Assembly (NCBI RefSeq): GCF_013184805.1
Contig: NZ_JAATNG010000001.1
Coordinates: forward strand, 1,054,001 to 1,118,000
Length of the DNA stretch: 64,000 bases
Direction of reading: 5' to 3'
DNA from: Pseudoruegeria sp. HB172150
GTDB taxonomy: Bacteria; Pseudomonadota; Alphaproteobacteria; Rhodobacterales; Rhodobacteraceae
The notes under the pieces were generated by a model. It was not told where the DNA came from and made no database searches. It was given only the letters and a program-made list of their open reading frames with translations. Within the stretch, counting starts at the first letter, position 1; every line of letters begins with the position of its first letter. Position numbers and translations under genes: made by a program. This document shows positions 1 through 64,000 of the stretch, in pieces.

Positions 1-621
1 AAGGACAAGAGCGTGATGATCCGTGTTCCAATCTCCGGCGACCTGATCGCCTTCGTCGCCTCCGCCGCCTACGACCCGCGCGACGCCGTCTCGCAATCCC
101 GCGCCGAGGCGAACGGCCGCGCACAGGCCTGGCGCTACCTTGCCGCGCTGCGCACCCTGCCGGGTTGCGAGAACGCATATCTCGTCTCCACAGGCCCCGA
201 GTTCGGCACCCGCGAATCCCGCCATATCGAGGCACAGCGCAGCTTCACCTGGGCCGATATCGAAGCGCGCCGCCACTTCGACGACTGCATCGCAATCGGC
301 GCCTGGGGGGCAGAGTGGCACGACCGCGAAACCTACAAGTCCAGCTTCGACTACCCGCCGGAACGCGGCAGCTACCAGATCCCGCTGTCCTGCCTTGCCA
401 GCCGCGACACGCCAAACCTGTTCGGCGCGGGGCGGCTTGCCGATGGCGACCGGCGGGCAGGGGCAGCAATCCGGGTGATGGGCACTTCGCTGGCCACCGG
501 GCAGGCAGCGGGCTGTGCGGCGGCGCTGGCGGCAGAGAACCGGTTCGATGCGCGTGCGACGCAGGACCTCCTCCGAGCACAAGGGGCCTTCCTGACAGCG
601 GAAGAAACCGTCGCCGCATGA
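1..621 (+). CDS. FAD-dependent oxidoreductase, C-terminal part (5' end outside window)
   Basis: The reading frame is open from the first base and stops at 619-621, so only the last ~206 residues are seen. The tail has the motif GTSLATGQAAGCAAALA preceded by NLFGAGRLADGD. This is the FAD-cap end typical of FAD-dependent oxidoreductases of the PF12831 type, in which the C-terminal glycine/alanine helix closes over the flavin. The N-terminal dinucleotide-binding GxGxxG lies outside the window. The gene converges on the SDR gene 21 bp away and is probably part of the amino-sugar locus, perhaps oxidising a sugar derivative. The substrate cannot be read from the sequence. Confidence 0.75.
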   Translation, partial: KDKSVMIRVPISGDLIAFVASAAYDPRDAVSQSRAEANGRAQAWRYLAALRTLPGCENAYLVSTGPEFGTRESRHIEAQRSFTWADIEARRHFDDCIAIGAWGAEWHDRETYKSSFDYPPERGSYQIPLSCLASRDTPNLFGAGRLADGDRRAGAAIRVMGTSLATGQAAGCAAALAAENRFDARATQDLLRAQGAFLTAEETVAA

Positions 622-642
622 GCAGTCGGGCGTCCCGGCGGA

Positions 643-1389
643 TCAGCCGGCGATGATGTCGAGGAACGGCAGGTTGCCCGCGGTCAGCCCGGCATCCACC
701 GGCAGCACCGCCCCGGTGATCCCGCTGGCGGCGGGCGAGGCGAGAAACAGCGCGGCCTGCGCCACCTCCTCTGGCCGGACCAGACGCCCGAGCGGATAAA
801 GCGCAGTGACCTTGTCAAAGATCTCGGGCTGCTGCGCCTTGCGTTCGTTCCAGGCTGGGGTGTGAACGGAACCGGGCGCGACCACGTTGGCGCGAACGCC
901 GTTCCGGCCTTCCTCGGTTGCAATGGCGCGGCACCACGCGATCAGCCCGGCCTTGGCCGCCGAATAGGCAGGGTTCCCGAAATGCGCGAGCGCGTTCACC
1001 GAAGCGACAAAGACCATTGCCGCTCCATCGGGCCGGTTGCGCAGGGAGGGGAGCAGCGCGCGCGAAAACACCGCCGCGCCGGTGAAATTCAGCGTCAGGT
1101 CAAAGTGGATGCCGGCAGTGTCCGTGGCGTCCAGCGTCTCGATCCGAGTACCGCCCGCATTGGAGATCAGCACGTCAACCGGCCGGTCTGCAATGCGCGC
1201 CGCCGCTGCCTCGGTCTGCGCACTGTCGGTAATGTCGAAAAGCACCGTTTCGGCGGCGTCCGGAATGTCCATCCCCTCGCGGTCGCACGCCACCACCTGT
1301 GCGCCCGCCGCCGTCAGCGACGCCAACAGCGCGCTGCCGATGCCGCCACCCGCGCCGGTCAGGACAACACGCTTGCCGTTAAGGTTCAC
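643..1389 (-). CDS. SDR-family NAD(P)-dependent oxidoreductase
   Basis: This is a 248-residue classical short-chain dehydrogenase. Visible are the cofactor glycine motif TGAGGGIG (residues 11-18), an acidic residue after beta-2 that suggests NAD(H) preference, the structural NAG motif (78-80), catalytic Ser130, and Tyr142-x-x-x-Lys146 in YSAAK. It is the last gene of the minus-strand nagA-ROK-mlrC-SDR operon, and its ATG overlaps the end of the upstream mlrC by 4 bp (ATGA), so the two are translationally coupled. It probably interconverts a hydroxyl and a ketone on the sugar or acyl compound handled by the locus. The exact substrate is unknown. Confidence 0.85.
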   Translation of the reverse strand: MNLNGKRVVLTGAGGGIGSALLASLTAAGAQVVACDREGMDIPDAAETVLFDITDSAQTEAAAARIADRPVDVLISNAGGTRIETLDATDTAGIHFDLTLNFTGAAVFSRALLPSLRNRPDGAAMVFVASVNALAHFGNPAYSAAKAGLIAWCRAIATEEGRNGVRANVVAPGSVHTPAWNERKAQQPEIFDKVTALYPLGRLVRPEEVAQAALFLASPAASGITGAVLPVDAGLTAGNLPFLDIIAG

Positions 1390-2912
1390 GCGTCCGCCTC
1401 CTCTTCGGCGGCGTCGCAGGCACCAAGACCCAGCGGATCGGCGACCTTCGGCCAGAAATCGGCGCCTGCCTTCTGATATGCGGTCTTGGCCGGGTTGGTC
1501 GGATAGCTCGACGGGCTGTCGACATGGATGATGCGCGATGTTACCGGCGCGAATCCGGCGTGGAAATGGTTGGTGGATTTCACCAGCAGGATCTCTTTTT
1601 CGGCATAGTCGATGCCGTGATTGGTAAAGATCGTGGGTTCGTAGGTCTGCGAGCGGCTGGAGATCAGGACAACGTCGATCTCCGTCCCGGCGATGCGCAC
1701 CACCGCGGTCCGGCCCAGAGTGACGCGGCTGGCGCGAAAGCTCTGCCAGCCTTCCTGTGCGAGGTGGCGCACCTGCACCTCGGTATCGATGGGCGGCCCG
1801 GCCTCTGCCCCCGCCTTGCCGCCGAACCGCAGCTTGAGCGTCGCGCCAAGGCCCGCCGCATGGCAGAAGGACACCGCGATCGGATCCCAGATCGCACCGA
1901 CGGCGACGCGGTCGATGCCGCGCCGGATCAGCGACATCAGCACGAATGTACCGTCCCCGGCGCAGCCGCCACCGGGATTGTCCCAGGTGTCGGCAATGGT
2001 TACGGGCAGGTCCGGATCATCCCGGCGGGTCGCCAATGCCGCGTCAATGCCGGCCTCGTAGTCGAGGATCGGCATCGCCGTCTGGCCCCGCAGCCGGTAA
2101 AGCTCATGCCCAAGTTTCCGCGCCAGCGCCGCACCTGCCTCGGGGTCATTGTCGGTGACGACAAGGATCTGCGTGCCCATCTCCGGCACGTCGCCGGCCA
2201 TGAAGCCATGCACGACCGACGCGGACAGGATCGTAACCTTGCCCTCCAGCGTCTTCAGGCGGTCAACAAAGCCGCGCATCGGCTGCTGGCTCGTGGGGTA
2301 GATGCCGATCATCTTGCAGTCGAAGGTCGAGATCACCGGGCGGATCTCGCCACGCAGGGTCCGCAGGGCAAGGTCTACCACATGTTCCCCGCGCTCCTGG
2401 AAATCTGTGTGTGGGAATTCAAGAAACATGGCCGCGATGTCGAGCTGCGCGACACGGCGCCGGGTCAGGTGGCTGTGCGGGTCGAACTCGGCGGCGATCA
2501 GCACCTCCGGCCCGACGATGCCGCGCACCCGTTCCAGCAGGTCGCCTTCGCAGTCGTCATAGCCCTGCGCAACCATCGCGCCGTGAAGGCCCAGCACCAC
2601 GCCGTCGACAGGAAGCGCGGCGCGCAGCTGATCGAGGATCTCGTCGCGCAGTTCCTCAAAGGTCTCGCGCTTGATCAGTCCCGCCGGTTCGGCCCAGGTC
2701 GAGGTGCCCTCGATCACGGTGAAGCCCTCGTCGGCGCCACGGCGGCGCAGGATCGGAACGGGAGAGGAGCACAGCGTCGGCGTTTCCGGATGCTCGCCGG
2801 GACCCGCGTAGAACGACGCCTCAAAGGCGGCGCGGTCCGTGGGCAGGGGCGAAAAGGTGTTGGTCTCGGTCGCCAGCGATGCGGTGAAGATCCTCACGCG
2901 GTGTCCTTCCAT
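1386..2912 (-). CDS. M81-family metallohydrolase (MlrC-like), copy 1
   Basis: A 508-residue protein of the M81/DUF1485 family, named for microcystinase C. The N-terminus has the family signature ATETNTFSP (about residues 15-23), followed by GLHGAMVAQGYDDCEGD and EFDPHSHLT, whose Asp/His residues are expected zinc ligands. ADTWDNPGGGCAGDGT occurs in the C-terminal domain. Family members hydrolyse amide bonds in linear peptides or acylated compounds. Here the gene sits between a ROK kinase and an SDR in a GlcNAc operon, and a second M81 gene lies at 18.7 kb under the same likely regulator. I infer that the substrate is an N-acyl or peptidyl amino-sugar derivative, not microcystin. Confidence 0.85.
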   Translation of the reverse strand: MEGHRVRIFTASLATETNTFSPLPTDRAAFEASFYAGPGEHPETPTLCSSPVPILRRRGADEGFTVIEGTSTWAEPAGLIKRETFEELRDEILDQLRAALPVDGVVLGLHGAMVAQGYDDCEGDLLERVRGIVGPEVLIAAEFDPHSHLTRRRVAQLDIAAMFLEFPHTDFQERGEHVVDLALRTLRGEIRPVISTFDCKMIGIYPTSQQPMRGFVDRLKTLEGKVTILSASVVHGFMAGDVPEMGTQILVVTDNDPEAGAALARKLGHELYRLRGQTAMPILDYEAGIDAALATRRDDPDLPVTIADTWDNPGGGCAGDGTFVLMSLIRRGIDRVAVGAIWDPIAVSFCHAAGLGATLKLRFGGKAGAEAGPPIDTEVQVRHLAQEGWQSFRASRVTLGRTAVVRIAGTEIDVVLISSRSQTYEPTIFTNHGIDYAEKEILLVKSTNHFHAGFAPVTSRIIHVDSPSSYPTNPAKTAYQKAGADFWPKVADPLGLGACDAAEEEADA

Positions 2913-2948
2913 GGGGTTCGGAACGCCTGATGCGGCGTGCTTTGCCTG

Positions 2949-3866
2949 TCACGCCGCATCGCGGTGGGTCTCCTGCAATGCCAGGATCGCTGCGCCGATC
3001 AGCCCCGGCTCGGTGCGGCAGGCGGCAGGAACGACCAGCGGCTCGGTCGGCTTTGCCAGAGTCAGCGGGCGCGTCGCGGCATCGAGAGCGGAAATCAGCG
3101 CGGGGTCGTTCGACAGGCCGCCTCCCACGGGTACGACCGTGGCGCCGGTCACGTTGATGACCATGGCGAGCGGTCCGGAAAGCAGCTCCAGCCACGCGGT
3201 AACCGTCAGCGCGGCGCCGTCGTCGCCCGCGTGCCAGGCACGCAGCACGGCGGTCGAGTCGAGATCCGTGCCGGTCAGGTGCCTGTAGAGCCGCTCGATG
3301 CCGCGCGCAGAGCAGATCGCGTCAAGGCAGCCGTCCAGCCCGCAGCCGCAGCGATAGACGGGCAGGGGCGCGTCGAGACAGTTCAGCATCCGCGCGGCAA
3401 CCGGGCCGTGGCCCCATTCGCCTGCATAACCCAGCGTCGCGACCAGCCGGCCATTCGCCACAAGGCCGCCGCCCACGCCGGTGCCAAGGATCGCGCCGAA
3501 GACAACCTCGTGCCCGATCCCGGCCCCCACGGTGGCCTCTGCCAGTGCGAAGCAGTCGGCATCGTTGGCGATGCGGACCGGCAGGCCGAGGGCTGCGGTC
3601 AGCTCCGGCTGGATGCGGCGGCCGGTCAGGCAGGGGATATTGGCGACGGTGGCTTCGAGGGTCTTCGGATCGACGACCCCGGCGATGGAGATCGCCACGG
3701 ACTCCGGGCGCGAACCGGCCTCGGCGATGCCATCGCGCAGCGCGGCGACGAAGGCGTCGAAATCGTCCACGGGGGTCGGGCGCCGCGAGGTGGGGCGCAC
3801 ACTGTTCGGGCTGGTCGCCCAGGCTGCCTTGATGGCGGAGCCTCCGATATCGAAGCAGACAATCAT
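2949..3866 (-). CDS. ROK-family sugar kinase (probable GlcNAc kinase)
   Basis: The 305-residue protein begins MIVCFDIGGSAIKAAW with the ROK ATP-phosphate motif. It contains NDAD (101-104, catalytic Asp), GAILGTGVGGG (125-135) and GEWGH (149-153), and the zinc-binding cluster CGCGLDGC (173-180) of bacterial ROK kinases. I chose the ATG at 3866 because it overlaps the nagA stop codon in an ATGA arrangement and because the ROK domain begins there; a longer frame upstream has no domain content. Lying directly after nagA, it most likely phosphorylates N-acetylglucosamine or a related sugar to give the NagA substrate. There is no HTH domain, so this is the kinase branch of the family, not a NagC-type repressor. 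Confidence 0.85.
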   Translation of the reverse strand: MIVCFDIGGSAIKAAWATSPNSVRPTSRRPTPVDDFDAFVAALRDGIAEAGSRPESVAISIAGVVDPKTLEATVANIPCLTGRRIQPELTAALGLPVRIANDADCFALAEATVGAGIGHEVVFGAILGTGVGGGLVANGRLVATLGYAGEWGHGPVAARMLNCLDAPLPVYRCGCGLDGCLDAICSARGIERLYRHLTGTDLDSTAVLRAWHAGDDGAALTVTAWLELLSGPLAMVINVTGATVVPVGGGLSNDPALISALDAATRPLTLAKPTEPLVVPAACRTEPGLIGAAILALQETHRDAA

Positions 3867-4990
3867 GACGCACCCTTCTCCTCGCCGCCTACCCACAGGG
3901 AGGTTAGCTGCAAGTCCTTGTCGAGTGACAGGAAATCCGCGTCCGCGCCGGGTTCCAGATGGCCTTTTCCATGCAGGCCCGCCGCTTCCGCCGGGTAGTG
4001 GGACGCCATGCGCAGCGCCTCTGCAAGATCCAGCCCGAGAGTGCCGGTGCAATAGCGCACCGCGTCGAGCATGGTGATATCCGCCCCGGCAAGGGTGCCG
4101 TCGGTCAGCGTCAGCCGCCCGCCGGCGCGGTGGATCGTGCGGCCGTTCAGGGTGAATTCGGTCAGGTCTGAACCGGTCGCTGCCATCGCGTCGGAGACGA
4201 GGAAGATCCGCCCCGGCTCGCGCTTGCCGCGCAGGGCGATGGCCATGGACTCGGGCGCGACATGGAAGCCGTCGGCGATAAGGCCAGTCGAGACCGCGCC
4301 GGTATCGAGGACCGCACCGACGAGACCCGGCGCACGGTGGCCCAGCTGGCTCATCGCGTTGAAAAGATGCGTCGCCATAGTGGCGCCCGTGGCAAATGCC
4401 GCCTGCGCGGTTTCGGCGGTGCAGTCGCTGTGGCCCAGCGAGACGATCACGCCTGCCTCGGCGAGCGTCCTGATCTGCGCCGTGCTGACCGCCTCCGGCG
4501 CGACGGTCGTCAAAAGGCAGCCGCAGCCCTCGCGCGCGGCAACGATCCTCTGCAGGTCCGCATCTTCCATCGGGCGGATCAGCTCACCCGCATGAGTGCC
4601 CTTGCGCGCAGGGTCCAGATGCGGCCCCTCGAGGTGAAGGCCGCAGAGCCCCTCCTGACCGGCGGCGCGCGCCTGCGTGCAGGCAGCGATGGCGGCTTCG
4701 GTCACCTCGCGCGCGTCGGTGATCAGCGTCACCAGCATGGCGGTGGTGCCGCCCTTGCGGTGCGCCGCGACAATTGTCGCGATGGCCTCGGGGGAGGGGG
4801 CGTCGTTGAACTGCACCCCGCCGCCGCCATTGACCTGAAGGTCGACGAACCCCGGAACGATCAGGTCTGCCTCGGGAGAGGCGGGAATCACCTGCGCGAC
4901 GCGGCCATTTTCGATCCGCAGGGCGGCATTTTCATGCCAGCGCACGCCGTCGAACAGGCGCCGCGCCCCCGGAGAAACCCCGTCCGTCAT
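3863..4990 (-). CDS. nagA: N-acetylglucosamine-6-phosphate deacetylase
   Basis: The 375-residue amidohydrolase carries the NagA landmarks in order: PGFVDLQVNG (46-55), metal ligand Glu in HLEGP (119-123), GHS (186-188), HLFNAM (208-213), DGFH (240-243) and catalytic Asp in SDAMAATG (266-273). It removes acetate from GlcNAc-6-P in the cytoplasm, giving glucosamine-6-P for NagB, which is encoded at 22.3 kb in the same locus. It is the first gene of the minus-strand operon nagA-ROK-mlrC-SDR. It is transcribed divergently from the Gfo/Idh and ABC transporter genes, across a 225-bp control region holding two GAAA-N5-TTTC palindromes. Confidence 0.95.
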   Translation of the reverse strand: MTDGVSPGARRLFDGVRWHENAALRIENGRVAQVIPASPEADLIVPGFVDLQVNGGGGVQFNDAPSPEAIATIVAAHRKGGTTAMLVTLITDAREVTEAAIAACTQARAAGQEGLCGLHLEGPHLDPARKGTHAGELIRPMEDADLQRIVAAREGCGCLLTTVAPEAVSTAQIRTLAEAGVIVSLGHSDCTAETAQAAFATGATMATHLFNAMSQLGHRAPGLVGAVLDTGAVSTGLIADGFHVAPESMAIALRGKREPGRIFLVSDAMAATGSDLTEFTLNGRTIHRAGGRLTLTDGTLAGADITMLDAVRYCTGTLGLDLAEALRMASHYPAEAAGLHGKGHLEPGADADFLSLDKDLQLTSLWVGGEEKGAS

Positions 4991-5063
4991 CTGCCCTGAG
5001 CCTTTTTCGTGCGGATCACGTGAGCCCCTGTTGCGTTTTCATGCCTCTTGATCGGGCTGATTA

Positions 5064-5078
5064 TGAAAATGAATTTCA
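5064..5078. promoter_or_regulatory. Palindromic operator 1 (GAAA-N5-TTTC), probable RpiR site
   Basis: TGAAAATGAATTTCA is an inverted repeat with arms ATGAAA/TTTCAT when one flanking base on each side is included. It lies 74 bp upstream of nagA in the divergent nagA/Gfo-Idh control region. Its centre (5071) is exactly 73 bp from the next site. The same motif pair recurs upstream of the rpiR gene and upstream of ridA-nagB. Assignment to the RpiR protein encoded at 15.9 kb is inferred. Confidence 0.65.
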
Positions 5079-5136
5079 TCTTCCGCTGGCGTTTTGCAAT
5101 TTCTTATTGACTGCCATGAAAACGCGCCGCAGTCTA

Positions 5137-5151
5137 CGAAAATAAATTTCG
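5137..5151. promoter_or_regulatory. Palindromic operator 2 (GAAA-N5-TTTC), probable RpiR site
   Basis: CGAAAATAAATTTCG has 5-bp arms CGAAA/TTTCG around an AT-rich centre. It lies 64 bp upstream of the Gfo/Idh start codon and 73 bp (about seven helical turns) from operator 1, so two bound dimers would face the same side of the DNA. It is the Gfo/ABC-operon-proximal member of the pair. Confidence 0.65.
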
Positions 5152-5215
5152 CAATTCGGGGCGGAGTCGCCAGCGCCGGTCGACGGATCCCGTAAGGCAA
5201 AGACAGGGGCCAGGA

Positions 5216-6376
5216 ATGAAAGTCGGCATTGCCGGTCTGGGATATCGCCTTGGATATCTGGGCAAGGTCTTCACCGAAATGCATCCGGATTTCCGGATTG
5301 CCGGTTACGTCGATCCGGCGCCCGCCGGCCTTGAAGGACTGCAGAAGGCCGGCATCTCGGCAGGCACCCGGTACGACACCGTCGAGGAGATGCTGAAGGG
5401 CGAAAAGCTCGACCTTCTGATGGTCGGCTCGCCCAATCACATGCATCTGGATCATATCCGCGCCGGGTTCGAGGCGGGGGTAAAGGTGTTCTCGGAAAAG
5501 CCCGTGGTCGTCTCGACCGCGCAAAGCCTCGAACTGGCCGGGCTCCTGTCGCGCTACGGGCGCGAGAACCTTCTGATCGGGCTGGTGCTGCGCTATGCGC
5601 CGCTCTACCGCGACCTGCGCGCGGCGCAGGCGGCTGGGCATCTGGGCGACATAGTCTCCATCGAGGCGTCCGAGCATATCCCGCCCTATCACGGCGCCTT
5701 CTTCATGCGCGACTGGCGGCGGTACGACCGCTACGCCGGCGGCTTCATGCTGGAAAAGTGCTGCCACGACATCGACCTCTATAACGGCGTGATCGGCGCG
5801 CGGCCTTCGCGGGTCAGCAGCTTCGGCGGGCGCCGTACCTTCGTGCCCGCAAACGACCCGCGCAACCGGGGCATCAACGATCTCGAGGTCTATCACCGCA
5901 AGCCGGTGGGCTGGAACGGCACCGACAAGGTGTTCGACAGCGATGCCGAGATCATCGACTACCAGGTGGCCATCGTCGAATACGCCAATGGCGCGGCGCT
6001 GTCGTTTCATACCAACCTGAACGTGCCCGACGATTTCCGCCGCTTCGCGGTGATCGGCACCCGCGGCATGGCCGAAGGCGATTTCGTGCGTGGTTTCCTC
6101 AACGTGACCGACAGCCATACCTCGGATGCGCTGGTCGAAAAGACCTACAAGGCCACCGCCCTGTCGCAGCATTACGGTGCGGACGAGGAAATGGCGGCCG
6201 GTGTCGTCGCCTCGGTCCTCACCGGCGCGGAACAGCCGGTCTCGGTGCTCGACGCGCTGGAGGCGGGGCTTCTGGCGATGGCGATGGACGAGGCGCGCGC
6301 GAAACGGACCGTGATCGACATGGCGCCGGTCTGGGACCGATATGACGAGGCGCTAATGGCTAAAGTGGTGGCCTGA
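5216..6376 (+). CDS. Gfo/Idh/MocA-family sugar dehydrogenase
   Basis: The 386-residue protein opens MKVGIAGLGYRLGYLG, a Rossmann GxGxxx motif for NAD(P). It continues with the family motif EKPVVVSTAQS (about residues 96-106), where the Lys is the usual catalytic/cofactor-contacting residue, and a central EKCCHDIDLYN containing the family's His-Asp pair. Such enzymes oxidise or epimerise sugars, inositols or their acids. A weak CAGGGGCCAGGA ribosome-binding site precedes the ATG. It is the first gene of the plus-strand operon that continues with the ABC importer, whose first permease starts 1 bp after its stop, so it probably acts on the imported sugar. The sugar itself cannot be deduced. Confidence 0.85.
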   Translation: MKVGIAGLGYRLGYLGKVFTEMHPDFRIAGYVDPAPAGLEGLQKAGISAGTRYDTVEEMLKGEKLDLLMVGSPNHMHLDHIRAGFEAGVKVFSEKPVVVSTAQSLELAGLLSRYGRENLLIGLVLRYAPLYRDLRAAQAAGHLGDIVSIEASEHIPPYHGAFFMRDWRRYDRYAGGFMLEKCCHDIDLYNGVIGARPSRVSSFGGRRTFVPANDPRNRGINDLEVYHRKPVGWNGTDKVFDSDAEIIDYQVAIVEYANGAALSFHTNLNVPDDFRRFAVIGTRGMAEGDFVRGFLNVTDSHTSDALVEKTYKATALSQHYGADEEMAAGVVASVLTGAEQPVSVLDALEAGLLAMAMDEARAKRTVIDMAPVWDRYDEALMAKVVA

Positions 6377-6377
6377 C

Positions 6378-7262
6378 ATGCCGGGGCAGAAGACCGCCGT
6401 CCTCTTCGCCTGGCTCCTGCTGCTTCCGGCCGTGCTCTATGTCGCGGCCATCGTCGCCTATCCGCTGGTCGACACCTTCTACCTCTCCTTTACCGACGCG
6501 TCGCTGCGCAAGACGACGAACTGGATCGGCTGGGCGAATTACGAAAAGATCTTCGACGCGGAATTCGCCACGATCATCATCCGCACCTTCGTCTGGACCT
6601 TCCTGTCGGTGTCTCTGAAGATGATTATCGGCACCAGCGGCGCGCTGCTTCTGAACGCCGCTCTGCCCGGACGCGCCGTGTTCCGCATCCTGACCATGCC
6701 GCCGTGGATCGTGCCGATGGCCATCGGCATCTTCATGTGGGGCTGGATGTATAACGGCCAGTTCGGGATGATCTCGGGCCTGCTGCAACGCTTCGGCCTG
6801 TCGGACGGGCCGGTCGCCTTCCTCGCCTACGGCAGTTCCGCCTTCTGGGCCACGATCGTCACCGACGTGTGGATCGGCGTGCCGATGGTGACGATGTACA
6901 TGCTGGCCGCGATCCAGGCGGTGCCGCAGGACCTGAACGAGGCCGCGTGGGTCGACGGCGCCAGCCGGTTCTACCGCCTGCGGCGCATAACCCTGCCGAT
7001 GATCTTCCCGGCGGCGATCACGATGTCGATGATCTCGCTGATCTCGACCTTCAACTCCTTCGATATCATCTGGATCCTGACCCAGGGCGGGCCGTCCGGC
7101 GCAACCACGACGATGATCATCGACACCTATTCCACCGCCATCGGGTCGAAGAAATTCGGCGAGGGCGCGGCGCGGGCGGTTATCATCTGCCTGTTCCTGT
7201 CGGCCTTTGCGATCCTCTACTTCCGGGCGGTCACCAAGCTCAGCAACAGGATGGCGACATGA
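6378..7262 (+). CDS. Carbohydrate ABC transporter permease (MalF/UgpA-type)
   Basis: The 294-residue inner-membrane protein has about six predicted transmembrane helices; the first begins near residue 10 (LFAWLLLLPAVLYVAAIVA). The cytoplasmic EAA loop, EAAWVDGASRFYRLRRITLP, couples it to the ATPase. It is one half of the heterodimeric CUT1 channel, with the next gene as partner. Its TGA overlaps the start of the second permease, so the two are translationally coupled. Together with the binding protein at 8.2 kb and the ATPase at 9.5 kb they form a complete importer for an oligosaccharide or amino sugar. Confidence 0.9.
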   Translation: MPGQKTAVLFAWLLLLPAVLYVAAIVAYPLVDTFYLSFTDASLRKTTNWIGWANYEKIFDAEFATIIIRTFVWTFLSVSLKMIIGTSGALLLNAALPGRAVFRILTMPPWIVPMAIGIFMWGWMYNGQFGMISGLLQRFGLSDGPVAFLAYGSSAFWATIVTDVWIGVPMVTMYMLAAIQAVPQDLNEAAWVDGASRFYRLRRITLPMIFPAAITMSMISLISTFNSFDIIWILTQGGPSGATTTMIIDTYSTAIGSKKFGEGAARAVIICLFLSAFAILYFRAVTKLSNRMAT

Positions 7263-8119
7263 TGAAGAACAACGCCATGATCAACCGCTACCGCTGGTGG
7301 GAAGTGGTGCTGATGTATTGCGGGATCGCGCTGTTCCTGTTCTTCATCCTGGCGCCGTTCATCGAGGGGTTCCTCGTCTCTCTGAAACCGCTCGGCCTGC
7401 TGTTCTCGACCCCCTACAAGTTCATCCCCGAGAACGGCTCCTTCACGGCCTACCGCACGATGTGGGAAAGCGTGCCGGGCTTCGGCCGCTACATCTTCAA
7501 CTCGTTCTTCATCTCGACGGTAATCACGCTGGTGGTGCTGCTGCTGGTGGTTCCGGCCTCCTATGCCTTTGCCCGGATCGAGTTCAAGAATGCGGGCTAT
7601 CTGCTGGGCGCGTTCCTCGCGGTCAACATGTTCTCGGGCGCGGTGCTGCTGATTCCGCTGTTCCGGCTGATGCGTACCTACGGGCTTCTGAACACCTACT
7701 GGGCGATGATCGTGCCCGGTGTCGCGTTCCTGATCCCGACGGCGATCTGGCTGCTGCAGACCTACATGCGCCGGATCCCGCGCGAACTGGACGAGGCCGC
7801 CTATGTGGACGGGGCAGGGCATTTCTACATCATGCGCCGGGTGATCCTGCCGCTGGCGATGCCCGGCATCATCGTCGTGGCGATCACCACTTTCATCGGC
7901 GCTTACGCGCAGCAGTTCATCTTTGCCCTGACCTTCAACTCCAAGACAGAGTTCATGCCGCTGCCGATCGGGCTTTTCGCCTATTTCGGCCGGCAGGAGG
8001 TTATCTGGAACGAACTCATGGCGGCGAGCTTCGTCGGCATCGCGCCCGCCATGATCCTGATCTTCGCGCTGCAACGCTATCTCGTGGCCGGCCTCACCGC
8101 CGGGGCGGTGAAGCAGTAG
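7259..8119 (+). CDS. Carbohydrate ABC transporter permease (MalG/UgpE-type)
   Basis: The 286-residue protein begins MMKNNAMINRYRWWEVV and has six hydrophobic helices and the EAA loop EAAYVDGAGHFYIMRRVILP. The start is chosen at 7259, overlapping the upstream permease stop by 4 bp; the adjacent ATG at 7262 is equally possible. The open frame extends further upstream, but that part only shadows the first permease. It is the second channel subunit of the CUT1 importer. Confidence 0.9.
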   Translation: MMKNNAMINRYRWWEVVLMYCGIALFLFFILAPFIEGFLVSLKPLGLLFSTPYKFIPENGSFTAYRTMWESVPGFGRYIFNSFFISTVITLVVLLLVVPASYAFARIEFKNAGYLLGAFLAVNMFSGAVLLIPLFRLMRTYGLLNTYWAMIVPGVAFLIPTAIWLLQTYMRRIPRELDEAAYVDGAGHFYIMRRVILPLAMPGIIVVAITTFIGAYAQQFIFALTFNSKTEFMPLPIGLFAYFGRQEVIWNELMAASFVGIAPAMILIFALQRYLVAGLTAGAVKQ

Positions 8120-8200
8120 CCAGCGTGGGTGAACCGGCCTCCAACGAGGCACCAACCAGACTCTAGAACCGCCGAACAGGCAGCAACAGGAGAGGAAGAC

Positions 8201-9409
8201 ATGACGAAAACCATCTTGCGCACCGGAGCCGCGGTTGCCGCCCTGACGGCGGCGCTGCCGGCTGCGGCCGAAGAGATCACCATGATCGTCTGCGGCGACA
8301 CCATGGACCCGATCCACGAGAAGTACATCGGGGAATGGGAAGCGGCCAACGAAGGCTGGACTGTCGCGCCCGAAGTCGTGGGCTGGGGCCAGTGCCAGGA
8401 CAAGGTGACCACCCTTGCCGTCGCCGGTACGCCGGTCGCGCTGGCCTATGTCGGCTCGCGCACGCTGAAGGAATTCGCGGAATTCGGCCTGATCGAACCG
8501 ATCCCGATGAGCGACGAGGAAAAGGCCTCCTATTACCCGAACGTGGTCGGCACTGTGACCTACCAGGGCGAGCAGTGGGGCATCCCGGTCGCCTTCTCGA
8601 CCAAGGCGCTCTACTGGAACAAGGACCTGTTCGAGGAAGCCGGGCTTGATCCTGAAACCCCGCCCGCAACCTGGGAAGAGGTGATCGCCGACGCCAAGGC
8701 CGTGACCGAGAACACCGATGCCGCCGGCTTCGGTCTGGTCGCCAAGACCTTCGACAACACGATGCACCAGTTCCTGCACTGGGTTTACACCAACAACGGC
8801 AAGGTCATCGACGACGACGGCAACATCGTCCTGAACTCGCCGGAAAACCTGGCCGCGCTGGAAGCCTACAAGACCCTCGTTCCCTACTCGGAAGAAGGCC
8901 CGACCGCCTACGAGCAGAACGAGGTCCGCGCGATCTTCCTCGACGGTGGCGTCTCGATGATCCACGCCTCCATCGGCGCCGTGTCGCGCCTTGCCGACAC
9001 CGACATCAACTGGGGTGTCGCCAACCTGCCGCTCGGCCCCGAAGCACAGGGTCCCGGCACGCTGCTGATCACCGACTCGCTGGCCGTGTTCTCGGGCACC
9101 GGCGTCGAAGAGCAGGCGATCAGCCTCGCCAAGTTCCTCACCGCGCCCGCCGCGCAGGAGGAATACGACCTGAACGCCGGCCTGACCCCGCTGCGTCCGT
9201 CGCCGACCATCGACGCGCTGGTGGCGGAAAAGCCTTACTGGGCGCCCTACATCGAGGGCATCGAGTATGGCGGACCCGAGCCGCTGTTCACCGACTACCG
9301 CGCCTTCCAGAACATCATGATCGAGATGGTGCAGTCGGTCGTGACCGGCAAGGCCGAACCGGCGGATGCGCTGGCCAAAGCCGATGCCGAGCTGAAAGAG
9401 CTGGAGTGA
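8201..9409 (+). CDS. Sugar ABC transporter periplasmic substrate-binding protein
   Basis: The 402-residue protein starts after an AGGAGAGG ribosome-binding site. It has a signal peptide with a hydrophobic core AAVAALTAALPAAA and a likely cleavage after AAA (about residue 24). The mature part is a CUT1 extracellular solute-binding protein (SBP_bac_1 type), with motifs such as WGIPVAFSTKALYWNKDLFEEAG. It delivers the sugar to the two permeases just upstream. A strong hairpin between this gene and the ATPase gene may protect its transcript and raise its level above the other subunits. Ligand specificity is not visible; the locus suggests a GlcNAc-containing sugar. Confidence 0.9.
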   Translation: MTKTILRTGAAVAALTAALPAAAEEITMIVCGDTMDPIHEKYIGEWEAANEGWTVAPEVVGWGQCQDKVTTLAVAGTPVALAYVGSRTLKEFAEFGLIEPIPMSDEEKASYYPNVVGTVTYQGEQWGIPVAFSTKALYWNKDLFEEAGLDPETPPATWEEVIADAKAVTENTDAAGFGLVAKTFDNTMHQFLHWVYTNNGKVIDDDGNIVLNSPENLAALEAYKTLVPYSEEGPTAYEQNEVRAIFLDGGVSMIHASIGAVSRLADTDINWGVANLPLGPEAQGPGTLLITDSLAVFSGTGVEEQAISLAKFLTAPAAQEEYDLNAGLTPLRPSPTIDALVAEKPYWAPYIEGIEYGGPEPLFTDYRAFQNIMIEMVQSVVTGKAEPADALAKADAELKELE

Positions 9410-9429
9410 TCTGAGCCAACAGGCTCTCT

Positions 9430-9453
9430 GGTCCGGGCCTCCGGGCCCGGACC
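9430..9453 (+). other. Intercistronic stem-loop after the binding-protein gene
   Basis: A perfect 10-bp stem (GGTCCGGGCC / GGCCCGGACC) with a 4-nt loop lies 20 bp after the binding-protein stop. No T-run follows, so it resembles an mRNA-stabilising or attenuating hairpin, of the kind found after malE, more than a terminator. Confidence 0.6.
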
Positions 9454-9476
9454 CCTGACGGAGAAAGGAATTCCCC

Positions 9477-10607
9477 TTGGGACAGCTGGCCCTGAACGGT
9501 GTCAAGAAGCGCTTCGAGCACCTTGAGGTCATCCACGGCATCGACCTCGACATCAAGGATGGCGAGTTCGTCGTCTTTGTCGGCCCGTCGGGCTGCGGCA
9601 AGTCCACGCTTCTGCGCATGATTTGCGGGCTCGAGGAAATTTCCGAGGGCGACTGCACCATCGACGGCGTCCGGGTGAATGACCTGCCGCCGGTCAAGCG
9701 CGGCATCGCGATGGTGTTCCAGAGCTACGCGCTCTACCCGCACATGTCGGTGTTCGAGAACATCGCCTTCCCGCTGCGTGTCGAGAAGATGCCGAAGGAT
9801 CAGCTCACCGAACGCGTGAACCGCGCGGCGGCGGTCCTGCAGCTGGAAAGCCGGCTGGACCAGAAGCCCGGCAACCTCTCGGGCGGCCAGCGCCAGCGTG
9901 TCGCCATCGGCCGCGCCATCGTCCGCGAACCGTCGATCTTCCTGTTCGACGAACCCTTGTCGAACCTCGACGCCGCTCTGCGCGCAGAGATGCGGATCGA
10001 GCTGACGGCGCTGCACCAGAAGCTCAAGGCGACGATGATCTACGTCACTCACGACCAGATCGAGGCGATGACGATGGCCGACCGGATCGTGGTGCTGGAT
10101 GCCGGCCGGGTCAGCCAGGTCGGCGCGCCGCTGGAACTCTATCACAAGCCGGACAACCTGTTCGTCGCCGGGTTTATCGGCAATCCGAAGATGAACTTCC
10201 TGCCCGGCACCTGCCGCGGCGTCTCCGATGCCGGCGTGGAGGTGGAACTGAAGTTGGGCGGCACGATCACCGTTCCCGTCGCTGCGGCTGCGGGGCAGGT
10301 GGGCGAGCCGGTGACGCTGGGCATCCGTCCCGAGCACCTGTCGCTGACGCCGGCGGAGCTGTCAATCACGGTGGTTCCGAGCGTCGTCGAACGGCTGGGC
10401 GTGAACACGGTGGCCTATGCCCATCTGGACGGCGTCGGCACTGTGTCTGCGCTTCTTCCGGGATCCGCCCCGGTGGCGCCGGAGCAGCCGGTAAGCCTGT
10501 CCTTCAAGGGGGCCGACTGCCATCTGTTCGGCGATGACGGCATGGCCTTCGAGCGGCGGGTCGATACCGGCCTGCCGATGCCCGAAACCGTGCAGGCGGT
10601 TCAATGA
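9477..10607 (+). CDS. Sugar ABC transporter ATPase (MalK/UgpC/MsmK type)
   Basis: This 376-residue ATPase has Walker A GPSGCGKST (36-44), Q-loop FQSYALYPHM, signature LSGGQRQRV (134-142), Walker B ending DEPLSNLD (158-165) and the H-loop VTHDQIEAMT. The C-terminal ~120 residues form the regulatory OB/TOBE domain of the MalK group (GIRPEHLSL). The start is TTG at 9477, since GAGAAAGGA precedes it by about 8 bp and no in-frame ATG lies before the Walker A. It energises the CUT1 importer and is the last gene of that operon, followed by an intrinsic terminator. Confidence 0.92.
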   Translation: MGQLALNGVKKRFEHLEVIHGIDLDIKDGEFVVFVGPSGCGKSTLLRMICGLEEISEGDCTIDGVRVNDLPPVKRGIAMVFQSYALYPHMSVFENIAFPLRVEKMPKDQLTERVNRAAAVLQLESRLDQKPGNLSGGQRQRVAIGRAIVREPSIFLFDEPLSNLDAALRAEMRIELTALHQKLKATMIYVTHDQIEAMTMADRIVVLDAGRVSQVGAPLELYHKPDNLFVAGFIGNPKMNFLPGTCRGVSDAGVEVELKLGGTITVPVAAAAGQVGEPVTLGIRPEHLSLTPAELSITVVPSVVERLGVNTVAYAHLDGVGTVSALLPGSAPVAPEQPVSLSFKGADCHLFGDDGMAFERRVDTGLPMPETVQAVQ

Positions 10608-10632
10608 AATTACCCCACACTCGCGGAGAATT

Positions 10633-10656
10633 GGGCGGCCAGAGGGCCGCCCTTTT
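10633..10656 (+). terminator. Rho-independent terminator of the ABC operon
   Basis: A perfect 8-bp stem GGGCGGCC / GGCCGCCC with AGAG loop is followed by TTTT, 25 bp after the ATPase stop codon. Confidence 0.85.
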
Positions 10657-10685
10657 CATCTGCGGGACAATCCGAGGACCGGCGC

Positions 10686-11807
10686 TCAGGCCGCCGCCAG
10701 ATCCGCCCCGATGCGCAGGTTGCGCAGCTTTTTCCATGTCACCTCGGGGTCGATCTTGCCGTAACCCGCGAAGGTGCCGAAGCCGCAATCGGTGCTGGCG
10801 ACCACCCGGTCCGCGCCGACAATGTCGATGAAGCGCTGCAACCGCTGAGCGACAAGCTGCGGATGCTCGACATAGTTGGAGCAGGTGTCGATGACGCCGG
10901 GGGCAAGGATCTTGTCCTCGGGGATATCCGCGTCGCGCCAGACCACCCATTCATGTTCGTGGCAGGGGTTCGCGCTTTCGAACAGGATCGTCGACGGATT
11001 TGCGGCAAGAACAGTGTCGATCACCTTTTCCAGCGGGATGTCGTGGTCGTGGGGGCCTTCGTAGTTCCCCCAGCACAGGTGCATCCGCATCCGGTCCTTC
11101 GGCAGCCCTTCGGTCGCGGCGTTCAGCGCCTCGACATTCGCCGCGGCGATCTTGACGAACTCGTCCTGCGACAGATCCTGATACCCGGTATGTGCCGACA
11201 TCGCGAGGTCGGGACAGTCGAACTGGATATCGAAGCCTGCGTGGAGGATGGCCTCGTATTCCGGCCGCATCGCGGTGGCCAGCGCGTCGAGATAGGCCTC
11301 GTGGCTCGGGTAGTACTTGTTGACCTGGAACGCCGTGATCAGCCCCGGCGACGCGGCATTCATGAAAGCGCGCGTACCGTAGCCCTCGGCCTCCAGTGCG
11401 GTCTTGAACCGCTGGATGTCGTCGAGCGCGGGCTGCAGGTTGACCAGCTTCACCTCGCCGATGCAGGAGGCACGGGTGAATTCCTGGCTGCCCATGATGG
11501 CGCTCAGCTTCTTCGCGAGGCCGGGATGCGCGGCGAGGTCCTTTGCGGGCTTGCGGTCGATATGGCCGCCGAAGCCGCTGAGGCGTTCCTGCATGTAGGT
11601 CGAATAACCGACCTTCCCGAGTTCGCCATCCGATACGATGGTGACGCCGGCCTCGCGCTGGTGTTTCACGGCCTCGTTGATGGCCTCCTGCACAACGTCC
11701 TCGAACTCGGCTGGATCAAAGGATTCCCCCTTGTCCTTGGCGATCAGCAGCGCGGAAAGGGTATCGCCGCGTGGCAGGCTTCCGACATGGGTGGTTTCGA
11801 TGGTCAT
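10686..11807 (-). CDS. MetE-core-like (cobalamin-independent methionine synthase family) protein
   Basis: The 373-residue protein is the length of a single catalytic domain, about half of full MetE. All four zinc ligands of the MetE core are visible: His243 and Cys245 (MHLCWG), Glu277 (LFESAN) and Cys341 (STDCGFGTF). The N-terminus THVGSLPR is the family opening. It therefore can probably bind zinc and activate a thiol for methyl or related transfer, but it lacks the N-terminal half that binds polyglutamyl-folate in MetE. The start is placed at MTIETTHVGS (11807); the upstream extension has no family similarity. It stands alone between the ABC operon and the S33 hydrolase. Its role in the locus is unclear. 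Confidence 0.8.
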   Translation of the reverse strand: MTIETTHVGSLPRGDTLSALLIAKDKGESFDPAEFEDVVQEAINEAVKHQREAGVTIVSDGELGKVGYSTYMQERLSGFGGHIDRKPAKDLAAHPGLAKKLSAIMGSQEFTRASCIGEVKLVNLQPALDDIQRFKTALEAEGYGTRAFMNAASPGLITAFQVNKYYPSHEAYLDALATAMRPEYEAILHAGFDIQFDCPDLAMSAHTGYQDLSQDEFVKIAAANVEALNAATEGLPKDRMRMHLCWGNYEGPHDHDIPLEKVIDTVLAANPSTILFESANPCHEHEWVVWRDADIPEDKILAPGVIDTCSNYVEHPQLVAQRLQRFIDIVGADRVVASTDCGFGTFAGYGKIDPEVTWKKLRNLRIGADLAAA

Positions 11808-11919
11808 GATGTATATCCGTCCGGCATCCAAAGTTTTTCCGCGCCACCAGACCACTCCGCCGCCGGAAAGACAACCGGGGACGAGGCGGCGGGCGGGGCG
11901 GACCGGTGCCATTCATTCG

Positions 11920-11941
11920 ATCCGGTGTCCTGGCACCGGAT
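11920..11941. promoter_or_regulatory. Inverted repeat in the MetE-like / S33 hydrolase divergent region
   Basis: ATCCGGTG and CACCGGAT form perfect 8-bp arms around a 6-bp spacer, centred in the 242-bp gap between two divergently transcribed genes. It could be an operator or an RNA hairpin. It does not resemble the GAAA-N5-TTTC sites. Confidence 0.4.
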
Positions 11942-12049
11942 ATTTCTGGCCCACAGGGGAAAAACCGTTTGGTCGCTTGAGGATGGCCAAGATAACCTTC
12001 CGGTGAACAGACCCGATGCGAGTTATCCCCAGAGTAGAGGACTTTTCCC

Positions 12050-14044
12050 ATGAATTACGATCAGATCATTGCCACTGTCGCGGGGCTTCTCGCCAGTGAA
12101 CCCGGCGCCGGCGGCTTTCCGGAGCTTGTGGCGGGCGGGTTCGACCCGGCCTATCCGGTAGAGATTTCGCCCTGCGCCCGTCCCCTTCTGACGGAGGAGA
12201 TCGAAGGGCAGACCGTCATCTGCGGCACGATTTCGGTGCCCGAGGATCACGAAGCGCCCGAGGGCCGGCGGATCGACCTTGCCTTCACTGTCCTGAAATC
12301 CCATTCCGACTACCCGTCTCCGGATCCGCTGGTGCACCTTCACGGAGGTCCCGGCGGCGGTATCATGGGCAATTTTGCCGGGTTCGCGCAGGTATTCGAT
12401 CCATTTCGCCAGACCCGCGACCTCGTGATGTTCGATCAGCGCGCCGCCGGCCTGTCCGGCGCCAGCACCTCCTGCTTCGAAGCGATGCGCGCGCATATCG
12501 ACGTGATGGTCGATCCGGAGTTCGAGGGATACGGGACCGCGCCGATCGAAGACGGACCTGGCCTGACGGCGCAATGCACCGCTGAACTGAAGGCGATGGA
12601 CATTGACCTGTCGAAGTACAACACGCTGGAAAATGCCCGCGACGTGCGCGCGGTCCTGACCGGGCTGGGATACGACACCTACAACCTCTACGGCATTTCC
12701 TACGGAACAAAGCTGTCGCTGGAGGTCATGCGCTCGGTGCCCGAAGGGTTGCGGGCCGTCGTCATCGACGGCGTCGCGCCGCCGGCGGTGAAGCTCTACG
12801 ATACGGTGGCGCAACCGGTGGACGAAGCGATCCAGATGGTCGTGGACCTGTGCGCCGCGGACGACGCCTGCGACGCGGCATATCCGGATCTTGGGTCGGT
12901 CATAACCGGGGTGCTGGAAGCTGCCGCGGCGGGCGAACTGGAGGTGGGCGGCGAACCGCTTCCGCTGGAGGTGGCCCTGCTGCCGTTCATGGTGCGCAAC
13001 GGGTCATTCCGCAAGGAAAGCATAACGCCCGTCATCCCGGCGCTGATGTACGAACTGACCGAAGACAAGACGCCGCTATGGGACAAGATCAAGGTCGAGG
13101 GTTTCGACCTGGACAGCCTCAGCAACATCCGGTCCGAGAAGGTGAAAGCGCAGGTTAAGGAACTGGAAGGCGATCCACTGCGCGCCGCCGAAACCGTCAT
13201 GGCGGAGGCGGACCTGTTCCGCGCGGCCGAAGTCGCGCTTCGGCAATCGCTCGAGGATCTACGCCTTGCCGTCCTGCGCGACCGCGATCTCGGGCCGCTG
13301 GGCGCGCTGTTCGACCGCGAGTTGCAGCGGTCCGGCGGAGAGTGGCAGACCGACCGCGACGCGGCACTGGCGGCGGCGCGGGACTACCTTGCACTTCAGA
13401 ACGGGCCGCATAACAAGGTCCGGCTGGCGGCCTTCGTGGCGAAGCATTTCGAAGACGAGGAGCGGCTTCTGGCACTGATCGAGGCGATGAACGAAGCGGA
13501 GGTGGAGCAGGTTTACCGCGTCATTGCCAAGGCGGCCGACCGCCCCGAGCACGAGTACCTGAAGACACTGCACCTAGGGGTCTATGCCTGTCAGGAGGAC
13601 CTTCCCTACAACACCATGGACGGGTTCGAGGAGGCGACGGCGGCGGGTAATTTCCCGGCGGTGCGCGGTATCTGGGCGGAAGAAATCGGCATCTTCTTCG
13701 AGATGTGCAAATCGTTCGACCAATCGCCGCGCGAGGGGTTCCAGGACCCGGTGGTCAGCGACATTCCCACGCTTTCCATCGGATCCGGCTGGGACACGCA
13801 GACAGCGGCGAGCTGGGCCGAACTGGCGGTCGAAACGCTGCCGAACGGTCAGTCGATCATCATCCCCGAGGCCGGGCACGGCGCAATCGCGTATCAGCCC
13901 TGCGTGCAGGATATGAGCGTGGCTTTCATCAACGATCCCACCATGAAGATCGACGACCGCTGCCGTCTGGCCGCGATGCCGGAATTCTGGATCAGGCCGG
14001 CGCCGGAGACGGCGGCCGAGCCGGAGGATGCCGTTACCGAATAG
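12050..14044 (+). CDS. Alpha/beta-hydrolase, S33 / TAP-like peptidase family
   Basis: The 664-residue protein has the oxyanion motif HGGPGG (98-103), FDQRAAGLS (128-136) and nucleophile elbow GISYGT with Ser217. The late Asp (SGWDTQTAASWAE) and His (AGHGAI) complete a prolyl-aminopeptidase/TAP-type triad. About 300 residues of helical insertion separate nucleophile and acid, longer than in standard S33 enzymes. The start MNYDQIIATV lacks a signal peptide, although many TAP-like hydrolases are exported. It may act on small peptides or acyl conjugates released from the compound that the locus degrades. Confidence 0.75.
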   Translation: MNYDQIIATVAGLLASEPGAGGFPELVAGGFDPAYPVEISPCARPLLTEEIEGQTVICGTISVPEDHEAPEGRRIDLAFTVLKSHSDYPSPDPLVHLHGGPGGGIMGNFAGFAQVFDPFRQTRDLVMFDQRAAGLSGASTSCFEAMRAHIDVMVDPEFEGYGTAPIEDGPGLTAQCTAELKAMDIDLSKYNTLENARDVRAVLTGLGYDTYNLYGISYGTKLSLEVMRSVPEGLRAVVIDGVAPPAVKLYDTVAQPVDEAIQMVVDLCAADDACDAAYPDLGSVITGVLEAAAAGELEVGGEPLPLEVALLPFMVRNGSFRKESITPVIPALMYELTEDKTPLWDKIKVEGFDLDSLSNIRSEKVKAQVKELEGDPLRAAETVMAEADLFRAAEVALRQSLEDLRLAVLRDRDLGPLGALFDRELQRSGGEWQTDRDAALAAARDYLALQNGPHNKVRLAAFVAKHFEDEERLLALIEAMNEAEVEQVYRVIAKAADRPEHEYLKTLHLGVYACQEDLPYNTMDGFEEATAAGNFPAVRGIWAEEIGIFFEMCKSFDQSPREGFQDPVVSDIPTLSIGSGWDTQTAASWAELAVETLPNGQSIIIPEAGHGAIAYQPCVQDMSVAFINDPTMKIDDRCRLAAMPEFWIRPAPETAAEPEDAVTE

Positions 14045-14055
14045 ACCTGCGATAC

Positions 14056-14083
14056 GGCCGGATCGCGCCTCGGCGGTCCGGCC
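14056..14083 (+). terminator. Hairpin between convergent genes
   Basis: GGCCGGA and TCCGGCC arms enclose a 14-nt loop, 12 bp after the hydrolase stop codon and before the convergent DSD1-like gene. A short CTTTC follows. A weak bidirectional terminator is plausible. Confidence 0.4.
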
Positions 14084-14131
14084 CGCTTTCCGGCTGCGGT
14101 TCCGTATCCGGCTGGCGCCGGTGGCAGCCCC

Positions 14132-15220
14132 CTACCAGACCTTGCCGCGCGCCGCGACGTCCACCACGCGGGTCACCCGCGCGCCGTCGTGAAACACCAT
14201 CCGGTCGAACAGGTTGGTAACCACGCAGGTGTGGTTCGGCACGACGCGCACCATCTCTCCGACCTGCGGGCCAGGACCTTCCACGGCGGACAGGTCGACG
14301 GTGCCATGCTCCTCGGACAGGGCGACGATGCGGGCATCGGGGTATTCCTCGATCAGCCCGTGATCCTGGAACCCCAGCAGGTCCGATGTCAGCGCCTTGG
14401 ACCCGGCATCCACAATGGCGCGGGTCTCGGTCGGGCGGGACACCACTGTCGCGAGGATATGCATGGCGCAGTGTTCCGGCCCGACATGGCCGGCACGGAC
14501 CATGGCGCGGTCGTTGTAGATATAGGTGCCCGCGCGGTGCTCGGTCGCGGAAGGCACCTGATCGGACAGGAACAGGTCCGGCGTGCCGCCGATGGACACG
14601 GTGGGGCAGGGCAGGCCAGCCTGCGACAGCAGCGTCAGGGTTTCGGACAGGAACGCCTCGACCTTAGCGGCGCCGCCGCTGGGCGGGTAGGTCATCAGCC
14701 CGCCGAAACGGAGGCCCTCCGCTCTGGCGATCTCCTGCGCCAGCGCCACGGCGTCCCCGGCCGTCTGCACGCCGCAGCGCCCGGCCGAGGTGTCGCATTC
14801 CACCAGCACGGTCAGCGGACGGTCGGGGCCGAACGTATCCGCCAGCCCGCGCACCGTGACAGCGTTGTCTGCGGTGACCGACAGCGCCGCGATCCGATCG
14901 TTCAGTGCCCTGAGGCGGGCCAGCCGGGCGGGCCCGAGAATGTTGTAGGTGATCAGGATGTCGTCAAAGCCCGCCTCGGCGAAAACCTCCGCCTCCGTCA
15001 CCTTCTGGCAGTTGATGCCGACGGCACCGGCCTCGACCTGCGCCGCCGCCAGTTCCGGCAGCTTGTGCGTCTTGATATGCGGACGAAAATTCCGGCCGAT
15101 GCCCGTCATGTAATCCTGCACGCGGGCGATATTCCCGGCCAGCCGCGCCTCGTCGATCACCGGCAGCGGCGTCATCAGTTCGGTCAGCGGCGTTCCAGGT
15201 GCGGGCCAGGGAGCGTCCAT
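14132..15220 (-). CDS. DSD1-family PLP enzyme (D-threonine aldolase / D-serine dehydratase-like)
   Basis: The 362-residue fold-III PLP enzyme has RPHIKTHK (46-53) supplying the PLP lysine. The alanine-racemase-type barrel follows, and a C-terminal domain contains PNHTC, whose His and Cys are the zinc ligands of eukaryote-type D-serine dehydratase and D-threonine aldolase. It should cleave or dehydrate a D-beta-hydroxy-amino acid. Its ATG overlaps the stop of the upstream NTF2-like gene (ATGA), so the two are co-translated. The pair is transcribed divergently from rpiR across a region holding the same palindromes, and so is likely co-regulated with the amino-sugar genes. Confidence 0.8.
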   Translation of the reverse strand: MDAPWPAPGTPLTELMTPLPVIDEARLAGNIARVQDYMTGIGRNFRPHIKTHKLPELAAAQVEAGAVGINCQKVTEAEVFAEAGFDDILITYNILGPARLARLRALNDRIAALSVTADNAVTVRGLADTFGPDRPLTVLVECDTSAGRCGVQTAGDAVALAQEIARAEGLRFGGLMTYPPSGGAAKVEAFLSETLTLLSQAGLPCPTVSIGGTPDLFLSDQVPSATEHRAGTYIYNDRAMVRAGHVGPEHCAMHILATVVSRPTETRAIVDAGSKALTSDLLGFQDHGLIEEYPDARIVALSEEHGTVDLSAVEGPGPQVGEMVRVVPNHTCVVTNLFDRMVFHDGARVTRVVDVAARGKVW

Positions 15221-15729
15221 CAGGACCCCGCGTAAGGCAGGTAGCCGACAAAGCCGGCGATCTTCCAGCCTTCGGCCGATTCACGGCACCAGTAAAGCGT
15301 TTGCCAGAGCATGCGGTCCTCGCCTCCGTCGGCGCGTTTGATGCGCCCGTCGAACTTCTTTCGCACAAGCGCGGCGGGGCCGTCGATCTCTATCTCTTCC
15401 AGCCGGGTCGCGGAGAAGATCGCGGCGCGCGGATCCTCGGCATACTCGGTCGACCGGTTCGCCGTGGCCTGACGCAGCCATTCGTCGCGATAGGCGTCGA
15501 GCGCGGCAAAGGACAGCGTCCATTTCTGCGGGTTGGGGTCGAAATTGCCGTTCATGCCGGTGAAATTCTCGGCGATGAAATCGCCTTCGACCATCGACCA
15601 GTCGGCGGCGAGGAAGGCGTCGATATCGCGCGGCACCAGCATCTCCCAGATGGCATGGCGGGCGCTGTCATCGGGCGCGAAGGGGTTCTTCATCGGGTCG
15701 CGCGGGTTTTGGGCGGTTTCGGCTGACAT
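15220..15729 (-). CDS. NTF2-like (SnoaL/DUF4440-type) protein
   Basis: The 169-residue protein begins MSAETAQNPRD and has the compact cone-shaped NTF2-like pattern: an N-terminal helix (ARHAIWEMLVPRDIDAFLAADW) and a curved sheet ending LWQTLYWCRESAEGWKIAGF. Members act as small isomerases, hydrolases or binding partners. I preferred the ATG at 15729 over 15762, because the longer start would place an operator-like palindrome inside the coding region. A third start lies at MKNPFAPDD. It is the first gene of a two-gene unit with the DSD1-like enzyme. Confidence 0.65.
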   Translation of the reverse strand: MSAETAQNPRDPMKNPFAPDDSARHAIWEMLVPRDIDAFLAADWSMVEGDFIAENFTGMNGNFDPNPQKWTLSFAALDAYRDEWLRQATANRSTEYAEDPRAAIFSATRLEEIEIDGPAALVRKKFDGRIKRADGGEDRMLWQTLYWCRESAEGWKIAGFVGYLPYAGS

Positions 15730-15731
15730 GT

Positions 15732-15745
15732 TGAAATTCTTTTCG
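15732..15745. promoter_or_regulatory. Palindromic operator 3 (degenerate, GAAA-N4-TTTC)
   Basis: TGAAATTCTTTTCG matches the amino-sugar locus palindrome but has one base fewer in the centre. It sits 3 bp upstream of the chosen NTF2-like start, and its left arm is exactly 73 bp from that of operator 4. Confidence 0.5.
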
Positions 15746-15804
15746 TGGATTGCGGTTTTCACTGGTCAGTTTTGGGAGTGCATGCCAGAGTGTCAACGTA
15801 AATA

Positions 15805-15819
15805 AGAAAATCATTTTCG
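15805..15819. promoter_or_regulatory. Palindromic operator 4 (GAAA-N5-TTTC), upstream of rpiR
   Basis: AGAAAATCATTTTCG contains a nearly perfect palindrome GAAAATCATTTTC. It lies 59 bp upstream of the rpiR start, consistent with autoregulation. Confidence 0.65.
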
Positions 15820-15878
15820 GACTCGGCGGGTTTCCTTCACGCTGCAATGTCCGGAAACAGGGCGCAAAGGGACGGTCG

Positions 15879-16742
15879 ATGGATATCTTCTCGACGCTGA
15901 TGCAGGAGGGAATGAAGCTCTCGCAATCCGAGCAGCGCCTTGCCGATCTCGTCCTCGAAGATCTCGATTTCGCGGTCAACGCCTCAATCACCGACCTTGC
16001 CGCGCGGGCCGAGGTGTCGCCGCCCACGGTGACCCGGTTCTGCCGCCGTCTGGGCTGCAACTCCTTCTCCGATTTCAAGGTGACGCTGGCCAAGTCGTCC
16101 TATGTCGGCCTGCGCTACCTGAAGCCCGACGCAAAATCCTGGACGGCCCCGGAAGTGGCCGAGGATATCGTCACCAAGGCGCAGAACGCGCTCTTTGTCG
16201 TGCACCGCCAGCTTGACCTGAAGGCGGTCGAGGAAGCGGCGTCGGTCCTGTCGCGGGCGGGGATGATCTATGCCTTCGGGTCGGGCGGCAATTCCTCGAT
16301 GATCGTGAACGAAATGCAGAACCGTCTGTTCCGTCTGGGCTGCCGGATCACCGTCAGCACCGACCACGGAATGCAGATGATGCAGGCCTCCGCCGTGACG
16401 CCGCACGACGTGGTCTTCGGATCGTCCTTCTCGGGCCGGAATGTCGAGCTGGTGCGCGCCTTTGCCCTCGCCCGCGATCAGGGCGCCACCACCATCGCGC
16501 TGACGCAGTCGGGCTCGCCCGTGGCCGATGCCGCGGATCTGGTGCTCACAGTCGATCTGCCGGAGGGAGAGAACATCTTCCGCCCGACCTCGACCCGCTA
16601 CGCGATGCTCGCCGTGCTCGATATCCTTGCCAACCTCGTCGCCTATGCCGACCGCACCGCCACCGCCGCCACCCTGCGCCGGATCAAGGAGAGCCTGATC
16701 CGCCACCGCGACGGCGACGACAGCCAGCTTCTGGGCGACTGA
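15879..16742 (+). CDS. RpiR-family transcriptional regulator (HTH + SIS domain)
   Basis: The 287-residue protein has an N-terminal RpiR helix-turn-helix (about residues 1-78, with ITDLAARAEVSPPTVTRFCRRLG) and a C-terminal SIS phosphosugar-binding domain (about 120-260, YAFGSGGNSSMI and SSFSGRN). The start is placed at MDIFSTLM because AAAGGGA precedes it by 8 bp; the longer frame would overlap the operator. Family members sense sugar phosphates such as GlcN-6-P or MurNAc-6-P. It is encoded centrally in the amino-sugar locus, next to one of three palindrome pairs, and is the obvious candidate regulator. It heads a likely operon with the hexosaminidase 37 bp downstream. Confidence 0.9.
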   Translation: MDIFSTLMQEGMKLSQSEQRLADLVLEDLDFAVNASITDLAARAEVSPPTVTRFCRRLGCNSFSDFKVTLAKSSYVGLRYLKPDAKSWTAPEVAEDIVTKAQNALFVVHRQLDLKAVEEAASVLSRAGMIYAFGSGGNSSMIVNEMQNRLFRLGCRITVSTDHGMQMMQASAVTPHDVVFGSSFSGRNVELVRAFALARDQGATTIALTQSGSPVADAADLVLTVDLPEGENIFRPTSTRYAMLAVLDILANLVAYADRTATAATLRRIKESLIRHRDGDDSQLLGD

Positions 16743-16779
16743 GCCCGCCACAACCCAAGTCACCACGAACCGAGGTCAC

Positions 16780-18693
16780 ATGTACCGATACCGCCTGGAA
16801 AACACCTGGTCGCCCGAGCCTGCGCCCTACGGCACGCTCAAGGTCACGCTCTGGAACCTTTCGGACGAAGTGCTGAGCGATTTCCGCCTGGCCTACACCT
16901 CGCTGACCCGCGCGATGCGCCCGTTCGCGGTCGAAGGGGCAGAGCTGGAGCTGCGCGACGCCAACTATCACCGGTTCGCGCCGCCCGCCGGGCTGGAAAT
17001 AGCGCCGGGGGAAAGCTGGACCTTCGAAGTAACGAACCTGAACCGCGACCCGCGCCACCGCACCGATGGCGCGAAATCCGGGATCCTGACGCTGACTGCG
17101 TCCGGTACACCGACCCATGTGGATGTCGAGGTGTCCGACCTGTTCCCCGAAGGCCGCGACCTGCCGGAACCCGGCCCGCTGCTGCCCGAAGGCAAGCTGG
17201 ACGAACCCTATGCCGTTCTGCCGTGGCCGATCGCGCTGGATCTGCAGCCCGGCGACACCCCGCTGGCGCTGTGCCCCGCTCCGGGCAGCGATGCCGCCGC
17301 GCTGGCCGCCTTCAGCCAGGTAGAGGCGCTGCATCGCAGGCTCTACCCCGAAGCGCGGGCGGTATTCTCCATGCTCCCCATGCCCGGAACCCGGCCCGTC
17401 GCGATCGCCAGGGGCGGAGACTTCGGGACCGGCGGCTATGCCATCGAGGTAGCAGAAACGATCACGGTCAAAGCCGCCGATGACGACGGCATCCGTCACG
17501 GCCTGATCGTGCTGGGCCAGATGCTGCACGGCGCGGTCGTTGACGATGCATTCCGCTTCCCCGCCAGCGGCACCATCACGGACGCGCCGCGCTATTCCTG
17601 GCGTGGCTCGCATCTGGATGTGTCGCGGCAGTTCTGGAACGCCACGGACGTCTCGCGCTTCCTCGATATCCTCGCGTGGCACCGGATGAACATCTTCCAC
17701 TGGCACCTGACCGATGACGAAGGCTGGCGGCTGGAAATCAAGGCATATCCGCAACTTACGCAGGCTGGGGCGACCCGCGGCCCGGACGAGCCGCTGACGC
17801 CGCAACTCGGCAACGGGGCGAAGCCGGTGCACGGATTCTACACGCAGGAAGAGATCCGCGCGGTTGTTGCGCATGCCGCGGCGCTGGGCATCACCGTGGT
17901 GCCAGAGGTCGACATCCCCGGCCATTCCACCGCCGCGCTGACGGTGATCGACGGTCTCGCCGATCCGCAGGAAGCGCCCCACAGCTACCATTCCATCCAG
18001 GGCTACGCGAACAATGCACTCAACCCCGCGCGGGAAGAGACCTACGACTTCCTCGCCAATGTCTTCGACGAGATGGTCGACCTGTTCCCCGGCGAATACC
18101 TGCACATCGGTGGCGACGAGGTGGCTGACGGCTCCTGGCTGAACTCGCACTATGCGCGGCTCCTGATGGAGAAGGAGGGGCTTAAGGGCACCTTCGAACT
18201 CCAGAGCCATTTCATGCGCCGCGTGGCGAAGATGCTGGCAGAGCGCGGCAAGAAGCTGGCCGGCTGGAACGAGGTCGCCCACGGCGGCGGCGTCGACCCC
18301 GAAGGCACGCTCCTCATGGCGTGGGAACGGCCCGAGGTCGGCATCGAGCTGGCGCGGCAGGGCTATGACGTCGTGATGACGCCGGGCCAGGCCTATTACC
18401 TCGACATGGTGCAGGCGGACGAATGGCTGGAGCCAGGTGCGGGCTGGGCCGGAACCTCGACGCCGGTGAATTCCTACACCTACGAGGCCGAGGGCGATTT
18501 CCCCGAGGAACTGCGTCCCCGGATGAAGGGCATCCAGTCCTGCATCTGGTGCGAGCATTTCACCTCGCGCGCCTATTTCAACCGGCTGGTCTTTCCGCGC
18601 CTCTGCGGCGTGGCAGAAGCCGCCTGGACACCGAAGGACCGCAAGGACCTCTACCGCTACGCGGCCATCGTAAAGCTGCATCCGGTGTTCTGA
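16780..18693 (+). CDS. Beta-N-acetylhexosaminidase, GH20
   Basis: The 637-residue protein has an N-terminal beta domain (about 1-265) and a GH20 barrel with WHLTDDEGWRLEI, VPEVDIPGHS and the catalytic Asp-Glu pair Asp446-Glu447 in HIGGDEV. Substrate-assisted catalysis releases terminal GlcNAc or GalNAc. No signal peptide is seen (MYRYRLENTWSPEP), so it probably acts in the cytoplasm on imported oligosaccharides such as chitobiose-like compounds, upstream of the ROK kinase, NagA and NagB. A GAGGTCAC ribosome-binding site precedes the ATG. Confidence 0.92.
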   Translation: MYRYRLENTWSPEPAPYGTLKVTLWNLSDEVLSDFRLAYTSLTRAMRPFAVEGAELELRDANYHRFAPPAGLEIAPGESWTFEVTNLNRDPRHRTDGAKSGILTLTASGTPTHVDVEVSDLFPEGRDLPEPGPLLPEGKLDEPYAVLPWPIALDLQPGDTPLALCPAPGSDAAALAAFSQVEALHRRLYPEARAVFSMLPMPGTRPVAIARGGDFGTGGYAIEVAETITVKAADDDGIRHGLIVLGQMLHGAVVDDAFRFPASGTITDAPRYSWRGSHLDVSRQFWNATDVSRFLDILAWHRMNIFHWHLTDDEGWRLEIKAYPQLTQAGATRGPDEPLTPQLGNGAKPVHGFYTQEEIRAVVAHAAALGITVVPEVDIPGHSTAALTVIDGLADPQEAPHSYHSIQGYANNALNPAREETYDFLANVFDEMVDLFPGEYLHIGGDEVADGSWLNSHYARLLMEKEGLKGTFELQSHFMRRVAKMLAERGKKLAGWNEVAHGGGVDPEGTLLMAWERPEVGIELARQGYDVVMTPGQAYYLDMVQADEWLEPGAGWAGTSTPVNSYTYEAEGDFPEELRPRMKGIQSCIWCEHFTSRAYFNRLVFPRLCGVAEAAWTPKDRKDLYRYAAIVKLHPVF

Positions 18694-18749
18694 CCCGCCG
18701 GGGCTGACTTGCCCCGCGCTTAAGGCAGAACATCAACCAGGGACTGTAA

Positions 18750-20198
18750 ATGACTGAGAAGAAACGGATCGCCGTCGGCGGCATCCATACCGAGTGCTCC
18801 ACCTACAACCCGGTGCTGATCCGCGAAGCGGATTTCCACTTGATGCGGGGCGACGATCTGACCGCCTCCGCCTATTTCGCCTTCCTGCCGGAAGACGATG
18901 TCGAAATCCTGCCGCTGCTGCACGCCCGCGCCGTGCCCGGCGGCCCGGTGGACCGCGCCGCCTATGACGCGTTCAAGGCGGATCTGCTGGCGCGGCTGAA
19001 GGCGGCGCTGCCGGTCGACGGCGTGTACCTCGCCATGCACGGCGCGATGTTCGTGGACGACATGCAGGATGCCGAGGGCGACTGGATCAAGGCGGTGCGC
19101 GATCTGGTGGGCCCGGACATTCCGATATCCGTCAGCTACGACCTGCACGGCAATGTCAGCCAGCGGATCGTCGACCAGATCGACATGTTCGCCGCCTACC
19201 GCACCGCGCCGCATATCGACGTGGCAGAAACGATGAAGCGGGCCTGGGCAATGCTGCTGCGCTGCCTGCGGACAGGCGAGCGGCCCTTCGTGACCTGGGC
19301 GAAGATCCCCGTCCTGATGCCGGGGGAACGCTCCTCGACCGAGGACGAACCCGCCGCGTCGCTCTACGCCGCCCTGCCGGGCCACGACGAACGCCCCGGA
19401 ATCTGGAGCGCCGATCAGATGGTCGGGTACGTCTGGGCCGACGAACCGCGCGTCACGGCCGCTGCCGTCGTGACCGCGACGGACAAGGCCGAGGCCGAGG
19501 CGGCCGCGCGCGATCTGGCCGGGGCCTACTGGGACGCACGGACGAAATTCGCCTTCGGTCCGGTAACGGGCCCGCTGGAAGACATGCTCGAGATCGCGGC
19601 GAAGTCGGAAACGCGCCCCGTGATCCTCGCCGACAGCGGCGACAATCCGACAGGCGGCGGGGTGGGCGACCGTGGCAATGTGCTGGCGGCGCTGGTGGAA
19701 CGCGACTGGCAGGACGCGCTGGTCGCCGGGATCACCGACGCGCCGGCGGTCGACCTGTGCTTTGCAGCAGGCAAGGGCGCAATTCTGGAGCTGACCGTTG
19801 GCGGCAACCTCGATCCCAAGGGCGCGTCGGTCAAGGCGATGTTCGAAGTTCTGCGGCTGGACGAAGGTGCCGGAGGCGCGTTCCGGCAGGCGGTCGTGCG
19901 CACCGGCGGGATCACCGTGGTGCTGGCCGCACGTCGCCGCCCCTATCACGACATCGCCGATTTGGCCGCACTCGGGCTGGACCCGGGGGCGGTTGCGCTG
20001 CTGGTGGTGAAGTCAGGTTATCTGTCGCCAGAACTGGCGCCGCTGGCCAACCCGAACCTGATGGCGCTGACCGACGGGGTGGTGAACCAGGACATCCCGC
20101 GGCTGGAAAGCCGTAACCGCGCAACGGGGATCTATCCGTGGGCGCCCGACGCCACCTTCACGCCAGCACCGGTCCGGTCGGCCCGCGCGCCAGAATAA
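18750..20198 (+). CDS. M81-family metallohydrolase (MlrC-like), copy 2
   Basis: This 482-residue paralogue of the 1.4-kb gene has the signature GGIHTECSTYNP near the N-terminus, YLAMHGAMFVDDMQDAEGD, SYDLHGNVS with likely zinc-binding Asp and His, and ADSGDNPTGGGVGDRGN in the C-terminal domain. The two copies are clearly divergent in sequence (for example GLHGAMV versus AMHGAMF), so they are probably not recent duplicates and may act on different amides. It lies between the hexosaminidase and an MFS gene in the plus-strand unit starting at rpiR. Two M81 genes in one amino-sugar locus suggest deacylation or peptide removal from the sugar. Confidence 0.85.
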   Translation: MTEKKRIAVGGIHTECSTYNPVLIREADFHLMRGDDLTASAYFAFLPEDDVEILPLLHARAVPGGPVDRAAYDAFKADLLARLKAALPVDGVYLAMHGAMFVDDMQDAEGDWIKAVRDLVGPDIPISVSYDLHGNVSQRIVDQIDMFAAYRTAPHIDVAETMKRAWAMLLRCLRTGERPFVTWAKIPVLMPGERSSTEDEPAASLYAALPGHDERPGIWSADQMVGYVWADEPRVTAAAVVTATDKAEAEAAARDLAGAYWDARTKFAFGPVTGPLEDMLEIAAKSETRPVILADSGDNPTGGGVGDRGNVLAALVERDWQDALVAGITDAPAVDLCFAAGKGAILELTVGGNLDPKGASVKAMFEVLRLDEGAGGAFRQAVVRTGGITVVLAARRRPYHDIADLAALGLDPGAVALLVVKSGYLSPELAPLANPNLMALTDGVVNQDIPRLESRNRATGIYPWAPDATFTPAPVRSARAPE

Positions 20199-20233
20199 AC
20201 GCGGCCGCCCGGCCGCAGCCGATAGACGTCTTC

Positions 20234-20261
20234 GCGGCGGGCCTGTAACAGGGCCCGCCGC
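20234..20261 (+). terminator. Strong GC hairpin after mlrC copy 2
   Basis: Perfect 10-bp arms GCGGCGGGCC / GGCCCGCCGC enclose an 8-nt loop, 35 bp after the mlrC stop. The following CTCCGTTTC is only weakly T-rich. It may attenuate transcription before the MFS gene or stabilise the upstream message. Confidence 0.5.
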
Positions 20262-20316
20262 GCCTCCGTTTCAGTGGCGTTCCCGCGCCAGTCGAATTTG
20301 AGCCGAGCCCAACCCC

Positions 20317-21528
20317 ATGCTTTCCACGCTGACCACCGTCTGGACCACGCCCGGCCTGCGCGCCTGCGCGGTCGCGATTTTCTTCTTCGGCTTCGCCGGG
20401 GCGGCGACCGCGCCCTACCAGTCCGTCGTGGCCATCCGCGAACTGGGACTGTCAGACGCCGCCTTCTCGGCGGTGACGCTGATGGCGGCGGTGATCAACG
20501 TGCTGGTCTCGGTGATCCTCGGCACGCTGGCGGACCGCGATTCCGGGTATCGCAGGTTGCTGATGTGGCTCGCCGCCTGCGGCATCCTCGGCTTCGGGGC
20601 GATCTACCTCGTGCGCTCGCCCTGGGTTTTCGTGTTCTCGGTGCTGATCCCGCTGTCGGTCTATGGCGGCCTTTATTCGCTGCTCTTCGCGGCGGGGCGG
20701 GTGTTTTCGCTGGGGCTGCCGAAATCCGAGCAGGCCGCCGTCTCCTCGGTCCTGCGCGCCCTGATCTCGGTCGCGTGGATCCTCGTGCCCGGTCTGGTTG
20801 GATTGGCGCTGTCGCGGTCCGAGACTCTGTTGCCGGCCTTCCTGATCGCAGCCATCGTCGCGCTGGTCGTGCTCGTGGTGATCAAGCTGATGATGCCGCG
20901 CGGCGGCGGCGGCGATGCCTCCACCCGGCCGCCACGCGTGTCACTGCTGGTGGCATTCGGCCTGCTCCTGCGCCTGCCTGTGGCGCTTCGGGTGCTGGCG
21001 GCGGCGCTGATCACCGCTACGCTGCACGTGAACGGCGCGGTCATGCCCCTGATCGTCACTGGGCAGGCCGGCGGCGTGCCGGGCGATGTGGGTGTCATCG
21101 TCGGCCTCGTCGCCGCCATCGAGGTTGCCTTCATCCTCGTCTGGGCGCGGATCGTGAAGACACTGTCCATCGTCGCCAGCCTCGGGCTCGGCGTGGCGCT
21201 CTACGTCGTCTACCTCGTCTGGCTGGCGCATGCGATGTCGCCCGCCGCTGTAATCGCGGCCTCCTGCGTCGGCGGCGTCGGGGCGGCGGCGATCATCACC
21301 CTGCCGCTCGGCTATCTGCAGGAACTGATCGCGGATCGTCCGGGGCTGTCCTCGTCGCTGCTGTCGATCAACATGTTCCTCGCGGGCGCGCTCGCCGCCG
21401 GCCTTTTCGCCCTCGGAACCGCCTTCGGCGGCTACCCGACGGTGGCCATGATGGGCGCCGTGGCGGGGGCCATCGGCGGAATTGGGCTGCTCATGCTGGA
21501 AGGCTGGAAAATCCGGGCCGCGGTGTGA
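20317..21528 (+). CDS. MFS transporter (sugar-efflux/SetA-like)
   Basis: The 403-residue protein has about 12 hydrophobic helices. The A-like loop between helices 2 and 3 is LGTLADRDSGYRRLL. The N-terminal sequence FFGFAGAATAPYQSVVAIRELGLS is typical of SetA-like sugar-efflux MFS proteins. A longer open frame spanning this gene and the next is in another frame and is ignored until CutC. It may export an inhibitory sugar or act as a secondary importer. Substrate is inferred only from the neighbours. Confidence 0.8.
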   Translation: MLSTLTTVWTTPGLRACAVAIFFFGFAGAATAPYQSVVAIRELGLSDAAFSAVTLMAAVINVLVSVILGTLADRDSGYRRLLMWLAACGILGFGAIYLVRSPWVFVFSVLIPLSVYGGLYSLLFAAGRVFSLGLPKSEQAAVSSVLRALISVAWILVPGLVGLALSRSETLLPAFLIAAIVALVVLVVIKLMMPRGGGGDASTRPPRVSLLVAFGLLLRLPVALRVLAAALITATLHVNGAVMPLIVTGQAGGVPGDVGVIVGLVAAIEVAFILVWARIVKTLSIVASLGLGVALYVVYLVWLAHAMSPAAVIAASCVGGVGAAAIITLPLGYLQELIADRPGLSSSLLSINMFLAGALAAGLFALGTAFGGYPTVAMMGAVAGAIGGIGLLMLEGWKIRAAV

Positions 21529-21539
21529 GAGGATCGGAC

Positions 21540-22250
21540 ATGGACCGCGTTCTGGAGATCTGCGTCGACGACCTTGAAGGTCTGGAAGCCGCCGTCGAAG
21601 GCGGCGCGGACCGGATCGAGCTGTGCTCCGCGCTGTCTCTCGGCGGGCTGACGCCCTCGCCGGGCCTGATGGTCGAGGCGGCGGCGACTCAGATCCCGGT
21701 CACGGCGATGATCCGGCCCCGCTCCGGCGGGTTCGAGTGGTGCGACCGCGAACTCGCGGCGATGGAAACAGAGATAGTCGCGGCGTCCGAGGCGGGGCTG
21801 GCTGGGATCGTGATCGGCGCGCTCGACGGTGACGCGCTGGACCTTTCCGCGCTGCGCATCCTGACGCGCGCCGCCGAGGGGCTGGACATAACCCTGCACC
21901 GCTGCGTCGACCTGCTGAGCGACCCGCTGACCGCTGTGGATCAGGCGGCGGACCTTGGAATTTCGCGCATACTCAGTTCCGGCGGCGCGCTGCGGGCCGC
22001 GGACGGGATCGACCGCCTGAAAGCGATGCAGGACAGGGCAGGGGAACGGCTGGTGATCATGCCCGGTTCGGGGATCTCGCCCGCGACACTGCCCGCCCTG
22101 CTGACAGCGCTCGACCCGGTTGAAGTGCATGCCTCCGCGTCAGCCCCAGCACCGACCGATGCGAAGCTCGCGAAATTCGGATTTCAGGAGGCCTGCGCGC
22201 GCCGCACCGACGCGGCGACCGTCGCCGCCCTGCGCGCGCTGCTGGACTGA
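21540..22250 (+). CDS. cutC: CutC-family TIM-barrel protein
   Basis: The 236-residue barrel begins MDRVLEICVDDLEGLEAA and contains GADRIELCSALSLGGLTPS and MIRPRSGGF, the CutC hallmarks, then LHRCVD and ISRILSSGG. The name comes from a proposed copper role that has been doubted; CutC genes are often found next to sugar-catabolic genes, as here. GAGAGGA precedes the ATG at 21540. It is the last plus-strand gene of the rpiR unit, converging on nagB 17 bp away. A sugar-phosphate-related enzymatic role is more likely here than copper homeostasis, but this is inference. Confidence 0.85.
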   Translation: MDRVLEICVDDLEGLEAAVEGGADRIELCSALSLGGLTPSPGLMVEAAATQIPVTAMIRPRSGGFEWCDRELAAMETEIVAASEAGLAGIVIGALDGDALDLSALRILTRAAEGLDITLHRCVDLLSDPLTAVDQAADLGISRILSSGGALRAADGIDRLKAMQDRAGERLVIMPGSGISPATLPALLTALDPVEVHASASAPAPTDAKLAKFGFQEACARRTDAATVAALRALLD

Positions 22251-22267
22251 CCCGGCGCGCGGGCGCG

Positions 22268-23029
22268 CTATTCCGGGTGCACGTCCATGTAATAGTCGGT
22301 CAGTTCCAGCCGGCAGGCCGCCGCGCGGTCGAGGATCAGCGTCGCCTTGCGGTGCATCTGCAGGATCGACCCCGGCCAGCGCGCCGAAACCGCGCCTTCG
22401 ACGACCTGTTCCACCGCCTCGGCCTTGGCCTCGCCGGTCGCCACCAGCAGCACCTCGCGCGCCCGCATTATGGTGCCGATGCCCATGGTGATCGCCAGTC
22501 GCGGCGGTTCCTCGCCCGCCGGGAAGAACCGGCTGTTCGCCTCGCGGGTGGAGCGGGTCAGCGTTTTCAGCCGCGTCAGCGACGACAGGCTGGAGGTGGG
22601 TTCGTTGAACCCGATATGCCCGTTCTGCCCCAGCCCCAGAAGCTGCAGGTCAAGGTCCCCGGCCGCCACGATCTTGGCCTCGTAGGCGTCGGCCTCCGCC
22701 TCCGGATCCTCGGCCTCGCCCTTCGGCAGATGCCCGGCGCCCGGCGCCATGTCGATCTGGTCAAAGAGTTTCTCGGCCATGTAGCGCCGGTAAGAGCAGG
22801 GGTGATCGCCCGCCAGCCCGACATATTCATCCAGGTTGAAGCTCGACACCCCGGCGAAACTGACCTCGCCGGCCCGGTGCAGCGCGATCAGGTGGGCATA
22901 GACTGCCTCCATCGTGCCGCCGGTGGCGAGCCCGAGCACCGTTTCCGGCTTCTCGCGCACGTGGTCGGCGATCAGCCCGGCGGCGCGCGCCGAGGCGGCC
23001 CCGGCATCGTCGAGGATCAGGATCTTCAT
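22268..23029 (-). CDS. nagB: Glucosamine-6-phosphate deaminase
   Basis: The 253-residue protein has phosphate loop LGLATGGTM (32-40), catalytic Asp67 in FNLDEYVGL and GLGQNGHIGFNEP with His138 and Glu143. It matches the monomeric Bacillus-type NagB, with Asn in place of the Asp of the E. coli enzyme, so the substitution is normal for that subgroup. It converts GlcN-6-P to fructose-6-P and ammonia, finishing the pathway begun by the GH20 enzyme, the kinase and NagA. It lies 6 bp downstream of ridA in a two-gene minus-strand operon. Confidence 0.95.
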   Translation of the reverse strand: MKILILDDAGAASARAAGLIADHVREKPETVLGLATGGTMEAVYAHLIALHRAGEVSFAGVSSFNLDEYVGLAGDHPCSYRRYMAEKLFDQIDMAPGAGHLPKGEAEDPEAEADAYEAKIVAAGDLDLQLLGLGQNGHIGFNEPTSSLSSLTRLKTLTRSTREANSRFFPAGEEPPRLAITMGIGTIMRAREVLLVATGEAKAEAVEQVVEGAVSARWPGSILQMHRKATLILDRAAACRLELTDYYMDVHPE

Positions 23030-23035
23030 CTGGGC

Positions 23036-23434
23036 TCAGCTTTCCAGCGGGCAGTAGGCGATCACGTCCATCTCCACCTTGGCATCGACCATCAGCGGCG
23101 ACTGCACCGTCGAGCGCGCCGGGGGATGCGCCGAGAAATGCTTTTTGAACACGGCATTGAAGGAAGAAAAGTCGCGCGCGTCATCGAGCCATGCGTTGAC
23201 CTTCACCACATGCTCCATACCGCATCCGGCAAGTGCCAGGACTTCCCTGATGTTCTCGATCACCGCTTCGGTCTGTGTGGTGATGTTGCCCGCGATGACC
23301 TCTCCGTCGCGGGTCGGGACCTGACCGGAGACGTAGACGAAATCGCCTGCACGCACGGCCTTGGAGAACGGGCGCTCCTGCCCGCCGGCCTGCGCGTCGG
23401 CTGCGTCGAGACGGGTGATGCCGGGAATCGTCAT
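23036..23434 (-). CDS. ridA: RidA/YjgF-family enamine/imine deaminase
   Basis: The 132-residue protein starting MTIPGITRLDAA shows family motifs FVYVSGQVPT, VVKVNAWLDD, the conserved Arg in PPARSTVQ and the Glu in KVEMDVIAY. RidA hydrolyses reactive enamines/imines produced by PLP enzymes or amino-sugar dehydration; co-transcription with nagB fits such a role. The start at 23434 was chosen over the longer frame because the family domain begins there and because operator 5 lies directly upstream. Confidence 0.88.
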   Translation of the reverse strand: MTIPGITRLDAADAQAGGQERPFSKAVRAGDFVYVSGQVPTRDGEVIAGNITTQTEAVIENIREVLALAGCGMEHVVKVNAWLDDARDFSSFNAVFKKHFSAHPPARSTVQSPLMVDAKVEMDVIAYCPLES

Positions 23435-23446
23435 GGTATGGCTCCG

Positions 23447-23461
23447 CGAAACTGATTTTCT
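23447..23461. promoter_or_regulatory. Palindromic operator 5 (GAAA-N5-TTTC), upstream of ridA-nagB
   Basis: CGAAACTGATTTTCT lies 12 bp upstream of the ridA start, where bound repressor would block the transcript's leader. Its centre (23454) is 73 bp from operator 6. A further small palindrome, GGCGAA-T-TTCGCC, lies between them at 23469-23481. Confidence 0.6.
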
Positions 23462-23519
23462 TCTAACTGGCGAATTTCGCCCGGTATCGCAACGAATTCT
23501 TGTCGTTTCGGCGAAATCT

Positions 23520-23534
23520 TGAAATCCATTTTCG
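23520..23534. promoter_or_regulatory. Palindromic operator 6 (GAAA-N5-TTTC)
   Basis: TGAAATCCATTTTCG is the upstream member of the ridA-nagB pair, 73 bp centre to centre from operator 5, the same spacing as at nagA. It lies in the gap before the convergently placed end of the enoyl-CoA hydratase gene. Confidence 0.6.
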
Positions 23535-23615
23535 CCGTGTGCTTCGCAGAATGCCTCCGGCGTCACCTGTTGCGCAAGTCGGGATCACATGGCGTACGCC
23601 GCCGGTCAACCGGCG

Positions 23616-24401
23616 CTATCCGACGATCCACGGGGCCGGACGCCTGTCGAAGAAAGCGGCGATGCCTGCGGCTGCCTCCTCGGTTTCCCACACATCGGCC
23701 AGCGCGGCGACGGTCCGGTCAAGCAGCGCGTCGTCCACCGGAGGCGCAAAGCCTCGCAGCAGCGCCTTCGCCGCCGCGACAGCCCCCGGTGCACAGGCAA
23801 GGTAGGCTTCGGCCTCCGCCGCGACGGCGGCGTCCAAGTCGTCGGGCGGAACGCAGCGCGTCAGAAGCCCCAGCCGCAACGCCTCCTGCGCGTCGAACCG
23901 CTGGCCGGAAAAGAACACCGCGCGCAGGGCGCCTGGCCCTACGCGGGCGGCGACGTATGGCCCGATGGTGGCGGGGATCACGCCAAGCCGGGTCTCCGTC
24001 AGCCCCATCTTCACCGCCGGCGTGCCGATAGCGACGTCGCAGACCGAGGCGAGCCCGACGCCGCCGCCAAATGCATTGCCGTGGATCCTGCCGATCAGCG
24101 GCTTCGGCATCCGGTCCAGCGCCCTCAGCATTTCCGCCAGTTTCCGCGCCTCGGCCATGCGCGCCGAGCGGTCCGCCTCCATCTGCGCCTTCATCCAGCC
24201 AAGGTCGCCACCGGCGCAGAAAGTCGGGCCGTCCCCGGCAAGGATCACTGCGCGGACCTTCGGGTCATCGCCCAGCGTCGCGGCGGCCTCCGTCAGCGCT
24301 TCGATCATCTCCGCGGACATCGCGTTGTGCTTTTCCGCGCGTGCGAGCGACAGCGTGGCGATGCCGCGCGCGTCGGTTTCGATCCTGATCGTTCCGGTCA
24401 A
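23616..24401 (-). CDS. liuC: Enoyl-CoA hydratase/isomerase (probable methylglutaconyl-CoA hydratase)
   Basis: The 261-residue crotonase-fold protein has the CoA-binding ADGPTF-type oxyanion segment (GDGPTFCAGGDLGWM, about 60-74) and GNAFGGGVGLASVCD, the second oxyanion turn with the usual catalytic-acid position downstream. By position in a cluster with HMG-CoA lyase and both methylcrotonyl-CoA carboxylase subunits it should hydrate 3-methylglutaconyl-CoA to HMG-CoA. It overlaps the HMG-CoA lyase gene by 4 bp and is the last gene of the long minus-strand operon. Crotonase specificity is hard to read from sequence, so the symbol rests on context. Confidence 0.82.
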   Translation of the reverse strand: MTGTIRIETDARGIATLSLARAEKHNAMSAEMIEALTEAAATLGDDPKVRAVILAGDGPTFCAGGDLGWMKAQMEADRSARMAEARKLAEMLRALDRMPKPLIGRIHGNAFGGGVGLASVCDVAIGTPAVKMGLTETRLGVIPATIGPYVAARVGPGALRAVFFSGQRFDAQEALRLGLLTRCVPPDDLDAAVAAEAEAYLACAPGAVAAAKALLRGFAPPVDDALLDRTVAALADVWETEEAAAGIAAFFDRRPAPWIVG

Positions 24402-25264
24402 ACCTCGCCTCCCACCGTGGTCAGTCCGCGCGCAATTGCTTCGGCGCGCGCCAGTATGTCCGGGTCGAGCCCGGTTTCGAACCCAAGCTCCGTCAGCCGC
24501 CGGTACACCGCGTCCGTGGCCACGTTGCCTGCCGCACCGGGGGCAAACGGACAGCCGCCAAGCCCGCCGCAGGCGGCGTCGAAGACGCGCAGCCCCGCCT
24601 TCAGCGAGACCTCGATATTCGCCAGTGCCATGCCGCCGGTATCGTGGAAATGCCCGGCGAGCCGGCCCGGCGGGATGCGGTCGGTGACCGCCGCCAGCAT
24701 AGCGCCGATCGCCTCCGGCGTACCGCGTCCCAGGGTTTCGCCAAGGCTGATCTCGTAGCAGCCCATCGCATCGAGCGCGGCGGCGGTGCGGGCCACCGCC
24801 TCCGGCGCCACATCGCCGTCATAGGGGCAGACCGCGACGCAGGAGACATAGCCGCGCACCGGCAGCCCCGCCGCATTGGCCGCTTCGGCAACCTCGCGGT
24901 ACCGGTCGAGGCTGTCCGCGATGCTGGCGCCGATATTCGCCTGGCTGAAGCCTTCCGAGGCAGAGGCGAAGATGGCGATCTCGTCCACCTTTGCCGCCTG
25001 CGCCGCCTCCAGCCCGCGCAGGTTCGGAACCAGCGCCGCATAGGACACGCCCGGCACCCGCCGGATCGCCGCGAAAACAGCACCGCTGTCACCCATCTGC
25101 GGCACGCGCTTCGGGTTCACGAAGGACCCGACCTCGATCCGCCGGAACCCCGCCTGCGACAGCAGGTCGACAAAGGCCACCTTTCGGTCGGTCGGAATCA
25201 CCGCCTTTTCGTTCTGCAGCCCGTCGCGCGGGCCGACCTCGAATATCTCCGCCAGGTCGGTCAT
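24398..25264 (-). CDS. liuE: Hydroxymethylglutaryl-CoA lyase
   Basis: The 288-residue TIM-barrel lyase begins with EVGPRDGLQNE (about 9-19), holding the catalytic Arg-Asp pair. It carries metal-binding GHFHDTGGMALAN and the signature GGLGGCPFAPGAAGNVATDA with the catalytic Cys. It splits HMG-CoA into acetyl-CoA and acetoacetate, the last step of leucine breakdown. Its start overlaps the end of the MCC alpha gene by 4 bp. Confidence 0.93.
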   Translation of the reverse strand: MTDLAEIFEVGPRDGLQNEKAVIPTDRKVAFVDLLSQAGFRRIEVGSFVNPKRVPQMGDSGAVFAAIRRVPGVSYAALVPNLRGLEAAQAAKVDEIAIFASASEGFSQANIGASIADSLDRYREVAEAANAAGLPVRGYVSCVAVCPYDGDVAPEAVARTAAALDAMGCYEISLGETLGRGTPEAIGAMLAAVTDRIPPGRLAGHFHDTGGMALANIEVSLKAGLRVFDAACGGLGGCPFAPGAAGNVATDAVYRRLTELGFETGLDPDILARAEAIARGLTTVGGEV

Positions 25265-27204
25265 CCGCCATCCTCCGGCTCGAACCGGATCAGCGGCGCA
25301 TGTGCCTCGATCTGGGTACCGGCGGCGACGAGAATCTCCGCCACCACCGCCTCGCGCGGGGCGGTGAGCGCGTGCTCCATCTTCATCGCTTCCAGCACGG
25401 CGAGTTTCTGCCCGGCCGACACCGTATCACCGGCAGAGACGAGAACCTGCGCCAGCATTCCCGGCATCGGCGCCTCGATCACGTCGGCGCCCGCAGCACC
25501 TGCCGCGTCACGCTCCAGCGGATCGACGATACGCGCGGAAAACCCGCCGGGGCCGAACAGCGTGACCGCGCCGCTGGCGATTTGCCAGGCTGCGGCGGGC
25601 ATGCCGTCGAACCGCCATCCTGCACCCGCCCGCTCCGCGGAAACGGTTGTCCCATCCACATCGACATCCGCCGCGTCCGCGCCGTGGCAGGCGATCTTCG
25701 CGGTCACCTCCGTTTCGCCAAGACCCAGCACCACGGACCGGACCAGCGGCTGCCACAGGGTGAAACCGTTGACCGCGCCGCCATCCTCCAGCAGCCCGGC
25801 ACCCGCCATCGCGATCTGCGCGAGACGGGCAGGCGAGGGCGCCTCGACACGCGTCAGCCCGTCGATGTCCCGCGCGATCAGCCCGGTATCGACCTCTCCC
25901 GCCGCAAATCCCTTGTGCCGCGCCAGCGCCGCGAGGAAAGACAGGTTGGTGACGCAGCCCACCACCTCCGTCCGGTCCAGCGCCGAGGCAAGGCGGCGCA
26001 GGGCGATCTCGCGCGTGGGGCCGTGGGCGATCACCTTCGCGATCATCGGATCGTAGAACGGGCTGATCGTGTCGCCGGAACGCACGCCGCTGTCGATCCG
26101 CGCATCCTGCGGGAACTGCAGGTGCGACAGCGTGCCGGTGGCGGGCAGGAAACCCGCAGGCACATCCTCGGCATAAAGCCGCGCCTCAAAGGCGTGACCG
26201 GTCAGCGGCACATCCTCCTGCCGCATCGGCAGCGGCTCACCCGATGCCACGCGAAGCTGCCATTCGACAAGGTCGAGCCCGGTGATCGCCTCGGTCACAG
26301 GATGCTCCACCTGCAGCCGCGTGTTCATCTCCATGAACCAGAACCCGTCGGGGCGCAGGCCGCGCGAGCCGTCGACGATGAACTCCACCGTGCCCGCGCC
26401 GGAATAGCCGATCGCCTCCGCCGCGCGCACGGCGGCCTCGCCCATCGCGGCGCGCATCTCGGGCGTCATGCCGGGAGCGGGCGCTTCCTCGATCACCTTC
26501 TGGTGCCGGCGCTGCAGCGAGCAGTCGCGCTCGTAAAGGTGGATCGCCTGCATCCCGTCGCCGAAGACCTGCACCTCGATATGGCGCGGCTGCTCGATGA
26601 ACTTCTCGATCAGCACGGCGGGATTGCCGAACGCCGACTGCGCCTCGCGCTGTGCGCTGGCAAGCGCCTCGGCAAACTCGGCCGGCATGTCGACGCGGCG
26701 CATGCCCTTGCCGCCGCCGCCCGCCACCGCCTTGATCAGCACTGGGTACTCGATGGCATCTGCCGCACCGGAAAGATGCTCCGGGTCCTGGTTCTCGCCG
26801 TGATAGCCGGGCACCACCGGCACACCCGCCTCGTGCATCAGCGCCTTGGCGGCATCCTTCAGGCCCATCGCGCGGATCGCCTTGGCCGACGGCCCGATGA
26901 ACGTCAGACCGGCGGCCTCCACAGCCTCGACGAAAACCGGGTTCTCCGACAGGAAGCCATATCCCGGATGGATCGCCTGCGCGCCGGTCTCCAGCGCCGC
27001 CGCGATCACGGCATCGCCCTTCAGGTAGCTTTCGGCGGGGGGCGCCGTGCCGATCCGCACCGCCTCGTCCGCCATGGCCACATGCTTCGCGGCGGCGTCG
27101 GCGTCGGAATAGACCGCGACCGTGGCCACCCCCATGCGCCGCGCCGTCTCGATGACACGGCAGGCGATCTCGCCCCGGTTCGCGATCAGGATCTTGTTGA
27201 ACAT
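25261..27204 (-). CDS. liuD: Methylcrotonoyl-CoA carboxylase biotin-carboxylase (alpha) subunit
   Basis: The 647-residue protein has the biotin-carboxylase N-domain (IANRGEIACRVIETARRMG), the ATP-grasp glycine loop KAVAGGGGKGMRRV (about 158-171) and EMNTRLQVEHPVTE. The C-terminal biotinyl domain has EAMKMEH, in which the first Lys is biotinylated. Together with the beta subunit at 27.6 kb it carboxylates 3-methylcrotonyl-CoA. Acetyl/propionyl-CoA carboxylase alpha subunits look alike, but the adjoining HMG-CoA lyase and methylglutaconyl-CoA hydratase genes identify the leucine pathway. Confidence 0.92.
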   Translation of the reverse strand: MFNKILIANRGEIACRVIETARRMGVATVAVYSDADAAAKHVAMADEAVRIGTAPPAESYLKGDAVIAAALETGAQAIHPGYGFLSENPVFVEAVEAAGLTFIGPSAKAIRAMGLKDAAKALMHEAGVPVVPGYHGENQDPEHLSGAADAIEYPVLIKAVAGGGGKGMRRVDMPAEFAEALASAQREAQSAFGNPAVLIEKFIEQPRHIEVQVFGDGMQAIHLYERDCSLQRRHQKVIEEAPAPGMTPEMRAAMGEAAVRAAEAIGYSGAGTVEFIVDGSRGLRPDGFWFMEMNTRLQVEHPVTEAITGLDLVEWQLRVASGEPLPMRQEDVPLTGHAFEARLYAEDVPAGFLPATGTLSHLQFPQDARIDSGVRSGDTISPFYDPMIAKVIAHGPTREIALRRLASALDRTEVVGCVTNLSFLAALARHKGFAAGEVDTGLIARDIDGLTRVEAPSPARLAQIAMAGAGLLEDGGAVNGFTLWQPLVRSVVLGLGETEVTAKIACHGADAADVDVDGTTVSAERAGAGWRFDGMPAAAWQIASGAVTLFGPGGFSARIVDPLERDAAGAAGADVIEAPMPGMLAQVLVSAGDTVSAGQKLAVLEAMKMEHALTAPREAVVAEILVAAGTQIEAHAPLIRFEPEDGG

Positions 27205-27207
27205 CGC

Positions 27208-27618
27208 CTACTCCAGATCCTCGACCAGCCGGAAGCGTTCGCAGACCAGCTCCATCTCCGGATCCCAGCCACCATTCCTCTCGAAGTACCGGCGGTGGTC
27301 TTCCTGCCAGCCTTCCAGCGTCTCGTTCTCCCCCTCGGCCAGCGCGAACCCGGCGTCGACGTCGCAGTACCGGCGGATCGTGACCTCCACCGTTTCGATC
27401 ACCAGCGCCGGGACGCCGTCCCATGTCAGGGAAATGTCCTTCCGGCCCGGCTCCGGCATCGCCTCGCCATCGGCCTGAAAGTCGCGCAGGGCGCCGCAGG
27501 TGGCGGTCTTCCGGCCCGCACGGACAAGCGCCAGCAGTTCCGCGCAAAGCTCTGCGCTGTCGCCGAAGCGGAAGGTCTCGGCGCCGGGATACCTGGCGAG
27601 GGCTTCGTCCAGAGTCAT
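27208..27618 (-). CDS. ASCH-domain protein
   Basis: The 136-residue protein (MTLDEALARYPG...) has the ASCH fold pattern: GRKTATCGAL (the GxKxxT-type motif expected to bind RNA), a central VPALVIETVEVTIRRYCDVD strand pair, and AEGENETLEGWQEDHRRYFER. ASCH proteins bind RNA or, in the YqfB group, hydrolyse modified nucleosides. It sits between the two methylcrotonyl-CoA carboxylase genes, 3 bp from alpha and 7 bp from beta, an unusual place for it. The start at 27618 avoids overlap with the beta subunit gene. Confidence 0.75.
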   Translation of the reverse strand: MTLDEALARYPGAETFRFGDSAELCAELLALVRAGRKTATCGALRDFQADGEAMPEPGRKDISLTWDGVPALVIETVEVTIRRYCDVDAGFALAEGENETLEGWQEDHRRYFERNGGWDPEMELVCERFRLVEDLE

Positions 27619-27625
27619 GGCGTCC

Positions 27626-29230
27626 TCACATCCTGAACACGCCAAAGCGTGTTTCCTCTACCGGCGCGTTCAGCGCGGCCTGCAGCGACAGGGCCAGCAC
27701 CTCGCGGCTTTTTCTCGGGTCGACGATACCGTCGTCCCAGAGCCGGGCAGAGGCGTAAAGCGGGTGCGACTGCCGCTCGAACATCTCCAGCGTCGGGCGC
27801 TTGAACTCTGCCTCTTCCTCGTCGGTCCACGTGCCGCCCGACCGTTCGATCGCATCGCGTTTCACCGTGGCCAGCACGCCCGCCGCCTGCGCGCCGCCCA
27901 TCACCGAGATCCGGCTGTTCGGCCAGCTCCACAGGAAGCGCGGCTGATAGGCGCGGCCCGCCATCCCGTAATTGCCCGCGCCGAAGGAGCCGCCGACGAT
28001 CATGGTGATCTTCGGGACCGACGTTGTGGCGACCGCCGTGACCATCTTGGCGCCGTGGCGGGCGATGCCTTCGCTTTCGTATTTCCGGCCGACCATGAAC
28101 CCGGTGATGTTCTGCAGGAATACCAGCGGAATCTTCCGTTGCGAGCAGAGCTCGACGAAATGCGCGCCCTTGGCGGCGCTTTCGGAGAACAGGACGCCGT
28201 TGTTCGCCACGATCCCCACCGGCCAGCCCATCACATGCGCGAAACCGGTCACCAGCGTCTCGCCAAAACGCGCCTTGAACTCGTCAAAGCGCGAGCCGTC
28301 GACCACGCGCGCGATCACCTCGCGAATGTCGTAGGGCGTCGACAGAGAGGCCGGGACCACGTCGAGCAGTTCCTCGGGATCGTAAGCCGGCTCTTCCGGC
28401 GCCTCGCGCGGCGGCCCCTCGGGCCGGACCAGCGCCAGATTGCCCACCGCGCGCCGCGCCAGCGCCAGCGCATGGGCGTCGTCCTCGGCCAGATAATCCG
28501 CCACGCCGGACAGGCGGGTGTGCACGTCGCCGCCGCCCAGATCCTCGGCGGTGACCACCTCGCCCGTCGCCGCCTTCACCAGTGGCGGGCCGGCGAGAAA
28601 GATCGTGCCCTGTTCCTTCACGATGATGGTCACGTCCGACATCGCAGGCACATATGCGCCACCCGCGGTGCAGGAGCCCATGACGACGGCGACCTGCGGA
28701 ATGCCCGCCGCGCTCATCCGCGCCTGATTGTAGAAGATGCGGCCGAAATGGTCGCGGTCCGGGAACACCTCGTCCTGGTTCGGCAGGTTGGCGCCGCCGC
28801 TGTCGACAAGGTAGACGCAGGGCAGGCGGCATTCCTCGGCGATCTCCTGCGCGCGCAGGTGTTTCTTGACCGTCATCGGGTAATAGGTGCCGCCCTTCAC
28901 GGTGGCGTCGTTGCAGACGACCATCACGTCGCGGCCCATGACCCTGCCGATCCCGGCGATGACACCGGCGCAGGGCGCGGCATCGTCGTACATGCCATGC
29001 GCCGCCGTCGCGCCGACCTCAAGGAACGGCGAGCCCGCGTCGAGCAGGTTGGCCACGCGTTCGCGTGGCAGCATCTTGCCGCGCGACAGGTGCCGGTCGC
29101 GGGCGCGCGTCCCGCCGCCTTCGGCCGCCAGACGCGCCGCCTCTGCCACCTGTTCCAGCGCGGCGAGATGCGCGGCGCGGTTGGCACGCGCCTCTTCCGA
29201 CGCCGGAATGAACCCCGATCTGATCTGCAT
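27626..29230 (-). CDS. liuB: Methylcrotonoyl-CoA carboxylase carboxyltransferase (beta) subunit
   Basis: The 534-residue carboxyltransferase has two crotonase-like halves. N-half: [20 protein letters not shown], and [13 protein letters not shown] as oxyanion site. C-half: [20 protein letters not shown] and [15 protein letters not shown]. The sequence [20 protein letters not shown] is characteristic of MCC beta as opposed to propionyl-CoA carboxylase. It transfers carboxyl from biotin on the alpha subunit to 3-methylcrotonyl-CoA. It is separated from the alpha gene only by the ASCH gene. Confidence 0.93.
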
Positions 29231-29238
29231 GCCTCTCC

Positions 29239-30489
29239 TCAGTCTTCCTCCGCCGGGGCGGTCTCCCGTTCGGGCACCGCCACCACGCCCTCGGCGACCA
29301 GCCGTTCGCAGGCCGCCCGGTCCTTCCCCAGTATATCGCTCAGCACGGCCAGCGTGTCTTCCCCCAGAAGCGGCGGCGCGCTGCTGGCCGCCGCCGGTTC
29401 GCCGCCAAAGCGGATCGGCCCGCGCAGAACCCGCATGTCTCCGGCCTGCGGATGGGTCACGGTCTCCACCAGCCCGCGCGCGGCCACGTGCGGCTGTTCC
29501 AGCGCCTGCGCCACGTCAAGGATCGGGGCGTTCGGCACGTCGAATTCGTCAAGCCGTGCCAGCCAGTGTTCGGTGGATTCGGTCCGCATCCGCGCGTCGA
29601 TAAGCGTCTCAAGCGCCTCGCGGTTCGCCAGCCGCGCGCGATACTCGGCAAAGCGGGGATCCGTGGTCAGCTCCTCCATGCCAAGGCAGCGGGCGAAGTT
29701 CTTCCAGAAGGTCTCTGTCAGGCAGGCGACGATGACATGCCCGTCGGACGTGGGAAACGCGCCGTAGGGAACGATGCTGGGATGCTTTGTGCCGACCGGC
29801 TGCGGCGCGTTGCCGGTGACGAAGTAGATCTGCGACAGATAACCGAGCATCGCCATCAGCGAATCCAGCATCGCCACTTCGACCCGGCGGCCCTTGCCGG
29901 TGCGGTCGCGCTCGTGCAGCGCCGCCAGCACCCCGAAGACGGAAAATATGCTGCCAGCCATGTCGCCCAGCGGCAGGCCCAGCTTGTTGGGCGGCTGCCC
30001 CGGCTCGCGGTTCACGCTCATCACCCCGGACAGCGCCTGCGCCACGATGTCGAAGGCGGGCTTGTCCTGCAGCGGACTGTCGGCGCCGAAGCCCGAGATC
30101 CCGCAATAGATCAGGCCGGGATTGTCCGCCGCCAGCGTGTCGTAGCCGAGGCCGAGGCGCTCCATGACGCCGGGCCGGAAATTCTCGATCACGATATCGG
30201 CCTCCGCGGCCAGCGCGCGGGCGATCTCCGCCCCGCGCGGGTCCTTCAGGTCTAACGCGAGGCTTTTCTTGTTGCGGTTCAGCGCGATGAAATAGTGGCT
30301 GAGCGGCCCGTGAAACGGCGGGAACCCGCGCGTCTCGTCACCCCGGCCCAGCGGCTCGACCTTGATCACGTCGGCGCCCATGTCGGCCAGCACCATGGTG
30401 GCGTAGGGCCCCGACAGGATGCGTGAGAAATCCAGCACCTTCACGCCGGCCAGCGGCCCGCCGCGCCCCGATGCGCCCCATCCCTGCAT
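29239..30489 (-). CDS. CaiB/BaiF-family (class III) CoA-transferase
   Basis: The 416-residue protein from [11 protein letters not shown] shows the family opening [46 protein letters not shown], and [14 protein letters not shown] with the catalytic Asp that forms the acyl-aspartyl anhydride. AGGGAGGA precedes the chosen ATG; a longer frame overlaps the thioesterase gene. Such enzymes move CoA between carboxylic acids. It lies directly upstream of the MCC beta gene and downstream of a thioesterase, so it probably activates or swaps CoA onto a C5/C6 branched or dicarboxylic acid. Confidence 0.85.
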
Positions 30490-30500
30490 GCGTTCCTCCC

Positions 30501-30905
30501 TCACGCTGTCCTCCGCAGCTTCATCACTGCCGATCCCGCCGCGACCGCGCGGTCGCCCACGGCGATTCGGCAATCGAGAAACAGCAGGCTGCCGGTCCTC
30601 TCGCGCAGCTCCGCTGCCGCTTCCAGCAGGTCGCCCGGCCGGGCCGCCGCAATGAACCGCGTCTCCATCTGCACGGTCACCGCAGGCTGCCGCTCGCAGG
30701 CCTCATACGCAACCAGAGTCATCGCGTGATCCATCAGCGAGGTGACCGTGCCGCCGTGGACGAGGCCCAGCACGTTGCCGTGCCGTTCGTCCGTTGCCAG
30801 CCCATAACGCCAGCCATCGCCATCCCGCCGCGCCAGCAGCGGACCGATGGTCTGCCACAGCCCGCCGATCTTCATCGCTTTCCATCCCTCGGGCGTGTCC
30901 ATCAT
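30501..30905 (-). CDS. PaaI-type hotdog thioesterase
   Basis: The 134-residue single-hotdog protein contains VHGGTVTSLMDHAMTLVAYE (about 49-68), the PaaI HGG motif with the downstream acidic residue that activates water, and QMETRFIAAARPGDLLEA. It would hydrolyse a stalled acyl-CoA to free CoA. It overlaps the IclR gene by 4 bp and precedes the CoA-transferase, so it is the second gene of the minus-strand catabolic operon. Confidence 0.82.
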   Translation of the reverse strand: MMDTPEGWKAMKIGGLWQTIGPLLARRDGDGWRYGLATDERHGNVLGLVHGGTVTSLMDHAMTLVAYEACERQPAVTVQMETRFIAAARPGDLLEAAAELRERTGSLLFLDCRIAVGDRAVAAGSAVMKLRRTA

Positions 30906-31699
30906 GCCGCCCCCGGCGCTGCGCCGGCGCCCAGCAGCATCTGGCTCGCCCCGTCGCGAACCTTCAGCATCGCCTTGGCCAGCACGGTCTGCCCGATCGC
31001 GTCCACGCGCTCGGTGATGCCGATGGCCACCATGGAATGGTCCATCCGCCCGGCGGCGTCGAAGAAGGGCACCGCCACGACCGTCACGCCGGAGATGTAG
31101 TCGCCCCGGTCCACCGAATAGCCGCGCGCACGGGTTTCGGCGACCTCCGCCAGCCAGCGCGCGTAATCGGGGGCATGATCCCAGTTCAACCGCTCGAACC
31201 GCGCCTTCATTTCCGCCTCATCCGGCCGGTTGTAGGCCGCAAAGCAGCGCCCGGTGGCAGAGATCATCGCCGGAAAGCGGCTGCCAAGGTCCACCTGCAG
31301 CCGAAACGCAAGCTGCACCTGGCTCAGCGCCACCACGACCATATGCGTGGGATCGGTGAACTGCGTGGCGATGGTGGTGACGCCGAATTCCACCGCCAGC
31401 GCGTCAAGCCTCGGCTGGATCAGCGAGACGAAGGCGTTCTTCTGGATCGCGCTGCGGGCGATGGCGAGGATGCCGACATCGATGGAATAGCGCTTGGACT
31501 GCGAATCGAAGGCCACGAGGCCTTCATCGTGCAGGACCCGCAGGATGTGCAGTACGGTCGAGGGCACCAGCCCCAGCTCCCGCGCCAGCTGCTGCACGCC
31601 CATCGGCTCGTCCGATTTTCCCAACGCACGCAGGATCGCGACGGCCCGCGTGACCGCCGGAACCGCGCGCTTTTTCGGGCCGTCCTGAGCCTCTTCCAT
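30902..31699 (-). CDS. IclR-family transcriptional regulator
   Basis: The 265-residue protein from MEEAQDGPKKRAV has an N-terminal winged HTH (about 18-80; MGVQQLARELGLVPSTVLHI) and a C-terminal GAF-like effector domain (AFRLQVDLGSRFPAMISATG and ISGVTVVAVPFFDAAGRM). It is the first gene of the minus-strand operon and diverges from the acyl-CoA ligase gene. A near-perfect TTGTMTATAKACAA palindrome between them is its likely operator. The frame continues far upstream over the ligase gene, but that extension is antisense shadow. The effector is probably the pathway's acid or its CoA ester. Confidence 0.88.
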   Translation of the reverse strand: MEEAQDGPKKRAVPAVTRAVAILRALGKSDEPMGVQQLARELGLVPSTVLHILRVLHDEGLVAFDSQSKRYSIDVGILAIARSAIQKNAFVSLIQPRLDALAVEFGVTTIATQFTDPTHMVVVALSQVQLAFRLQVDLGSRFPAMISATGRCFAAYNRPDEAEMKARFERLNWDHAPDYARWLAEVAETRARGYSVDRGDYISGVTVVAVPFFDAAGRMDHSMVAIGITERVDAIGQTVLAKAMLKVRDGASQMLLGAGAAPGAA

Positions 31700-31732
31700 G
31701 GCGATCTGTCTCCTCCCGTCGCCCATCATTTG

Positions 31733-31746
31733 TTGTCTATATACAA
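31733..31746. promoter_or_regulatory. Probable IclR operator
   Basis: TTGTCTATATACAA is symmetrical at 12 of 14 positions and lies 34 bp upstream of the IclR gene and 106 bp upstream of the divergent acyl-CoA ligase. It stands out as AT-rich in a GC-rich gap. A TTGACA hexamer follows at 31760-31765. Confidence 0.6.
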
Positions 31747-31852
31747 TGAAATAGGCGTATTGACAATAAACCCGAGTCACCGCAGCCTTGTCAATGCGCC
31801 GGGTGACGACAGTCGCAACGGCGCTGGAGGAGATCAGGGAGACACCGCCGCG

Positions 31853-33412
31853 ATGCCGCAGCTCACGGATTACACGTCCTATTCGGACGCTCAGCAGCAC
31901 TTCTCGAACGAGGCGCTGTGGAAGCTGTTCGACGGGACCCGCGAGCGGCTGAACATCGCGCAGGAATGCATCGACCGGCACGCGAATGGCGATGCCGTGG
32001 CGATCCGGGTGGCCCATGCGGACGGGCGTGACGAGGTGATCACCTTCGCCGAGATCGCGCGCCGCTCGGCGCAGTTCGCGCATCATCTGCGGGGCAGGGG
32101 CATCGCCCCCGGCGACCGCGTCGCGGTGATGCTGGAGCCGTCGCTGCCCTTCTACGTCGCCATGTTCGGCGCGATGAAGGCGGGCGCGGTGGCGGTGCCA
32201 ATGTTCACGCTGTTCGGGCCCGACGGGATCCGCCTGCGGGTCGATGACTGCGCCCCGAAGGTGATCTTCACCAACGCCGAAAAGGCCGCCGACGCCCGCG
32301 AAGCCGGCGGCGCCGAGGTCGTCGTGGCGGATCAGCAGTTCCTCGACGGGCTGTCGGACCTGCCGGGAAGCTACGAACCGGCAACATCCGGCAACGATCT
32401 TGCCGTGCTGCAATACACCTCCGGCACCACCCGCGCGCTGCCCGCGGCGGTGAAACACACGCACCGCTCCATCGTGACCCTGATGGTCGCGGCGCTCTAT
32501 GCCACGGGCATCCGCCCCGGCGACCGGTTCTTCTGCCCGTCCTCGCCCGCCTGGGGCCACGGCCTGTGGCACGGAACACTGGCGCCATTGGCGCTGGGCG
32601 TCTCGACCGGCACTTTCAGCGGCAAGTTCGATCCGGTGCGCCTGCTGAAGGCGCTTCAGGACTTCGAAATTACCAACCTCTCCGCCGCCGCGACCCACTA
32701 CCGGATGATGCGCAATTCGGGCGAGGCGGAGAACTTCCGCTATTCCATTCGCAAGCTGTCCTTCACCGGCGAACCCATCGACAGCGAGACCGGCGCCTAC
32801 ATAGGCCAGCTCTTCGGCACCCCGGTCTGCTCGATGTACGGCACGACCGAGATCGGCGTGATCCTCGCGAACTACCCCGGCGCGGACGATTTCGAGGTGC
32901 GCGAGGGCTCGCTCGGCAAGGCGGTGCCCGGCGTAGAGGTGCAGGTGCAGGATGCCGAGGGCAGGGAGATGCCCGCGGGCCAGATCGGCGAACTGATGGT
33001 GCGCCGCAAGGGCGAGTGGTTCCCGACCAAGGACCTCGGGAAAACCGACGAAGACGGCTATTTCTACCACGGCGGCCGGGCCGATGACGTGATCATCTCC
33101 GCCGGCTGGACCATCGGCGCGGTCGAGGTCGAGGACGCCATCCTGAAACACCCGCAGGTCGCCGAGGCCGCCGCGATCGGCGTGCCCGACCCGGTGCGCG
33201 GTCAGGTCGTGAAGGCCTTCATCGTCCTGAAGGGCGACGAGACCGAAGGACTGTCCACCGAGATCCAGGATTTCGTCCGCGACCGGCTGGCCCGGCACGA
33301 ATACCCGCGTCAGGTCGCCTTCGTGGCCGACCTGCCCAAGACCCCCGCCGGCAAGGTGAACCGCAAGGCCCTGCGCGACGCGGAAGCGAAACAGACGGAA
33401 AACACGGCCTGA
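31853..33412 (+). CDS. Acyl-CoA synthetase (AMP-binding, ANL superfamily)
   Basis: The 519-residue protein from MPQLTDYTSY has the adenylate-forming motifs YTSGTTRALPAAVKHTHR (P-loop; the usual SGTTGxPKG is altered to SGTTRALPA), SMYGTTEIG (A5), KTDEDGYFYHGGRADDVI (A7/A8 hinge) and the C-terminal catalytic Lys in TPAGKVNRK. GGAGGAGATCAGGGA lies upstream of the ATG. It should activate a carboxylate imported by the TRAP system to its CoA thioester. It is the first gene of the plus-strand unit that includes the dehydratase and TRAP genes. Chain-length preference is not visible. Confidence 0.85.
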   Translation: MPQLTDYTSYSDAQQHFSNEALWKLFDGTRERLNIAQECIDRHANGDAVAIRVAHADGRDEVITFAEIARRSAQFAHHLRGRGIAPGDRVAVMLEPSLPFYVAMFGAMKAGAVAVPMFTLFGPDGIRLRVDDCAPKVIFTNAEKAADAREAGGAEVVVADQQFLDGLSDLPGSYEPATSGNDLAVLQYTSGTTRALPAAVKHTHRSIVTLMVAALYATGIRPGDRFFCPSSPAWGHGLWHGTLAPLALGVSTGTFSGKFDPVRLLKALQDFEITNLSAAATHYRMMRNSGEAENFRYSIRKLSFTGEPIDSETGAYIGQLFGTPVCSMYGTTEIGVILANYPGADDFEVREGSLGKAVPGVEVQVQDAEGREMPAGQIGELMVRRKGEWFPTKDLGKTDEDGYFYHGGRADDVIISAGWTIGAVEVEDAILKHPQVAEAAAIGVPDPVRGQVVKAFIVLKGDETEGLSTEIQDFVRDRLARHEYPRQVAFVADLPKTPAGKVNRKALRDAEAKQTENTA

Positions 33413-33444
33413 GCGCCGGCAAGCGACGAAGACGGAGGAAGCGA

Positions 33445-34584
33445 ATGAACGAGACCGTGCACAGGCAGTTCCCGAGGATCACGCCCGAAGGGCTCGAGGA
33501 CCTGCGCCAGCGGATCGGCGTGAAGATCGAAAAGACGGTTGAGCCGTGGTGCTACGAGGCGACGCGCGACAACATCCGGCACTACGCGCACGGGATCGGC
33601 GACGACAACCCGCTGTGGTGCGACCCGGATTACGCGAAGGGCACGAAATTCGGCGACGTGATCGCCCTGCCGTCCTTCCTCTTCGCGACCAGCCGCATCA
33701 TCTCCGGCTATGTCGGCGGGCTGTCGGGCGTTCACGCGATGTGGTCCGGCGCCGACTGGACCTGGCACAAGCCGATCCCGCGCAACACCGAGATCCGGAC
33801 AGAGGCCTATCTGAAGGACCTGATCGAGCACGAGACGCGTTTCGCGGGCCGGGCGATCCAGCAGATCTACCACGTGGATTTCTTCGATGCGGCAAGCGGC
33901 GACATGCTGGCCGCCGCCGACAGCTGGTGCTTCCGCACGGAACGGAACCACGCCAGCGAAAAGGGCACCAAGTACACCGACGTGAAAAGCCGCAAACCGC
34001 GGGTCTACACGCAGGAAGAGCTGGACAGCTTCACGAAGTACTACGAGCAGGAAGAGATCCGCGGCGCCACACCCCGCTACTGGGACGACGTGACCGAGGG
34101 TGAGGATCTGCCGACCATGGTCAAGGGCCCGATGACCGTCACCGGCTTCATTGCCTACGCGCAGGGCTGGGGCGGGCTCTACATCCGCGCCAACAAGCTG
34201 GCCTGGCAGCTGCAGCAGAAACATCCGGGCGCCGGGATCAAGAACCGCTTCGGCATCCCGGACTGCCCCGAACGGGTGCACTGGGAAGAGGAGTTCGCGC
34301 TCGAGGTCGGGGCGCCGGGCGCCTATGACTACGGGCCCGAGCGTTGCTCCTGGCTGACCCATCACATCACCAACTGGATGGGCGACGACGGCTTCCTGCG
34401 GCAGGCGAAGTGCCAGGTCCGCCGCCACAACCCCGAGGGCGACATCGTCCTCATCCACGGGCAGGTGGTGCGGAAGTACGAGGAAGGCGGCAAGTACCTC
34501 GTCGAGATCCGCCAGCAGGCGGTGCAGCAGGACGAGGAACTGTCGGCCATGGGCTCGGCCATCGTGGAGCTGCCGAAACGCTGA
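33445..34584 (+). CDS. MaoC-like double-hotdog acyl-CoA dehydratase/hydratase
   Basis: The 379-residue protein has two hotdog halves. The first contains YAHGIGDDNPLWCDPDYAKG, the FAS1-like/MaoC pattern with Asp-Asn-Pro, and the second GPMTVTGFIAYAQGWGG. The length of two fused hotdog domains fits proteins such as mesaconyl-CoA or long-chain enoyl hydratases. In this cluster it could dehydrate a 3-hydroxyacyl-CoA to feed methylcrotonyl-CoA carboxylase. GGAGGAAGC precedes the ATG, 32 bp after the ligase gene. The catalytic His is not where the classical (R)-hydratase motif puts it, so activity is inferred. Confidence 0.75.
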   Translation: MNETVHRQFPRITPEGLEDLRQRIGVKIEKTVEPWCYEATRDNIRHYAHGIGDDNPLWCDPDYAKGTKFGDVIALPSFLFATSRIISGYVGGLSGVHAMWSGADWTWHKPIPRNTEIRTEAYLKDLIEHETRFAGRAIQQIYHVDFFDAASGDMLAAADSWCFRTERNHASEKGTKYTDVKSRKPRVYTQEELDSFTKYYEQEEIRGATPRYWDDVTEGEDLPTMVKGPMTVTGFIAYAQGWGGLYIRANKLAWQLQQKHPGAGIKNRFGIPDCPERVHWEEEFALEVGAPGAYDYGPERCSWLTHHITNWMGDDGFLRQAKCQVRRHNPEGDIVLIHGQVVRKYEEGGKYLVEIRQQAVQQDEELSAMGSAIVELPKR

Positions 34585-34610
34585 ACCAGCGGCCGACCGG
34601 GGAGGACGGG

Positions 34611-35132
34611 TTGCACGCATTCGAAAAGGGACTGTCGGTGGTAGAGGACATCCTGCATGTCGCGGGATGCCTCGCCCTTGTCGCGGTGGCGGCGCTGATC
34701 AATGCCGACATTATCCTGCGTCTGCTGTTCGACCGGCCCGTCGAGATCCAGTTCGAACTGACAGAGATCTACCTGATGCCGGCGCTGGCGATGCTGCCGC
34801 TGGCTCGAGTCTACCGGCAGGGCGGGCATCTCGCGCTGGAATTCATTCCGAAGGACGCCTTCGGCGCGGCCTCGCCGCTGGTGCATCGCGGCATCCTGAT
34901 CGTGTCGGCGGTGTTCTTCGCCGCCGTCACCTGGAAATCCGGACAATTCGCCCTCGGCGCGTTTCAGCGCGGGGACGTGGAATGGGGGGCGGTCGACTGG
35001 CCCCTGGGATGGGCCTACGCGGCCGTCCCGCTCGGCTGCGGGGTGCTGGTCCTGCGGCTGCTCGTCGACGCGATCCGGCCGGAAGAAACAGGGCCGGACA
35101 GAATGGAAATCAACGCAATGGGAGGAGAATGA
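34611..35132 (+). CDS. dctQ: TRAP transporter small permease (DctQ)
   Basis: The 173-residue protein has four hydrophobic helices (for example HVAGCLALVAVAALINADIILRLLF) and the DctQ motif YLMPALAMLPLARVYRQGGHLALEF. The start is TTG at 34611 because GGGGAGGACGGG lies immediately upstream; GTG at 34638 is an alternative. Its stop overlaps the leader of the DctP gene. It is one of three subunits of a sodium-driven carboxylate importer. Confidence 0.85.
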   Translation: MHAFEKGLSVVEDILHVAGCLALVAVAALINADIILRLLFDRPVEIQFELTEIYLMPALAMLPLARVYRQGGHLALEFIPKDAFGAASPLVHRGILIVSAVFFAAVTWKSGQFALGAFQRGDVEWGAVDWPLGWAYAAVPLGCGVLVLRLLVDAIRPEETGPDRMEINAMGGE

Positions 35133-35134
35133 AG

Positions 35135-36136
35135 ATGAAACTGAGGACACTCGCGCTCGCCTCGGCGGCGCTTATCGGTCTCGCAGGCACCGTTTCGGCG
35201 GAATCGCTCAGCATCGGCGACTGGCAGTCGCCCACGCATATCGTATCCGTCGAGGGCACGACCCACTGGATGAAAGCGGTCGAGGAAGCGACGGGGGGAG
35301 AGATCACCTTCGAGCACTTCCCGGCAGAACAGGCCGCCAAGGCGAACGCGCTGCTCGACGCGGTCAAGAACGGCATCCTCGATGCCGCGCTGATCGGGCC
35401 GAGCTACCATTCCGAACTGATGCCGCTCAATTCGGTCATCGGCCTGCCGGGGCTCTACGGCTCCGCCACCGAAGGCACCGAGGCGCTGCAGGCGATGTTC
35501 GAGGACGGGCCGCTCCGCGACGAATTCACGGCGCAGGGCGTGGTGCCGATCTTCGCCTTCGTGCTGCCGCCGTATCAGGTGCTGGCCAAGGCCCGGCTCG
35601 GCGCGCCCGCCGACTGGGAAGGTCTCGACATCCGCACCAGCGGCGCGACGCAGGGCCTGACCGCCCGCAGCCTCGGTGCCGTGGGCATCTCTCTGCCCGG
35701 GCCGGAGATTTATACGGCGGTGGAACGCGGCCGGCTCGACGGCATCCTGTTCCCGCTCGCCTCGGTTCCCGCCTACAAGCTGAACGAGGTCGTCAGCCAC
35801 ATCTCCACCAACGGCGCTTTCGGCGGCTACAGCTTCGTCGTCGTGGTCAGCCAGAGCGTCTGGGACGGCCTGTCGGACGAGGCCAAGACCGCGATGATCG
35901 ATGCCGGCAAGGAAGCCGCGATGAACGTGGCCAAGGCGCAGGACGACTCCATCGGCACGCTGCTGGAAGAATGGAAGGCCGCTGGCGTCGACACCTACGA
36001 ACTGACCGACGAGGAACTGTCGGCGGTCAACACCGCGCTGGAAGAGGTCAGCGCCGACTGGCTGGCGCGGATCGGCGGCGGCTCCGACGCGGCACAGACC
36101 GTGCTCGACGGCTTCAAGCCGATGAACATGAACTGA
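35135..36136 (+). CDS. dctP: TRAP transporter substrate-binding protein (DctP)
   Basis: The 333-residue periplasmic protein begins MKLRTLALASAALIGLAG with likely cleavage after VSA (about residue 24). It has the DctP pattern AAKANALLDAVKNGILDAAL, GLDIRTSGATQGL with the Arg that salt-bridges substrate carboxylates, and a helical C-terminus. ATG 35135 is chosen because GGAGGAG sits 7 bp upstream; ATG 35129 overlaps the dctQ stop. The gene context implies a branched or hydroxylated short carboxylic acid as ligand. Confidence 0.9.
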   Translation: MKLRTLALASAALIGLAGTVSAESLSIGDWQSPTHIVSVEGTTHWMKAVEEATGGEITFEHFPAEQAAKANALLDAVKNGILDAALIGPSYHSELMPLNSVIGLPGLYGSATEGTEALQAMFEDGPLRDEFTAQGVVPIFAFVLPPYQVLAKARLGAPADWEGLDIRTSGATQGLTARSLGAVGISLPGPEIYTAVERGRLDGILFPLASVPAYKLNEVVSHISTNGAFGGYSFVVVVSQSVWDGLSDEAKTAMIDAGKEAAMNVAKAQDDSIGTLLEEWKAAGVDTYELTDEELSAVNTALEEVSADWLARIGGGSDAAQTVLDGFKPMNMN

Positions 36137-36161
36137 TCCGCCGGACACAGGCACAGGGCAC

Positions 36162-36185
36162 GCGGCGCGGACCTGTCCGCGCCGC
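36162..36185 (+). other. Intercistronic stem-loop after dctP
   Basis: A perfect 11-bp stem GCGGCGCGGAC / GTCCGCGCCGC with a 2-nt minimal loop lies 25 bp after the dctP stop and 21 bp before dctM. No T-run follows. It parallels the hairpin after the ABC binding-protein gene and probably protects the upstream mRNA. Confidence 0.6.
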
Positions 36186-36206
36186 AAGTGCAAGCGAGCA
36201 GACCGA

Positions 36207-37490
36207 ATGACATCCTTCGCCGTCGTCCTATTGCTTCTCGCGGTCCTGATGGTGCTGCGCACACCCATCGCCTTTGCGATGGGGATCGCGGGCACGGCGG
36301 GGCTGGCGGTGCAGCTTGGCCCGCGCCCGGCGCTGGCCGTGCTGGAACGGGCGTTCTACGACAACACCTCGTCCTTCATCCTCGTGGCGATCCCGCTGTT
36401 CATCCTGATGGCAGAGGTGCTGACGGCGGGCGACGTCACCCGCCGCGCGATCACCGCCTGTCAGGCATGGATCGGGCACCTGAAGGGCGGGCTTGCGATG
36501 GCGACCATCGGCGCCTCGGTACTGCTGGCGGCGCTGGTCGGCAGTTCCACCGCCTCGACCGCCGCGATGGCGTCCTCGGCCTTCCCCGAAATGCGGCGCC
36601 ACGGCTACCACGACCGGCTCTCCGCGGCGGTGGTCAGCGTCGGCGGCACCCTTGCCGTGGTGGTGCCGCCCTCGATCGTGCTGGTGGTCTATGGCGTGCT
36701 GACAGAGACCTCCATCGGCAAGCTGTTCATCGCCGGGGTGATCCCCGGCATCCTGACCGCGCTGGGCCTCGCCACCGTGGTCAAGCTGATCTCACACCGC
36801 ACCGATTACGCGCCGCAGGGCGATCCGTTCGAACTGGGCCATGCGCTCAGGTCCAGCCGCCACGTCCTGCCGATGATCCTGCTGATCGTCGCGGTAATCG
36901 GGGCGATCTACGGCGGCATCGCCTCTCCGTCAGAGGCCGCGGCGCTGGGCGTCTTCGGAGCGCTGATCATCTGCCTCGCGCAGAGAACCCTGCGCGCCGC
37001 CAGCTTCGGCACCTCGGTCAGCCGCGCGATCTCCGCCACGGTGATGATCGTCGCCATCGTCGCCTGTTCCGCGATCTTCTCGAACTACCTCGCCTTCACC
37101 CGCGTCACCCACACGCTGCTCGAGGCGGTCTCGGCCAGCCAGATGCCGCGCCATGTGATCCTTGTGCTGATCGTGCTGGTGCTGCTGGTCATGGGCATGT
37201 TCATGGACCAGCTGGCGATCCTGTCGCTGGCGATGCCGCTGGCCTTTCCGGCGGCCATGGCGCTGGGTTACGACCCGGTCTGGTTCGGCATCATCGTGAC
37301 GAAATCGGTGGAGATCGGCCTGCTGACCCCGCCTCTGGGCCTCAACGCCTACGTCGCCGCCTCACAGACCGGCGTGCCGCTGCGAACGATCTTCGCCGGC
37401 CTCCTGCCGTTCATCGCGATGGAGCTTCTGGTGCTGGTCGTGCTGATCCTGATCCCCGAGCTGTCGCTGTGGCTGCCGTCGCTGATGTAA
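36207..37490 (+). CDS. dctM: TRAP transporter large permease (DctM)
   Basis: The 427-residue protein has about 12 hydrophobic helices and the DctM motifs IPLFILMAEVL, VGSSTASTAAMASSAFPEM, and LTPPLGLNAYVAAS near the end. It forms the transport pathway with DctQ. It is the last gene of the ligase-dehydratase-TRAP unit. Downstream, 37,491-37,614 holds no supportable gene and runs into the left end of the integrated element. Confidence 0.92.
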   Translation: MTSFAVVLLLLAVLMVLRTPIAFAMGIAGTAGLAVQLGPRPALAVLERAFYDNTSSFILVAIPLFILMAEVLTAGDVTRRAITACQAWIGHLKGGLAMATIGASVLLAALVGSSTASTAAMASSAFPEMRRHGYHDRLSAAVVSVGGTLAVVVPPSIVLVVYGVLTETSIGKLFIAGVIPGILTALGLATVVKLISHRTDYAPQGDPFELGHALRSSRHVLPMILLIVAVIGAIYGGIASPSEAAALGVFGALIICLAQRTLRAASFGTSVSRAISATVMIVAIVACSAIFSNYLAFTRVTHTLLEAVSASQMPRHVILVLIVLVLLVMGMFMDQLAILSLAMPLAFPAAMALGYDPVWFGIIVTKSVEIGLLTPPLGLNAYVAASQTGVPLRTIFAGLLPFIAMELLVLVVLILIPELSLWLPSLM

Positions 37491-37614
37491 GTGGGGCCAG
37501 CAGCACGTCGGCCGCTGAGAATCGAGCGCCCGGCAAACGGGACAGGTCATCGATTACCGCGCCGTTCCGGGTGATGCCCGAAAAGCCTTCGCCGACAATG
37601 AGATGGACGGAGAA

Positions 37615-37630
37615 ATGGCAGCCCGTAGGG
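37615..37630. repeat. attL core (direct repeat of tRNA-Glu 3' end)
   Basis: ATGGCAGCCCGTAGGG is identical to 47766-47781. The flanks differ immediately on both sides. It is the partial tRNA copy left at the distal end of the element. Confidence 0.85.
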
Positions 37631-37666
37631 TTGTCACAGTTTCCAGCAAAAACAACGGCATAAGTC

Positions 37667-37728
37667 GTCCAACCTGCAAAGATACCCCTTTTGATATCAA
37701 AGTGGAAAATCCCACTTTGTCCAACCTG
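37667..37728. repeat. Integrase/Xis arm-type sites, left end, with inverted repeat
   Basis: GTCCAACCTG occurs at 37667-37676 and again, directly repeated 52 bp later, at 37719-37728. Between them a perfect 8-bp inverted repeat CAAAGTGG-N6-CCACTTTG spans 37698-37719. The same GTCCAACC core recurs as an inverted pair at the right end. This is the arrangement expected of recombinase arm sites. The stretch 37,631-37,785 is AT-rich and otherwise gene-free. Confidence 0.6.
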
Positions 37729-37785
37729 AGAAAGCGTCCGATTTTCGCCGCTTTCATTAAGCCTGTACACAAGCGTGCATCACGG

Positions 37786-37977
37786 ATGCTCGGCTATGCT
37801 TTGACGCTCGGCAGCGAAGCCGCATGGCGGCAGTTTTGCTTCGTCATTAACGTTAGACTGTCGCCGGCTGAGCGCGCCGCGCTCGCCTTTGCAGCTCTTT
37901 CCAGCCTCGATGAAGACCACGCTCAACAGACTGCCGAGGCCGCTCTGTGGGGTATTGTGAAGGATGCCGCGGCATGA
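37786..37977 (+). CDS. Small protein of unknown function at left end of satellite
   Basis: This is a 63-residue frame, MLGYALTLGSEAAWR to the C-terminal GIVKDAAA. The tail SPAERAALAFAALSSLDEDH looks like a compact two-helix protein. Its TGA overlaps the ATG of the connector gene (ATGA), which argues that it is translated. The ribosome-binding site is weak, and the start could be elsewhere in the open frame, which runs back across attL. No function is recognised; it may be a small head or connector accessory. Confidence 0.5.
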   Translation: MLGYALTLGSEAAWRQFCFVINVRLSPAERAALAFAALSSLDEDHAQQTAEAALWGIVKDAAA

Positions 37978-38522
37978 AGATGCTTGTGCACCGGACTGCT
38001 GGAAGCGCTGAGCTGCCATTTGTTCTCGACGATCTGAAGCTTCACCTTCGTGCGCCTGACGACTCCGAAGATAGCGCGATCGAGAACATCGGAGCGACGG
38101 CGGCAGCTGAGATCGAGCAGTTCGCTCAGATTGCGCTGCTGACCCAAACGATACGCGTGACGATCTTCGATCCGTGCGGCGAGCAGGGGCTACGACTGCC
38201 GATTGGCCCAGTGGACGATGACAATACGCCCACCGTTACGATTGATGGCGAGGCATTCAGTGAGTTCGAGTTTGCTGGCGGAAATCGGGCGTACATCTGG
38301 TGGAAGGAGGCGTACTTCAGCCTGACCCCCAGCCGGATGACGATCGAGTATATGGCCGGGTTCGGTGACGCTGCATCGGATGTTCCGCCGGACCTCGCAC
38401 AAGCACTCATGGATCAGGCCGCGCTGCATTACGATGGGCGGTCACCAATGGACTCCAAGTCCCTGACCGCATCGCCGCACATGGCACGGATCGGCGCCAG
38501 GTATCGCGGGGTGCAGGTATGA
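37974..38522 (+). CDS. Phage head-tail connector (HK97 gp6-like)
   Basis: The 182-residue protein has the gp6-like pattern: LDDLKLHLRAPDDSEDSAI near the N-terminus, ATAAAEIEQFAQIAL helix, a central beta region, then DLAQALMDQAALHYDGR. These form the ring that docks under the portal and receives the tail or head-closure protein. It is unusual that the connector lies upstream of the terminase and is separated from the other head genes. It overlaps both neighbours by 4 bp (ATGA). Confidence 0.8.
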   Translation: MKMLVHRTAGSAELPFVLDDLKLHLRAPDDSEDSAIENIGATAAAEIEQFAQIALLTQTIRVTIFDPCGEQGLRLPIGPVDDDNTPTVTIDGEAFSEFEFAGGNRAYIWWKEAYFSLTPSRMTIEYMAGFGDAASDVPPDLAQALMDQAALHYDGRSPMDSKSLTASPHMARIGARYRGVQV

Positions 38523-38830
38523 ACGACCGTCGATTGGAGCGGGTCCGTCAAGTCATGCGGCGCGTCGAGGACATCGACGTGGACGATGCGTGCGAACGTA
38601 TGAGCGAGCGCGAGCTGGATGAAGTCCTGACCTATCACTGGCCGATCGTTGTGCGCCGAGTAATGGCCGACGGCTCCGACGAATGGCTGAAAGGGTTCGT
38701 CCGGTCGATAGCCCGGCACGGAAAGCGTCCGTCCTGGACCCCGACTCTGAAGCAAGAACAGATCATGCGCCGCCTCGTTTCCGAGCTGGGCACTGAGCCG
38801 TCTAAGGAAATCGAACTGATCGAGGGGTGA
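38519..38830 (+). CDS. Unknown satellite protein (possible small terminase or head accessory)
   Basis: A 103-residue, charged, mostly helical protein (MNDRRLERVRQVMRRVEDID...). It ends with a basic-aromatic segment ARHGKRPSWTPTLKQEQIM and an acidic tail. Its ATG overlaps the connector stop. No small terminase subunit is otherwise recognisable in the element, and this gene occupies the position before the packaging-region gap and TerL, so a TerS role is possible. There is no clear N-terminal HTH, so I do not assign it. Confidence 0.6.
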   Translation: MNDRRLERVRQVMRRVEDIDVDDACERMSERELDEVLTYHWPIVVRRVMADGSDEWLKGFVRSIARHGKRPSWTPTLKQEQIMRRLVSELGTEPSKEIELIEG

Positions 38831-39206
38831 GACACAGCGACCCTGCGCGCCACCATACGCAGGGCCACAAGTGGTGGTTCGGGTTGCCAACGGTGGCACC
38901 ACTTGTGTGCAGCTTACCATGGGCGGGATCAAAGGCAAGGGCAGTCCGCGAGGTTGAGGCCCGATCCCCGGCGCAGCGTTCGTGCGTCGAAAGCAGCAAC
39001 TGACCGACCGGCAGGAACGCGTGACCGGACGGGCCCAAAGCGATGGACCGGCTCCGTTGAGCAGGATCTTCACGCGGAGGGCATAGGGACTGACACGGCC
39101 GCGCGCTGTGGGCAGTCGTCCTATGCCCTTCGCTCCGAACCTCACCATTGAGCAGGTGAGGCGAGAGCAACGGTTGAACTGAGTGATACGCGCGAGAGAG
39201 CAAGCA
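38831..39206. other. Hairpin-rich gene-free region before TerL (packaging site or structured RNA)
   Basis: The 376 bp contain no supportable gene but four strong inverted repeats. These are CCCTGCG/CGCAGGG (38841-38864); an 11-bp perfect CACAAGTGGTG/CACCACTTGTG (38866-38907); a compound hairpin 39074-39133 with a 14-bp outer stem (one G-T pair), a 5-bp middle stem and a 6-bp inner stem; and CCTCACC/GGTGAGG (39140-39161). An ATG at 38919 opens only 12 codons. The position directly before the large terminase suits a cos/pac site; a structured RNA is the alternative. Confidence 0.55.
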
Positions 39207-40838
39207 ATGCGAACGAACTTCGGTACAGGACAGCCAGACCTCTTCGGAAGCGGTCCCAATGCCGCGACTTTGGCCAATTCCGGTGACCGTGCTGCTGAGT
39301 TTTCTCTTTTCGCGCAGGGCGAGGATCTGGCGCCGGCCGCCGCGGCGGTCAGGTTCATGGAAACGCTCGCCATTCCGGAAGGTCCGAACGCCGGAAAGCC
39401 TGTTTCGCTCGCACCATTTCAACGGAAATTCATCGAAGGTGCGCTGGCTGCCGACATTGCCGCCGCAGTTCTCAGCATCGGACGCGGCAACGGGAAGTCC
39501 GCGATAACGGCTGGGCTTGGCTTGGGCGGTCTTCTCGGCGTTTGGGATCATCAGCCCCGCCGTGAGATCGTCGCAGCTGCGCGGACCCGCGATCAGGGAC
39601 GGATCATCTGGGATTTCGTCGCCGGCTTCGCTGCAAGCCTGCCTCTCGATCTTCAGCGCCGCTTGATCTATCGCCGCGCTCCCCGCCTCGAGATCGAATT
39701 TGAGGGTGATGGCGGCGGGCACGTTCTGCGCGTCATCGCTGCTGACGGCAAGTCCGCTCTGGGCGGAGCTCCGACGATGGCGATCCTGGACGAGCGTGGG
39801 CACTGGGCGTTGGATCGCGGAGACGAACTCGAACACGCCCTGGTATCCGGCCTCGGAAAACGTTCGGGGCGTGCCTTCCTGATCAGCACGTCCGCCAGCG
39901 ACGACACGCACCCGTTTTCTCGGTGGATCGATGATCCTGCACCCGGTTCCTATGTGCAGGAGCATCGTCCTTCGCCGGGACTGCCGGCAGATGACCGGGA
40001 ATCGCTTCTGATCGCCAACCCGGGCGCACCTCACGGCATCGGTGGTTCGATCAACTGGCTCGAAGCCCAGGCGCAACGTGCGATCGCACGTGGCGGATCC
40101 AGCCTCACCAGCTTCCGACTCTACAATCGAAACGAGCGCATCTCCGGCGAGTCGCGGGACATGCTCATCACGCCGGACGAATGGCAGCATTGCGAGACGG
40201 ACACGCTGCCTCCACGCCAGGGCAGCGTGATAATCGGGATCGACCTGGGCGGCTCTGCCTCGATGACGGCGGCGGCATTCTATTGGCCTGAAACCGGGAG
40301 GCTCGAATGCCTGGGAACCTTCCCGTCCGTTCCCAGTCTCTTGGACCGGGGCCAGGCGGACGGCGTCGCCGGGCGCTATGTCGAGATGCACGACCGAGGC
40401 GAACTGACCGTCCTGGGCGACAAGACGGTGCCCGTGGCGCCGTGGCTGGCGGAAGTAATGCGCCATGTCGAGGGTGAACATGTCAGCGCGATCACGATGG
40501 ATCGCTACAAGCAAGCTGAGCTATCGGAAGCGCTCAATCGCGCCGGAATACGTGCGCCGTGGATCTGGCGAGGGCAGGGCTTCCGGGACGGCGGAGAGGA
40601 TGCGGAACGGTTCCGCCGCGCGGCTTTCGACGGTCAGGTGAAAGCCCGCCCCTCGCTGCTGCTGCGCTCCGCCTTCGCAGACACGGTCTGCCTGCGAGAT
40701 CCGGCCAACAATATCAAAATCGCGAAAGCCCGCTCCACTGGACGGATTGATGCCGCTGCAGCCGCGGTCCTCGCGGTTGCCCAGGGCGCGCGTATCGCAG
40801 CCCAACCCCAGACAAAAGCGAGAATGGCATGGCTCTGA
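39207..40838 (+). CDS. terL: Phage terminase large subunit
   Basis: The 543-residue motor has an ATPase domain with Walker A-like GRGNGKS (92-98) and Walker B MAILDE (191-196), and a C-terminal RNase H-fold nuclease whose first acidic residue lies in IIGIDLGGSASMTA. It translocates and cuts DNA during head filling. GAGAGAG lies 7 bp before the ATG at 39207; a GTG at 39183 would add eight residues. Its 3' end overlaps the adaptor gene by 10 bp. Sequence is of the HK97/P27-associated terminase type. Confidence 0.9.
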   Translation: MRTNFGTGQPDLFGSGPNAATLANSGDRAAEFSLFAQGEDLAPAAAAVRFMETLAIPEGPNAGKPVSLAPFQRKFIEGALAADIAAAVLSIGRGNGKSAITAGLGLGGLLGVWDHQPRREIVAAARTRDQGRIIWDFVAGFAASLPLDLQRRLIYRRAPRLEIEFEGDGGGHVLRVIAADGKSALGGAPTMAILDERGHWALDRGDELEHALVSGLGKRSGRAFLISTSASDDTHPFSRWIDDPAPGSYVQEHRPSPGLPADDRESLLIANPGAPHGIGGSINWLEAQAQRAIARGGSSLTSFRLYNRNERISGESRDMLITPDEWQHCETDTLPPRQGSVIIGIDLGGSASMTAAAFYWPETGRLECLGTFPSVPSLLDRGQADGVAGRYVEMHDRGELTVLGDKTVPVAPWLAEVMRHVEGEHVSAITMDRYKQAELSEALNRAGIRAPWIWRGQGFRDGGEDAERFRRAAFDGQVKARPSLLLRSAFADTVCLRDPANNIKIAKARSTGRIDAAAAAVLAVAQGARIAAQPQTKARMAWL

Positions 40839-41170
40839 ACGCAGGAAGCCTCAACCGACGCATACAAGTTCAGCGGGCCACCGCTACGCCGGACGGATCT
40901 GGCGGCTTCGAAAACGAGTGGAACGATCACGGTCAGCCGATCTTCGCCCGGCGTCGAGATGTGTCAGACGCTGAGCGCCTGAGCGCCGGCGGTTGGGACA
41001 ACAAGCTGGTGAGCCGCTTCGTCGTCCGTGCAACCGCATTCGGGCGCGGTATCAATCGGACTGACCGGATCATCCACGAGGGTGTCACCTTCGAGATCGA
41101 CGGCATCAAAGAGGTCCCCGATAACAGAGGCTTCCTCGAAATCACTGCCCAGACGGATGAGATCGCATGA
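40829..41170 (+). CDS. Phage head closure / head-tail adaptor protein
   Basis: The 113-residue protein begins MALNAGSLNRRIQVQRAT and contains DGSGGFENEW and the C-terminal FEIDGIKEVPDNRGFLEITA. This is the SPP1 gp16/HK97 gp7-like head-closure pattern. It closes the portal after packaging and gives the tail its docking surface. In this element it sits between TerL and HNH instead of after the capsid gene. Confidence 0.82.
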   Translation: MALNAGSLNRRIQVQRATATPDGSGGFENEWNDHGQPIFARRRDVSDAERLSAGGWDNKLVSRFVVRATAFGRGINRTDRIIHEGVTFEIDGIKEVPDNRGFLEITAQTDEIA

Positions 41171-41517
41171 GCATCCGTAAGGAACATCAGCGGCATTCGC
41201 GCAAGGTCACTCGGACCAAACGCTGGAAGGCACTACGGGCCGAAATCCTCGAACGGGACCGATATCGCTGCCAGTCCTGCGGCTGCGGCGGGCGGCTCGA
41301 GGTGGACCACATCAAGCCGGTTAGGACGCACCCCGAGCTGTCCTATGACGCAAGCAACCTTCAGGCTCTTTGCCCCGGTTGCCACACCAGAAAGACAAGA
41401 ATCGAGTGCGGGCATCCCCCGCCCCGAGAGGACCGCCAGGACTGGCGGAAAGCGGTCGAGGCGCTGTCGCGCCCCGGCAAACGAGGCATCATACAGAAGG
41501 ACTTGAACGATGCTTGA
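41167..41517 (+). CDS. HNH endonuclease (packaging-associated)
   Basis: The 116-residue protein has a zinc-binding CxxC pair (CQSCGCG), the HNH core LEVDHIKPVRTHPELSYDASNLQALCPGCHTRKT, whose first His, Asn and last His form the active site, and a second CxxC (CPGC). In HK97-type phages this protein works with TerL at the cos site. It overlaps the adaptor gene by 4 bp and the capsid gene by 8 bp, so it is part of the head operon and not a homing intruder. Confidence 0.88.
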   Translation: MSIRKEHQRHSRKVTRTKRWKALRAEILERDRYRCQSCGCGGRLEVDHIKPVRTHPELSYDASNLQALCPGCHTRKTRIECGHPPPREDRQDWRKAVEALSRPGKRGIIQKDLNDA

Positions 41518-42772
41518 CTCTGTGAAGATCGCGCGGCGCCAGTCGGAAATCCGTCAGGCCCTCGCGGAACTGGTCGGTAAGGAGGACCTTACCGACGATG
41601 AAACACGCTCCATGGACGACATGGACCGTGAGTATCGGCAGAATGAGACGCGTTACCGCGCTTCGCTGATCGCCGAAGACGAGGAACGGCGCGAAGCCGG
41701 CGATGAGCTGGAGACCCGGTCGGACAAGGAATGGTCCGAACTGATGGCGCGGTTTGAGATGCGCCAGGTTGCGCTGGCCCTTGATGAAGGCCGGGCGCTA
41801 TCCGGCCAGACGGCCGAGATCGTTACAGAGCTGCGGGAAAAGGGCGGCTATCGCGGCGTTCCCGTGCCATGGCAGGCGCTGGAGATCCGTGCAGGCGAAA
41901 CGGTTGCCAGCGGCACACCCGATCCGATCCAGACGCGACCGATCATCGATCGGCTGTTTCCGGACTCGGTTGCCTCTCGGATGGGAACCCAAATGATCAA
42001 CATCGATCATGGCGAAGTCGAATGGCCGGTCGTGACGTCGAGCGTGGCAGCGGGCTGGGCCGATGGCGAAACTGCCAACGTCGCCGGTCCGACGACCTTC
42101 GCCACGACCGACAAGGCGCTGGCGCCGGATCAGAACCTTGGTATCCAGATGCGTGTTACCAGGAAGTCGCTGAAACAGTCCGGAGCGGCGCTTGAGGCGG
42201 CCATCCGCCGGGATATGCAAAGCTGCATGGCTCAGGCGCTGGACGCAGCAATCTTCCTGGGCACGGGCGCCAATGGGCAACCTCTCGGCGTGATCACCGG
42301 GGCATCGACTTACGGGATCACCGACACGGATTTGTCCGGCGCAGCTGCCTGGTCAGCGTTCCGCGCCGCCGTGGTCCGGTTCATGACGGCCAACGCGGCG
42401 GGGTCGCCTTCCGCGGTTCGGATGATGATCCGTCCCGAAGTCTGGGACACGATGGATGACACGTACATCGACACCGGCACGGGGGTGACCGAATGGGATC
42501 GCCTGGTGAAGAACATCCCGATGCAAAACATCGCGATGACCACCAACGGCCTGGCCGCCCCGGCCGGTGACCCGGCCGAGAGCATCGCACTTCTGACGAC
42601 CTCTGCGGGCGGCGTCGCTCCGATTTTCGTTGGCACCTGGGGGGCAGTGGACCTGATCCGCGACCCCTACACCGACGCACAATCGGGCGGGCTGCGTCTC
42701 ACCGGGCTTGTCACCGCAGATGTGACGGTTGCCCGGCCGAAGCAGCTCGAAGTCGTCTCGGGCATCCAGTGA
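41510..42772 (+). CDS. HK97-family major capsid protein
   Basis: The 420-residue protein has a charged coiled-coil delta/scaffold domain (about 1-105) and a capsid fold. Landmarks include SRMGTQMINIDHGEVEWPV, RDMQSCMAQALDAAIFLGTG, and the C-terminal GLRLTGLVTADVTVARPKQ. The delta domain is expected to be cut by the protease encoded next. It forms the icosahedral shell. Normal length and an intact frame indicate a functional protein. Confidence 0.92.
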   Translation: MLDSVKIARRQSEIRQALAELVGKEDLTDDETRSMDDMDREYRQNETRYRASLIAEDEERREAGDELETRSDKEWSELMARFEMRQVALALDEGRALSGQTAEIVTELREKGGYRGVPVPWQALEIRAGETVASGTPDPIQTRPIIDRLFPDSVASRMGTQMINIDHGEVEWPVVTSSVAAGWADGETANVAGPTTFATTDKALAPDQNLGIQMRVTRKSLKQSGAALEAAIRRDMQSCMAQALDAAIFLGTGANGQPLGVITGASTYGITDTDLSGAAAWSAFRAAVVRFMTANAAGSPSAVRMMIRPEVWDTMDDTYIDTGTGVTEWDRLVKNIPMQNIAMTTNGLAAPAGDPAESIALLTTSAGGVAPIFVGTWGAVDLIRDPYTDAQSGGLRLTGLVTADVTVARPKQLEVVSGIQ

Positions 42773-43344
42773 TGCTTTGGGGCGGTTCCAAAGGCGGGAT
42801 CGAGGTTCGGTCTGGCGAGGAAGGTTCGACCGTCCTCGCCGGTCGCTTCCCGTATTCGGTGCCAACCGTCCTTCAGGGCGGTCGGGATCGGCGCCGCGAG
42901 GTGTTCCAGGCACGGGCTTTCGGCGACTCCGTGGCAGATGAGGCGGACATTCATCTGCTGGTGCACCATGATTTCGATCGCCCGCTCGCTTCGCGATCGG
43001 CCGGCAGTCTCACACTCATCGATGACGACGACGCCCTCTCCTTTGAGGCACGGTTGGCACCCGACATGCGCAATGTGAGCTATGTCTCCGATTTCCTCGG
43101 AACGTTGGCGGCCGGCCTGGTCGGCGGCATATCGCCCGGCTTCCGTGTCCCTGACGGCGGTGCGATCGTGAAGCGCGATGGAACGGGCCTCATGCGGGTC
43201 GTCAACACGGCCGAACTGGTCGAGATATCCGCGGTCACGAAGCCGGCTTATCCGCTGGCGCAGGTTGAGGCCCGTAACTGGCAGCCCGTCGGCCAGGTCG
43301 CGCGACAGGCTGTCGACCGCCACCCTTCCAGCCGCTGGAGGTGA
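42772..43344 (+). CDS. HK97-type prohead protease
   Basis: The 190-residue serine protease of family U35/S78 shows the catalytic His in LLVHHDFDRPLAS (about His66) and the catalytic Ser in GGISPGF (Ser121). It removes the capsid delta domain during maturation. The ATG at 42772 overlaps the capsid stop (TGATG); GTG at 42769 is also possible. It follows the capsid gene here, whereas it precedes it in HK97. Confidence 0.88.
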   Translation: MLWGGSKGGIEVRSGEEGSTVLAGRFPYSVPTVLQGGRDRRREVFQARAFGDSVADEADIHLLVHHDFDRPLASRSAGSLTLIDDDDALSFEARLAPDMRNVSYVSDFLGTLAAGLVGGISPGFRVPDGGAIVKRDGTGLMRVVNTAELVEISAVTKPAYPLAQVEARNWQPVGQVARQAVDRHPSSRWR

Positions 43345-43348
43345 ATAG

Positions 43349-44413
43349 ATGCTCGGATGGTTGATGAACCGGCTCCGGCCAATTGAGGCGCGTTCCAGTG
43401 GCTCGGGGTATACCGCGCAGGTCATGGCGGCACGCGACAGCTATATCAGTGGTCGCCGCGGCGTAGCAGAGCTGACGGCGACCGTTCAAAGTTGCATAAG
43501 TCTCTGGGAGGGCGGTTTCGCGATGGCTGACGTCGCCGGGACCGACCTGTTGACCCGGCAGAACATGGCGATCATCGCGCGATCAGCCGCCCTTAACGGA
43601 GAGTCGGTCCACCTGATCACTGGAACGGGGCTTGTGCCAGCGACCGACTGGGACGTGACGACTCGCGACGGACAGCCTCGCGCCTATCGCCTGTCCATCC
43701 CTGAAGCCGGTGGTGGTCGCACTGTGACTGCACTGGCGGCTGAGGTACTGCATCTGCGGATCGGCTCGGACGCGCTGACGCCATGGATCGGCACCGCACC
43801 ACTTCGCCGTTCCAGCCTGACCGGAGCAATGCTTCACGCGGTTGAGGCGGCCCTGTCAGAAACGTTTGAGAATGCGCCTCTCGGTTCGCAAATCGTGCCT
43901 CTGCCGGACACTGGCGCGGATGACATGGAAACGATGCGATCCGCATTCCGGGGTCGGCGCGGGAGCACCCTTGTGATCGAGGGCGTTGCCCAGGCCACCG
44001 CAGCGGGCATGAACCCACAACTCGGGCAACGGCCGGATCAGCTTTCGCCGGATCTATCGAGGTCCATGACGGATGAGACATTGGCGGCGGCACGCGAGGG
44101 AATCGCCATGGCCTTTGGCGTGTTACCGGCCCTGCTAAACCGTGCTGCAACCGGCCCAGTGGTTCGAGAGGCGCAGCGCCAATTGGCCATTTGGACCCTT
44201 CAGCCAATTGCGGAGCTGCTGGCAGCGGAAGCGGCCGCCAAGCTGGGAAATGATGTTGCGATCGACACGATCCGCCCGCTGCAGGCGTTTGACGCCGGCG
44301 GTCGCGCTCGTGCGCTCTCGGCGATCGTCAAGACGATGGCTGAAGCGAAGGAAGCAGGCATTTCGCCCGAAGTACTTTCCGGCGCGATGCATCTACTCGA
44401 TTGGAAAGAATAG
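43349..44413 (+). CDS. Phage portal protein (HK97 family)
   Basis: The 354-residue protein shows portal features: LWEGGFAMADV near the N-terminus, EVLHLRIGSDALTPWIGTAPL, a wing/stem region, and REGIAMAFGVLPALLNRA in the clip-crown part. It forms the dodecamer at one capsid vertex. It lies 4 bp after the protease gene. The order capsid-protease-portal is the reverse of the classical one. At 354 residues it is slightly short for the family but has no visible truncation. Confidence 0.88.
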   Translation: MLGWLMNRLRPIEARSSGSGYTAQVMAARDSYISGRRGVAELTATVQSCISLWEGGFAMADVAGTDLLTRQNMAIIARSAALNGESVHLITGTGLVPATDWDVTTRDGQPRAYRLSIPEAGGGRTVTALAAEVLHLRIGSDALTPWIGTAPLRRSSLTGAMLHAVEAALSETFENAPLGSQIVPLPDTGADDMETMRSAFRGRRGSTLVIEGVAQATAAGMNPQLGQRPDQLSPDLSRSMTDETLAAAREGIAMAFGVLPALLNRAATGPVVREAQRQLAIWTLQPIAELLAAEAAAKLGNDVAIDTIRPLQAFDAGGRARALSAIVKTMAEAKEAGISPEVLSGAMHLLDWKE

Positions 44414-44422
44414 GAGACAAGA

Positions 44423-44683
44423 ATGGCTGACCGATACGATCAGTTCAAAACCGGCCCCGTAAGTCCCGCGATCGGCGGTTTCGCAGTGACGCCAGACGAT
44501 GACACCGACCTGACCGAAATCCCGCGTGCCCTCTACATAGGGGGCGCAGGGTCGCTGGACGTAACGATGATGGACGGCACTAACCTGACCTTTGCTGGCC
44601 TGTCGGCTGGCGCAGTGCTGCCGATCAGGCCCTCTCGCATTCTAGAAACCAGCTCTGCGACTGGGATCGTCGCTCTGTACTGA
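44423..44683 (+). CDS. Small beta-rich protein resembling GTA head-spike base (Rcc01079 type)
   Basis: The 86-residue protein has the pattern AVTPDDDTDLTEIPRALYIG, then SLDVTMMDGTNLTF, GAVLPIRPSRILETSSATG and terminal IVALY. This strongly resembles the spike-base domain of the Rhodobacter capsulatus gene transfer agent head spikes, recognised from memory and not by a search. Such proteins decorate the capsid vertices and carry receptor-binding fibres. It is the last gene of the head operon, 9 bp after the portal gene. If correct, the satellite particle has its own head spikes. Confidence 0.6.
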   Translation: MADRYDQFKTGPVSPAIGGFAVTPDDDTDLTEIPRALYIGGAGSLDVTMMDGTNLTFAGLSAGAVLPIRPSRILETSSATGIVALY

Positions 44684-44799
44684 ACATGGCTGGGTGCGCC
44701 TGGGTTCTCGTCGAGCCCGAAGCACCCCGGATCAGTCGGTGAGTGCCGCAAAACCCCGACAGCGCGCGGTCCTTTTCTGATTGCGAGGGCGCGGCGCGT

Positions 44800-45081
44800 T
44801 TAGTACCCAGTGGTTTCGTTACGGCCCACCTGCTCATCTTCGCTTTCTTCTTCGCCGTCCTCGAATACGGGCTCTTTGGTCAGATCGCCTGTCACTGGTA
44901 CAGCAGAATGGAAGAACGCACTCATTGTGTTCAGCGTTCTTGGTTCCGGGTGGTGAAAGGCTTCGAGGGTCACAAGATGACCATCTACCGCGGTGACCTT
45001 CCAATCGTTGTTACTACGGTAAAGACCGTTGGATTCCCTTTCTAATTCTGTGATTCGGTAGCTTTTTCCAACTTCGAACAT
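44800..45081 (-). CDS. Small hypothetical protein, minus strand of satellite
   Basis: The 93-residue frame from MFEVGKSYRI to ETTGY has a beta-rich N-terminal part (WKVTAVDGHLVTLEAF) and an acidic tail (FEDGEEESEDEQ). It looks like an SH3-like small domain found as a hypothetical protein in alphaproteobacteria. It follows the XRE gene on the same strand. A competing plus-strand frame over the same bases lacks such character. Function unknown; a cargo or control role is possible. Confidence 0.55.
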   Translation of the reverse strand: MFEVGKSYRITELERESNGLYRSNNDWKVTAVDGHLVTLEAFHHPEPRTLNTMSAFFHSAVPVTGDLTKEPVFEDGEEESEDEQVGRNETTGY

Positions 45082-45128
45082 CCTTCGTCCTCATTTGTTT
45101 GACGTAATATTTTGCTGGGAATATAGGT

Positions 45129-45401
45129 CTATTGGGGAGGCCGCGCTATACCTCGAGCGTTGACCTTCACACCCTCGCGGCCCTGCTGATCAAATGTGAA
45201 ATCAATTCCAAGCCCTTCGATAGCGCGTTTCACTGCGTCGACATTGTTTGGTAATGCGGACGGTATTCCATAACTTGCTTCGATTCTGCGCAACGTGGCG
45301 ATAGAGACATTGGCGTCCTTCGCGACTTTCTCCTGTGAGAAGCCAGCGAGGACTCGCCCTGCCGCCAGTTGGCGTCCCGTGACATGATATAAAACGCTCA
45401 C
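45129..45401 (-). CDS. XRE-family helix-turn-helix regulator (satellite switch)
   Basis: The 90-residue protein has one HTH: GRQLAAGRVLAGFSQEKVAK, then ANVSIATLRRIEASYG. The GTG start at 45401 is uncertain because no better start exists upstream of the HTH. It is divergent from the plus-strand genes leading to the integrase, across an 81-bp AT-rich gap, the typical position of a prophage or satellite repressor. It probably maintains the integrated state. Confidence 0.75.
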   Translation of the reverse strand: MSVLYHVTGRQLAAGRVLAGFSQEKVAKDANVSIATLRRIEASYGIPSALPNNVDAVKRAIEGLGIDFTFDQQGREGVKVNARGIARPPQ

Positions 45402-45482
45402 AGTGATATAATCCTATTGCGTTACAGACGTGTGATTGATATATCTCACGATGCAACTTTTTATGCAAATGGAGATCTCAAA

Positions 45483-45797
45483 ATGACTGAACAACGCGCC
45501 CGCGCGAATGAAAAACGCTTGCTCGAAAATGACCTCAATACAATGCTCGAACGCATTTGTTGGTTCTGTCACCACTTCGGTGTTGTTGCCCCGGCTTTAG
45601 AGTTCGATCCAGGTCATCCGGAGGAGATTTTGGTTACCGACGAGTTGATCGAGTGGGTCAGAGCTGAGGGCGCGTGTATTGATTGGCTTGTATGCGGCGC
45701 AGTTTCGCCCGCACTCGCCGCATACCGTGAGAAGCACCTACCTGGCGACTTAGCCTCAGTAGAGAGAGTCTCACACACCAGGAAACGTGTACATTGA
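45483..45797 (+). CDS. Hypothetical protein, early gene of the satellite
   Basis: The 104-residue protein from MTEQRARANEK contains a CWFCHHFG cysteine-histidine cluster (ICWFCHHFGVVAPAL) and the C-terminal motif DWLVCGAVSPALAAYREKH. It starts 81 bp from the divergent XRE gene, so it is probably the first gene under its control. A longer in-frame start upstream would overlap the control region. No function is recognised. Confidence 0.6.
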   Translation: MTEQRARANEKRLLENDLNTMLERICWFCHHFGVVAPALEFDPGHPEEILVTDELIEWVRAEGACIDWLVCGAVSPALAAYREKHLPGDLASVERVSHTRKRVH

Positions 45798-45846
45798 CAC
45801 AATATGCTCGCTTCGTGTATGGCTACACAAAGCAAGGGCAGAGCCG

Positions 45847-46497
45847 ATGCAACTCGAACTAGAGACTTACACTCCGAGTGAGGCCGAGGAGATCACGGCG
45901 GTCAAACAGGCCACGGTTCGGAATTGGCGTCGCGCGGGGCACCTTCCTCGGCAACAAGGCCATGCGCGCTACAATTTGGCGGACATGCTGGTAATGTTCG
46001 TCATGGGAATGCTGGTTTCGCGTGGGACCAGCCCGGAAGCCGCTAAAGAGTTTGCGGGGCATGCCGCCCGCGCCATTTTTCAAAGTACGATCTGGAGCAC
46101 TAAAGCGTTCTCGCAGTCCGTTCGGGATAAAGCCAAAGCCGAGCTTGGAGAGATATCCGGCGACGAGGTTTCCTACTTCAAGGCGCAGCTCGGGGATGAT
46201 TTTCGCCTTGATTTTCTTGAGGTGGCCCGCAGCCAAGAAATTATGGTCAAGGCGGCTGAACAACTCGCCGGTATCTCGGGCATGAAGCATCCGAGTTGGC
46301 TTGTCATCTGGGCTGACGGTTCTCTGGAATTCTTCCACGACGATGAGGACCCGGACGATAGTTTTTTCGGCAACATCCAGCACGGCGAAGCCTACGTTCA
46401 AGGCCCGGTCATGCTGTTTTGCCTTGGAGCCTTGGCACAGATGGTGATCGACCGATTGCCGCGCCCCGCGATCCGATTGGCCACGGGGGCAGAGTGA
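45847..46497 (+). CDS. MerR-like HTH regulator / excisionase-type protein
   Basis: The 216-residue protein has a MerR/AlpA-like N-terminal DNA-binding segment (EEITAVKQATVRNWRRAGHLP, then ARYNLADML) and a longer C-terminal region of unknown fold ending near the spacer to the integrase genes. In phage satellites an AlpA-type protein of this kind activates excision. Its stop overlaps the next ATG (TGATG). The start at 45847 follows a weak AGGGCAGAG site. Confidence 0.65.
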   Translation: MQLELETYTPSEAEEITAVKQATVRNWRRAGHLPRQQGHARYNLADMLVMFVMGMLVSRGTSPEAAKEFAGHAARAIFQSTIWSTKAFSQSVRDKAKAELGEISGDEVSYFKAQLGDDFRLDFLEVARSQEIMVKAAEQLAGISGMKHPSWLVIWADGSLEFFHDDEDPDDSFFGNIQHGEAYVQGPVMLFCLGALAQMVIDRLPRPAIRLATGAE

Positions 46498-46679
46498 TGG
46501 CAACCCGGCAGTCCCTTGTCTCGCAAGCCGAAATCAAGCGCACTCTGCAAGCGGCCCTGTCTGCCGGCTTGCGTATTGGTAGGGTCGAAGTGGACCATGC
46601 TACTGGCCGCGTTGTTGTATTCCCGGAAGGCGCGGCACCTCAAGCTGCCGGCCCCGATCCCGACGAGCTGCTGAAATGA
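46497..46679 (+). CDS. Small protein coupled to integrase
   Basis: The 60-residue frame MATRQSLVSQAEIKRTLQAA to DPDELLK has overlaps on both sides: TGATG with the MerR-like gene and ATGA with the integrase. Its helix-strand pattern (AEIKRTLQAALSAGLRIGRV) is like that of small accessory proteins found before integrases in alphaproteobacterial islands. It may act in excision; no family is certain. Confidence 0.65.
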   Translation: MATRQSLVSQAEIKRTLQAALSAGLRIGRVEVDHATGRVVVFPEGAAPQAAGPDPDELLK

Positions 46680-47746
46680 CGCGGCGCAAGAACCCATATC
46701 CCGGTGTTCGCAAGAACATGGTCAAAGGGCGTATCTATTGGAAGTTTGAGTGCGGCGACTTTCGCACCAACATTCCCGGACCCTACGGATCACCCGAGTT
46801 TCTGGCGGCCTATGAGGCCGCGCTTGCCGGTTCCAAGGCTACCAGCGCCTCGACCGCCTTGGCGGGTACGCTTGCGTGGCTGATAGAGCAATACCTTCGC
46901 AGCCTGCGCTTTCAGAACCTGTCCGACAGTCGCAAGAGGACAATTCGGCTTGAGCTGGATTGGCTTCGCAAAGAAGCGGGGAAATATCAATTCGAGCGGC
47001 TGGAAGTCCGACATATTGAAGCTCTCATGGCGAAAAAGAACGGACCCACCGCTGCGAACACGGTCAAGAAGAATCTTTCTATGCTATTCAACTTTGCGGC
47101 CAAAAAGCTCGGATACACCGGCCCAAACCCTGCTCGCTTCGCAGAGCGGATGAAGACCAACCCGGATGGTTACCACACCTGGACCGATGGGGAAGTGTCG
47201 CGCTTTCTCGAGCGGCATGGCGAGGGCACGAAGGCGCGGCTGGTAATGCTACTAGCCCTCAACACAGGAATGGCTCGACAGGATCTCGCACGCGTCGGCT
47301 GGCAGCATGTTCGGGACGGCCGGATAGCATACCGCCGCGGGAAGACATCGGTGGCGGCAGACCTGCCGATACTGCCTGAGCTGTCCGCAGAGCTGCGGCA
47401 TGTCCCGTCTGACAGATTGCTGTTCATTACTCAGGACAACCGCGATGCGCCTTACGCAGTGGCTTCGCTCGGAAACTGGTTTCGGGACAGGTGCAAGGAA
47501 GCCAACGTGCCTGGTTCGCTGCATGGACTGAGAAAGGCTGGGGCGACTCGCTTGGCAAATGCGGGCGCTACGGAATGGGAGATTGCCTCGTATCTGGCCC
47601 ACACTGACACCAAGCAGGCGGCAACGTATGCGAAGAAGGCAAACCGTTCACGCCTTGCGGACAGCGGATTTGCCAAACTCTCAAGCGGAAACGTGTCCAA
47701 CCTTTCCGATCGGTTGGACAAAAAGGGCGGAAAATCCGATGTATAA
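46676..47746 (+). CDS. int: Tyrosine recombinase/integrase
   Basis: The 356-residue protein has an arm-binding N-terminus, a SAM-like core-binding domain (about 60-150) and a catalytic domain with Arg201 (NTGMARQDL), His283-x-x-Arg286 (LHGLRKAGATRLA), His309 (LAHTDTKQ) and nucleophile Tyr318 (AATYAKKANR). All catalytic residues are present. It ends 19 bp from the attR core in the tRNA-Glu gene, which is its probable target. Right-end arm-type sites lie inside its 3' end. Confidence 0.92.
   Translation: MTRRKNPYPGVRKNMVKGRIYWKFECGDFRTNIPGPYGSPEFLAAYEAALAGSKATSASTALAGTLAWLIEQYLRSLRFQNLSDSRKRTIRLELDWLRKEAGKYQFERLEVRHIEALMAKKNGPTAANTVKKNLSMLFNFAAKKLGYTGPNPARFAERMKTNPDGYHTWTDGEVSRFLERHGEGTKARLVMLLALNTGMARQDLARVGWQHVRDGRIAYRRGKTSVAADLPILPELSAELRHVPSDRLLFITQDNRDAPYAVASLGNWFRDRCKEANVPGSLHGLRKAGATRLANAGATEWEIASYLAHTDTKQAATYAKKANRSRLADSGFAKLSSGNVSNLSDRLDKKGGKSDV
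47695..47719. repeat. Right-end arm-type inverted repeat inside int
   Basis: GTCCAACC and GGTTGGAC form perfect 8-bp arms around a 9-bp spacer, 47 bp from the attR core. The same GTCCAACC core is present twice, as direct repeats, at the left end of the element. Confidence 0.6.
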
Positions 47747-47765
47747 CAAAATGTTAGATGGAGAT

Positions 47766-47781
47766 ATGGCAGCCCGTAGGG
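47766..47781. repeat. attR core (tRNA-Glu 3' end)
   Basis: ATGGCAGCCCGTAGGG covers the CCA end and the 3' acceptor/T-arm strand of the tRNA-Glu gene and repeats the attL core exactly. Confidence 0.85.
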
Positions 47782-47841
47782 GAATCGAACCCCTCTTTCC
47801 AGGTTGAAAACCTGGCGTCCTAACCGATAGACGAACGGGCC
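47767..47841 (-). tRNA. tRNA-Glu (anticodon TTC)
   Basis: Read on the minus strand, the 75-nt gene has acceptor strands GGCCCGT/ACGGGCT with encoded CCA, a D-arm with GGTTAGG, an anticodon stem CCAGG/CCTGG with loop TTTTCAA (anticodon TTC), and a T-arm containing GGTTCGATTCC. All stems pair, with a G-U at position 1-72. It remains complete after insertion of the satellite into its 3' end. Confidence 0.95.
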
Positions 47842-47937
47842 ATGGCCGTAGCGTGGGGCGTTATCTAGTGGAGCCCCTGCGCCTCTGCAAGCGAATTTTT
47901 CCGGCTGATGAAATTTCCGTAACGGCGCGAAATCGGG

Positions 47938-48456
47938 TCAGGTGCAGCGGGCGCGGATTGCCTCGACCAGCGCCGCGATTGCGTCGTCCGGGGCCAGCTT
48001 TGCCGTGTCGAGAACCAGATGCGCGCCGGGGTAGGGGCGGTAGTCGCGCGCGGCGACCTGCGGCCAGTGCGGCACCGTCAGCTCCTGCCGGCTCGCCGCC
48101 CGCGCCTCGACCCGCTTCCGGTGCAGGTCGCGGTCGGAACAGATCACCTCAACCTCGAGGATCGCCGCCTCGGCATGGGCGGCCACGGCGCGCCAGGCGG
48201 CACGGGTCGCGGGCAGCGGGTTGACGCTGTCGGTGATCACCACGGTGTCGCCGCACAGGTTGTCCTGCGCCACCGCCATCGCCGCGGCATAGCCGGCGTC
48301 GGCCACATCCTTCAGCCGCAGGCTGCTGGTGGTCAGGCCGCGTTCGATGGAATCGATCCGCAAATAGACCGCGCCAACCTCCGCCGAGGCCGCGCGCGAT
48401 ATCGTGGTCTTGCCGACCCCGGGCAGGCCCGCCAGCGCTACCAGCAGCGCGCTCAT
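47938..48456 (-). CDS. P-loop kinase/AAA-type ATPase
   Basis: The 172-residue protein begins MSALLVALAGLPGVGKTT, a Walker A (GLPGVGKT, about 10-17), and later has a probable lid with SDRDLHRKRVEAR. It resembles the zeta-toxin/chloramphenicol-phosphotransferase-like kinase group that phosphorylates small molecules. Its start overlaps the recJ stop by 4 bp, so it is translated with recJ. Substrate unknown. Confidence 0.75.
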   Translation of the reverse strand: MSALLVALAGLPGVGKTTISRAASAEVGAVYLRIDSIERGLTTSSLRLKDVADAGYAAAMAVAQDNLCGDTVVITDSVNPLPATRAAWRAVAAHAEAAILEVEVICSDRDLHRKRVEARAASRQELTVPHWPQVAARDYRPYPGAHLVLDTAKLAPDDAIAALVEAIRARCT

Positions 48457-50201
48457 GCGCCGGCCCTCGCGGCATCTTCCAACCGCAGCTGCGGCGTCTG
48501 CCGGCCCTGCCAGTGATTGACCTCCAGCTTGCCGGCAAGGTGGAACCGCGCGCCGCCATGCGCCTCCAGCGCCGGGCCCAGCGGCCCGTCATAGGCGCCG
48601 AAGGCGATCGCCTCCAGCCGCGGCCCGATGCCGTCGGAAAAGCTGAGCTTCACGTGGTTTTCCCCGATTCTGCGAACGTAATGAATGGCCTGCTCCGGAA
48701 AGGCAAAGCGCGGGGCCGGGGCCCCGGCGCCGAACGGGCCGGCCTCCTCAAGCTTGTCGATCAGGTCCACCTGCGCCGCGCCGGGCATCAGCAGCCCGTC
48801 AAGCAGCAGGTCTTTCGGCCCGACCTCCGCGGCGCCCTGCCGGGCGAGCAGTTCGCCCAGCCGCTCCATCGCCGCCTCGATCCTGTCCTCGGCCACCGTC
48901 AGCCCCGCGGCCATCCGGTGGCCGCCGCCCTTTTCCAGCAGCCCCTCCGCCGCCAGACGGTGAACGCTGGCCCCCAGGTCTATCCCCGAAACCGACCGGC
49001 CCGATCCCTTGCCGACCCCGTCCTCGACGCCGATCACCACGGCGGGGCGGTTCGTCGCCTCCTTCAGCCGTGACGCCACGATTCCCACGACACCCGGATG
49101 CCAGCCCGCACCGCAGGCCCAGACCAGCGGCCCGTCCAGCCCGCGCGCCGCCGCCTGTTCCAGCGCCGCATCCCGCACCCGGTTCTCGATTTCTCGCCGC
49201 TCGGTGTTCAGCGCGTCCAGCTTCTCCGCCAGCGCCGCCGCCTCATGCGGATCCGCCGTCGACAGCAGCCGCGCGCCCAGATCGGCCGCGCCGATGCGTC
49301 CGCCCGCGTTGACCCGCGGCCCCAGCAGAAAACCCAGATGATAGCAGTTCGGCGCCGTATCCATCCGCGCCACGTCGGCCAGCGCCACCAGCCCCGGCCG
49401 CGCCCGCCGCGCCATCACCTTCAGGCCCTGCCGCACCAGCGCCCGGTTCACCCCGGTCAGCGGCGCCACATCCGCCACCGTGGCCAGCGCCACAAGGTCC
49501 AGCATCGCCATCAGGTCGGGGCCCTTGACGCCCTCGCCACGCAACCGCCGGTTCACCTCCACCAGCATCAGGAACACCACGGCGGCGGCGCAGAGATGGC
49601 CAAGCTCGCCATCCTCGTCCTGCCGGTTCGGATTCACCACGGCCAGCGCCGGCGGCAGCGTCTCGCCGCCAAGGTGATGGTCCAGCACCACCACGTCTGC
49701 CCCCTCCGCCGCCGCGATGGGTTCATGCGACAGCGTTCCGCAATCGACGCAGACGATCAGGTCGTGATCCCGCGCCAGCGCCTGCATCGCGGGCACGTTC
49801 GGCCCGTACCCCTCGTCGATCCGGTCGGGGATATAGAGCGTCGCTCCGTGCCCCATCTCCCGCAGCCATGTCAGCAGCAGCGCCGCCGAGGATCCGCCAT
49901 CGACGTCGTAATCCGCGAACACCGCGATCCGCTCGCGGCCCTTCACCGCCTTCACAAACCGCTCCGCCGCCGCGCCCATGTCCTTCAGCGTCAGCGGATC
50001 CGGCAGCAGGTCGCGCAGGGCAGGGGACAGGTACGCCACCGCCTCGATCTCCGGCACGCCCAGCCGCGTCAGGGTCCGGCACACCGCGTCGGGCAGTCCG
50101 GTGCTCTGCCCCATCGCCTGCGCCAGCCGTTCCGCCTCGACGGACGGACCCACCCAACGCCTCCCGGTCAGAGAGGCGGACACATTCAAAAACTCGCCCA
50201 T
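48453..50201 (-). CDS. recJ: Single-stranded-DNA exonuclease RecJ
   Basis: The 582-residue protein has the DHH phosphoesterase core: FADYDVDGGSSAALLL (Asp motif), VCVDCGTLSHEPI, and VVLDHHLGG (DHH). The DHHA1 domain has GKGSGRSVSGIDLG and EKGGGHRMAAGLTV, and an OB-fold C-terminus ends QLRLEDAARAGA. It degrades 5' single strands in recombination and mismatch repair with metal-ion catalysis. The ATG at 50201 (MGEFLNVSASLTG) is chosen because the upstream frame has no family similarity. Confidence 0.93.
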   Translation of the reverse strand: MGEFLNVSASLTGRRWVGPSVEAERLAQAMGQSTGLPDAVCRTLTRLGVPEIEAVAYLSPALRDLLPDPLTLKDMGAAAERFVKAVKGRERIAVFADYDVDGGSSAALLLTWLREMGHGATLYIPDRIDEGYGPNVPAMQALARDHDLIVCVDCGTLSHEPIAAAEGADVVVLDHHLGGETLPPALAVVNPNRQDEDGELGHLCAAAVVFLMLVEVNRRLRGEGVKGPDLMAMLDLVALATVADVAPLTGVNRALVRQGLKVMARRARPGLVALADVARMDTAPNCYHLGFLLGPRVNAGGRIGAADLGARLLSTADPHEAAALAEKLDALNTERREIENRVRDAALEQAAARGLDGPLVWACGAGWHPGVVGIVASRLKEATNRPAVVIGVEDGVGKGSGRSVSGIDLGASVHRLAAEGLLEKGGGHRMAAGLTVAEDRIEAAMERLGELLARQGAAEVGPKDLLLDGLLMPGAAQVDLIDKLEEAGPFGAGAPAPRFAFPEQAIHYVRRIGENHVKLSFSDGIGPRLEAIAFGAYDGPLGPALEAHGGARFHLAGKLEVNHWQGRQTPQLRLEDAARAGA

Positions 50202-50295
50202 GTCTCGATGTTGCAAGGTGCGCGCCGATTGGCAAGCACAGACGTCGCTTCCCCTTTCACACGTTCCATCGCATCCTGGTGAACGGGAGGAAGCC

Positions 50296-51435
50296 ATGTC
50301 CGACACGCTCGCCATCGACAGCGCCACCGTGCGCCTGTTCCGCATCCCGCCGGCCACGGCGATGGAGGATGCGACCCATGTCGTCACCCGCATCGAGTTC
50401 ATACTCGTCGAGCTCACCTCCGGCGACAGCAAAGCCACCGGCCTCGGCTATACCGCCGGGGTCGGCGGCACCGCCACGGCGGCCCTGCTGCGCGACGATT
50501 GCCTGCCGCACCTGATCGGCCGCGACGCCCGCGACATTGGCGCGATCTGGCAGAACCTGCGCGACCATCTCTACCGCACCGGCTTCGGCGCCGTGACCAC
50601 GCTGGCGCTCGCCGCCATCGACACCGCCTTATGGGAGCTGAACGGGCTGGCGGACGGTCAGCCGCTCTGGCAGCGGGCCGGCGCCGCGACCCCCGGCATC
50701 CCCGCCTATGCCAGCCTGATCGACCTCCGGCCCCCCGGCACGCTTGGCGAGCATCTCGCAACACTCCGCGCCGAAGGCTACGACTGGTTCAAGATCAAGG
50801 TCGGCCTGCCGAATCTCGACGACGACCTCGCCCGCCTCGCCGCCGCCCGCGAAGCCATCGGCCCGGACGCGAAGCTCTCCGTCGACGCCAACATGGGCCT
50901 CGACCTCGAGGAAGCCGTCCGCCGCGCCCGCGCCTTCGCCCCCTTCAACCTCGCATGGTTCGAGGAGCCGCTTCCGGCAGAGGACATCCTCGGCCACGCC
51001 TCCCTCCGCGCCCAGACCGGCATCCCGGTCGCGGTCGGCGAAAGCCTCTACACCCCCGACGAAATCGCCCTCTACCTCCGCGCCGAAGCGGTGGACATCG
51101 TCCAGGCCGATATCGCCCGCATCGGCGGCATCACCCCGTGGCTCCGCACCGCCGACTTGGCCCATGCCGCCGGCCTGCCGATTGCGCCGCATTACATGGC
51201 CGAATGGGCCGTCCACCTGCTGCCCGCGATCCCGAACGGCCTCGTCCTCGAAAACGTCCTCGGCGCCGGCCTCGCCGATGTCGGCCTCGCCGCCCCTGGC
51301 TACCGTATCGAAACCGGCCGCGCCCTTCCGCCCGACGGCGCCGGCCATGGCATCCGTTTCCGCCTGACGGAAAACACCGCCCACGAGATCCCTCTCGGCC
51401 CGCTACTCATCACGCCGGAGCGAAGTCACAAGTAG
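50296..51435 (+). CDS. Mandelate-racemase/muconate-lactonizing-type enzyme (enolase superfamily)
   Basis: The 379-residue enolase-superfamily member has capping domain and barrel with Lys166-x-Lys168 (FKIKVG), metal ligands Asp197 (SVDANM), Glu223 (WFEEPL) and Glu249 (AVGESLY), and general base His299 (IAPHYM). The KxK/His arrangement is that of the mandelate racemase subgroup, i.e. acid-sugar dehydratases or epimerases. GGGAGGAAGCC precedes the ATG. It stands alone, and its substrate cannot be determined from sequence. Confidence 0.85.
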   Translation: MSDTLAIDSATVRLFRIPPATAMEDATHVVTRIEFILVELTSGDSKATGLGYTAGVGGTATAALLRDDCLPHLIGRDARDIGAIWQNLRDHLYRTGFGAVTTLALAAIDTALWELNGLADGQPLWQRAGAATPGIPAYASLIDLRPPGTLGEHLATLRAEGYDWFKIKVGLPNLDDDLARLAAAREAIGPDAKLSVDANMGLDLEEAVRRARAFAPFNLAWFEEPLPAEDILGHASLRAQTGIPVAVGESLYTPDEIALYLRAEAVDIVQADIARIGGITPWLRTADLAHAAGLPIAPHYMAEWAVHLLPAIPNGLVLENVLGAGLADVGLAAPGYRIETGRALPPDGAGHGIRFRLTENTAHEIPLGPLLITPERSHK

Positions 51436-51488
51436 CGCACGCCCGCGTGCAACCTGCTCGCCAAAGCGCCACGCCCCCGCTTCTTCTG

Positions 51489-51540
51489 GTCCGAAATATC
51501 CCGGGGGAGTCGCCGCAGGCGACGGGGGCAGAGCCCCCTC
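51489..51540. repeat. REP-like palindromic element
   Basis: After a CCGAAATATCCCGGGGGAG stretch, two hairpins follow: GTCGCC-GCA-GGCGAC (51509-51523) and GGGGGC-AGA-GCCCCC (51524-51538). Similar sequences occur in intergenic regions of many Rhodobacteraceae genomes (recalled, not searched). It lies between convergent genes and may serve as a bidirectional terminator. Confidence 0.6.
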
Positions 51541-51583
51541 GGCGCCCGACACAGGCGCAACCCTAAGCCAAGGCGTCCCGGAC

Positions 51584-52024
51584 TTACTCCAACAGGTCGG
51601 AAAGATCCGGAACCGGCGGCTGCCCCTCGAATTGCGGCGCCCCGTCCGGGATCACGTAGCCTTCGGATTTCTGCCCCGTGAACGCATGCCGGAACACCGT
51701 CAGCCCGCGCGCATCATCCAGAATACCGGCATGCAGGATGACCATCCCGGCACCCTCCACCACCACCGGCAGCGGCGAGCCGCACCTGTTGCAGAAGTTC
51801 CGCCGGTAGGCCGGCGGCTGGTCGAGGACCGGCGCCTCGTAACTTGCGATCCGCCCTTCGTCCCCGATCCAGCGGAACGCCTCTGCCGAGGCCGCGATCT
51901 CCGGCGCGAACAGCGCGCCGGTCGCCTTCCGGCAGCGCCGCGCATGACAGGCTTGTATCGGAGAGACCCAGCCTTCCAGCTCGAACCCGATCTCGCCGCA
52001 GAGGCAGGAGCCCGACAGCCGCAT
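51584..52024 (-). CDS. GFA-family zinc protein (CENP-V/GFA domain), copy 1
   Basis: The 146-residue protein has the GFA zinc cysteines: GSCLCGEIGFE at the N-terminus, QACHARRCRKATGALF, and NFCNRCGSPLPVV. The fold is that of glutathione-dependent formaldehyde-activating proteins, but most family members have no proven catalytic role. It lies 9 bp downstream of glpX on the same strand. A shorter relative is encoded at 55.9 kb. Confidence 0.85.
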   Translation of the reverse strand: MRLSGSCLCGEIGFELEGWVSPIQACHARRCRKATGALFAPEIAASAEAFRWIGDEGRIASYEAPVLDQPPAYRRNFCNRCGSPLPVVVEGAGMVILHAGILDDARGLTVFRHAFTGQKSEGYVIPDGAPQFEGQPPVPDLSDLLE

Positions 52025-52033
52025 CCCCGGCCG

Positions 52034-53026
52034 CTACCGCCCCGTCGCGGGGCGCGATGTCGGGTTGCGATAGACCATCCGCCGCACCGACCCGGTCTTC
52101 GACCGCATCAGGATCGTCTCGGTCTCAAGGAAGGCCGGCTCGCGCTTGATCCCGCTCAGGATCGAGCCGTCGGTGACGCCGGTCGCGGCAAAGATCACGT
52201 CCTGCGTGACCATGTCGTCGCGCGAATAGATCAGGTTCAGATCGGTGATCCCCGCCTTCGCGGCGCGGCCCCGCTCGTCGTCGTTGCGGAACAGCAGCTT
52301 GCCCCACATCTGCCCGCCCATACATTTCAGCGCGCTCGCGGCCAGCACCCCCTCCGGCGCGCCGCCCGAGCCCATGTACATGTCGATTCCGGTCTTCTCG
52401 TGCTCGGCGCAGTGGATCACGCCCGCCACGTCGCCATCGGTGATCAGCCGGATCGCGGCGCCGGTCGAGCGCAGTTCGGCGATCATGTCCTCGTGCCGCG
52501 GCCGTTCCAGCACGCAGACGGTGATGTCGGACGGATCGCAGCCCTTGGCCTTCGCCAGCTCCGCCACCCGTTCCGACGGCGACATGTCCAGGCTGACCGC
52601 GTCCACCGGATAGCCCGGCCCGATCGCCAGCTTCTCCATGTAGACGTCGGGCGCGTGCAGCAGCGTGCCGCGCGGCGCCATCGCGATCACGGTCAGCGCG
52701 TTCGGCATGTCCTTCGCGGTCAGTGTGGTGCCCTCCAGCGGGTCCAGCGCGATGTCCACCTCTGGCCCGTTGCCGTTGCCGACCTCCTCGCCGATATACA
52801 GCATCGGCGCCTCGTCGCGCTCGCCCTCGCCGATGACGACGACGCCCCTGATGTCCAGAAGGTTCAGCTGGTCGCGCATCGCGTTGACGGCGGCCTGGTC
52901 GGCGGCTTTCTCGTCGCCGCGCCCCACCAGCTTGGCAGAGGCCATCGCCGCGGCCTCCGAAACCCGCGCCAGCCCCAACGAGAGCATGCGGTCGTGAAAG
53001 ACGATATCGGCGGAAGTGTCAGGCAT
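52034..53026 (-). CDS. glpX: Fructose-1,6-bisphosphatase class II
   Basis: The 330-residue GlpX protein has metal-site motifs VVIGEGERDEAPMLYIGEEVG (residues about 60-80) and DIALDPLEGTTLTAKDMPNA (about 91-110), and later GSGGAPEGVLAASALKCMGG. It hydrolyses fructose-1,6-bisphosphate in gluconeogenesis and the Calvin cycle. In this context it gives the central gluconeogenic step used when growing on acids or amino sugars. Length and motifs are typical. Confidence 0.93.
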   Translation of the reverse strand: MPDTSADIVFHDRMLSLGLARVSEAAAMASAKLVGRGDEKAADQAAVNAMRDQLNLLDIRGVVVIGEGERDEAPMLYIGEEVGNGNGPEVDIALDPLEGTTLTAKDMPNALTVIAMAPRGTLLHAPDVYMEKLAIGPGYPVDAVSLDMSPSERVAELAKAKGCDPSDITVCVLERPRHEDMIAELRSTGAAIRLITDGDVAGVIHCAEHEKTGIDMYMGSGGAPEGVLAASALKCMGGQMWGKLLFRNDDERGRAAKAGITDLNLIYSRDDMVTQDVIFAATGVTDGSILSGIKREPAFLETETILMRSKTGSVRRMVYRNPTSRPATGR

Positions 53027-53254
53027 CTGGATGTCCCTGCGGCAATGAATACTGGTGCAACCTTCCTACCAGCCCCACGGTTTGCCGCAAGGTGCGCCGC
53101 CACCGCTTTGGTCGCTAACATTTTTCGCGCATCGGGTCCGGCGGCAAAGTGCCTTGCGGGACACAGGCTGACGTTGAAGCCGGGTCAGGGCCGCACCTGG
53201 CCGCGCTTTTCGGTTTTCCCGGTGCAGCCAAACCTGATATTCGAAACTTTGCAC

Positions 53255-53737
53255 ATGGCAGATGCAGCAAGAAAGGGGACTTCCCTGGCCACGGATTCCA
53301 TGATTATCCCCCGTTTGGGGCTTGTCTACACACGTCACCACGGCAGGGTCGACGTGCCAAGCATGCGGGACGCGTTCCTGCGATCCACCTCCTCGGACGC
53401 ATTCCGGCCCGGCATGAAGCGGCTGGTCGACATGTCGGACGTGACCGAGGTCGATATCGATTTCAACGCGATGATGCGCCGCGCGCAGGACGTTCAGCAG
53501 TATTTCGACAGGTTGCAGGTCTGGACGCGCATGTGCCTTTTCGCTCCGAATGCGCTCAGCTACGGCATGGCGCGCATGTTCCAGACCCTGGCAGAGGCCG
53601 ATGGCTCGCGCCTGACCGTCTCGGTGGTCGATAACGCCGCCGATGTGGCCACATTCCTCGAGATACCCGAAGAGGATATCGCGCATCTGCTTGACGGCAG
53701 CGCGCCGGAAAAGCTGGCGACGGGCGGCCAGGGCTGA
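53255..53737 (+). CDS. Conserved hypothetical protein
   Basis: The 160-residue frame from MADAARKGTSLATD has a core MIIPRLGLVYTRHHGRVDVP and then alternates helices and strands (KRLVDMSDVTEVDID, DNAADVATFLEIPEEDI). The pattern is like small STAS-like or response-regulator-associated proteins of the Rhodobacteraceae, but I do not recognise a family. The start could be the internal ATG at 53300, since neither start has a good ribosome-binding site. It converges on the lysophospholipase-like gene. Confidence 0.65.
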   Translation: MADAARKGTSLATDSMIIPRLGLVYTRHHGRVDVPSMRDAFLRSTSSDAFRPGMKRLVDMSDVTEVDIDFNAMMRRAQDVQQYFDRLQVWTRMCLFAPNALSYGMARMFQTLAEADGSRLTVSVVDNAADVATFLEIPEEDIAHLLDGSAPEKLATGGQG

Positions 53738-53780
53738 GACGCGGCCGGCCCGGAAACGGGCGGCGCGCCAAAGCTTGCCC

Positions 53781-53804
53781 GCTGCGCCCGACCCAGGGCG
53801 CAGC
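53781..53804. terminator. Hairpin between convergent genes
   Basis: Perfect 9-bp arms GCTGCGCCC/GGGCGCAGC with a 6-nt loop lie between convergent genes. No T-run follows; it may end transcription in both directions. Confidence 0.45.
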
Positions 53805-53821
53805 AGTGTCCGCCCTCCCGC

Positions 53822-54688
53822 TCAGGAGGCCGCCAGTTCCGCGCTGACCGGCTGACGGTCGTGCTTGCCAAGCTGAGCCTCCACCCAGCCCGCGATATCC
53901 GCGAAAACCTCTTCCTTGCCGATGTCGTTCAGCAGGTCGTGGTAATGCCCCTCGTAGAGCTTAAGCACCTTGTCCGCCGACCCGGCATGCTCGTAGAAAT
54001 ACTCGCTGCCCCTGCACACCGTCGCCTTGTCGTCGGTCCCGTGCAGGATCAGCACCGGCAGGGTGATCTGGCCAAAACTGTCATGCAGCCGCTCGTCCGC
54101 CCGCACCAGCGCCGCGACCGTGGCCGCGGGCTGCTTCTCGTCCTTGGTCAGCGGATCCGCCTCCAGCGCGGCCACCGCCGCGGGATCGCGCGAGAAATCC
54201 TTCATCGACAGTGCCAGCACGCCAAGATGCGGCGAGATATGCGACAGGCCCTTGATCGCCGACAGCAGGAAACCCGGCGCCGGCACCTGGAAGGCGAAGC
54301 TCTCGCAGATCAGCCCGTCGATCTCGTCCTGATGGTCGAGCGCATAGGTGCAGACCGTCACCCCGCCCGCGCTGTGGCCGAGCAGGTAGACCGGCAGGCC
54401 CGGATGCCGCTCTTTCGCGATCCCGATCATGCCGCGCACGTCGGCCACGTAATCGGCGATGTCCTCGACATAGAAACGCTCGCCTTCCGACTTGCCGCGC
54501 CCGCGCAGGTCGACCGCGAACACCGCGTACCCCCGCGCCGCGAACTGCTCCGCCGGCCAGATGTACTGTCCGCTGTGGGAATTCAGACCGTGGCAGATCG
54601 CGACCACGGCGCGCGGCGCGCCCGCCGGGTCCCAGGATCGCAGGTGAACCTTTACATTGCCGGCGCCGGTGAAATCTTCCTCATGCAT
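53822..54688 (-). CDS. Alpha/beta-hydrolase, lysophospholipase/monoglyceride-lipase-like
   Basis: The 288-residue protein from MHEEDFTGAGN has CHGLNSHSGQY (oxyanion region), LRGRGKSEG, the nucleophile elbow LLGHSAGG (Ser about 118), the acid in LHGTDDKATV and the base in YEGHYHDLLN. It is the PldB/monoglyceride-lipase type (Hydrolase_4). No signal peptide, so cytoplasmic. It diverges from the GlxA-type regulator gene. Confidence 0.85.
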   Translation of the reverse strand: MHEEDFTGAGNVKVHLRSWDPAGAPRAVVAICHGLNSHSGQYIWPAEQFAARGYAVFAVDLRGRGKSEGERFYVEDIADYVADVRGMIGIAKERHPGLPVYLLGHSAGGVTVCTYALDHQDEIDGLICESFAFQVPAPGFLLSAIKGLSHISPHLGVLALSMKDFSRDPAAVAALEADPLTKDEKQPAATVAALVRADERLHDSFGQITLPVLILHGTDDKATVCRGSEYFYEHAGSADKVLKLYEGHYHDLLNDIGKEEVFADIAGWVEAQLGKHDRQPVSAELAAS

Positions 54689-54870
54689 TGTCGTGCCTCC
54701 TTGTCTCGGGCCCGCCGCGTGGCACCCATCGCCACCGTGCAAGGCGAATAATTGAGCAGGCAGCCGCAAAGGCCGCGGATAATGGTGAGTCACACATGCA
54801 TCATGATGGCTGTGCTTCGGCGTTTCTGGTATGACGGCAGGTGTCAATTCCTTGACCGAAAGTGACACCG

Positions 54871-55878
54871 ATGTCCGCCGGTGCTGCCCCCGAAGAAATC
54901 GGTATCCTGGCCTACCCGGGCGCCCAGCTCGCCGCGGTCCACGGGCTGACCGATCTTCTGTCCATCGCCAGCCGCTTTTCCGCCGAAACCGGCGGTCCGG
55001 CCCTCGCCGTATCCCACTGGAGCCCGGGCCGTAGCGGCACAGCGGAGTTCGTCTGTACCTACCGCAGCACCGCCGGCGATGCACCGCCCGGCATCCTGAT
55101 CGTGCCGCCGACCATGGTCGACCTTCCCGATCCGGCGACCACCGCCCGCATCGCCGCCTGGCTCCTCGACCGCCACGCGCAGGGCGTCCAGCTGGTCTCG
55201 CTCTGCTCCGGCGTCGTCCTGCTCGCCGCGACCGGCCTGCTCGACGGCCGCACCGTCTCGACCCACCGCAACTACGCGGCCGAGATCACCGCGCGCCATC
55301 CGCAGGTGGCCGTCGACATCTCGGAACGCCTGATCGAATACCCCGGCCTGCTCACCGCCGGCGGCTTCATGGCCTGGGTCGATGTCGGCCTGCTGCTCGT
55401 CGAACGCCTGCTTGGCGCCCGCGTCCGGGACGAGACCGCGCGCTTCATTCTCACCGATCCCGCCGCCCGGTCGGCGCCGCTGCCGCGCTTCACCCCGCCG
55501 CACGCCCATTGCGACGCCGCCGTCCTGCGCGCGCAGGAGGCGGTGCACCTGAAGGACGGGCAGGACGTGACACTCGCCGCCATGGCCGCCGCCGCCCGGC
55601 TCGAACGCCGGACCTTCCTGCGCCGCTTCGCCGCCGCCACCGGCATGACCCCGGGCGAATACTGCCGCGCCGTGCGCATTGCCCGCGCGCGCGAACTGCT
55701 CGAAGGCGGCAACCTGCCGCTGAAACAGATCGCCGAGGTGCTGGGCTATGTCGACGTCAGCTCCTTCACCCGCGCCTTCCGCCGCGCCCACGGCCTGCCG
55801 CCCGGCGCGTATCGACGGCGGCACGGCGGTGCGGTGGCCGGGCAGGGGGAGCGGGTAGGCACCGCGATGCAGGTCTGA
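54871..55878 (+). CDS. GlxA-type AraC-family regulator (DJ-1/PfpI + AraC HTH)
   Basis: The 335-residue protein has an N-terminal DJ-1/PfpI-like ligand domain (about 10-190, with VSLCSGVVLLAATGLLDGR holding the elbow Cys) and a C-terminal AraC double HTH (about 235-325: TLAAMAAAARLERRTFLRRF and LKQIAEVLGYVDVSSFTRAF). These proteins control amine, betaine or amino-acid catabolic genes. The start ATG at 54871 is preferred to GTG 54862. It is followed 30 bp later by a GFA-family gene. Confidence 0.88.
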   Translation: MSAGAAPEEIGILAYPGAQLAAVHGLTDLLSIASRFSAETGGPALAVSHWSPGRSGTAEFVCTYRSTAGDAPPGILIVPPTMVDLPDPATTARIAAWLLDRHAQGVQLVSLCSGVVLLAATGLLDGRTVSTHRNYAAEITARHPQVAVDISERLIEYPGLLTAGGFMAWVDVGLLLVERLLGARVRDETARFILTDPAARSAPLPRFTPPHAHCDAAVLRAQEAVHLKDGQDVTLAAMAAAARLERRTFLRRFAAATGMTPGEYCRAVRIARARELLEGGNLPLKQIAEVLGYVDVSSFTRAFRRAHGLPPGAYRRRHGGAVAGQGERVGTAMQV

Positions 55879-55908
55879 ACACGGGACAGTCCCGGAAAGG
55901 CGCAGGCT

Positions 55909-56298
55909 ATGGCAAGACAGACGATCCACACCGGGGGCTGCCTCTGCGGCCATATCCGGTTCGAGGCACAGGGCCCGGCCCGGAAACCGCACACCTGTTC
56001 ATGCAGGATGTGCCAGCGCCACAGCGGCGCGCTGACCACCGCATGGGTCGAATTCCCAAGCGAAGCCGTCACCTGGACCGGCCCCGGTGGCGCGCCCGCA
56101 ACCTTCCGGTCCTCCGATTACTCCAGCCGCGCCTTCTGCCCGGTCTGCGGCAGCACGCTGGGCGCAATCGACGATGCACCGACGGTCGGCCTGCTGGTGG
56201 CCAGCTTCGACAGGACGGGGCGCAAGGATCTCGTGCCGGCTTCGCATTCGTACCGGGGCGGCAGGCCGAAATGGTGGCGCATCGAGATCAGCGCCTGA
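55909..56298 (+). CDS. GFA-family zinc protein, copy 2
   Basis: The 129-residue protein has cysteine motifs GGCLCGHIRFEA, TCSCRMCQRHSGALTT and AFCPVCGSTLGA, ending WWRIEISA. It is shorter and divergent from the 51.6-kb copy. Lying just downstream of the GlxA-type regulator on the same strand, it is perhaps controlled with it. Enzymatic activity is not established for this subgroup. Confidence 0.85.
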   Translation: MARQTIHTGGCLCGHIRFEAQGPARKPHTCSCRMCQRHSGALTTAWVEFPSEAVTWTGPGGAPATFRSSDYSSRAFCPVCGSTLGAIDDAPTVGLLVASFDRTGRKDLVPASHSYRGGRPKWWRIEISA

Positions 56299-56346
56299 CA
56301 GTCGCGCTCGCCCTACAACGGCCGTCGCCCGCGAAAGACCGCCCCG

Positions 56347-57633
56347 TCAGACCTCCTCGATCCGGATCGCCACCGGATGGCCCTCGACCACCCCGGTCGC
56401 GCCCATGGCGACAAGCGCCCGGTCCAGCGCCTCGCGCGGGCACTTGTGCGTCACGAACAGCACCGGCGCGGTCGTGCGCTGGTGGCGGTACTGCCGCATC
56501 CGGTCGATAGACACGCCGGCCTCGCCCAGCACCGTCGCCACCTTGGCCAGCGCGCCGGGTTTGTCCTGCAACTCCATCCGCAGATAGAATGGGGCAGGGG
56601 CCGTCGCCTTGGCCGGCACCGGTTTCTCCAGCGAAGACGCCGGCTGCCCGAAGGTCGAAACGCGGATGCCCCGCGCGATATCCAGCACGTCCGACATCAC
56701 GGCAGAGGCCGTCGGCCCTTCACCGGCGCCCGCGCCGCGCAGCACGATCTGGCCCACCGCGTCGCCCTCCAGCACCACCATGTTGGTGCCGCCCTCCAGC
56801 TGGCCCAGCGGGCTGTCCGCCGGAACCAGGCACGGCGCCATCCGCTGTTCCAGCCCGCGGCCGGTCATCTGCGCCACCCCAAGCAGCTTGATCCGGAACC
56901 CCATGTCGCGGGCCTGCTCGATATCGGCGATCTCGATCCGCTCGATCCCCTCCAGCTCGACCGAGCCGAAATCCACCTGCGTCCCGAACGCGATGGCCGA
57001 CAGCAGCGACAGCTTGTGCCCCGCGTCGATGCCGCCCACGTCCAGCGTCGGGTCGGCCTCGAGATAGCCAAGCGCATTGGCCTCCTCGAACACCTCCTCA
57101 TAGGGCAGCCCGGCATGCTCCATCCGCGTCAGGATATAGTTGCAGGTGCCGTTCATCACGCCCATGACGCGCTGCACCTCGTTACCGGCAAGCCCCTCGG
57201 TCAGCGCCTTGACCACCGGGATGCCGCCCGCCACCGCCGCCTCGAAGCGCAGCGCCACGCCCGCCTCCTCGGCGGCCAGGGCCAGGTCCTGCCCGTGCAG
57301 CGCCAGCATCGCCTTGTTTGCCGTCACCACGTCCTTGCCACCGGCGATGGCCGCCTCGGTCGCCGCCTTCGCGGGCCCGTCGGACCCGCCCATCAGTTCC
57401 ACGAACAGGTCGACGTCGTCGCGCCGGGCCAGCGCCACCGGGTCATCTTCCCAGGCATAGTCCTTCAGCCGCACGCCCCGGTCCTTGTCCCGGTTCCGCG
57501 CCGAGACCGCCACGATCTCCACGCTGCGTCCGGTTCGGGCCGTCAGCAGCTCCGCCTTGCGCTGGACGATCTTGACGACACCGGCACCGACGGTGCCGAG
57601 GCCCGCGATGCCAAGGCGCAGGGGGGTGGACAT
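56347..57633 (-). CDS. hom: Homoserine dehydrogenase
   Basis: The 428-residue enzyme from MSTPLRLGIAGLGTVGAGVV has the NAD(P) motif, ANKAMLALHG, MNGTCNYILTRMEHAGLPY (conserved NGTxNYIL), LEADPTLDVGGIDAGHKL (catalytic Asp and Lys) and a C-terminal ACT domain (MELQDKPGALAKVATVLGEAGVSIDRM) for feedback by threonine. It reduces aspartate semialdehyde for methionine and threonine synthesis. The start at 57633 is chosen because the Rossmann motif begins there. Confidence 0.95.
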   Translation of the reverse strand: MSTPLRLGIAGLGTVGAGVVKIVQRKAELLTARTGRSVEIVAVSARNRDKDRGVRLKDYAWEDDPVALARRDDVDLFVELMGGSDGPAKAATEAAIAGGKDVVTANKAMLALHGQDLALAAEEAGVALRFEAAVAGGIPVVKALTEGLAGNEVQRVMGVMNGTCNYILTRMEHAGLPYEEVFEEANALGYLEADPTLDVGGIDAGHKLSLLSAIAFGTQVDFGSVELEGIERIEIADIEQARDMGFRIKLLGVAQMTGRGLEQRMAPCLVPADSPLGQLEGGTNMVVLEGDAVGQIVLRGAGAGEGPTASAVMSDVLDIARGIRVSTFGQPASSLEKPVPAKATAPAPFYLRMELQDKPGALAKVATVLGEAGVSIDRMRQYRHQRTTAPVLFVTHKCPREALDRALVAMGATGVVEGHPVAIRIEEV

Positions 57634-57715
57634 GGGTGATATCTCCGTTGGCGATTGCATTCCGGCGCATTGGTTAGCCGGTCTTCCGGCCCCGTGCAAC
57701 GCGGCAAAACCGGCG

Positions 57716-58012
57716 TCAGCCGCCCAGACGCTCCAGCTCCGGCGTCAGGCGCAGCCGCGTGTCCTCGTTGACCGCGATGTCACGCAAGAGCTGGCCCCGC
57801 GCCCGCAAATTCGCCGCGCGCGCCGCCAGGATCTCCGCCTCGGACCCGTCAAGCTGTGCCATGCCGCGCCGCGCCAGGATGCCGTCGATCGGCACCAGTT
57901 CCGGATACTCCGCCCGCCGCGCCTCGGGCGAGACGGCCGAATCCAGGTCGGGAAAATCCGAGCAGCCAGAGAGAATCGCCACGCAGGCAACGCATAAGAG
58001 AGCAGGCCGCAT
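57716..58012 (-). CDS. Small lipoprotein of unknown function
   Basis: The 98-residue protein has a signal peptide and lipobox, MRPALLCVACVAILSGCSDF (cleavage before Cys17). The mature part is short and helical (ILAARAANLRARGQLLRDIA). It is probably anchored in the inner or outer membrane. No known family; it lies between hom and the TetR gene. Confidence 0.7.
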   Translation of the reverse strand: MRPALLCVACVAILSGCSDFPDLDSAVSPEARRAEYPELVPIDGILARRGMAQLDGSEAEILAARAANLRARGQLLRDIAVNEDTRLRLTPELERLGG

Positions 58013-58115
58013 GGGTGCGCCTTTGGGTTGAGATCAGCGCCCCAAGTATGGGCCAAATCCCCCTCTGCGCAAGGAACGCTTTGATAGGGGGCTGGCCTAC
58101 GGTACTATATTACGC

Positions 58116-58703
58116 ATGGTAAGGGCTTTGCATTACAAAGAACACCACACCGCCACACGGATCCGCGATGCGGCGATCAAGCTGTTTGCGGAGCATGGCT
58201 ATGCCGCCGTCTCGATGCGGCAGCTTGCGGCCGAAGTCGGGGTGCAGGCCGGCGCGCTCTACATCTACATCCCCGACAAGCAGACACTTCTCTACGACCT
58301 GATGCGCGATCATCTCGAGGAATTGCTGGCCGAATGGCGCGCGATGCCGAAGGGCGACGACCCGCTGCAGCGGCTCGAGGCCTTCGTCCGGTTTCATATC
58401 GACCACATGCTCGCCCGGCCCGATGCCGTCTTCGTAGCCTATATGGAACTCCGCAACCTTGCGCCGCAGAACTACGTCGCGATCACCGCGCTGCGCGGCG
58501 CCTACGAGCATGAGCTGGAACGCATCCTGCGCGACGGCATGCAGCAGAACCTGATGCGCGTCCCGGATGCGAAACTGACCACCAAGGCGCTGCTGGCGAT
58601 GATGACCGGCGTGACCGGCTGGTGCCGCGAGGGCGGCCGCCTGAGCCGGGAGCGTGTGGAACGGATCTACTGGAAGCTCGCGCGCCGCGCCGTCGGCGCC
58701 TGA
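58116..58703 (+). CDS. TetR/AcrR-family transcriptional regulator
   Basis: The 195-residue protein has an N-terminal HTH: TRIRDAAIKLFAEHGYAAVS, then MRQLAAEVGVQAGALYIYIP. A helical C-terminal ligand domain (TetR_C-type) follows. The ATG lies just after an AT-rich TACGGTACTATATTACG stretch that could hold its promoter or operator. The target genes are not evident: the neighbours are a lipoprotein gene and a small membrane-protein gene. Confidence 0.85.
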   Translation: MVRALHYKEHHTATRIRDAAIKLFAEHGYAAVSMRQLAAEVGVQAGALYIYIPDKQTLLYDLMRDHLEELLAEWRAMPKGDDPLQRLEAFVRFHIDHMLARPDAVFVAYMELRNLAPQNYVAITALRGAYEHELERILRDGMQQNLMRVPDAKLTTKALLAMMTGVTGWCREGGRLSRERVERIYWKLARRAVGA

Positions 58704-58721
58704 GCCGCGCAAACCCGGCCC

Positions 58722-59039
58722 TCACTCCGCCGGCAATATCTCCACGTCCTGCCGCAGGTCGCCGGACGCCGCATCGAAGATCAGGATGCGCTGATCCTCC
58801 GTTACCACCGCATACCAGCCGTCGCCCTGCGTGAACGCCTCCGCCACCGCGCCCTCGGGCAGGGCGATGCTGTCGGGCAGGGCGGGCCCGCCGCCGCTGC
58901 GCGTTCCGGGGAAGTTGGTGACAAGCACGGCGATCAGCACTATGAACCCGACGATCATCACAACCATCAGCACGGTCACCAGCCCTTTCAGGAGCTTCAG
59001 CGACCGCAAATCGCCAGCCTGTTCCGGAGCTTCCTCCAT
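58722..59039 (-). CDS. Small membrane protein (DUF6476-like)
   Basis: The 105-residue protein MEEAPEQAGDLRSLKLLKGL has one transmembrane helix (LVTVLMVVMIVGFIVLIAVL) and a periplasmic beta-rich tail (GDGWYAVVTEDQRILIFDAA). It is a conserved Rhodobacteraceae protein paired with rluD. Its start codon overlaps the rluD start codon on the other strand (shared CATG), and its ribosome-binding sequence GGGAGACGG lies inside the rluD gene. Confidence 0.75.
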   Translation of the reverse strand: MEEAPEQAGDLRSLKLLKGLVTVLMVVMIVGFIVLIAVLVTNFPGTRSGGGPALPDSIALPEGAVAEAFTQGDGWYAVVTEDQRILIFDAASGDLRQDVEILPAE

Positions 59040-60063
59040 GTCCGTCTCCCGCCTGCGCGTGACGATCGCCGCCGATCCGCCGCCGCGCCTTGATAAGGCA
59101 CTGGCGCGCGACGTGCCAGAGGCGGCGGCGCTCAGCCGCTCGCGGCTGGCCCGGCTGATCGCCGAGGGCGCGGTTCTGAAGGATGGCGATCCCGTCACCG
59201 ATGCCAAGGCGAAACCGGCCGAGGGCGAGACCTACGAACTGGTCATCGAGGAAGCCGCCGAGACGGACATGGTGGCCGAAACGATCCCGCTGAACGTCGT
59301 CTACGAGGATGCCGAACTCATCGTCATCGACAAGCCCGTCGGCATGGTCGTCCACCCCGCGCCGGGCAGCCCCGGCGGCACGCTGGTCAACGCGCTTCTG
59401 GCCCATTGCGGCGACAGCCTGTCGGGCGTCGGTGGCGTGGCGCGGCCCGGCATCGTCCACCGCATCGACAAGGACACCAGCGGCCTGCTTGTCGCCGCCA
59501 AGACCGACCAGGCCCACCATGCCCTCGCCGCCCAGTTCGAGGCGCACACGGTCGAGCGGCATTACCTCGCCGTGGTCCACGGCGCGCCCGATGCCGCCGA
59601 CCCGCGCCTGCGCGGGGTCAGGGGCGTGTCCTTCGAGGATGGCAATATCCTCAAGATCACCACCCAGCTCGCCCGCCACCGCACCGACCGGCAGCGGCAG
59701 GCGGTGACCTTTCACGGCGGCAAGCACGCCGTCACCCGCGCCCGCGTGGTGGAAACCTTCGGTCAGCCTGTCGCGGCCTCCCTCGTCGACTGCTGGCTGG
59801 AAACCGGCCGCACCCACCAGATCCGCGTTCACATGGCCCATGCCGGCCACGGCCTGATCGGCGACCCGGTCTACGGCGGAAAGCGCAGGCTGTCTGCCCG
59901 CGCTCTCCCTCCCGGCGGCGCCGAGGCGGCCGCCGCCTTCCCGCGTCAGGCGCTTCACGCCGCCACGCTCGGCTTCGAGCATCCCGTGAGTGGTGACATG
60001 ATGTGCTTCGAAGCGCCCCTGCCGGAAGATATGCAGTCCCTGCTGGCCGCCCTGCGCGGCTAG
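59038..60063 (+). CDS. rluD: Pseudouridine synthase, RluD family
   Basis: The 341-residue protein has an N-terminal S4 RNA-binding domain (about 14-75) and a catalytic domain with YEDAELIVIDKPVGMVVHP and HRIDKDTSGLL, whose Asp144 is the nucleophile that modifies uridines in 23S rRNA helix 69. The conserved RTHQIRVHMAHAGHGLIGD follows. The ATG overlaps the DUF6476-like start on the opposite strand; GGAG 8 bp upstream is its ribosome-binding site. rluD next to rpoH is a known alphaproteobacterial arrangement. Confidence 0.92.
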   Translation: MSVSRLRVTIAADPPPRLDKALARDVPEAAALSRSRLARLIAEGAVLKDGDPVTDAKAKPAEGETYELVIEEAAETDMVAETIPLNVVYEDAELIVIDKPVGMVVHPAPGSPGGTLVNALLAHCGDSLSGVGGVARPGIVHRIDKDTSGLLVAAKTDQAHHALAAQFEAHTVERHYLAVVHGAPDAADPRLRGVRGVSFEDGNILKITTQLARHRTDRQRQAVTFHGGKHAVTRARVVETFGQPVAASLVDCWLETGRTHQIRVHMAHAGHGLIGDPVYGGKRRLSARALPPGGAEAAAAFPRQALHAATLGFEHPVSGDMMCFEAPLPEDMQSLLAALRG

Positions 60064-60761
60064 GCGGCCACCGCTGCCCGCGTCCGGCCAAAGCCGGTCC
60101 ACAGCAGCCAGCCGCAGAACCAGATTTCCGCCGCCATCGGCAGGACATAGGCGGGCTGCATCAGCGCCAGCATCTCCGGCGCCAGAAACCGCGTGAAGCT
60201 GCCCGTCAGGTAGACGACGCCCGCCAGCCCTACCAGCACACCCAGCCCGCGCGGCGCGAACCCGCTCCGCCGGATCAGCGTGGCCATCAGCAGGCAGTTC
60301 ACCCCGAAGAAGATAAGCCCGAGGTCATAGCCCGCCGCCTGCGTCTCCACGAGCCACAGCACCGCCGTGTCCGACCCACCGCCAAGGGCCATCTGCAGCG
60401 CGCCCGTGTGGAACAGCAGGTTCATCGCCAGCACCGCCGCCTGCACCAGCCGGAACACCATCGCCGCCAGCGCCAGCCCCGGCTGCACGGAACGGAACAG
60501 CAGGAACAGCGCAACCGCCAGCCCCACATCCGCCAGGGCCATCGCGGCGTCCAGCGCAAACCCGGCCCGGAACAGCCCGGCAGAGGCGCGGATGTTTCCG
60601 GCCGTCGCCGCGGCATCGCCGGGAACAATCAGCGGCTGACGGATCGCGAACTCGGCGCTCAGCCCGGCCGCGATGACCACCAGATAAAGCGTGCCCGCAA
60701 GGGCTGCGCAGATGCGATAGTCCATGTGCGATGCTGCAGAGTCAGGGGAAATACGGTGCAT
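60060..60761 (-). CDS. DUF4386-like integral membrane protein
   Basis: The 233-residue protein from MHRISPDSAASHMDYRI has about six transmembrane helices, with family motifs RAGFALDAAMALADVGLAV and FFGVNCLLMATLIRRSGF. The gene end overlaps rluD's stop by 4 bp on the opposite strand (convergent). The frame extends upstream without domain content; the chosen ATG has a GGAGGCCACC sequence just upstream. Function unknown. Confidence 0.75.
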   Translation of the reverse strand: MHRISPDSAASHMDYRICAALAGTLYLVVIAAGLSAEFAIRQPLIVPGDAAATAGNIRASAGLFRAGFALDAAMALADVGLAVALFLLFRSVQPGLALAAMVFRLVQAAVLAMNLLFHTGALQMALGGGSDTAVLWLVETQAAGYDLGLIFFGVNCLLMATLIRRSGFAPRGLGVLVGLAGVVYLTGSFTRFLAPEMLALMQPAYVLPMAAEIWFCGWLLWTGFGRTRAAVAA

Positions 60762-61078
60762 GGTGGCCTCCTTCCGGTGTCGGGTGAGGCGCAACATACT
60801 TATGTCGAAGTGTATGGGAATTGCCGAAATGCCGATATTAATCATGCAAAAACGCATATATAGCGAATCCGGCAGCAACGGTCTGCGCGCCAAAACGTAA
60901 CGATTTCTTAAGAAAATCCTCGGAAATACCCTTTTCCCGGCCAGATCCCGCCCCTGACCGCAACGATCACCCGTTCCCGGTCACCCGGCGACACGTCGGC
61001 GTGAGATTTGATGACATGACTGGCGACGCGACGGAAAACGGACCATGCTGCGTATCGACCTGAGAGGTGTGCGACATC

Positions 61079-61106
61079 TTGAATGGCCCGGTCGCATTCC
61101 TAAATA
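61079..61106 (+). promoter_or_regulatory. Probable rpoH promoter
   Basis: TTGAAT (61079-61084) and TAAATA (61101-61106) are separated by 16 bp and lie 43 bp upstream of rpoH. With the preceding C, CTTGAA also fits a heat-shock sigma type -35. The rest of the 387-bp gap 60,762-61,148 between the DUF4386-like gene and rpoH holds no gene that I can support. Confidence 0.5.
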
Positions 61107-61148
61107 GAATGTTAAAGCCCGAAACATCGGGCGGTGAGAGGGATATCT

Positions 61149-62048
61149 ATGAGCAATTACACGACGCTTCCCGCCCCGTCTCCTGAACAGGGGCTGAACC
61201 GGTACCTGCAGGAAATCCGCAAGTTTCCGATGCTGGAGCCGGAAGAGGAATACATGCTCGCCAAGGCATGGGTGGAGCGCGAGGATACCGGCGCGGCCCA
61301 CAAGCTGGTCACGTCGCACCTGCGTCTCGCGGCCAAGATCGCCATGGGCTATCGCGGCTACGGACTGCCGCAGGCCGAGGTGATTTCCGAGGCGAACGTG
61401 GGTCTCATGCAGGCCGTGAAGCGGTTCGACCCCGAAAAAGGCTTCCGCCTCGCGACCTACGCCATGTGGTGGATCCGCGCCTCGATCCAGGAATACATCC
61501 TGCGGTCCTGGTCGCTTGTGAAGCTCGGCACGACCTCGGCGCAGAAGAAGCTGTTCTTCAACCTGCGCAAGGCCAAGGCCCGCATCGGCGCGCTGGAAGA
61601 GGGCGACCTGCACCCCGACAAGGTGGCCAAGATCGCGACCGATCTCGGCGTGACCGAGGACGAGGTCATCTCGATGAACCGGCGCCTGTCCGGCGGCGAC
61701 GCCTCGCTGAACGCGATGGTCGGCTCCGACAGCGACAGCGCCACCGAGTGGATGGACTGGCTGGAAGACGAAGACGCCGACCAGGCCGGCGCCTATGCCG
61801 AGAAGGACGAGCTTGAGGTCCGCCGCGAGCTGCTGGCCGAGGCGCTGTCCGTGCTGAACGAGCGCGAGCAGGACATCCTGACCCAGCGCCGCCTGCAGGA
61901 CCAGCCGGTGACGCTCGAGGAACTGTCCGGCGTCTACAACGTCAGCCGCGAGCGTATCCGCCAGATCGAGGTCCGCGCCTTCGAGAAGCTGCAGAAACGC
62001 ATGCAGGAACTGGCGAAGGAAAAAGGCGTCGTCGCCGAGCCTGCGTAA
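61149..62048 (+). CDS. rpoH: RNA polymerase heat-shock sigma factor RpoH
   Basis: The 299-residue sigma-32-type factor from MSNYTTLPAP contains region 2 (VKRFDPEKGFRLATYAMWWI), the RpoH box (AQKKLFFNLRKAKARIG) and region 4 (VYNVSRERIRQIEVRAFEKL). It directs transcription of chaperone and protease genes. GAGAGGGATATCT precedes the chosen ATG. A single-gene unit with its own promoter and terminator. It looks like the RpoHI branch of the Rhodobacteraceae pair. Confidence 0.93.
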   Translation: MSNYTTLPAPSPEQGLNRYLQEIRKFPMLEPEEEYMLAKAWVEREDTGAAHKLVTSHLRLAAKIAMGYRGYGLPQAEVISEANVGLMQAVKRFDPEKGFRLATYAMWWIRASIQEYILRSWSLVKLGTTSAQKKLFFNLRKAKARIGALEEGDLHPDKVAKIATDLGVTEDEVISMNRRLSGGDASLNAMVGSDSDSATEWMDWLEDEDADQAGAYAEKDELEVRRELLAEALSVLNEREQDILTQRRLQDQPVTLEELSGVYNVSRERIRQIEVRAFEKLQKRMQELAKEKGVVAEPA

Positions 62049-62072
62049 CGACGCGATGAAGTGAGATCGAAA

Positions 62073-62103
62073 GCCGTCCGGACGAAAGTCCGGGCGGCTT
62101 TTT
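62073..62103 (+). terminator. Rho-independent terminator of rpoH
   Basis: An 11-bp stem (GCCGTCCGGAC/GTCCGGGCGGC, one G-T pair) with GAAA loop is followed by TTTTTC, 24 bp after the rpoH stop. Confidence 0.9.
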
Positions 62104-62265
62104 CATGCCGGTAGGGCATGACTCGCGAAGGGCAGGGCGCAGCCCCGCGCCGGAGTGCTGCCCTGGACGCTTCAGGGCATCAGGCCAACAGACAGTCCCA
62201 CCGCCGCTTTCCACCCGTCCCGTTTTCCGCCACTACTCCCCGGGGCGACCCGAACGGAGCACGAT

Positions 62266-62904
62266 GTGACCGACGACATCCGGCAGGCGGCACGAACCCT
62301 CTGGACCTTCCACAGCGTCTCCGACCCTGTCGAACACGCCGACGTCATCGTCGGCCTCGGCTCCTACGACCTGCGCGTCGCCGACCGCTGCGCCCGGCTT
62401 TACAACGAAGGCTACGCCCCCCGGCTCCTCTTCACCGGCGCCACCGGCAACTGGACACGGAACCTGTTCCCGGCCACGGAGGCGGAAGCCTTCGCAGACC
62501 GCGCCACCGCCGCAGGCGTGCCGCCGGAAGCCATCGCCATCGAAACCGCCGCCACAAATATCGGAGAGAACGTGACCTTCTCCGCCCGCCTCCTGCCGGA
62601 TATCCGCACGGCCATCTTCGTGACCAAGCCGCAGACGCAGCTTCGCTGCCGTGCAACGCTGGCGGCGCAGTGGCCCGAAATAAGGGCGATGGTCACCGCG
62701 CCGCTAACCGCCTTCGAGGATCAGCCCACCGCCCATCACGGCTTCCGCGCGCTCGTCTGCGAGATGGTGGGCGATGTCGAACGTATGCGGACCTACCCGG
62801 CCCCCGGCTATCAGGCCGAAGTGGCGATCCCCCACCATGTGCTGGCGGCATTCGACCTCCTGAAAACCAAAGGCTTCACCGATCACCTGCCGCGCGCCAA
62901 CTGA
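62266..62904 (+). CDS. YdcF-family (DUF218) protein
   Basis: The 212-residue protein has DVIVGLGSYDLRVADRCARL, LLFTGATGNWTRNLF, and EAFADRATAAGVPPEAIAIE with the DUF218 pattern TNIGENVTFS. The start is GTG at 62266, with GGAGC 7 bp upstream, because the family domain begins there. YdcF-like proteins bind S-adenosylmethionine and may modify nucleotides or envelope compounds; the exact role is unknown. The 162 bp between the rpoH terminator and this gene hold nothing obvious. Confidence 0.8.
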   Translation: MTDDIRQAARTLWTFHSVSDPVEHADVIVGLGSYDLRVADRCARLYNEGYAPRLLFTGATGNWTRNLFPATEAEAFADRATAAGVPPEAIAIETAATNIGENVTFSARLLPDIRTAIFVTKPQTQLRCRATLAAQWPEIRAMVTAPLTAFEDQPTAHHGFRALVCEMVGDVERMRTYPAPGYQAEVAIPHHVLAAFDLLKTKGFTDHLPRAN

Positions 62905-62919
62905 CCCGAACCACCGGCG

Positions 62920-64000
62920 TCACCGCTCCCCCAGCAGCCTGCGCACCTCGTCCGTGATCTCCGCGATCAGCGCGCCGCTGCTGCCGATCTCGTCGAGGAT
63001 CTCCCGCGCCCGGGCCGCCTGAGCCTCCTGCGCCTCCGCCGTCGACAGCCGCAGGAGCGCGCTGGTCAGCTCCCCGCCATCCAGCACCGCCATCGCGCCG
63101 CCGGTCCGGTCCAGCGCGGCATATGGGCCCTCGAAATTCGACACGTCCGGCCCGTGGACAATGGCGGACCCGGCGGCGGCGGGCTCGAACGGGGTATGAC
63201 CGCCGCGCGCGACAAAGGAACCGCCGACGAACGTGACGCCGGCCAGCGAATACCACAGCGGCATCTCCCCCAGCGTGTCAGCCAGGTAGACCGCTGTCGT
63301 CTCGTCCGGTTCCTCCCCCACAGAGCGGCGCGCAAAACGCAACTCCATCTGGCGCAGCATCTGCGCCAGCTCCGCCCCGCGCTTCGGGTGGCGCGGCGCA
63401 AGGATCAGCCGCAGCCCGGGGCGCGAGCGCAGGACGGCGAGGAACGCGGCCAGCACGATATCCTCCTCACCCTCGTGGGTGGAGGCGGCCAGTACGGTAT
63501 CGGTCCGGCGGTACACAGCGCCATAGCGCAACAGCAGGCCCGGATCCGGGTCGGCCAGTTCCACCGCCGATTTCAGCGTGCCGATCGCGCCCAGCCGGTC
63601 CTCCGGCAATCCCAGCGCCGCGAAGTGCCGTCCCGAGGCCGCATCCTGCGGCCAGAGCCGCCGGAACCCGCCCAAAAGCCGCGCCGCCAGCGCCGGGAAC
63701 CGGCTCCAGCGCCGATGGCTCCGTGCCGACATCCGCGCGCCGACGCAGATCACCGGCGCCGTTTCGGTGACGATCCGGTTCGGCCACAGCTCGTTTTCCA
63801 TCACGATCAGCAGGCTAGGGGCCCATGCGCGCCGGAACCGCGACAGCGCCCACCGCAGATCCAGCGGCGCAAGCCGAGCCTCGACACGTGGCAGGCCCCA
63901 GCCGCGCACAAGGTCGCGCCCCGTCACCGTGTTCGCGGTCACCACCATCTGCATGTCCGGCAGCGCCTCCATCAGCGCCAGCACCAGCGGCCGGGCCGAG
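62920..64000 (-). CDS. waaA: 3-deoxy-D-manno-octulosonic acid (Kdo) transferase, 3' part
   Basis: The frame is open to the window edge, so the N-terminal ~60 residues are missing. Visible are VMENELWPNRIVTE (acceptor-side region of GT-B Kdo transferases), APRHPKRGAELAQ, VYLADTLGEMPLWYSLAGV and FVGGSFVARGGHTPFEPAA, the nucleotide-binding domain signature of WaaA. It adds Kdo from CMP-Kdo to lipid A precursor at the inner membrane, implying a lipopolysaccharide-bearing Gram-negative host. Confidence 0.93.
   Translation of the reverse strand, partial: SARPLVLALMEALPDMQMVVTANTVTGRDLVRGWGLPRVEARLAPLDLRWALSRFRRAWAPSLLIVMENELWPNRIVTETAPVICVGARMSARSHRRWSRFPALAARLLGGFRRLWPQDAASGRHFAALGLPEDRLGAIGTLKSAVELADPDPGLLLRYGAVYRRTDTVLAASTHEGEEDIVLAAFLAVLRSRPGLRLILAPRHPKRGAELAQMLRQMELRFARRSVGEEPDETTAVYLADTLGEMPLWYSLAGVTFVGGSFVARGGHTPFEPAAAGSAIVHGPDVSNFEGPYAALDRTGGAMAVLDGGELTSALLRLSTAEAQEAQAARAREILDEIGSSGALIAEITDEVRRLLGER

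Follow-up and report, generated by a model that had tools for sequence, protein, structure and literature searches.

A probable tail-less, capsid-encoding phage satellite of Pseudoruegeria, from an alphaproteobacterial family in which many members carry a structured RNA

An element of 10.15 kb, integrated at a tRNA-Glu gene of Pseudoruegeria sp. HB172150 (positions 37615-47781 of the window, that is, of the whole 64,000-nucleotide stretch analysed here), is best explained as a phage satellite with capsid genes but no recognised tail genes, one of a conserved family in alphaproteobacteria. We give this reading a probability of about 0.8. The element would make its own head and take a siphophage tail from a helper; helper, induction and packaging are what we infer. 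It has the predicted gene content of capsid-forming satellites (cf-PICI-like), now found in alphaproteobacterial hosts, which are not among the hosts named in the available parts of the literature examined. A previous sequence-only reading had proposed a capsid-forming island, and the searches presented here support it.

The element is delimited by a 16-bp att core, ATGGCAGCCCGTAGGG, identical at both ends (Table 1). Coordinates, att repeats and the tRNA-Glu site had been correctly recognised, and the integrase and control genes described as intact all found their families. The regulators are of the XRE and MerR/HTH_17 types, the latter being AlpA-like in the HTH_17 sense only. In a genome of the same genus (G003), 3.1 kb separate the TRAP gene of the left flank from tRNA-Glu, and this interval has no copy of the core. 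In the genome G002, the TRAP gene is present in a 5-kb stretch from which both tRNA and core are absent. These layouts amount to partial synteny, not to a clean empty site.

Table 1. Map of the element (positions in the window).
Feature	Position	Strand	Basis or remark
attL	37615..37630	.	16-bp core, identical to core at 47766-47781
Small left-end ORF (open from 37603)	37776..37977	+	PHROG match absent, also for relative L111
Head-tail adaptor	37947..38522	+	phrog_442 5e-19, PF05135, TIGR02215; PDB 6tba Rcc01688 E 0.002
u104, small three-helix protein (ORF open from 38519)	38600..38830	+	directly 5' of RNA
Predicted structured RNA, ~330 nt, type B	38836..39165	+	slot filled by replication genes in some relatives
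Terminase large subunit, TerL (ORF from 39183)	39207..40838	+	phrog_9 5e-61; PF03354, PF20441
Stopper / head completion protein	40829..41170	+	PF05521 2e-16; 44% to Paracoccus phage Pthi1
HNH endonuclease	41167..41517	+	PF01844; phrog_144 4e-23; also phrog_4581 1e-16
HK97-type major capsid protein (MCP)	41510..42772	+	PF05065 1e-15
Prohead protease	42769..43344	+	PF04586 1e-19
Portal protein	43349..44413	+	PF04860 2e-13; family A1
Head-spike base homologue (Rcc01079 family)	44423..44683	+	NF048002 5e-27; PDB 6tb9 1.4e-10
Small protein, no assigned role	44800..45081	-	ORF; present in some relatives
XRE-type repressor	45129..45401	-	PF01381 4e-6
Protein without assigned role, divergent from XRE repressor	45417..45797	+	ORF
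MerR/AlpA-like (HTH_17) regulator	45787..46497	+	PF13411 1.5e-7, PF12728, phrog_66
Small protein 5' of integrase	46419..46679	+	comparison of relatives; present in many
Tyrosine integrase	46676..47746	+	PF00589 2e-12, phrog_1 5e-36
attR	47766..47781	.	16-bp core within tRNA-Glu 3' end
tRNA-Glu(TTC), intact	47767..47841	-	tRNA call

All head ORFs are open and the HK97-type set is intact. TerL, HNH, MCP, protease, portal, connector (the stopper) and adaptor, announced as a full head set, were each matched, and the frameshifts that the sequence-only reading had named as a point against itself are absent from these conserved genes. Family profile searches of the window element matched no tail-tube, tape-measure, lysis or replication family, as had been claimed, provided that the spike ORF is correctly placed. 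PHROGs places it in phrog_12296 (5e-23), a family filed under tail fiber proteins; its match to Rcc01079 of RcGTA (PDB 6tb9) is why we read it as the base of a head spike, in line with the GTA-like spike protein noticed earlier and with NF048002. The gene is present in a single copy in the genome and, among loci L038-L170, only in the window's own IMG/VR copy. When 22 tail proteins (Shpa, Pthi1, GTA) were compared with these loci (1.95 Mb), there were 0 matches at E<=1e-4, in a search of three tail types only, with two positive controls; a longer related prophage with tails, the other point raised against the island reading, was not found there. Nor is there a tail family among those listed (25 of 71 from PHROG, 25 of 26 from Pfam) for accessory-ORF representatives (scan A5: 239 clusters, of whose representatives with 60 aa or more the first 149 were scanned, singletons of L159-L167 left out). 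Profile searches of the window element found no separate small terminase subunit (TerS), the HNH ORF aside, which matches the early part of phrog_4581, filed under that name. The u104 protein (40-row alignment A8; AF2 pLDDT 87.6) was considered for this role and rejected, as neither sequence nor fold matched: it found no counterpart at E<=0.001 in PDB or BFVD, nor at E<=1 in phages.

The element has many relatives. In the genome collection, portal relatives occupy 205 stretches. The best 80 were kept, and 45 of these are bounded by att repeats at tRNA genes and measure 9317-11245 bp (mean 10268, s.d. 458; L158, with a repeat of 13 bp, is left out). The proposed check, for a similar head module and integrase at tRNA genes elsewhere, therefore gave a positive answer. 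Relatives share the order TerL-(stopper)-HNH-MCP-protease-portal, and the small left-end ORF resembles, by eye, a cluster with 15 members among the att-bounded elements. Within the window's family, 40 of 394 genomes have a capsid match of at least 56% identity, a number that counts the host genome itself and some matches of partial length. IMG/VR holds 53 loci with portal relatives, counting the window's own copy; for 35 of these the contig measures 8-13.5 kb. The hosts of the 80 loci are Rhodobacterales (63), Hyphomicrobiales (13) and Sphingomonadales (1), three loci being unplaced. This distribution fits the suggestion of a separate lineage, as does the cf-PICI host list given in the available text of PMC10803314, which names no alphaproteobacteria. 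One relative (L141) is carried by Rhodobacter capsulatus DSM 1710.

The uniform size of the 45 att-bounded relatives and their common gene order point to a functional unit, not to a deletion product. Phage-type head genes at a tRNA might also be expected of an ordinary prophage deprived of its tail genes, and in a survey of Rhodobacteraceae prophages the lengths peak at 10-15 kb, though not in its medium-/high-quality set (PMC8224337, in the text available). However, this explanation is largely refuted, hence very improbable, in view of a size and an order kept across several families and two orders, of intact head genes, and of the lack of a longer tailed relative in the search of three tail types. 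Likewise, that no helper was identified could speak for a domesticated, immobile capsid, used by the host as a nanocompartment or a bacteriocin. This is hardly credible for an element with an intact integrase, with relatives that are patchily distributed, sit at many different tRNAs and reach two or three per genome in some hosts, and with a relative in Gemmobacter serpentinus (L132) assembled as a closed, plasmid-like circle of 10,340 bp, for which the contig title gives 941x.

The only other PF05065 capsid locus of the genome is GTA-like, which leaves no obvious resident HK97-type helper and counts against the satellite model. It might favour a variant in which the element's head docks tails of the host gene transfer agent, from GTA-producing cells. 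The spike base belongs to a GTA family, RcGTA-like clusters are widespread among alphaproteobacteria (PMC11409702, in its available part), the class of the hosts found, and the window adaptor is nearer its GTA counterpart (43.5 bits) than those of Pthi1 and Shpa (32.3 and 30.8). By contrast, the stopper, which meets the tail, is clearly nearer siphophage stoppers (71.6 versus 33.1 bits; 44% and 41% identity to the Paracoccus siphophages Pthi1 and Shpa, 27% to the resident GTA). Adaptors of elements without a stopper are not more GTA-like either: medians with and without stopper are 43.1 and 40.4 bits to GTA, versus 28.5 and 27.3 to Shpa/Pthi1. With the stopper against it and the adaptor for it, the GTA as tail donor is kept as an improbable, minority rival. 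To be sure, the siphophage-tailed satellite has its own difficulties: the adaptor, the spike base placed in a PHROG of tail fibers, the want of a TerS unless the phrog_4581 match is one, and a neck that is not uniform, a stopper homologue being not found in 39 of the 69 loci with a measurable slot.

The gap of ~350 bp before TerL, where the sequence-only reading had mentioned no RNA, holds a conserved region of ~330 nt with strong covariation. At paired sites, G-U outnumbers A-C by 142:15 and 223:14, which argues for selection on a one-strand RNA, not on duplex DNA, and the reverse strand of types A and B folds worse. We conclude that the sense strand encodes a predicted structured RNA that is under selection. 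Type C is not claimed as an RNA, because its reverse strand folds slightly better; its 4 sequences give G-U 29 and A-C 9, with single-sequence z values of -0.4 to -2.3 against simple shuffles. A protein gene was discarded, with stops in all three frames of the window and its relatives and DNA conservation running across frames; a cos site is disfavoured, the G-U excess speaking for RNA. Promoter and terminator scans stayed at chance level. In Rfam (4227 models) the RNA has no match, tRNA alone exceeding the gathering score in the window, L141 and L048; other Rfam matches of L141 are weak, at chance level. The RNA is thus undescribed, being absent from Rfam and with nothing found in open-licence literature. 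Of 101 genomes, 8 gave matches to the RNA model, at 10 places in all: three (G000, G048 and G030:C44, 140-162 bits) lie inside elements, and scores at the remaining seven run from 35 to 88 bits. The type-A model matched one genome of the 101, within the element of G004. A homologue is carried by the Paracoccus phage Shpa (116 bits, E 2e-25), after its helicase and primase genes and away from its terminase.

What might this RNA do? It lies between u104 and TerL, a slot where many relatives hold replication genes. Among the 45 att-bounded elements, 20 have the RNA, 20 a replication gene, none both (as far as searched) and five neither, where replication genes were sought in hand-picked ORFs of RNA-less elements and in pooled scans of RNA-bearing ones, so that the two sides were searched differently. 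In the latter, the sole listed replication-family match is a weak one, phrog_262 'DNA polymerase' (E 0.0014); a second scan took 61 of 145 ORFs, hand-chosen and mostly of at least 100 aa, plus three window ORFs. A tree-based test of RNA against replication gene had too few independent pairs to reach 0.05. This alternation suggests an RNA-based replication origin. Tentatively, satellites may have swapped a replication protein for an exchangeable ~330-nt RNA, of at least two sequence types, with a ColE1-like logic, the RNA of Shpa perhaps being a shared replication or helper-response signal.

Long operons can be controlled by structured leaders, and an RNA directly upstream of TerL, in sense direction, could be a cis-acting leader of the head operon (put/EAR-like antitermination or attenuation) and not a replication element. 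Yet it precedes the adaptor instead of TerL in L084, as do the type-C blocks of L123, L152, L158 and L163; the Shpa copy comes after genes for helicase and primase, and among elements the RNA alternates with replication genes. We see the leader as a possible but unlikely explanation. A position beside TerL, with no TerS recognised in the element, is also what a packaging determinant (packaging RNA, or cos/pac site) might display, and cos is usual for HNH-type packaging. This proposal is rather improbable: the G-U excess is that of a one-strand RNA, 25 of the 45 elements lack A/B RNA and still have TerL, HNH and capsid genes, and the Shpa RNA is not at the terminase.

Coming back to a satellite with an RNA-based origin, its life might be as follows. 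The XRE repressor would silence the element until a helper phage de-represses it. The element would then excise and replicate, the RNA being the replication origin or directing it in place of an initiator protein. TerL and HNH would cut its DNA to unit length and fill with it the element's own small HK97 head, sealed by adaptor and stopper, which would dock a siphophage tail from the helper. The helper's lysis genes would free the particles, to which, in the window copy, GTA-type head spikes may add host-surface binding. If this holds, a ~10-kb element with its own capsid and a borrowed tail is present in roughly a tenth of the genomes sampled from the host family (40/394 by MCP). Such elements may contribute to the 10-15 kb peak of Rhodobacteraceae prophage lengths (PMC8224337, available text), and the presence or absence of neck genes offers a way to study how a satellite is matched to its tail. 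As the RNA is missing from Rfam, covaries strongly and occupies a replication-gene slot, RNA-directed satellite replication becomes testable in R. capsulatus DSM 1710.

Among known systems, cf-PICIs of the EcCIEDL933 type come close, with integrase, regulators, TerL, HNH, MCP, protease, portal and head-tail connectors but no tail genes (PMC10690885, PMC13230959, available parts). They average 14 kb (PMC10803314, available text) versus ~10.3 kb here, and the likeness seen is one of gene content; their published capsids, ~900 in number, fall into three clades. Unlike them, the window element has no recognised TerS unless the HNH ORF is one, and the present family lives in alphaproteobacteria and, in many members, has a structured RNA in place of a replication gene. 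The cf-PISP satellite-plasmid of Vibrio is, in the available text of PMC13230959, capsid-encoding, tail-less and extrachromosomal, which recalls the closed circle L132; its hosts differ, and a tRNA is the integration site of the window copy. The Streptomyces satellites MulchRoom and MiniFlayer have their own capsid and packaging genes and no obvious replicase; they differ by virulent helper phages and direct terminal repeats, a structured RNA being unmentioned in the available part of PMC10690885. RcGTA is also alphaproteobacterial and shares adaptor and head-spike base homologues, whereas the element has integrase and att, a different capsid and no GTA head-tail cluster with tail genes, the GTA-like cluster lying elsewhere in the genome. 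In ColE1-like replicons an RNA next to the origin forms the primer and no Rep protein takes part; for the RNA-bearing elements, no Rep family is listed bar the weak phrog_262. Finally, Shpa is a complete tailed phage of 38 kb, with only distantly similar TerL, HNH, protease and adaptor and no meaningful match in portal and MCP, and yet it shares with the element both the RNA (116 bits) and a stopper 41% identical.

The element integrated at tRNA-Glu belongs to a family of relatives and is not a remnant. The same 16-bp core lies at both of its ends (coordinates in the table), the right copy being the 3′ end of an intact tRNA-Glu. Between the cores are an integrase, a repressor, a MerR/HTH_17 regulator and a head set with curated-family matches for adaptor, TerL, stopper (the head completion protein), HNH, MCP, protease and portal. 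Family matches and the core thus bear out the integrase, att repeats, control genes and HK97-type head set that the sequence-only reading had described at 37615-47781. All head-set ORFs are open, free of the frameshifts which that reading had named as evidence against itself, and family searches matched no lysis or replication family among the element's ORFs, in line with its claim that neither could be recognised. In another species of the same genus (G003), 3.1 kb separate the left-flank TRAP gene from tRNA-Glu and this interval holds no core copy, and the stretch examined in a second genome (G002) showed the TRAP gene only; the integration site is partly syntenic, not a clean empty site.

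Searches of 50,697 phage and 72,556 plasmid records gave no DNA-level match to the element, and the phage records gave no portal homologue either. Portal relatives were found in 53 IMG/VR loci (L038 being the window's own element), 35 of them on contigs of 8-13.5 kb, and in 205 stretches of the GTDB genome collection; the best 80 of these 205, which were kept, come, by record title, from Rhodobacterales (63), Hyphomicrobiales (13) and Sphingomonadales (1), with three unplaced. An MCP of at least 56% identity occurs in 40 of 394 genomes of the window's family, Rhodobacteraceae, a count that includes the window's own genome and some partial matches. In wider samples of genomes the portal profile matches 3 of 385 across the class (E<=1e-10) and 4 of 299 across the phylum (E<=1e-5), and with one exception these matches fall within the same family. 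Several genomes harbour two or three such elements (L110/L111; L139/L142/L150; L152/L160; L133/L135).

In 45 of the 80 loci a direct repeat of a tRNA 3′ end (Glu, Cys, Thr, Arg, Leu, Phe, Lys, Asn, Ser or Ala) flanks the head genes on both sides, so that the head module recurs at tRNA genes elsewhere, as the sequence-only reading had proposed to check; repeats of at least 40 bp, of which there are many, are stronger evidence than those of 14-16 bp (e.g. L093, L101, L144, L145, L155, L165, L166), and L158, with 13 bp, is excluded from the 45. The remaining loci, many of them cut by contig ends, showed no such repeat. From repeat to repeat the 45 elements measure 9317-11245 bp (mean 10268, s.d. 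458), and the order TerL-(stopper)-HNH-MCP-protease-portal is common to the relatives. Among the matches listed for 149 representatives of their 239 accessory-ORF clusters (25 of 71 PHROG and 25 of 26 Pfam families) there is no tail family. Furthermore, 22 tail proteins of three tail types only (phages Shpa and Pthi1, and the resident GTA-like cluster) gave no match in L038-L170 (1.95 Mb, E<=1e-4), with two controls positive; within these types, the longer tail-bearing relative that would have made the element a deletion product did not appear.

The window stopper is 44% identical to that of the Paracoccus siphophage Pthi1 (71.6 bits) and 41% to that of Shpa (67.8 bits), against 27% (33.1 bits) for the GTA-like cluster of its own genome. 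For the adaptor, a phage search gave nothing at E<=0.01; it scores 43.5 bits with the GTA adaptor, more than with those of Pthi1 and Shpa (32.3 and 30.8 bits). This resident cluster (L007, C1:2294000-2312000) is of RcGTA type by eye and by adaptor and stopper similarity, and has the sole PF05065 capsid of the genome besides the element's. Across 69 loci with both TerL and MCP, a stopper homologue lies between the two in 28 and elsewhere in 2; it was not found in 39, where the TerL-MCP slot is below 500 bp in 34 and longer in 5. The head-tail interface would then be modular, consistent with fitting different helper tails. Because of its NF048002 and PDB 6tb9 matches, the spike ORF is read as a probable homologue of the RcGTA head-spike base Rcc01079, despite a PHROG filed as tail fiber, and the GTA-like spike protein noticed earlier is retained. 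This gene is the sole copy in the genome and, the window's own copy apart, was not found in L038-L170; it may be needed by the resident GTA or may be cargo.

Features discussed in the text, with their coordinates and supporting matches
Feature	Locus	Position	Evidence
Left core	window	37615-37630	16-bp direct repeat
Right core	window	47766-47781	16-bp direct repeat
u104	window	38600-38830	
Structured RNA (type B)	window	38836-39165	
Stopper	window	40829-41170	
Head-spike base homologue (putative)	window	44423-44683	NF048002 5e-27; PDB 6tb9 E 1.4e-10; phrog_12296 5e-23
Third non-coding block	L123	5243-5700	
Third non-coding block	L163	5132-5570	
Third non-coding block	L152	5050-5440	
Third non-coding block	L158	5277-5690	
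Plasmid-type initiator ORF	L132	8661-9377	by eye

The greatest scope for surprise lies in an RNA. Some 330 bp between u104, a small three-helix protein gene, and TerL do not read as a gene, and many relatives match this DNA at 69-90% identity across about 250-430 bases. In an alignment of 22 sequences (A2), RNAalifold predicts 80 pairs, 26 of them changed on both sides against 11.2 in shuffles (0 of 500 as high); the control count has 96.7% of cells paired, and sliding the partners lowers pairing to 35-45%. A second sequence type (A3, 26 rows, e.g. L048) has 32 two-sided pairs of 83 against 10.3 (0 of 500), figures to be read knowing that rows of both alignments were picked by similarity and gave the structures themselves, which favours structure somewhat, and that shuffling does not remove relatedness among rows. 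Because G-U far exceeds A-C at paired sites (142:15 and 223:14 in the two types) and the reverse strand folds worse, selection acts on the sense-strand RNA. The window sequence folds with a z of -4.3. Rfam has no match in the window element, and in L141 and L048 tRNA alone passes a gathering score. In its own genome the RNA is present in the element only. RNA-model matches (35-88 bits) were also seen outside capsid elements in L183, L184, L187 and L189, three of them close to contig ends, where by eye they follow ORFs of integrase and AlpA-like type, and one amid transporter genes.

Type A or B RNA occurs in 20 of the 45 att-bounded elements (L093 at 42 bits only). Among the matches listed for these 20 (25 of 35 families, 145 ORFs) no replication family appears; 61 of those ORFs with 3 window ORFs (22 families) gave none bar a weak phrog_262 'DNA polymerase' (E 0.0014), and one ORF of the RNA-bearing elements matches a partition ATPase. 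By contrast, 20 of the 25 RNA-less elements have a PHROG match to a primase/helicase, initiator, primosomal or topoisomerase-like protein, at E 0.004-0.007 only in L135 and L161 and topoisomerase-like only in L125 and L137. In L112 and L124 the place that the RNA has in the window, exactly between adaptor/u104 and TerL, is taken by an initiator-like gene. Neither RNA nor replication gene was found in L123, L127, L144, L152 and L163; a third conserved non-coding block follows u104 in L123, L152, L163 and L158, all without A/B RNA. Fisher's P for RNA against replication gene is 2e-8, in a plain test that ignores relatedness. On a quick-method tree of the portal the RNA was gained or lost at least 6 times; supported branches make 5 of these changes unavoidable, and types A and B replace one another between close neighbours. 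When independent pairs are compared, RNA and replication gene never go in the same direction and go in opposite ones in 3.8 of 5 on average, five being too few for significance.

Phage Shpa carries an RNA homologue (116 bits) behind its helicase gp45 and primase gp46. At 20030-20172 of Shpa (L172) the RNA match overlaps the annotated gp47, which is perhaps no true gene, and gp48 starts just behind. Because the RNA alternates with replication genes and this homologue follows a helicase and a primase, we tentatively propose, at a probability of about 0.35, that it is an RNA-based replication origin. The RNA may instead be a leader or have a role in packaging. u104 lies directly 5′ of the RNA in 19 of the 20 RNA-bearing elements.

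Judged by gene content, the element would behave as a cf-PICI. Of the content features looked at, all are there apart from a separate TerS; the HNH ORF, which has a further match (1e-16) to phrog_4581, a family filed as terminase small subunit, may stand for one. PMC11389934 reports three capsid radiations, and in a survey of Rhodobacteraceae prophages (PMC8224337) lengths peak at 10-15 kb. We found no alphaproteobacterial capsid-forming satellite in the open-licence literature searched. One relative, L132 of Gemmobacter serpentinus, is plasmid-like: it has a 96-bp terminal direct repeat, as expected of a closed 10,340-bp circle, 941x coverage per its contig title, no tRNA, and no second copy in the same genome by DNA search, and a segment on a different contig of that genome matches part of its plasmid-type initiator ORF (so read by eye) at 65% identity. 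This form parallels the Vibrio capsid-encoding satellite-plasmid, cf-PISP, as described in PMC13230959.
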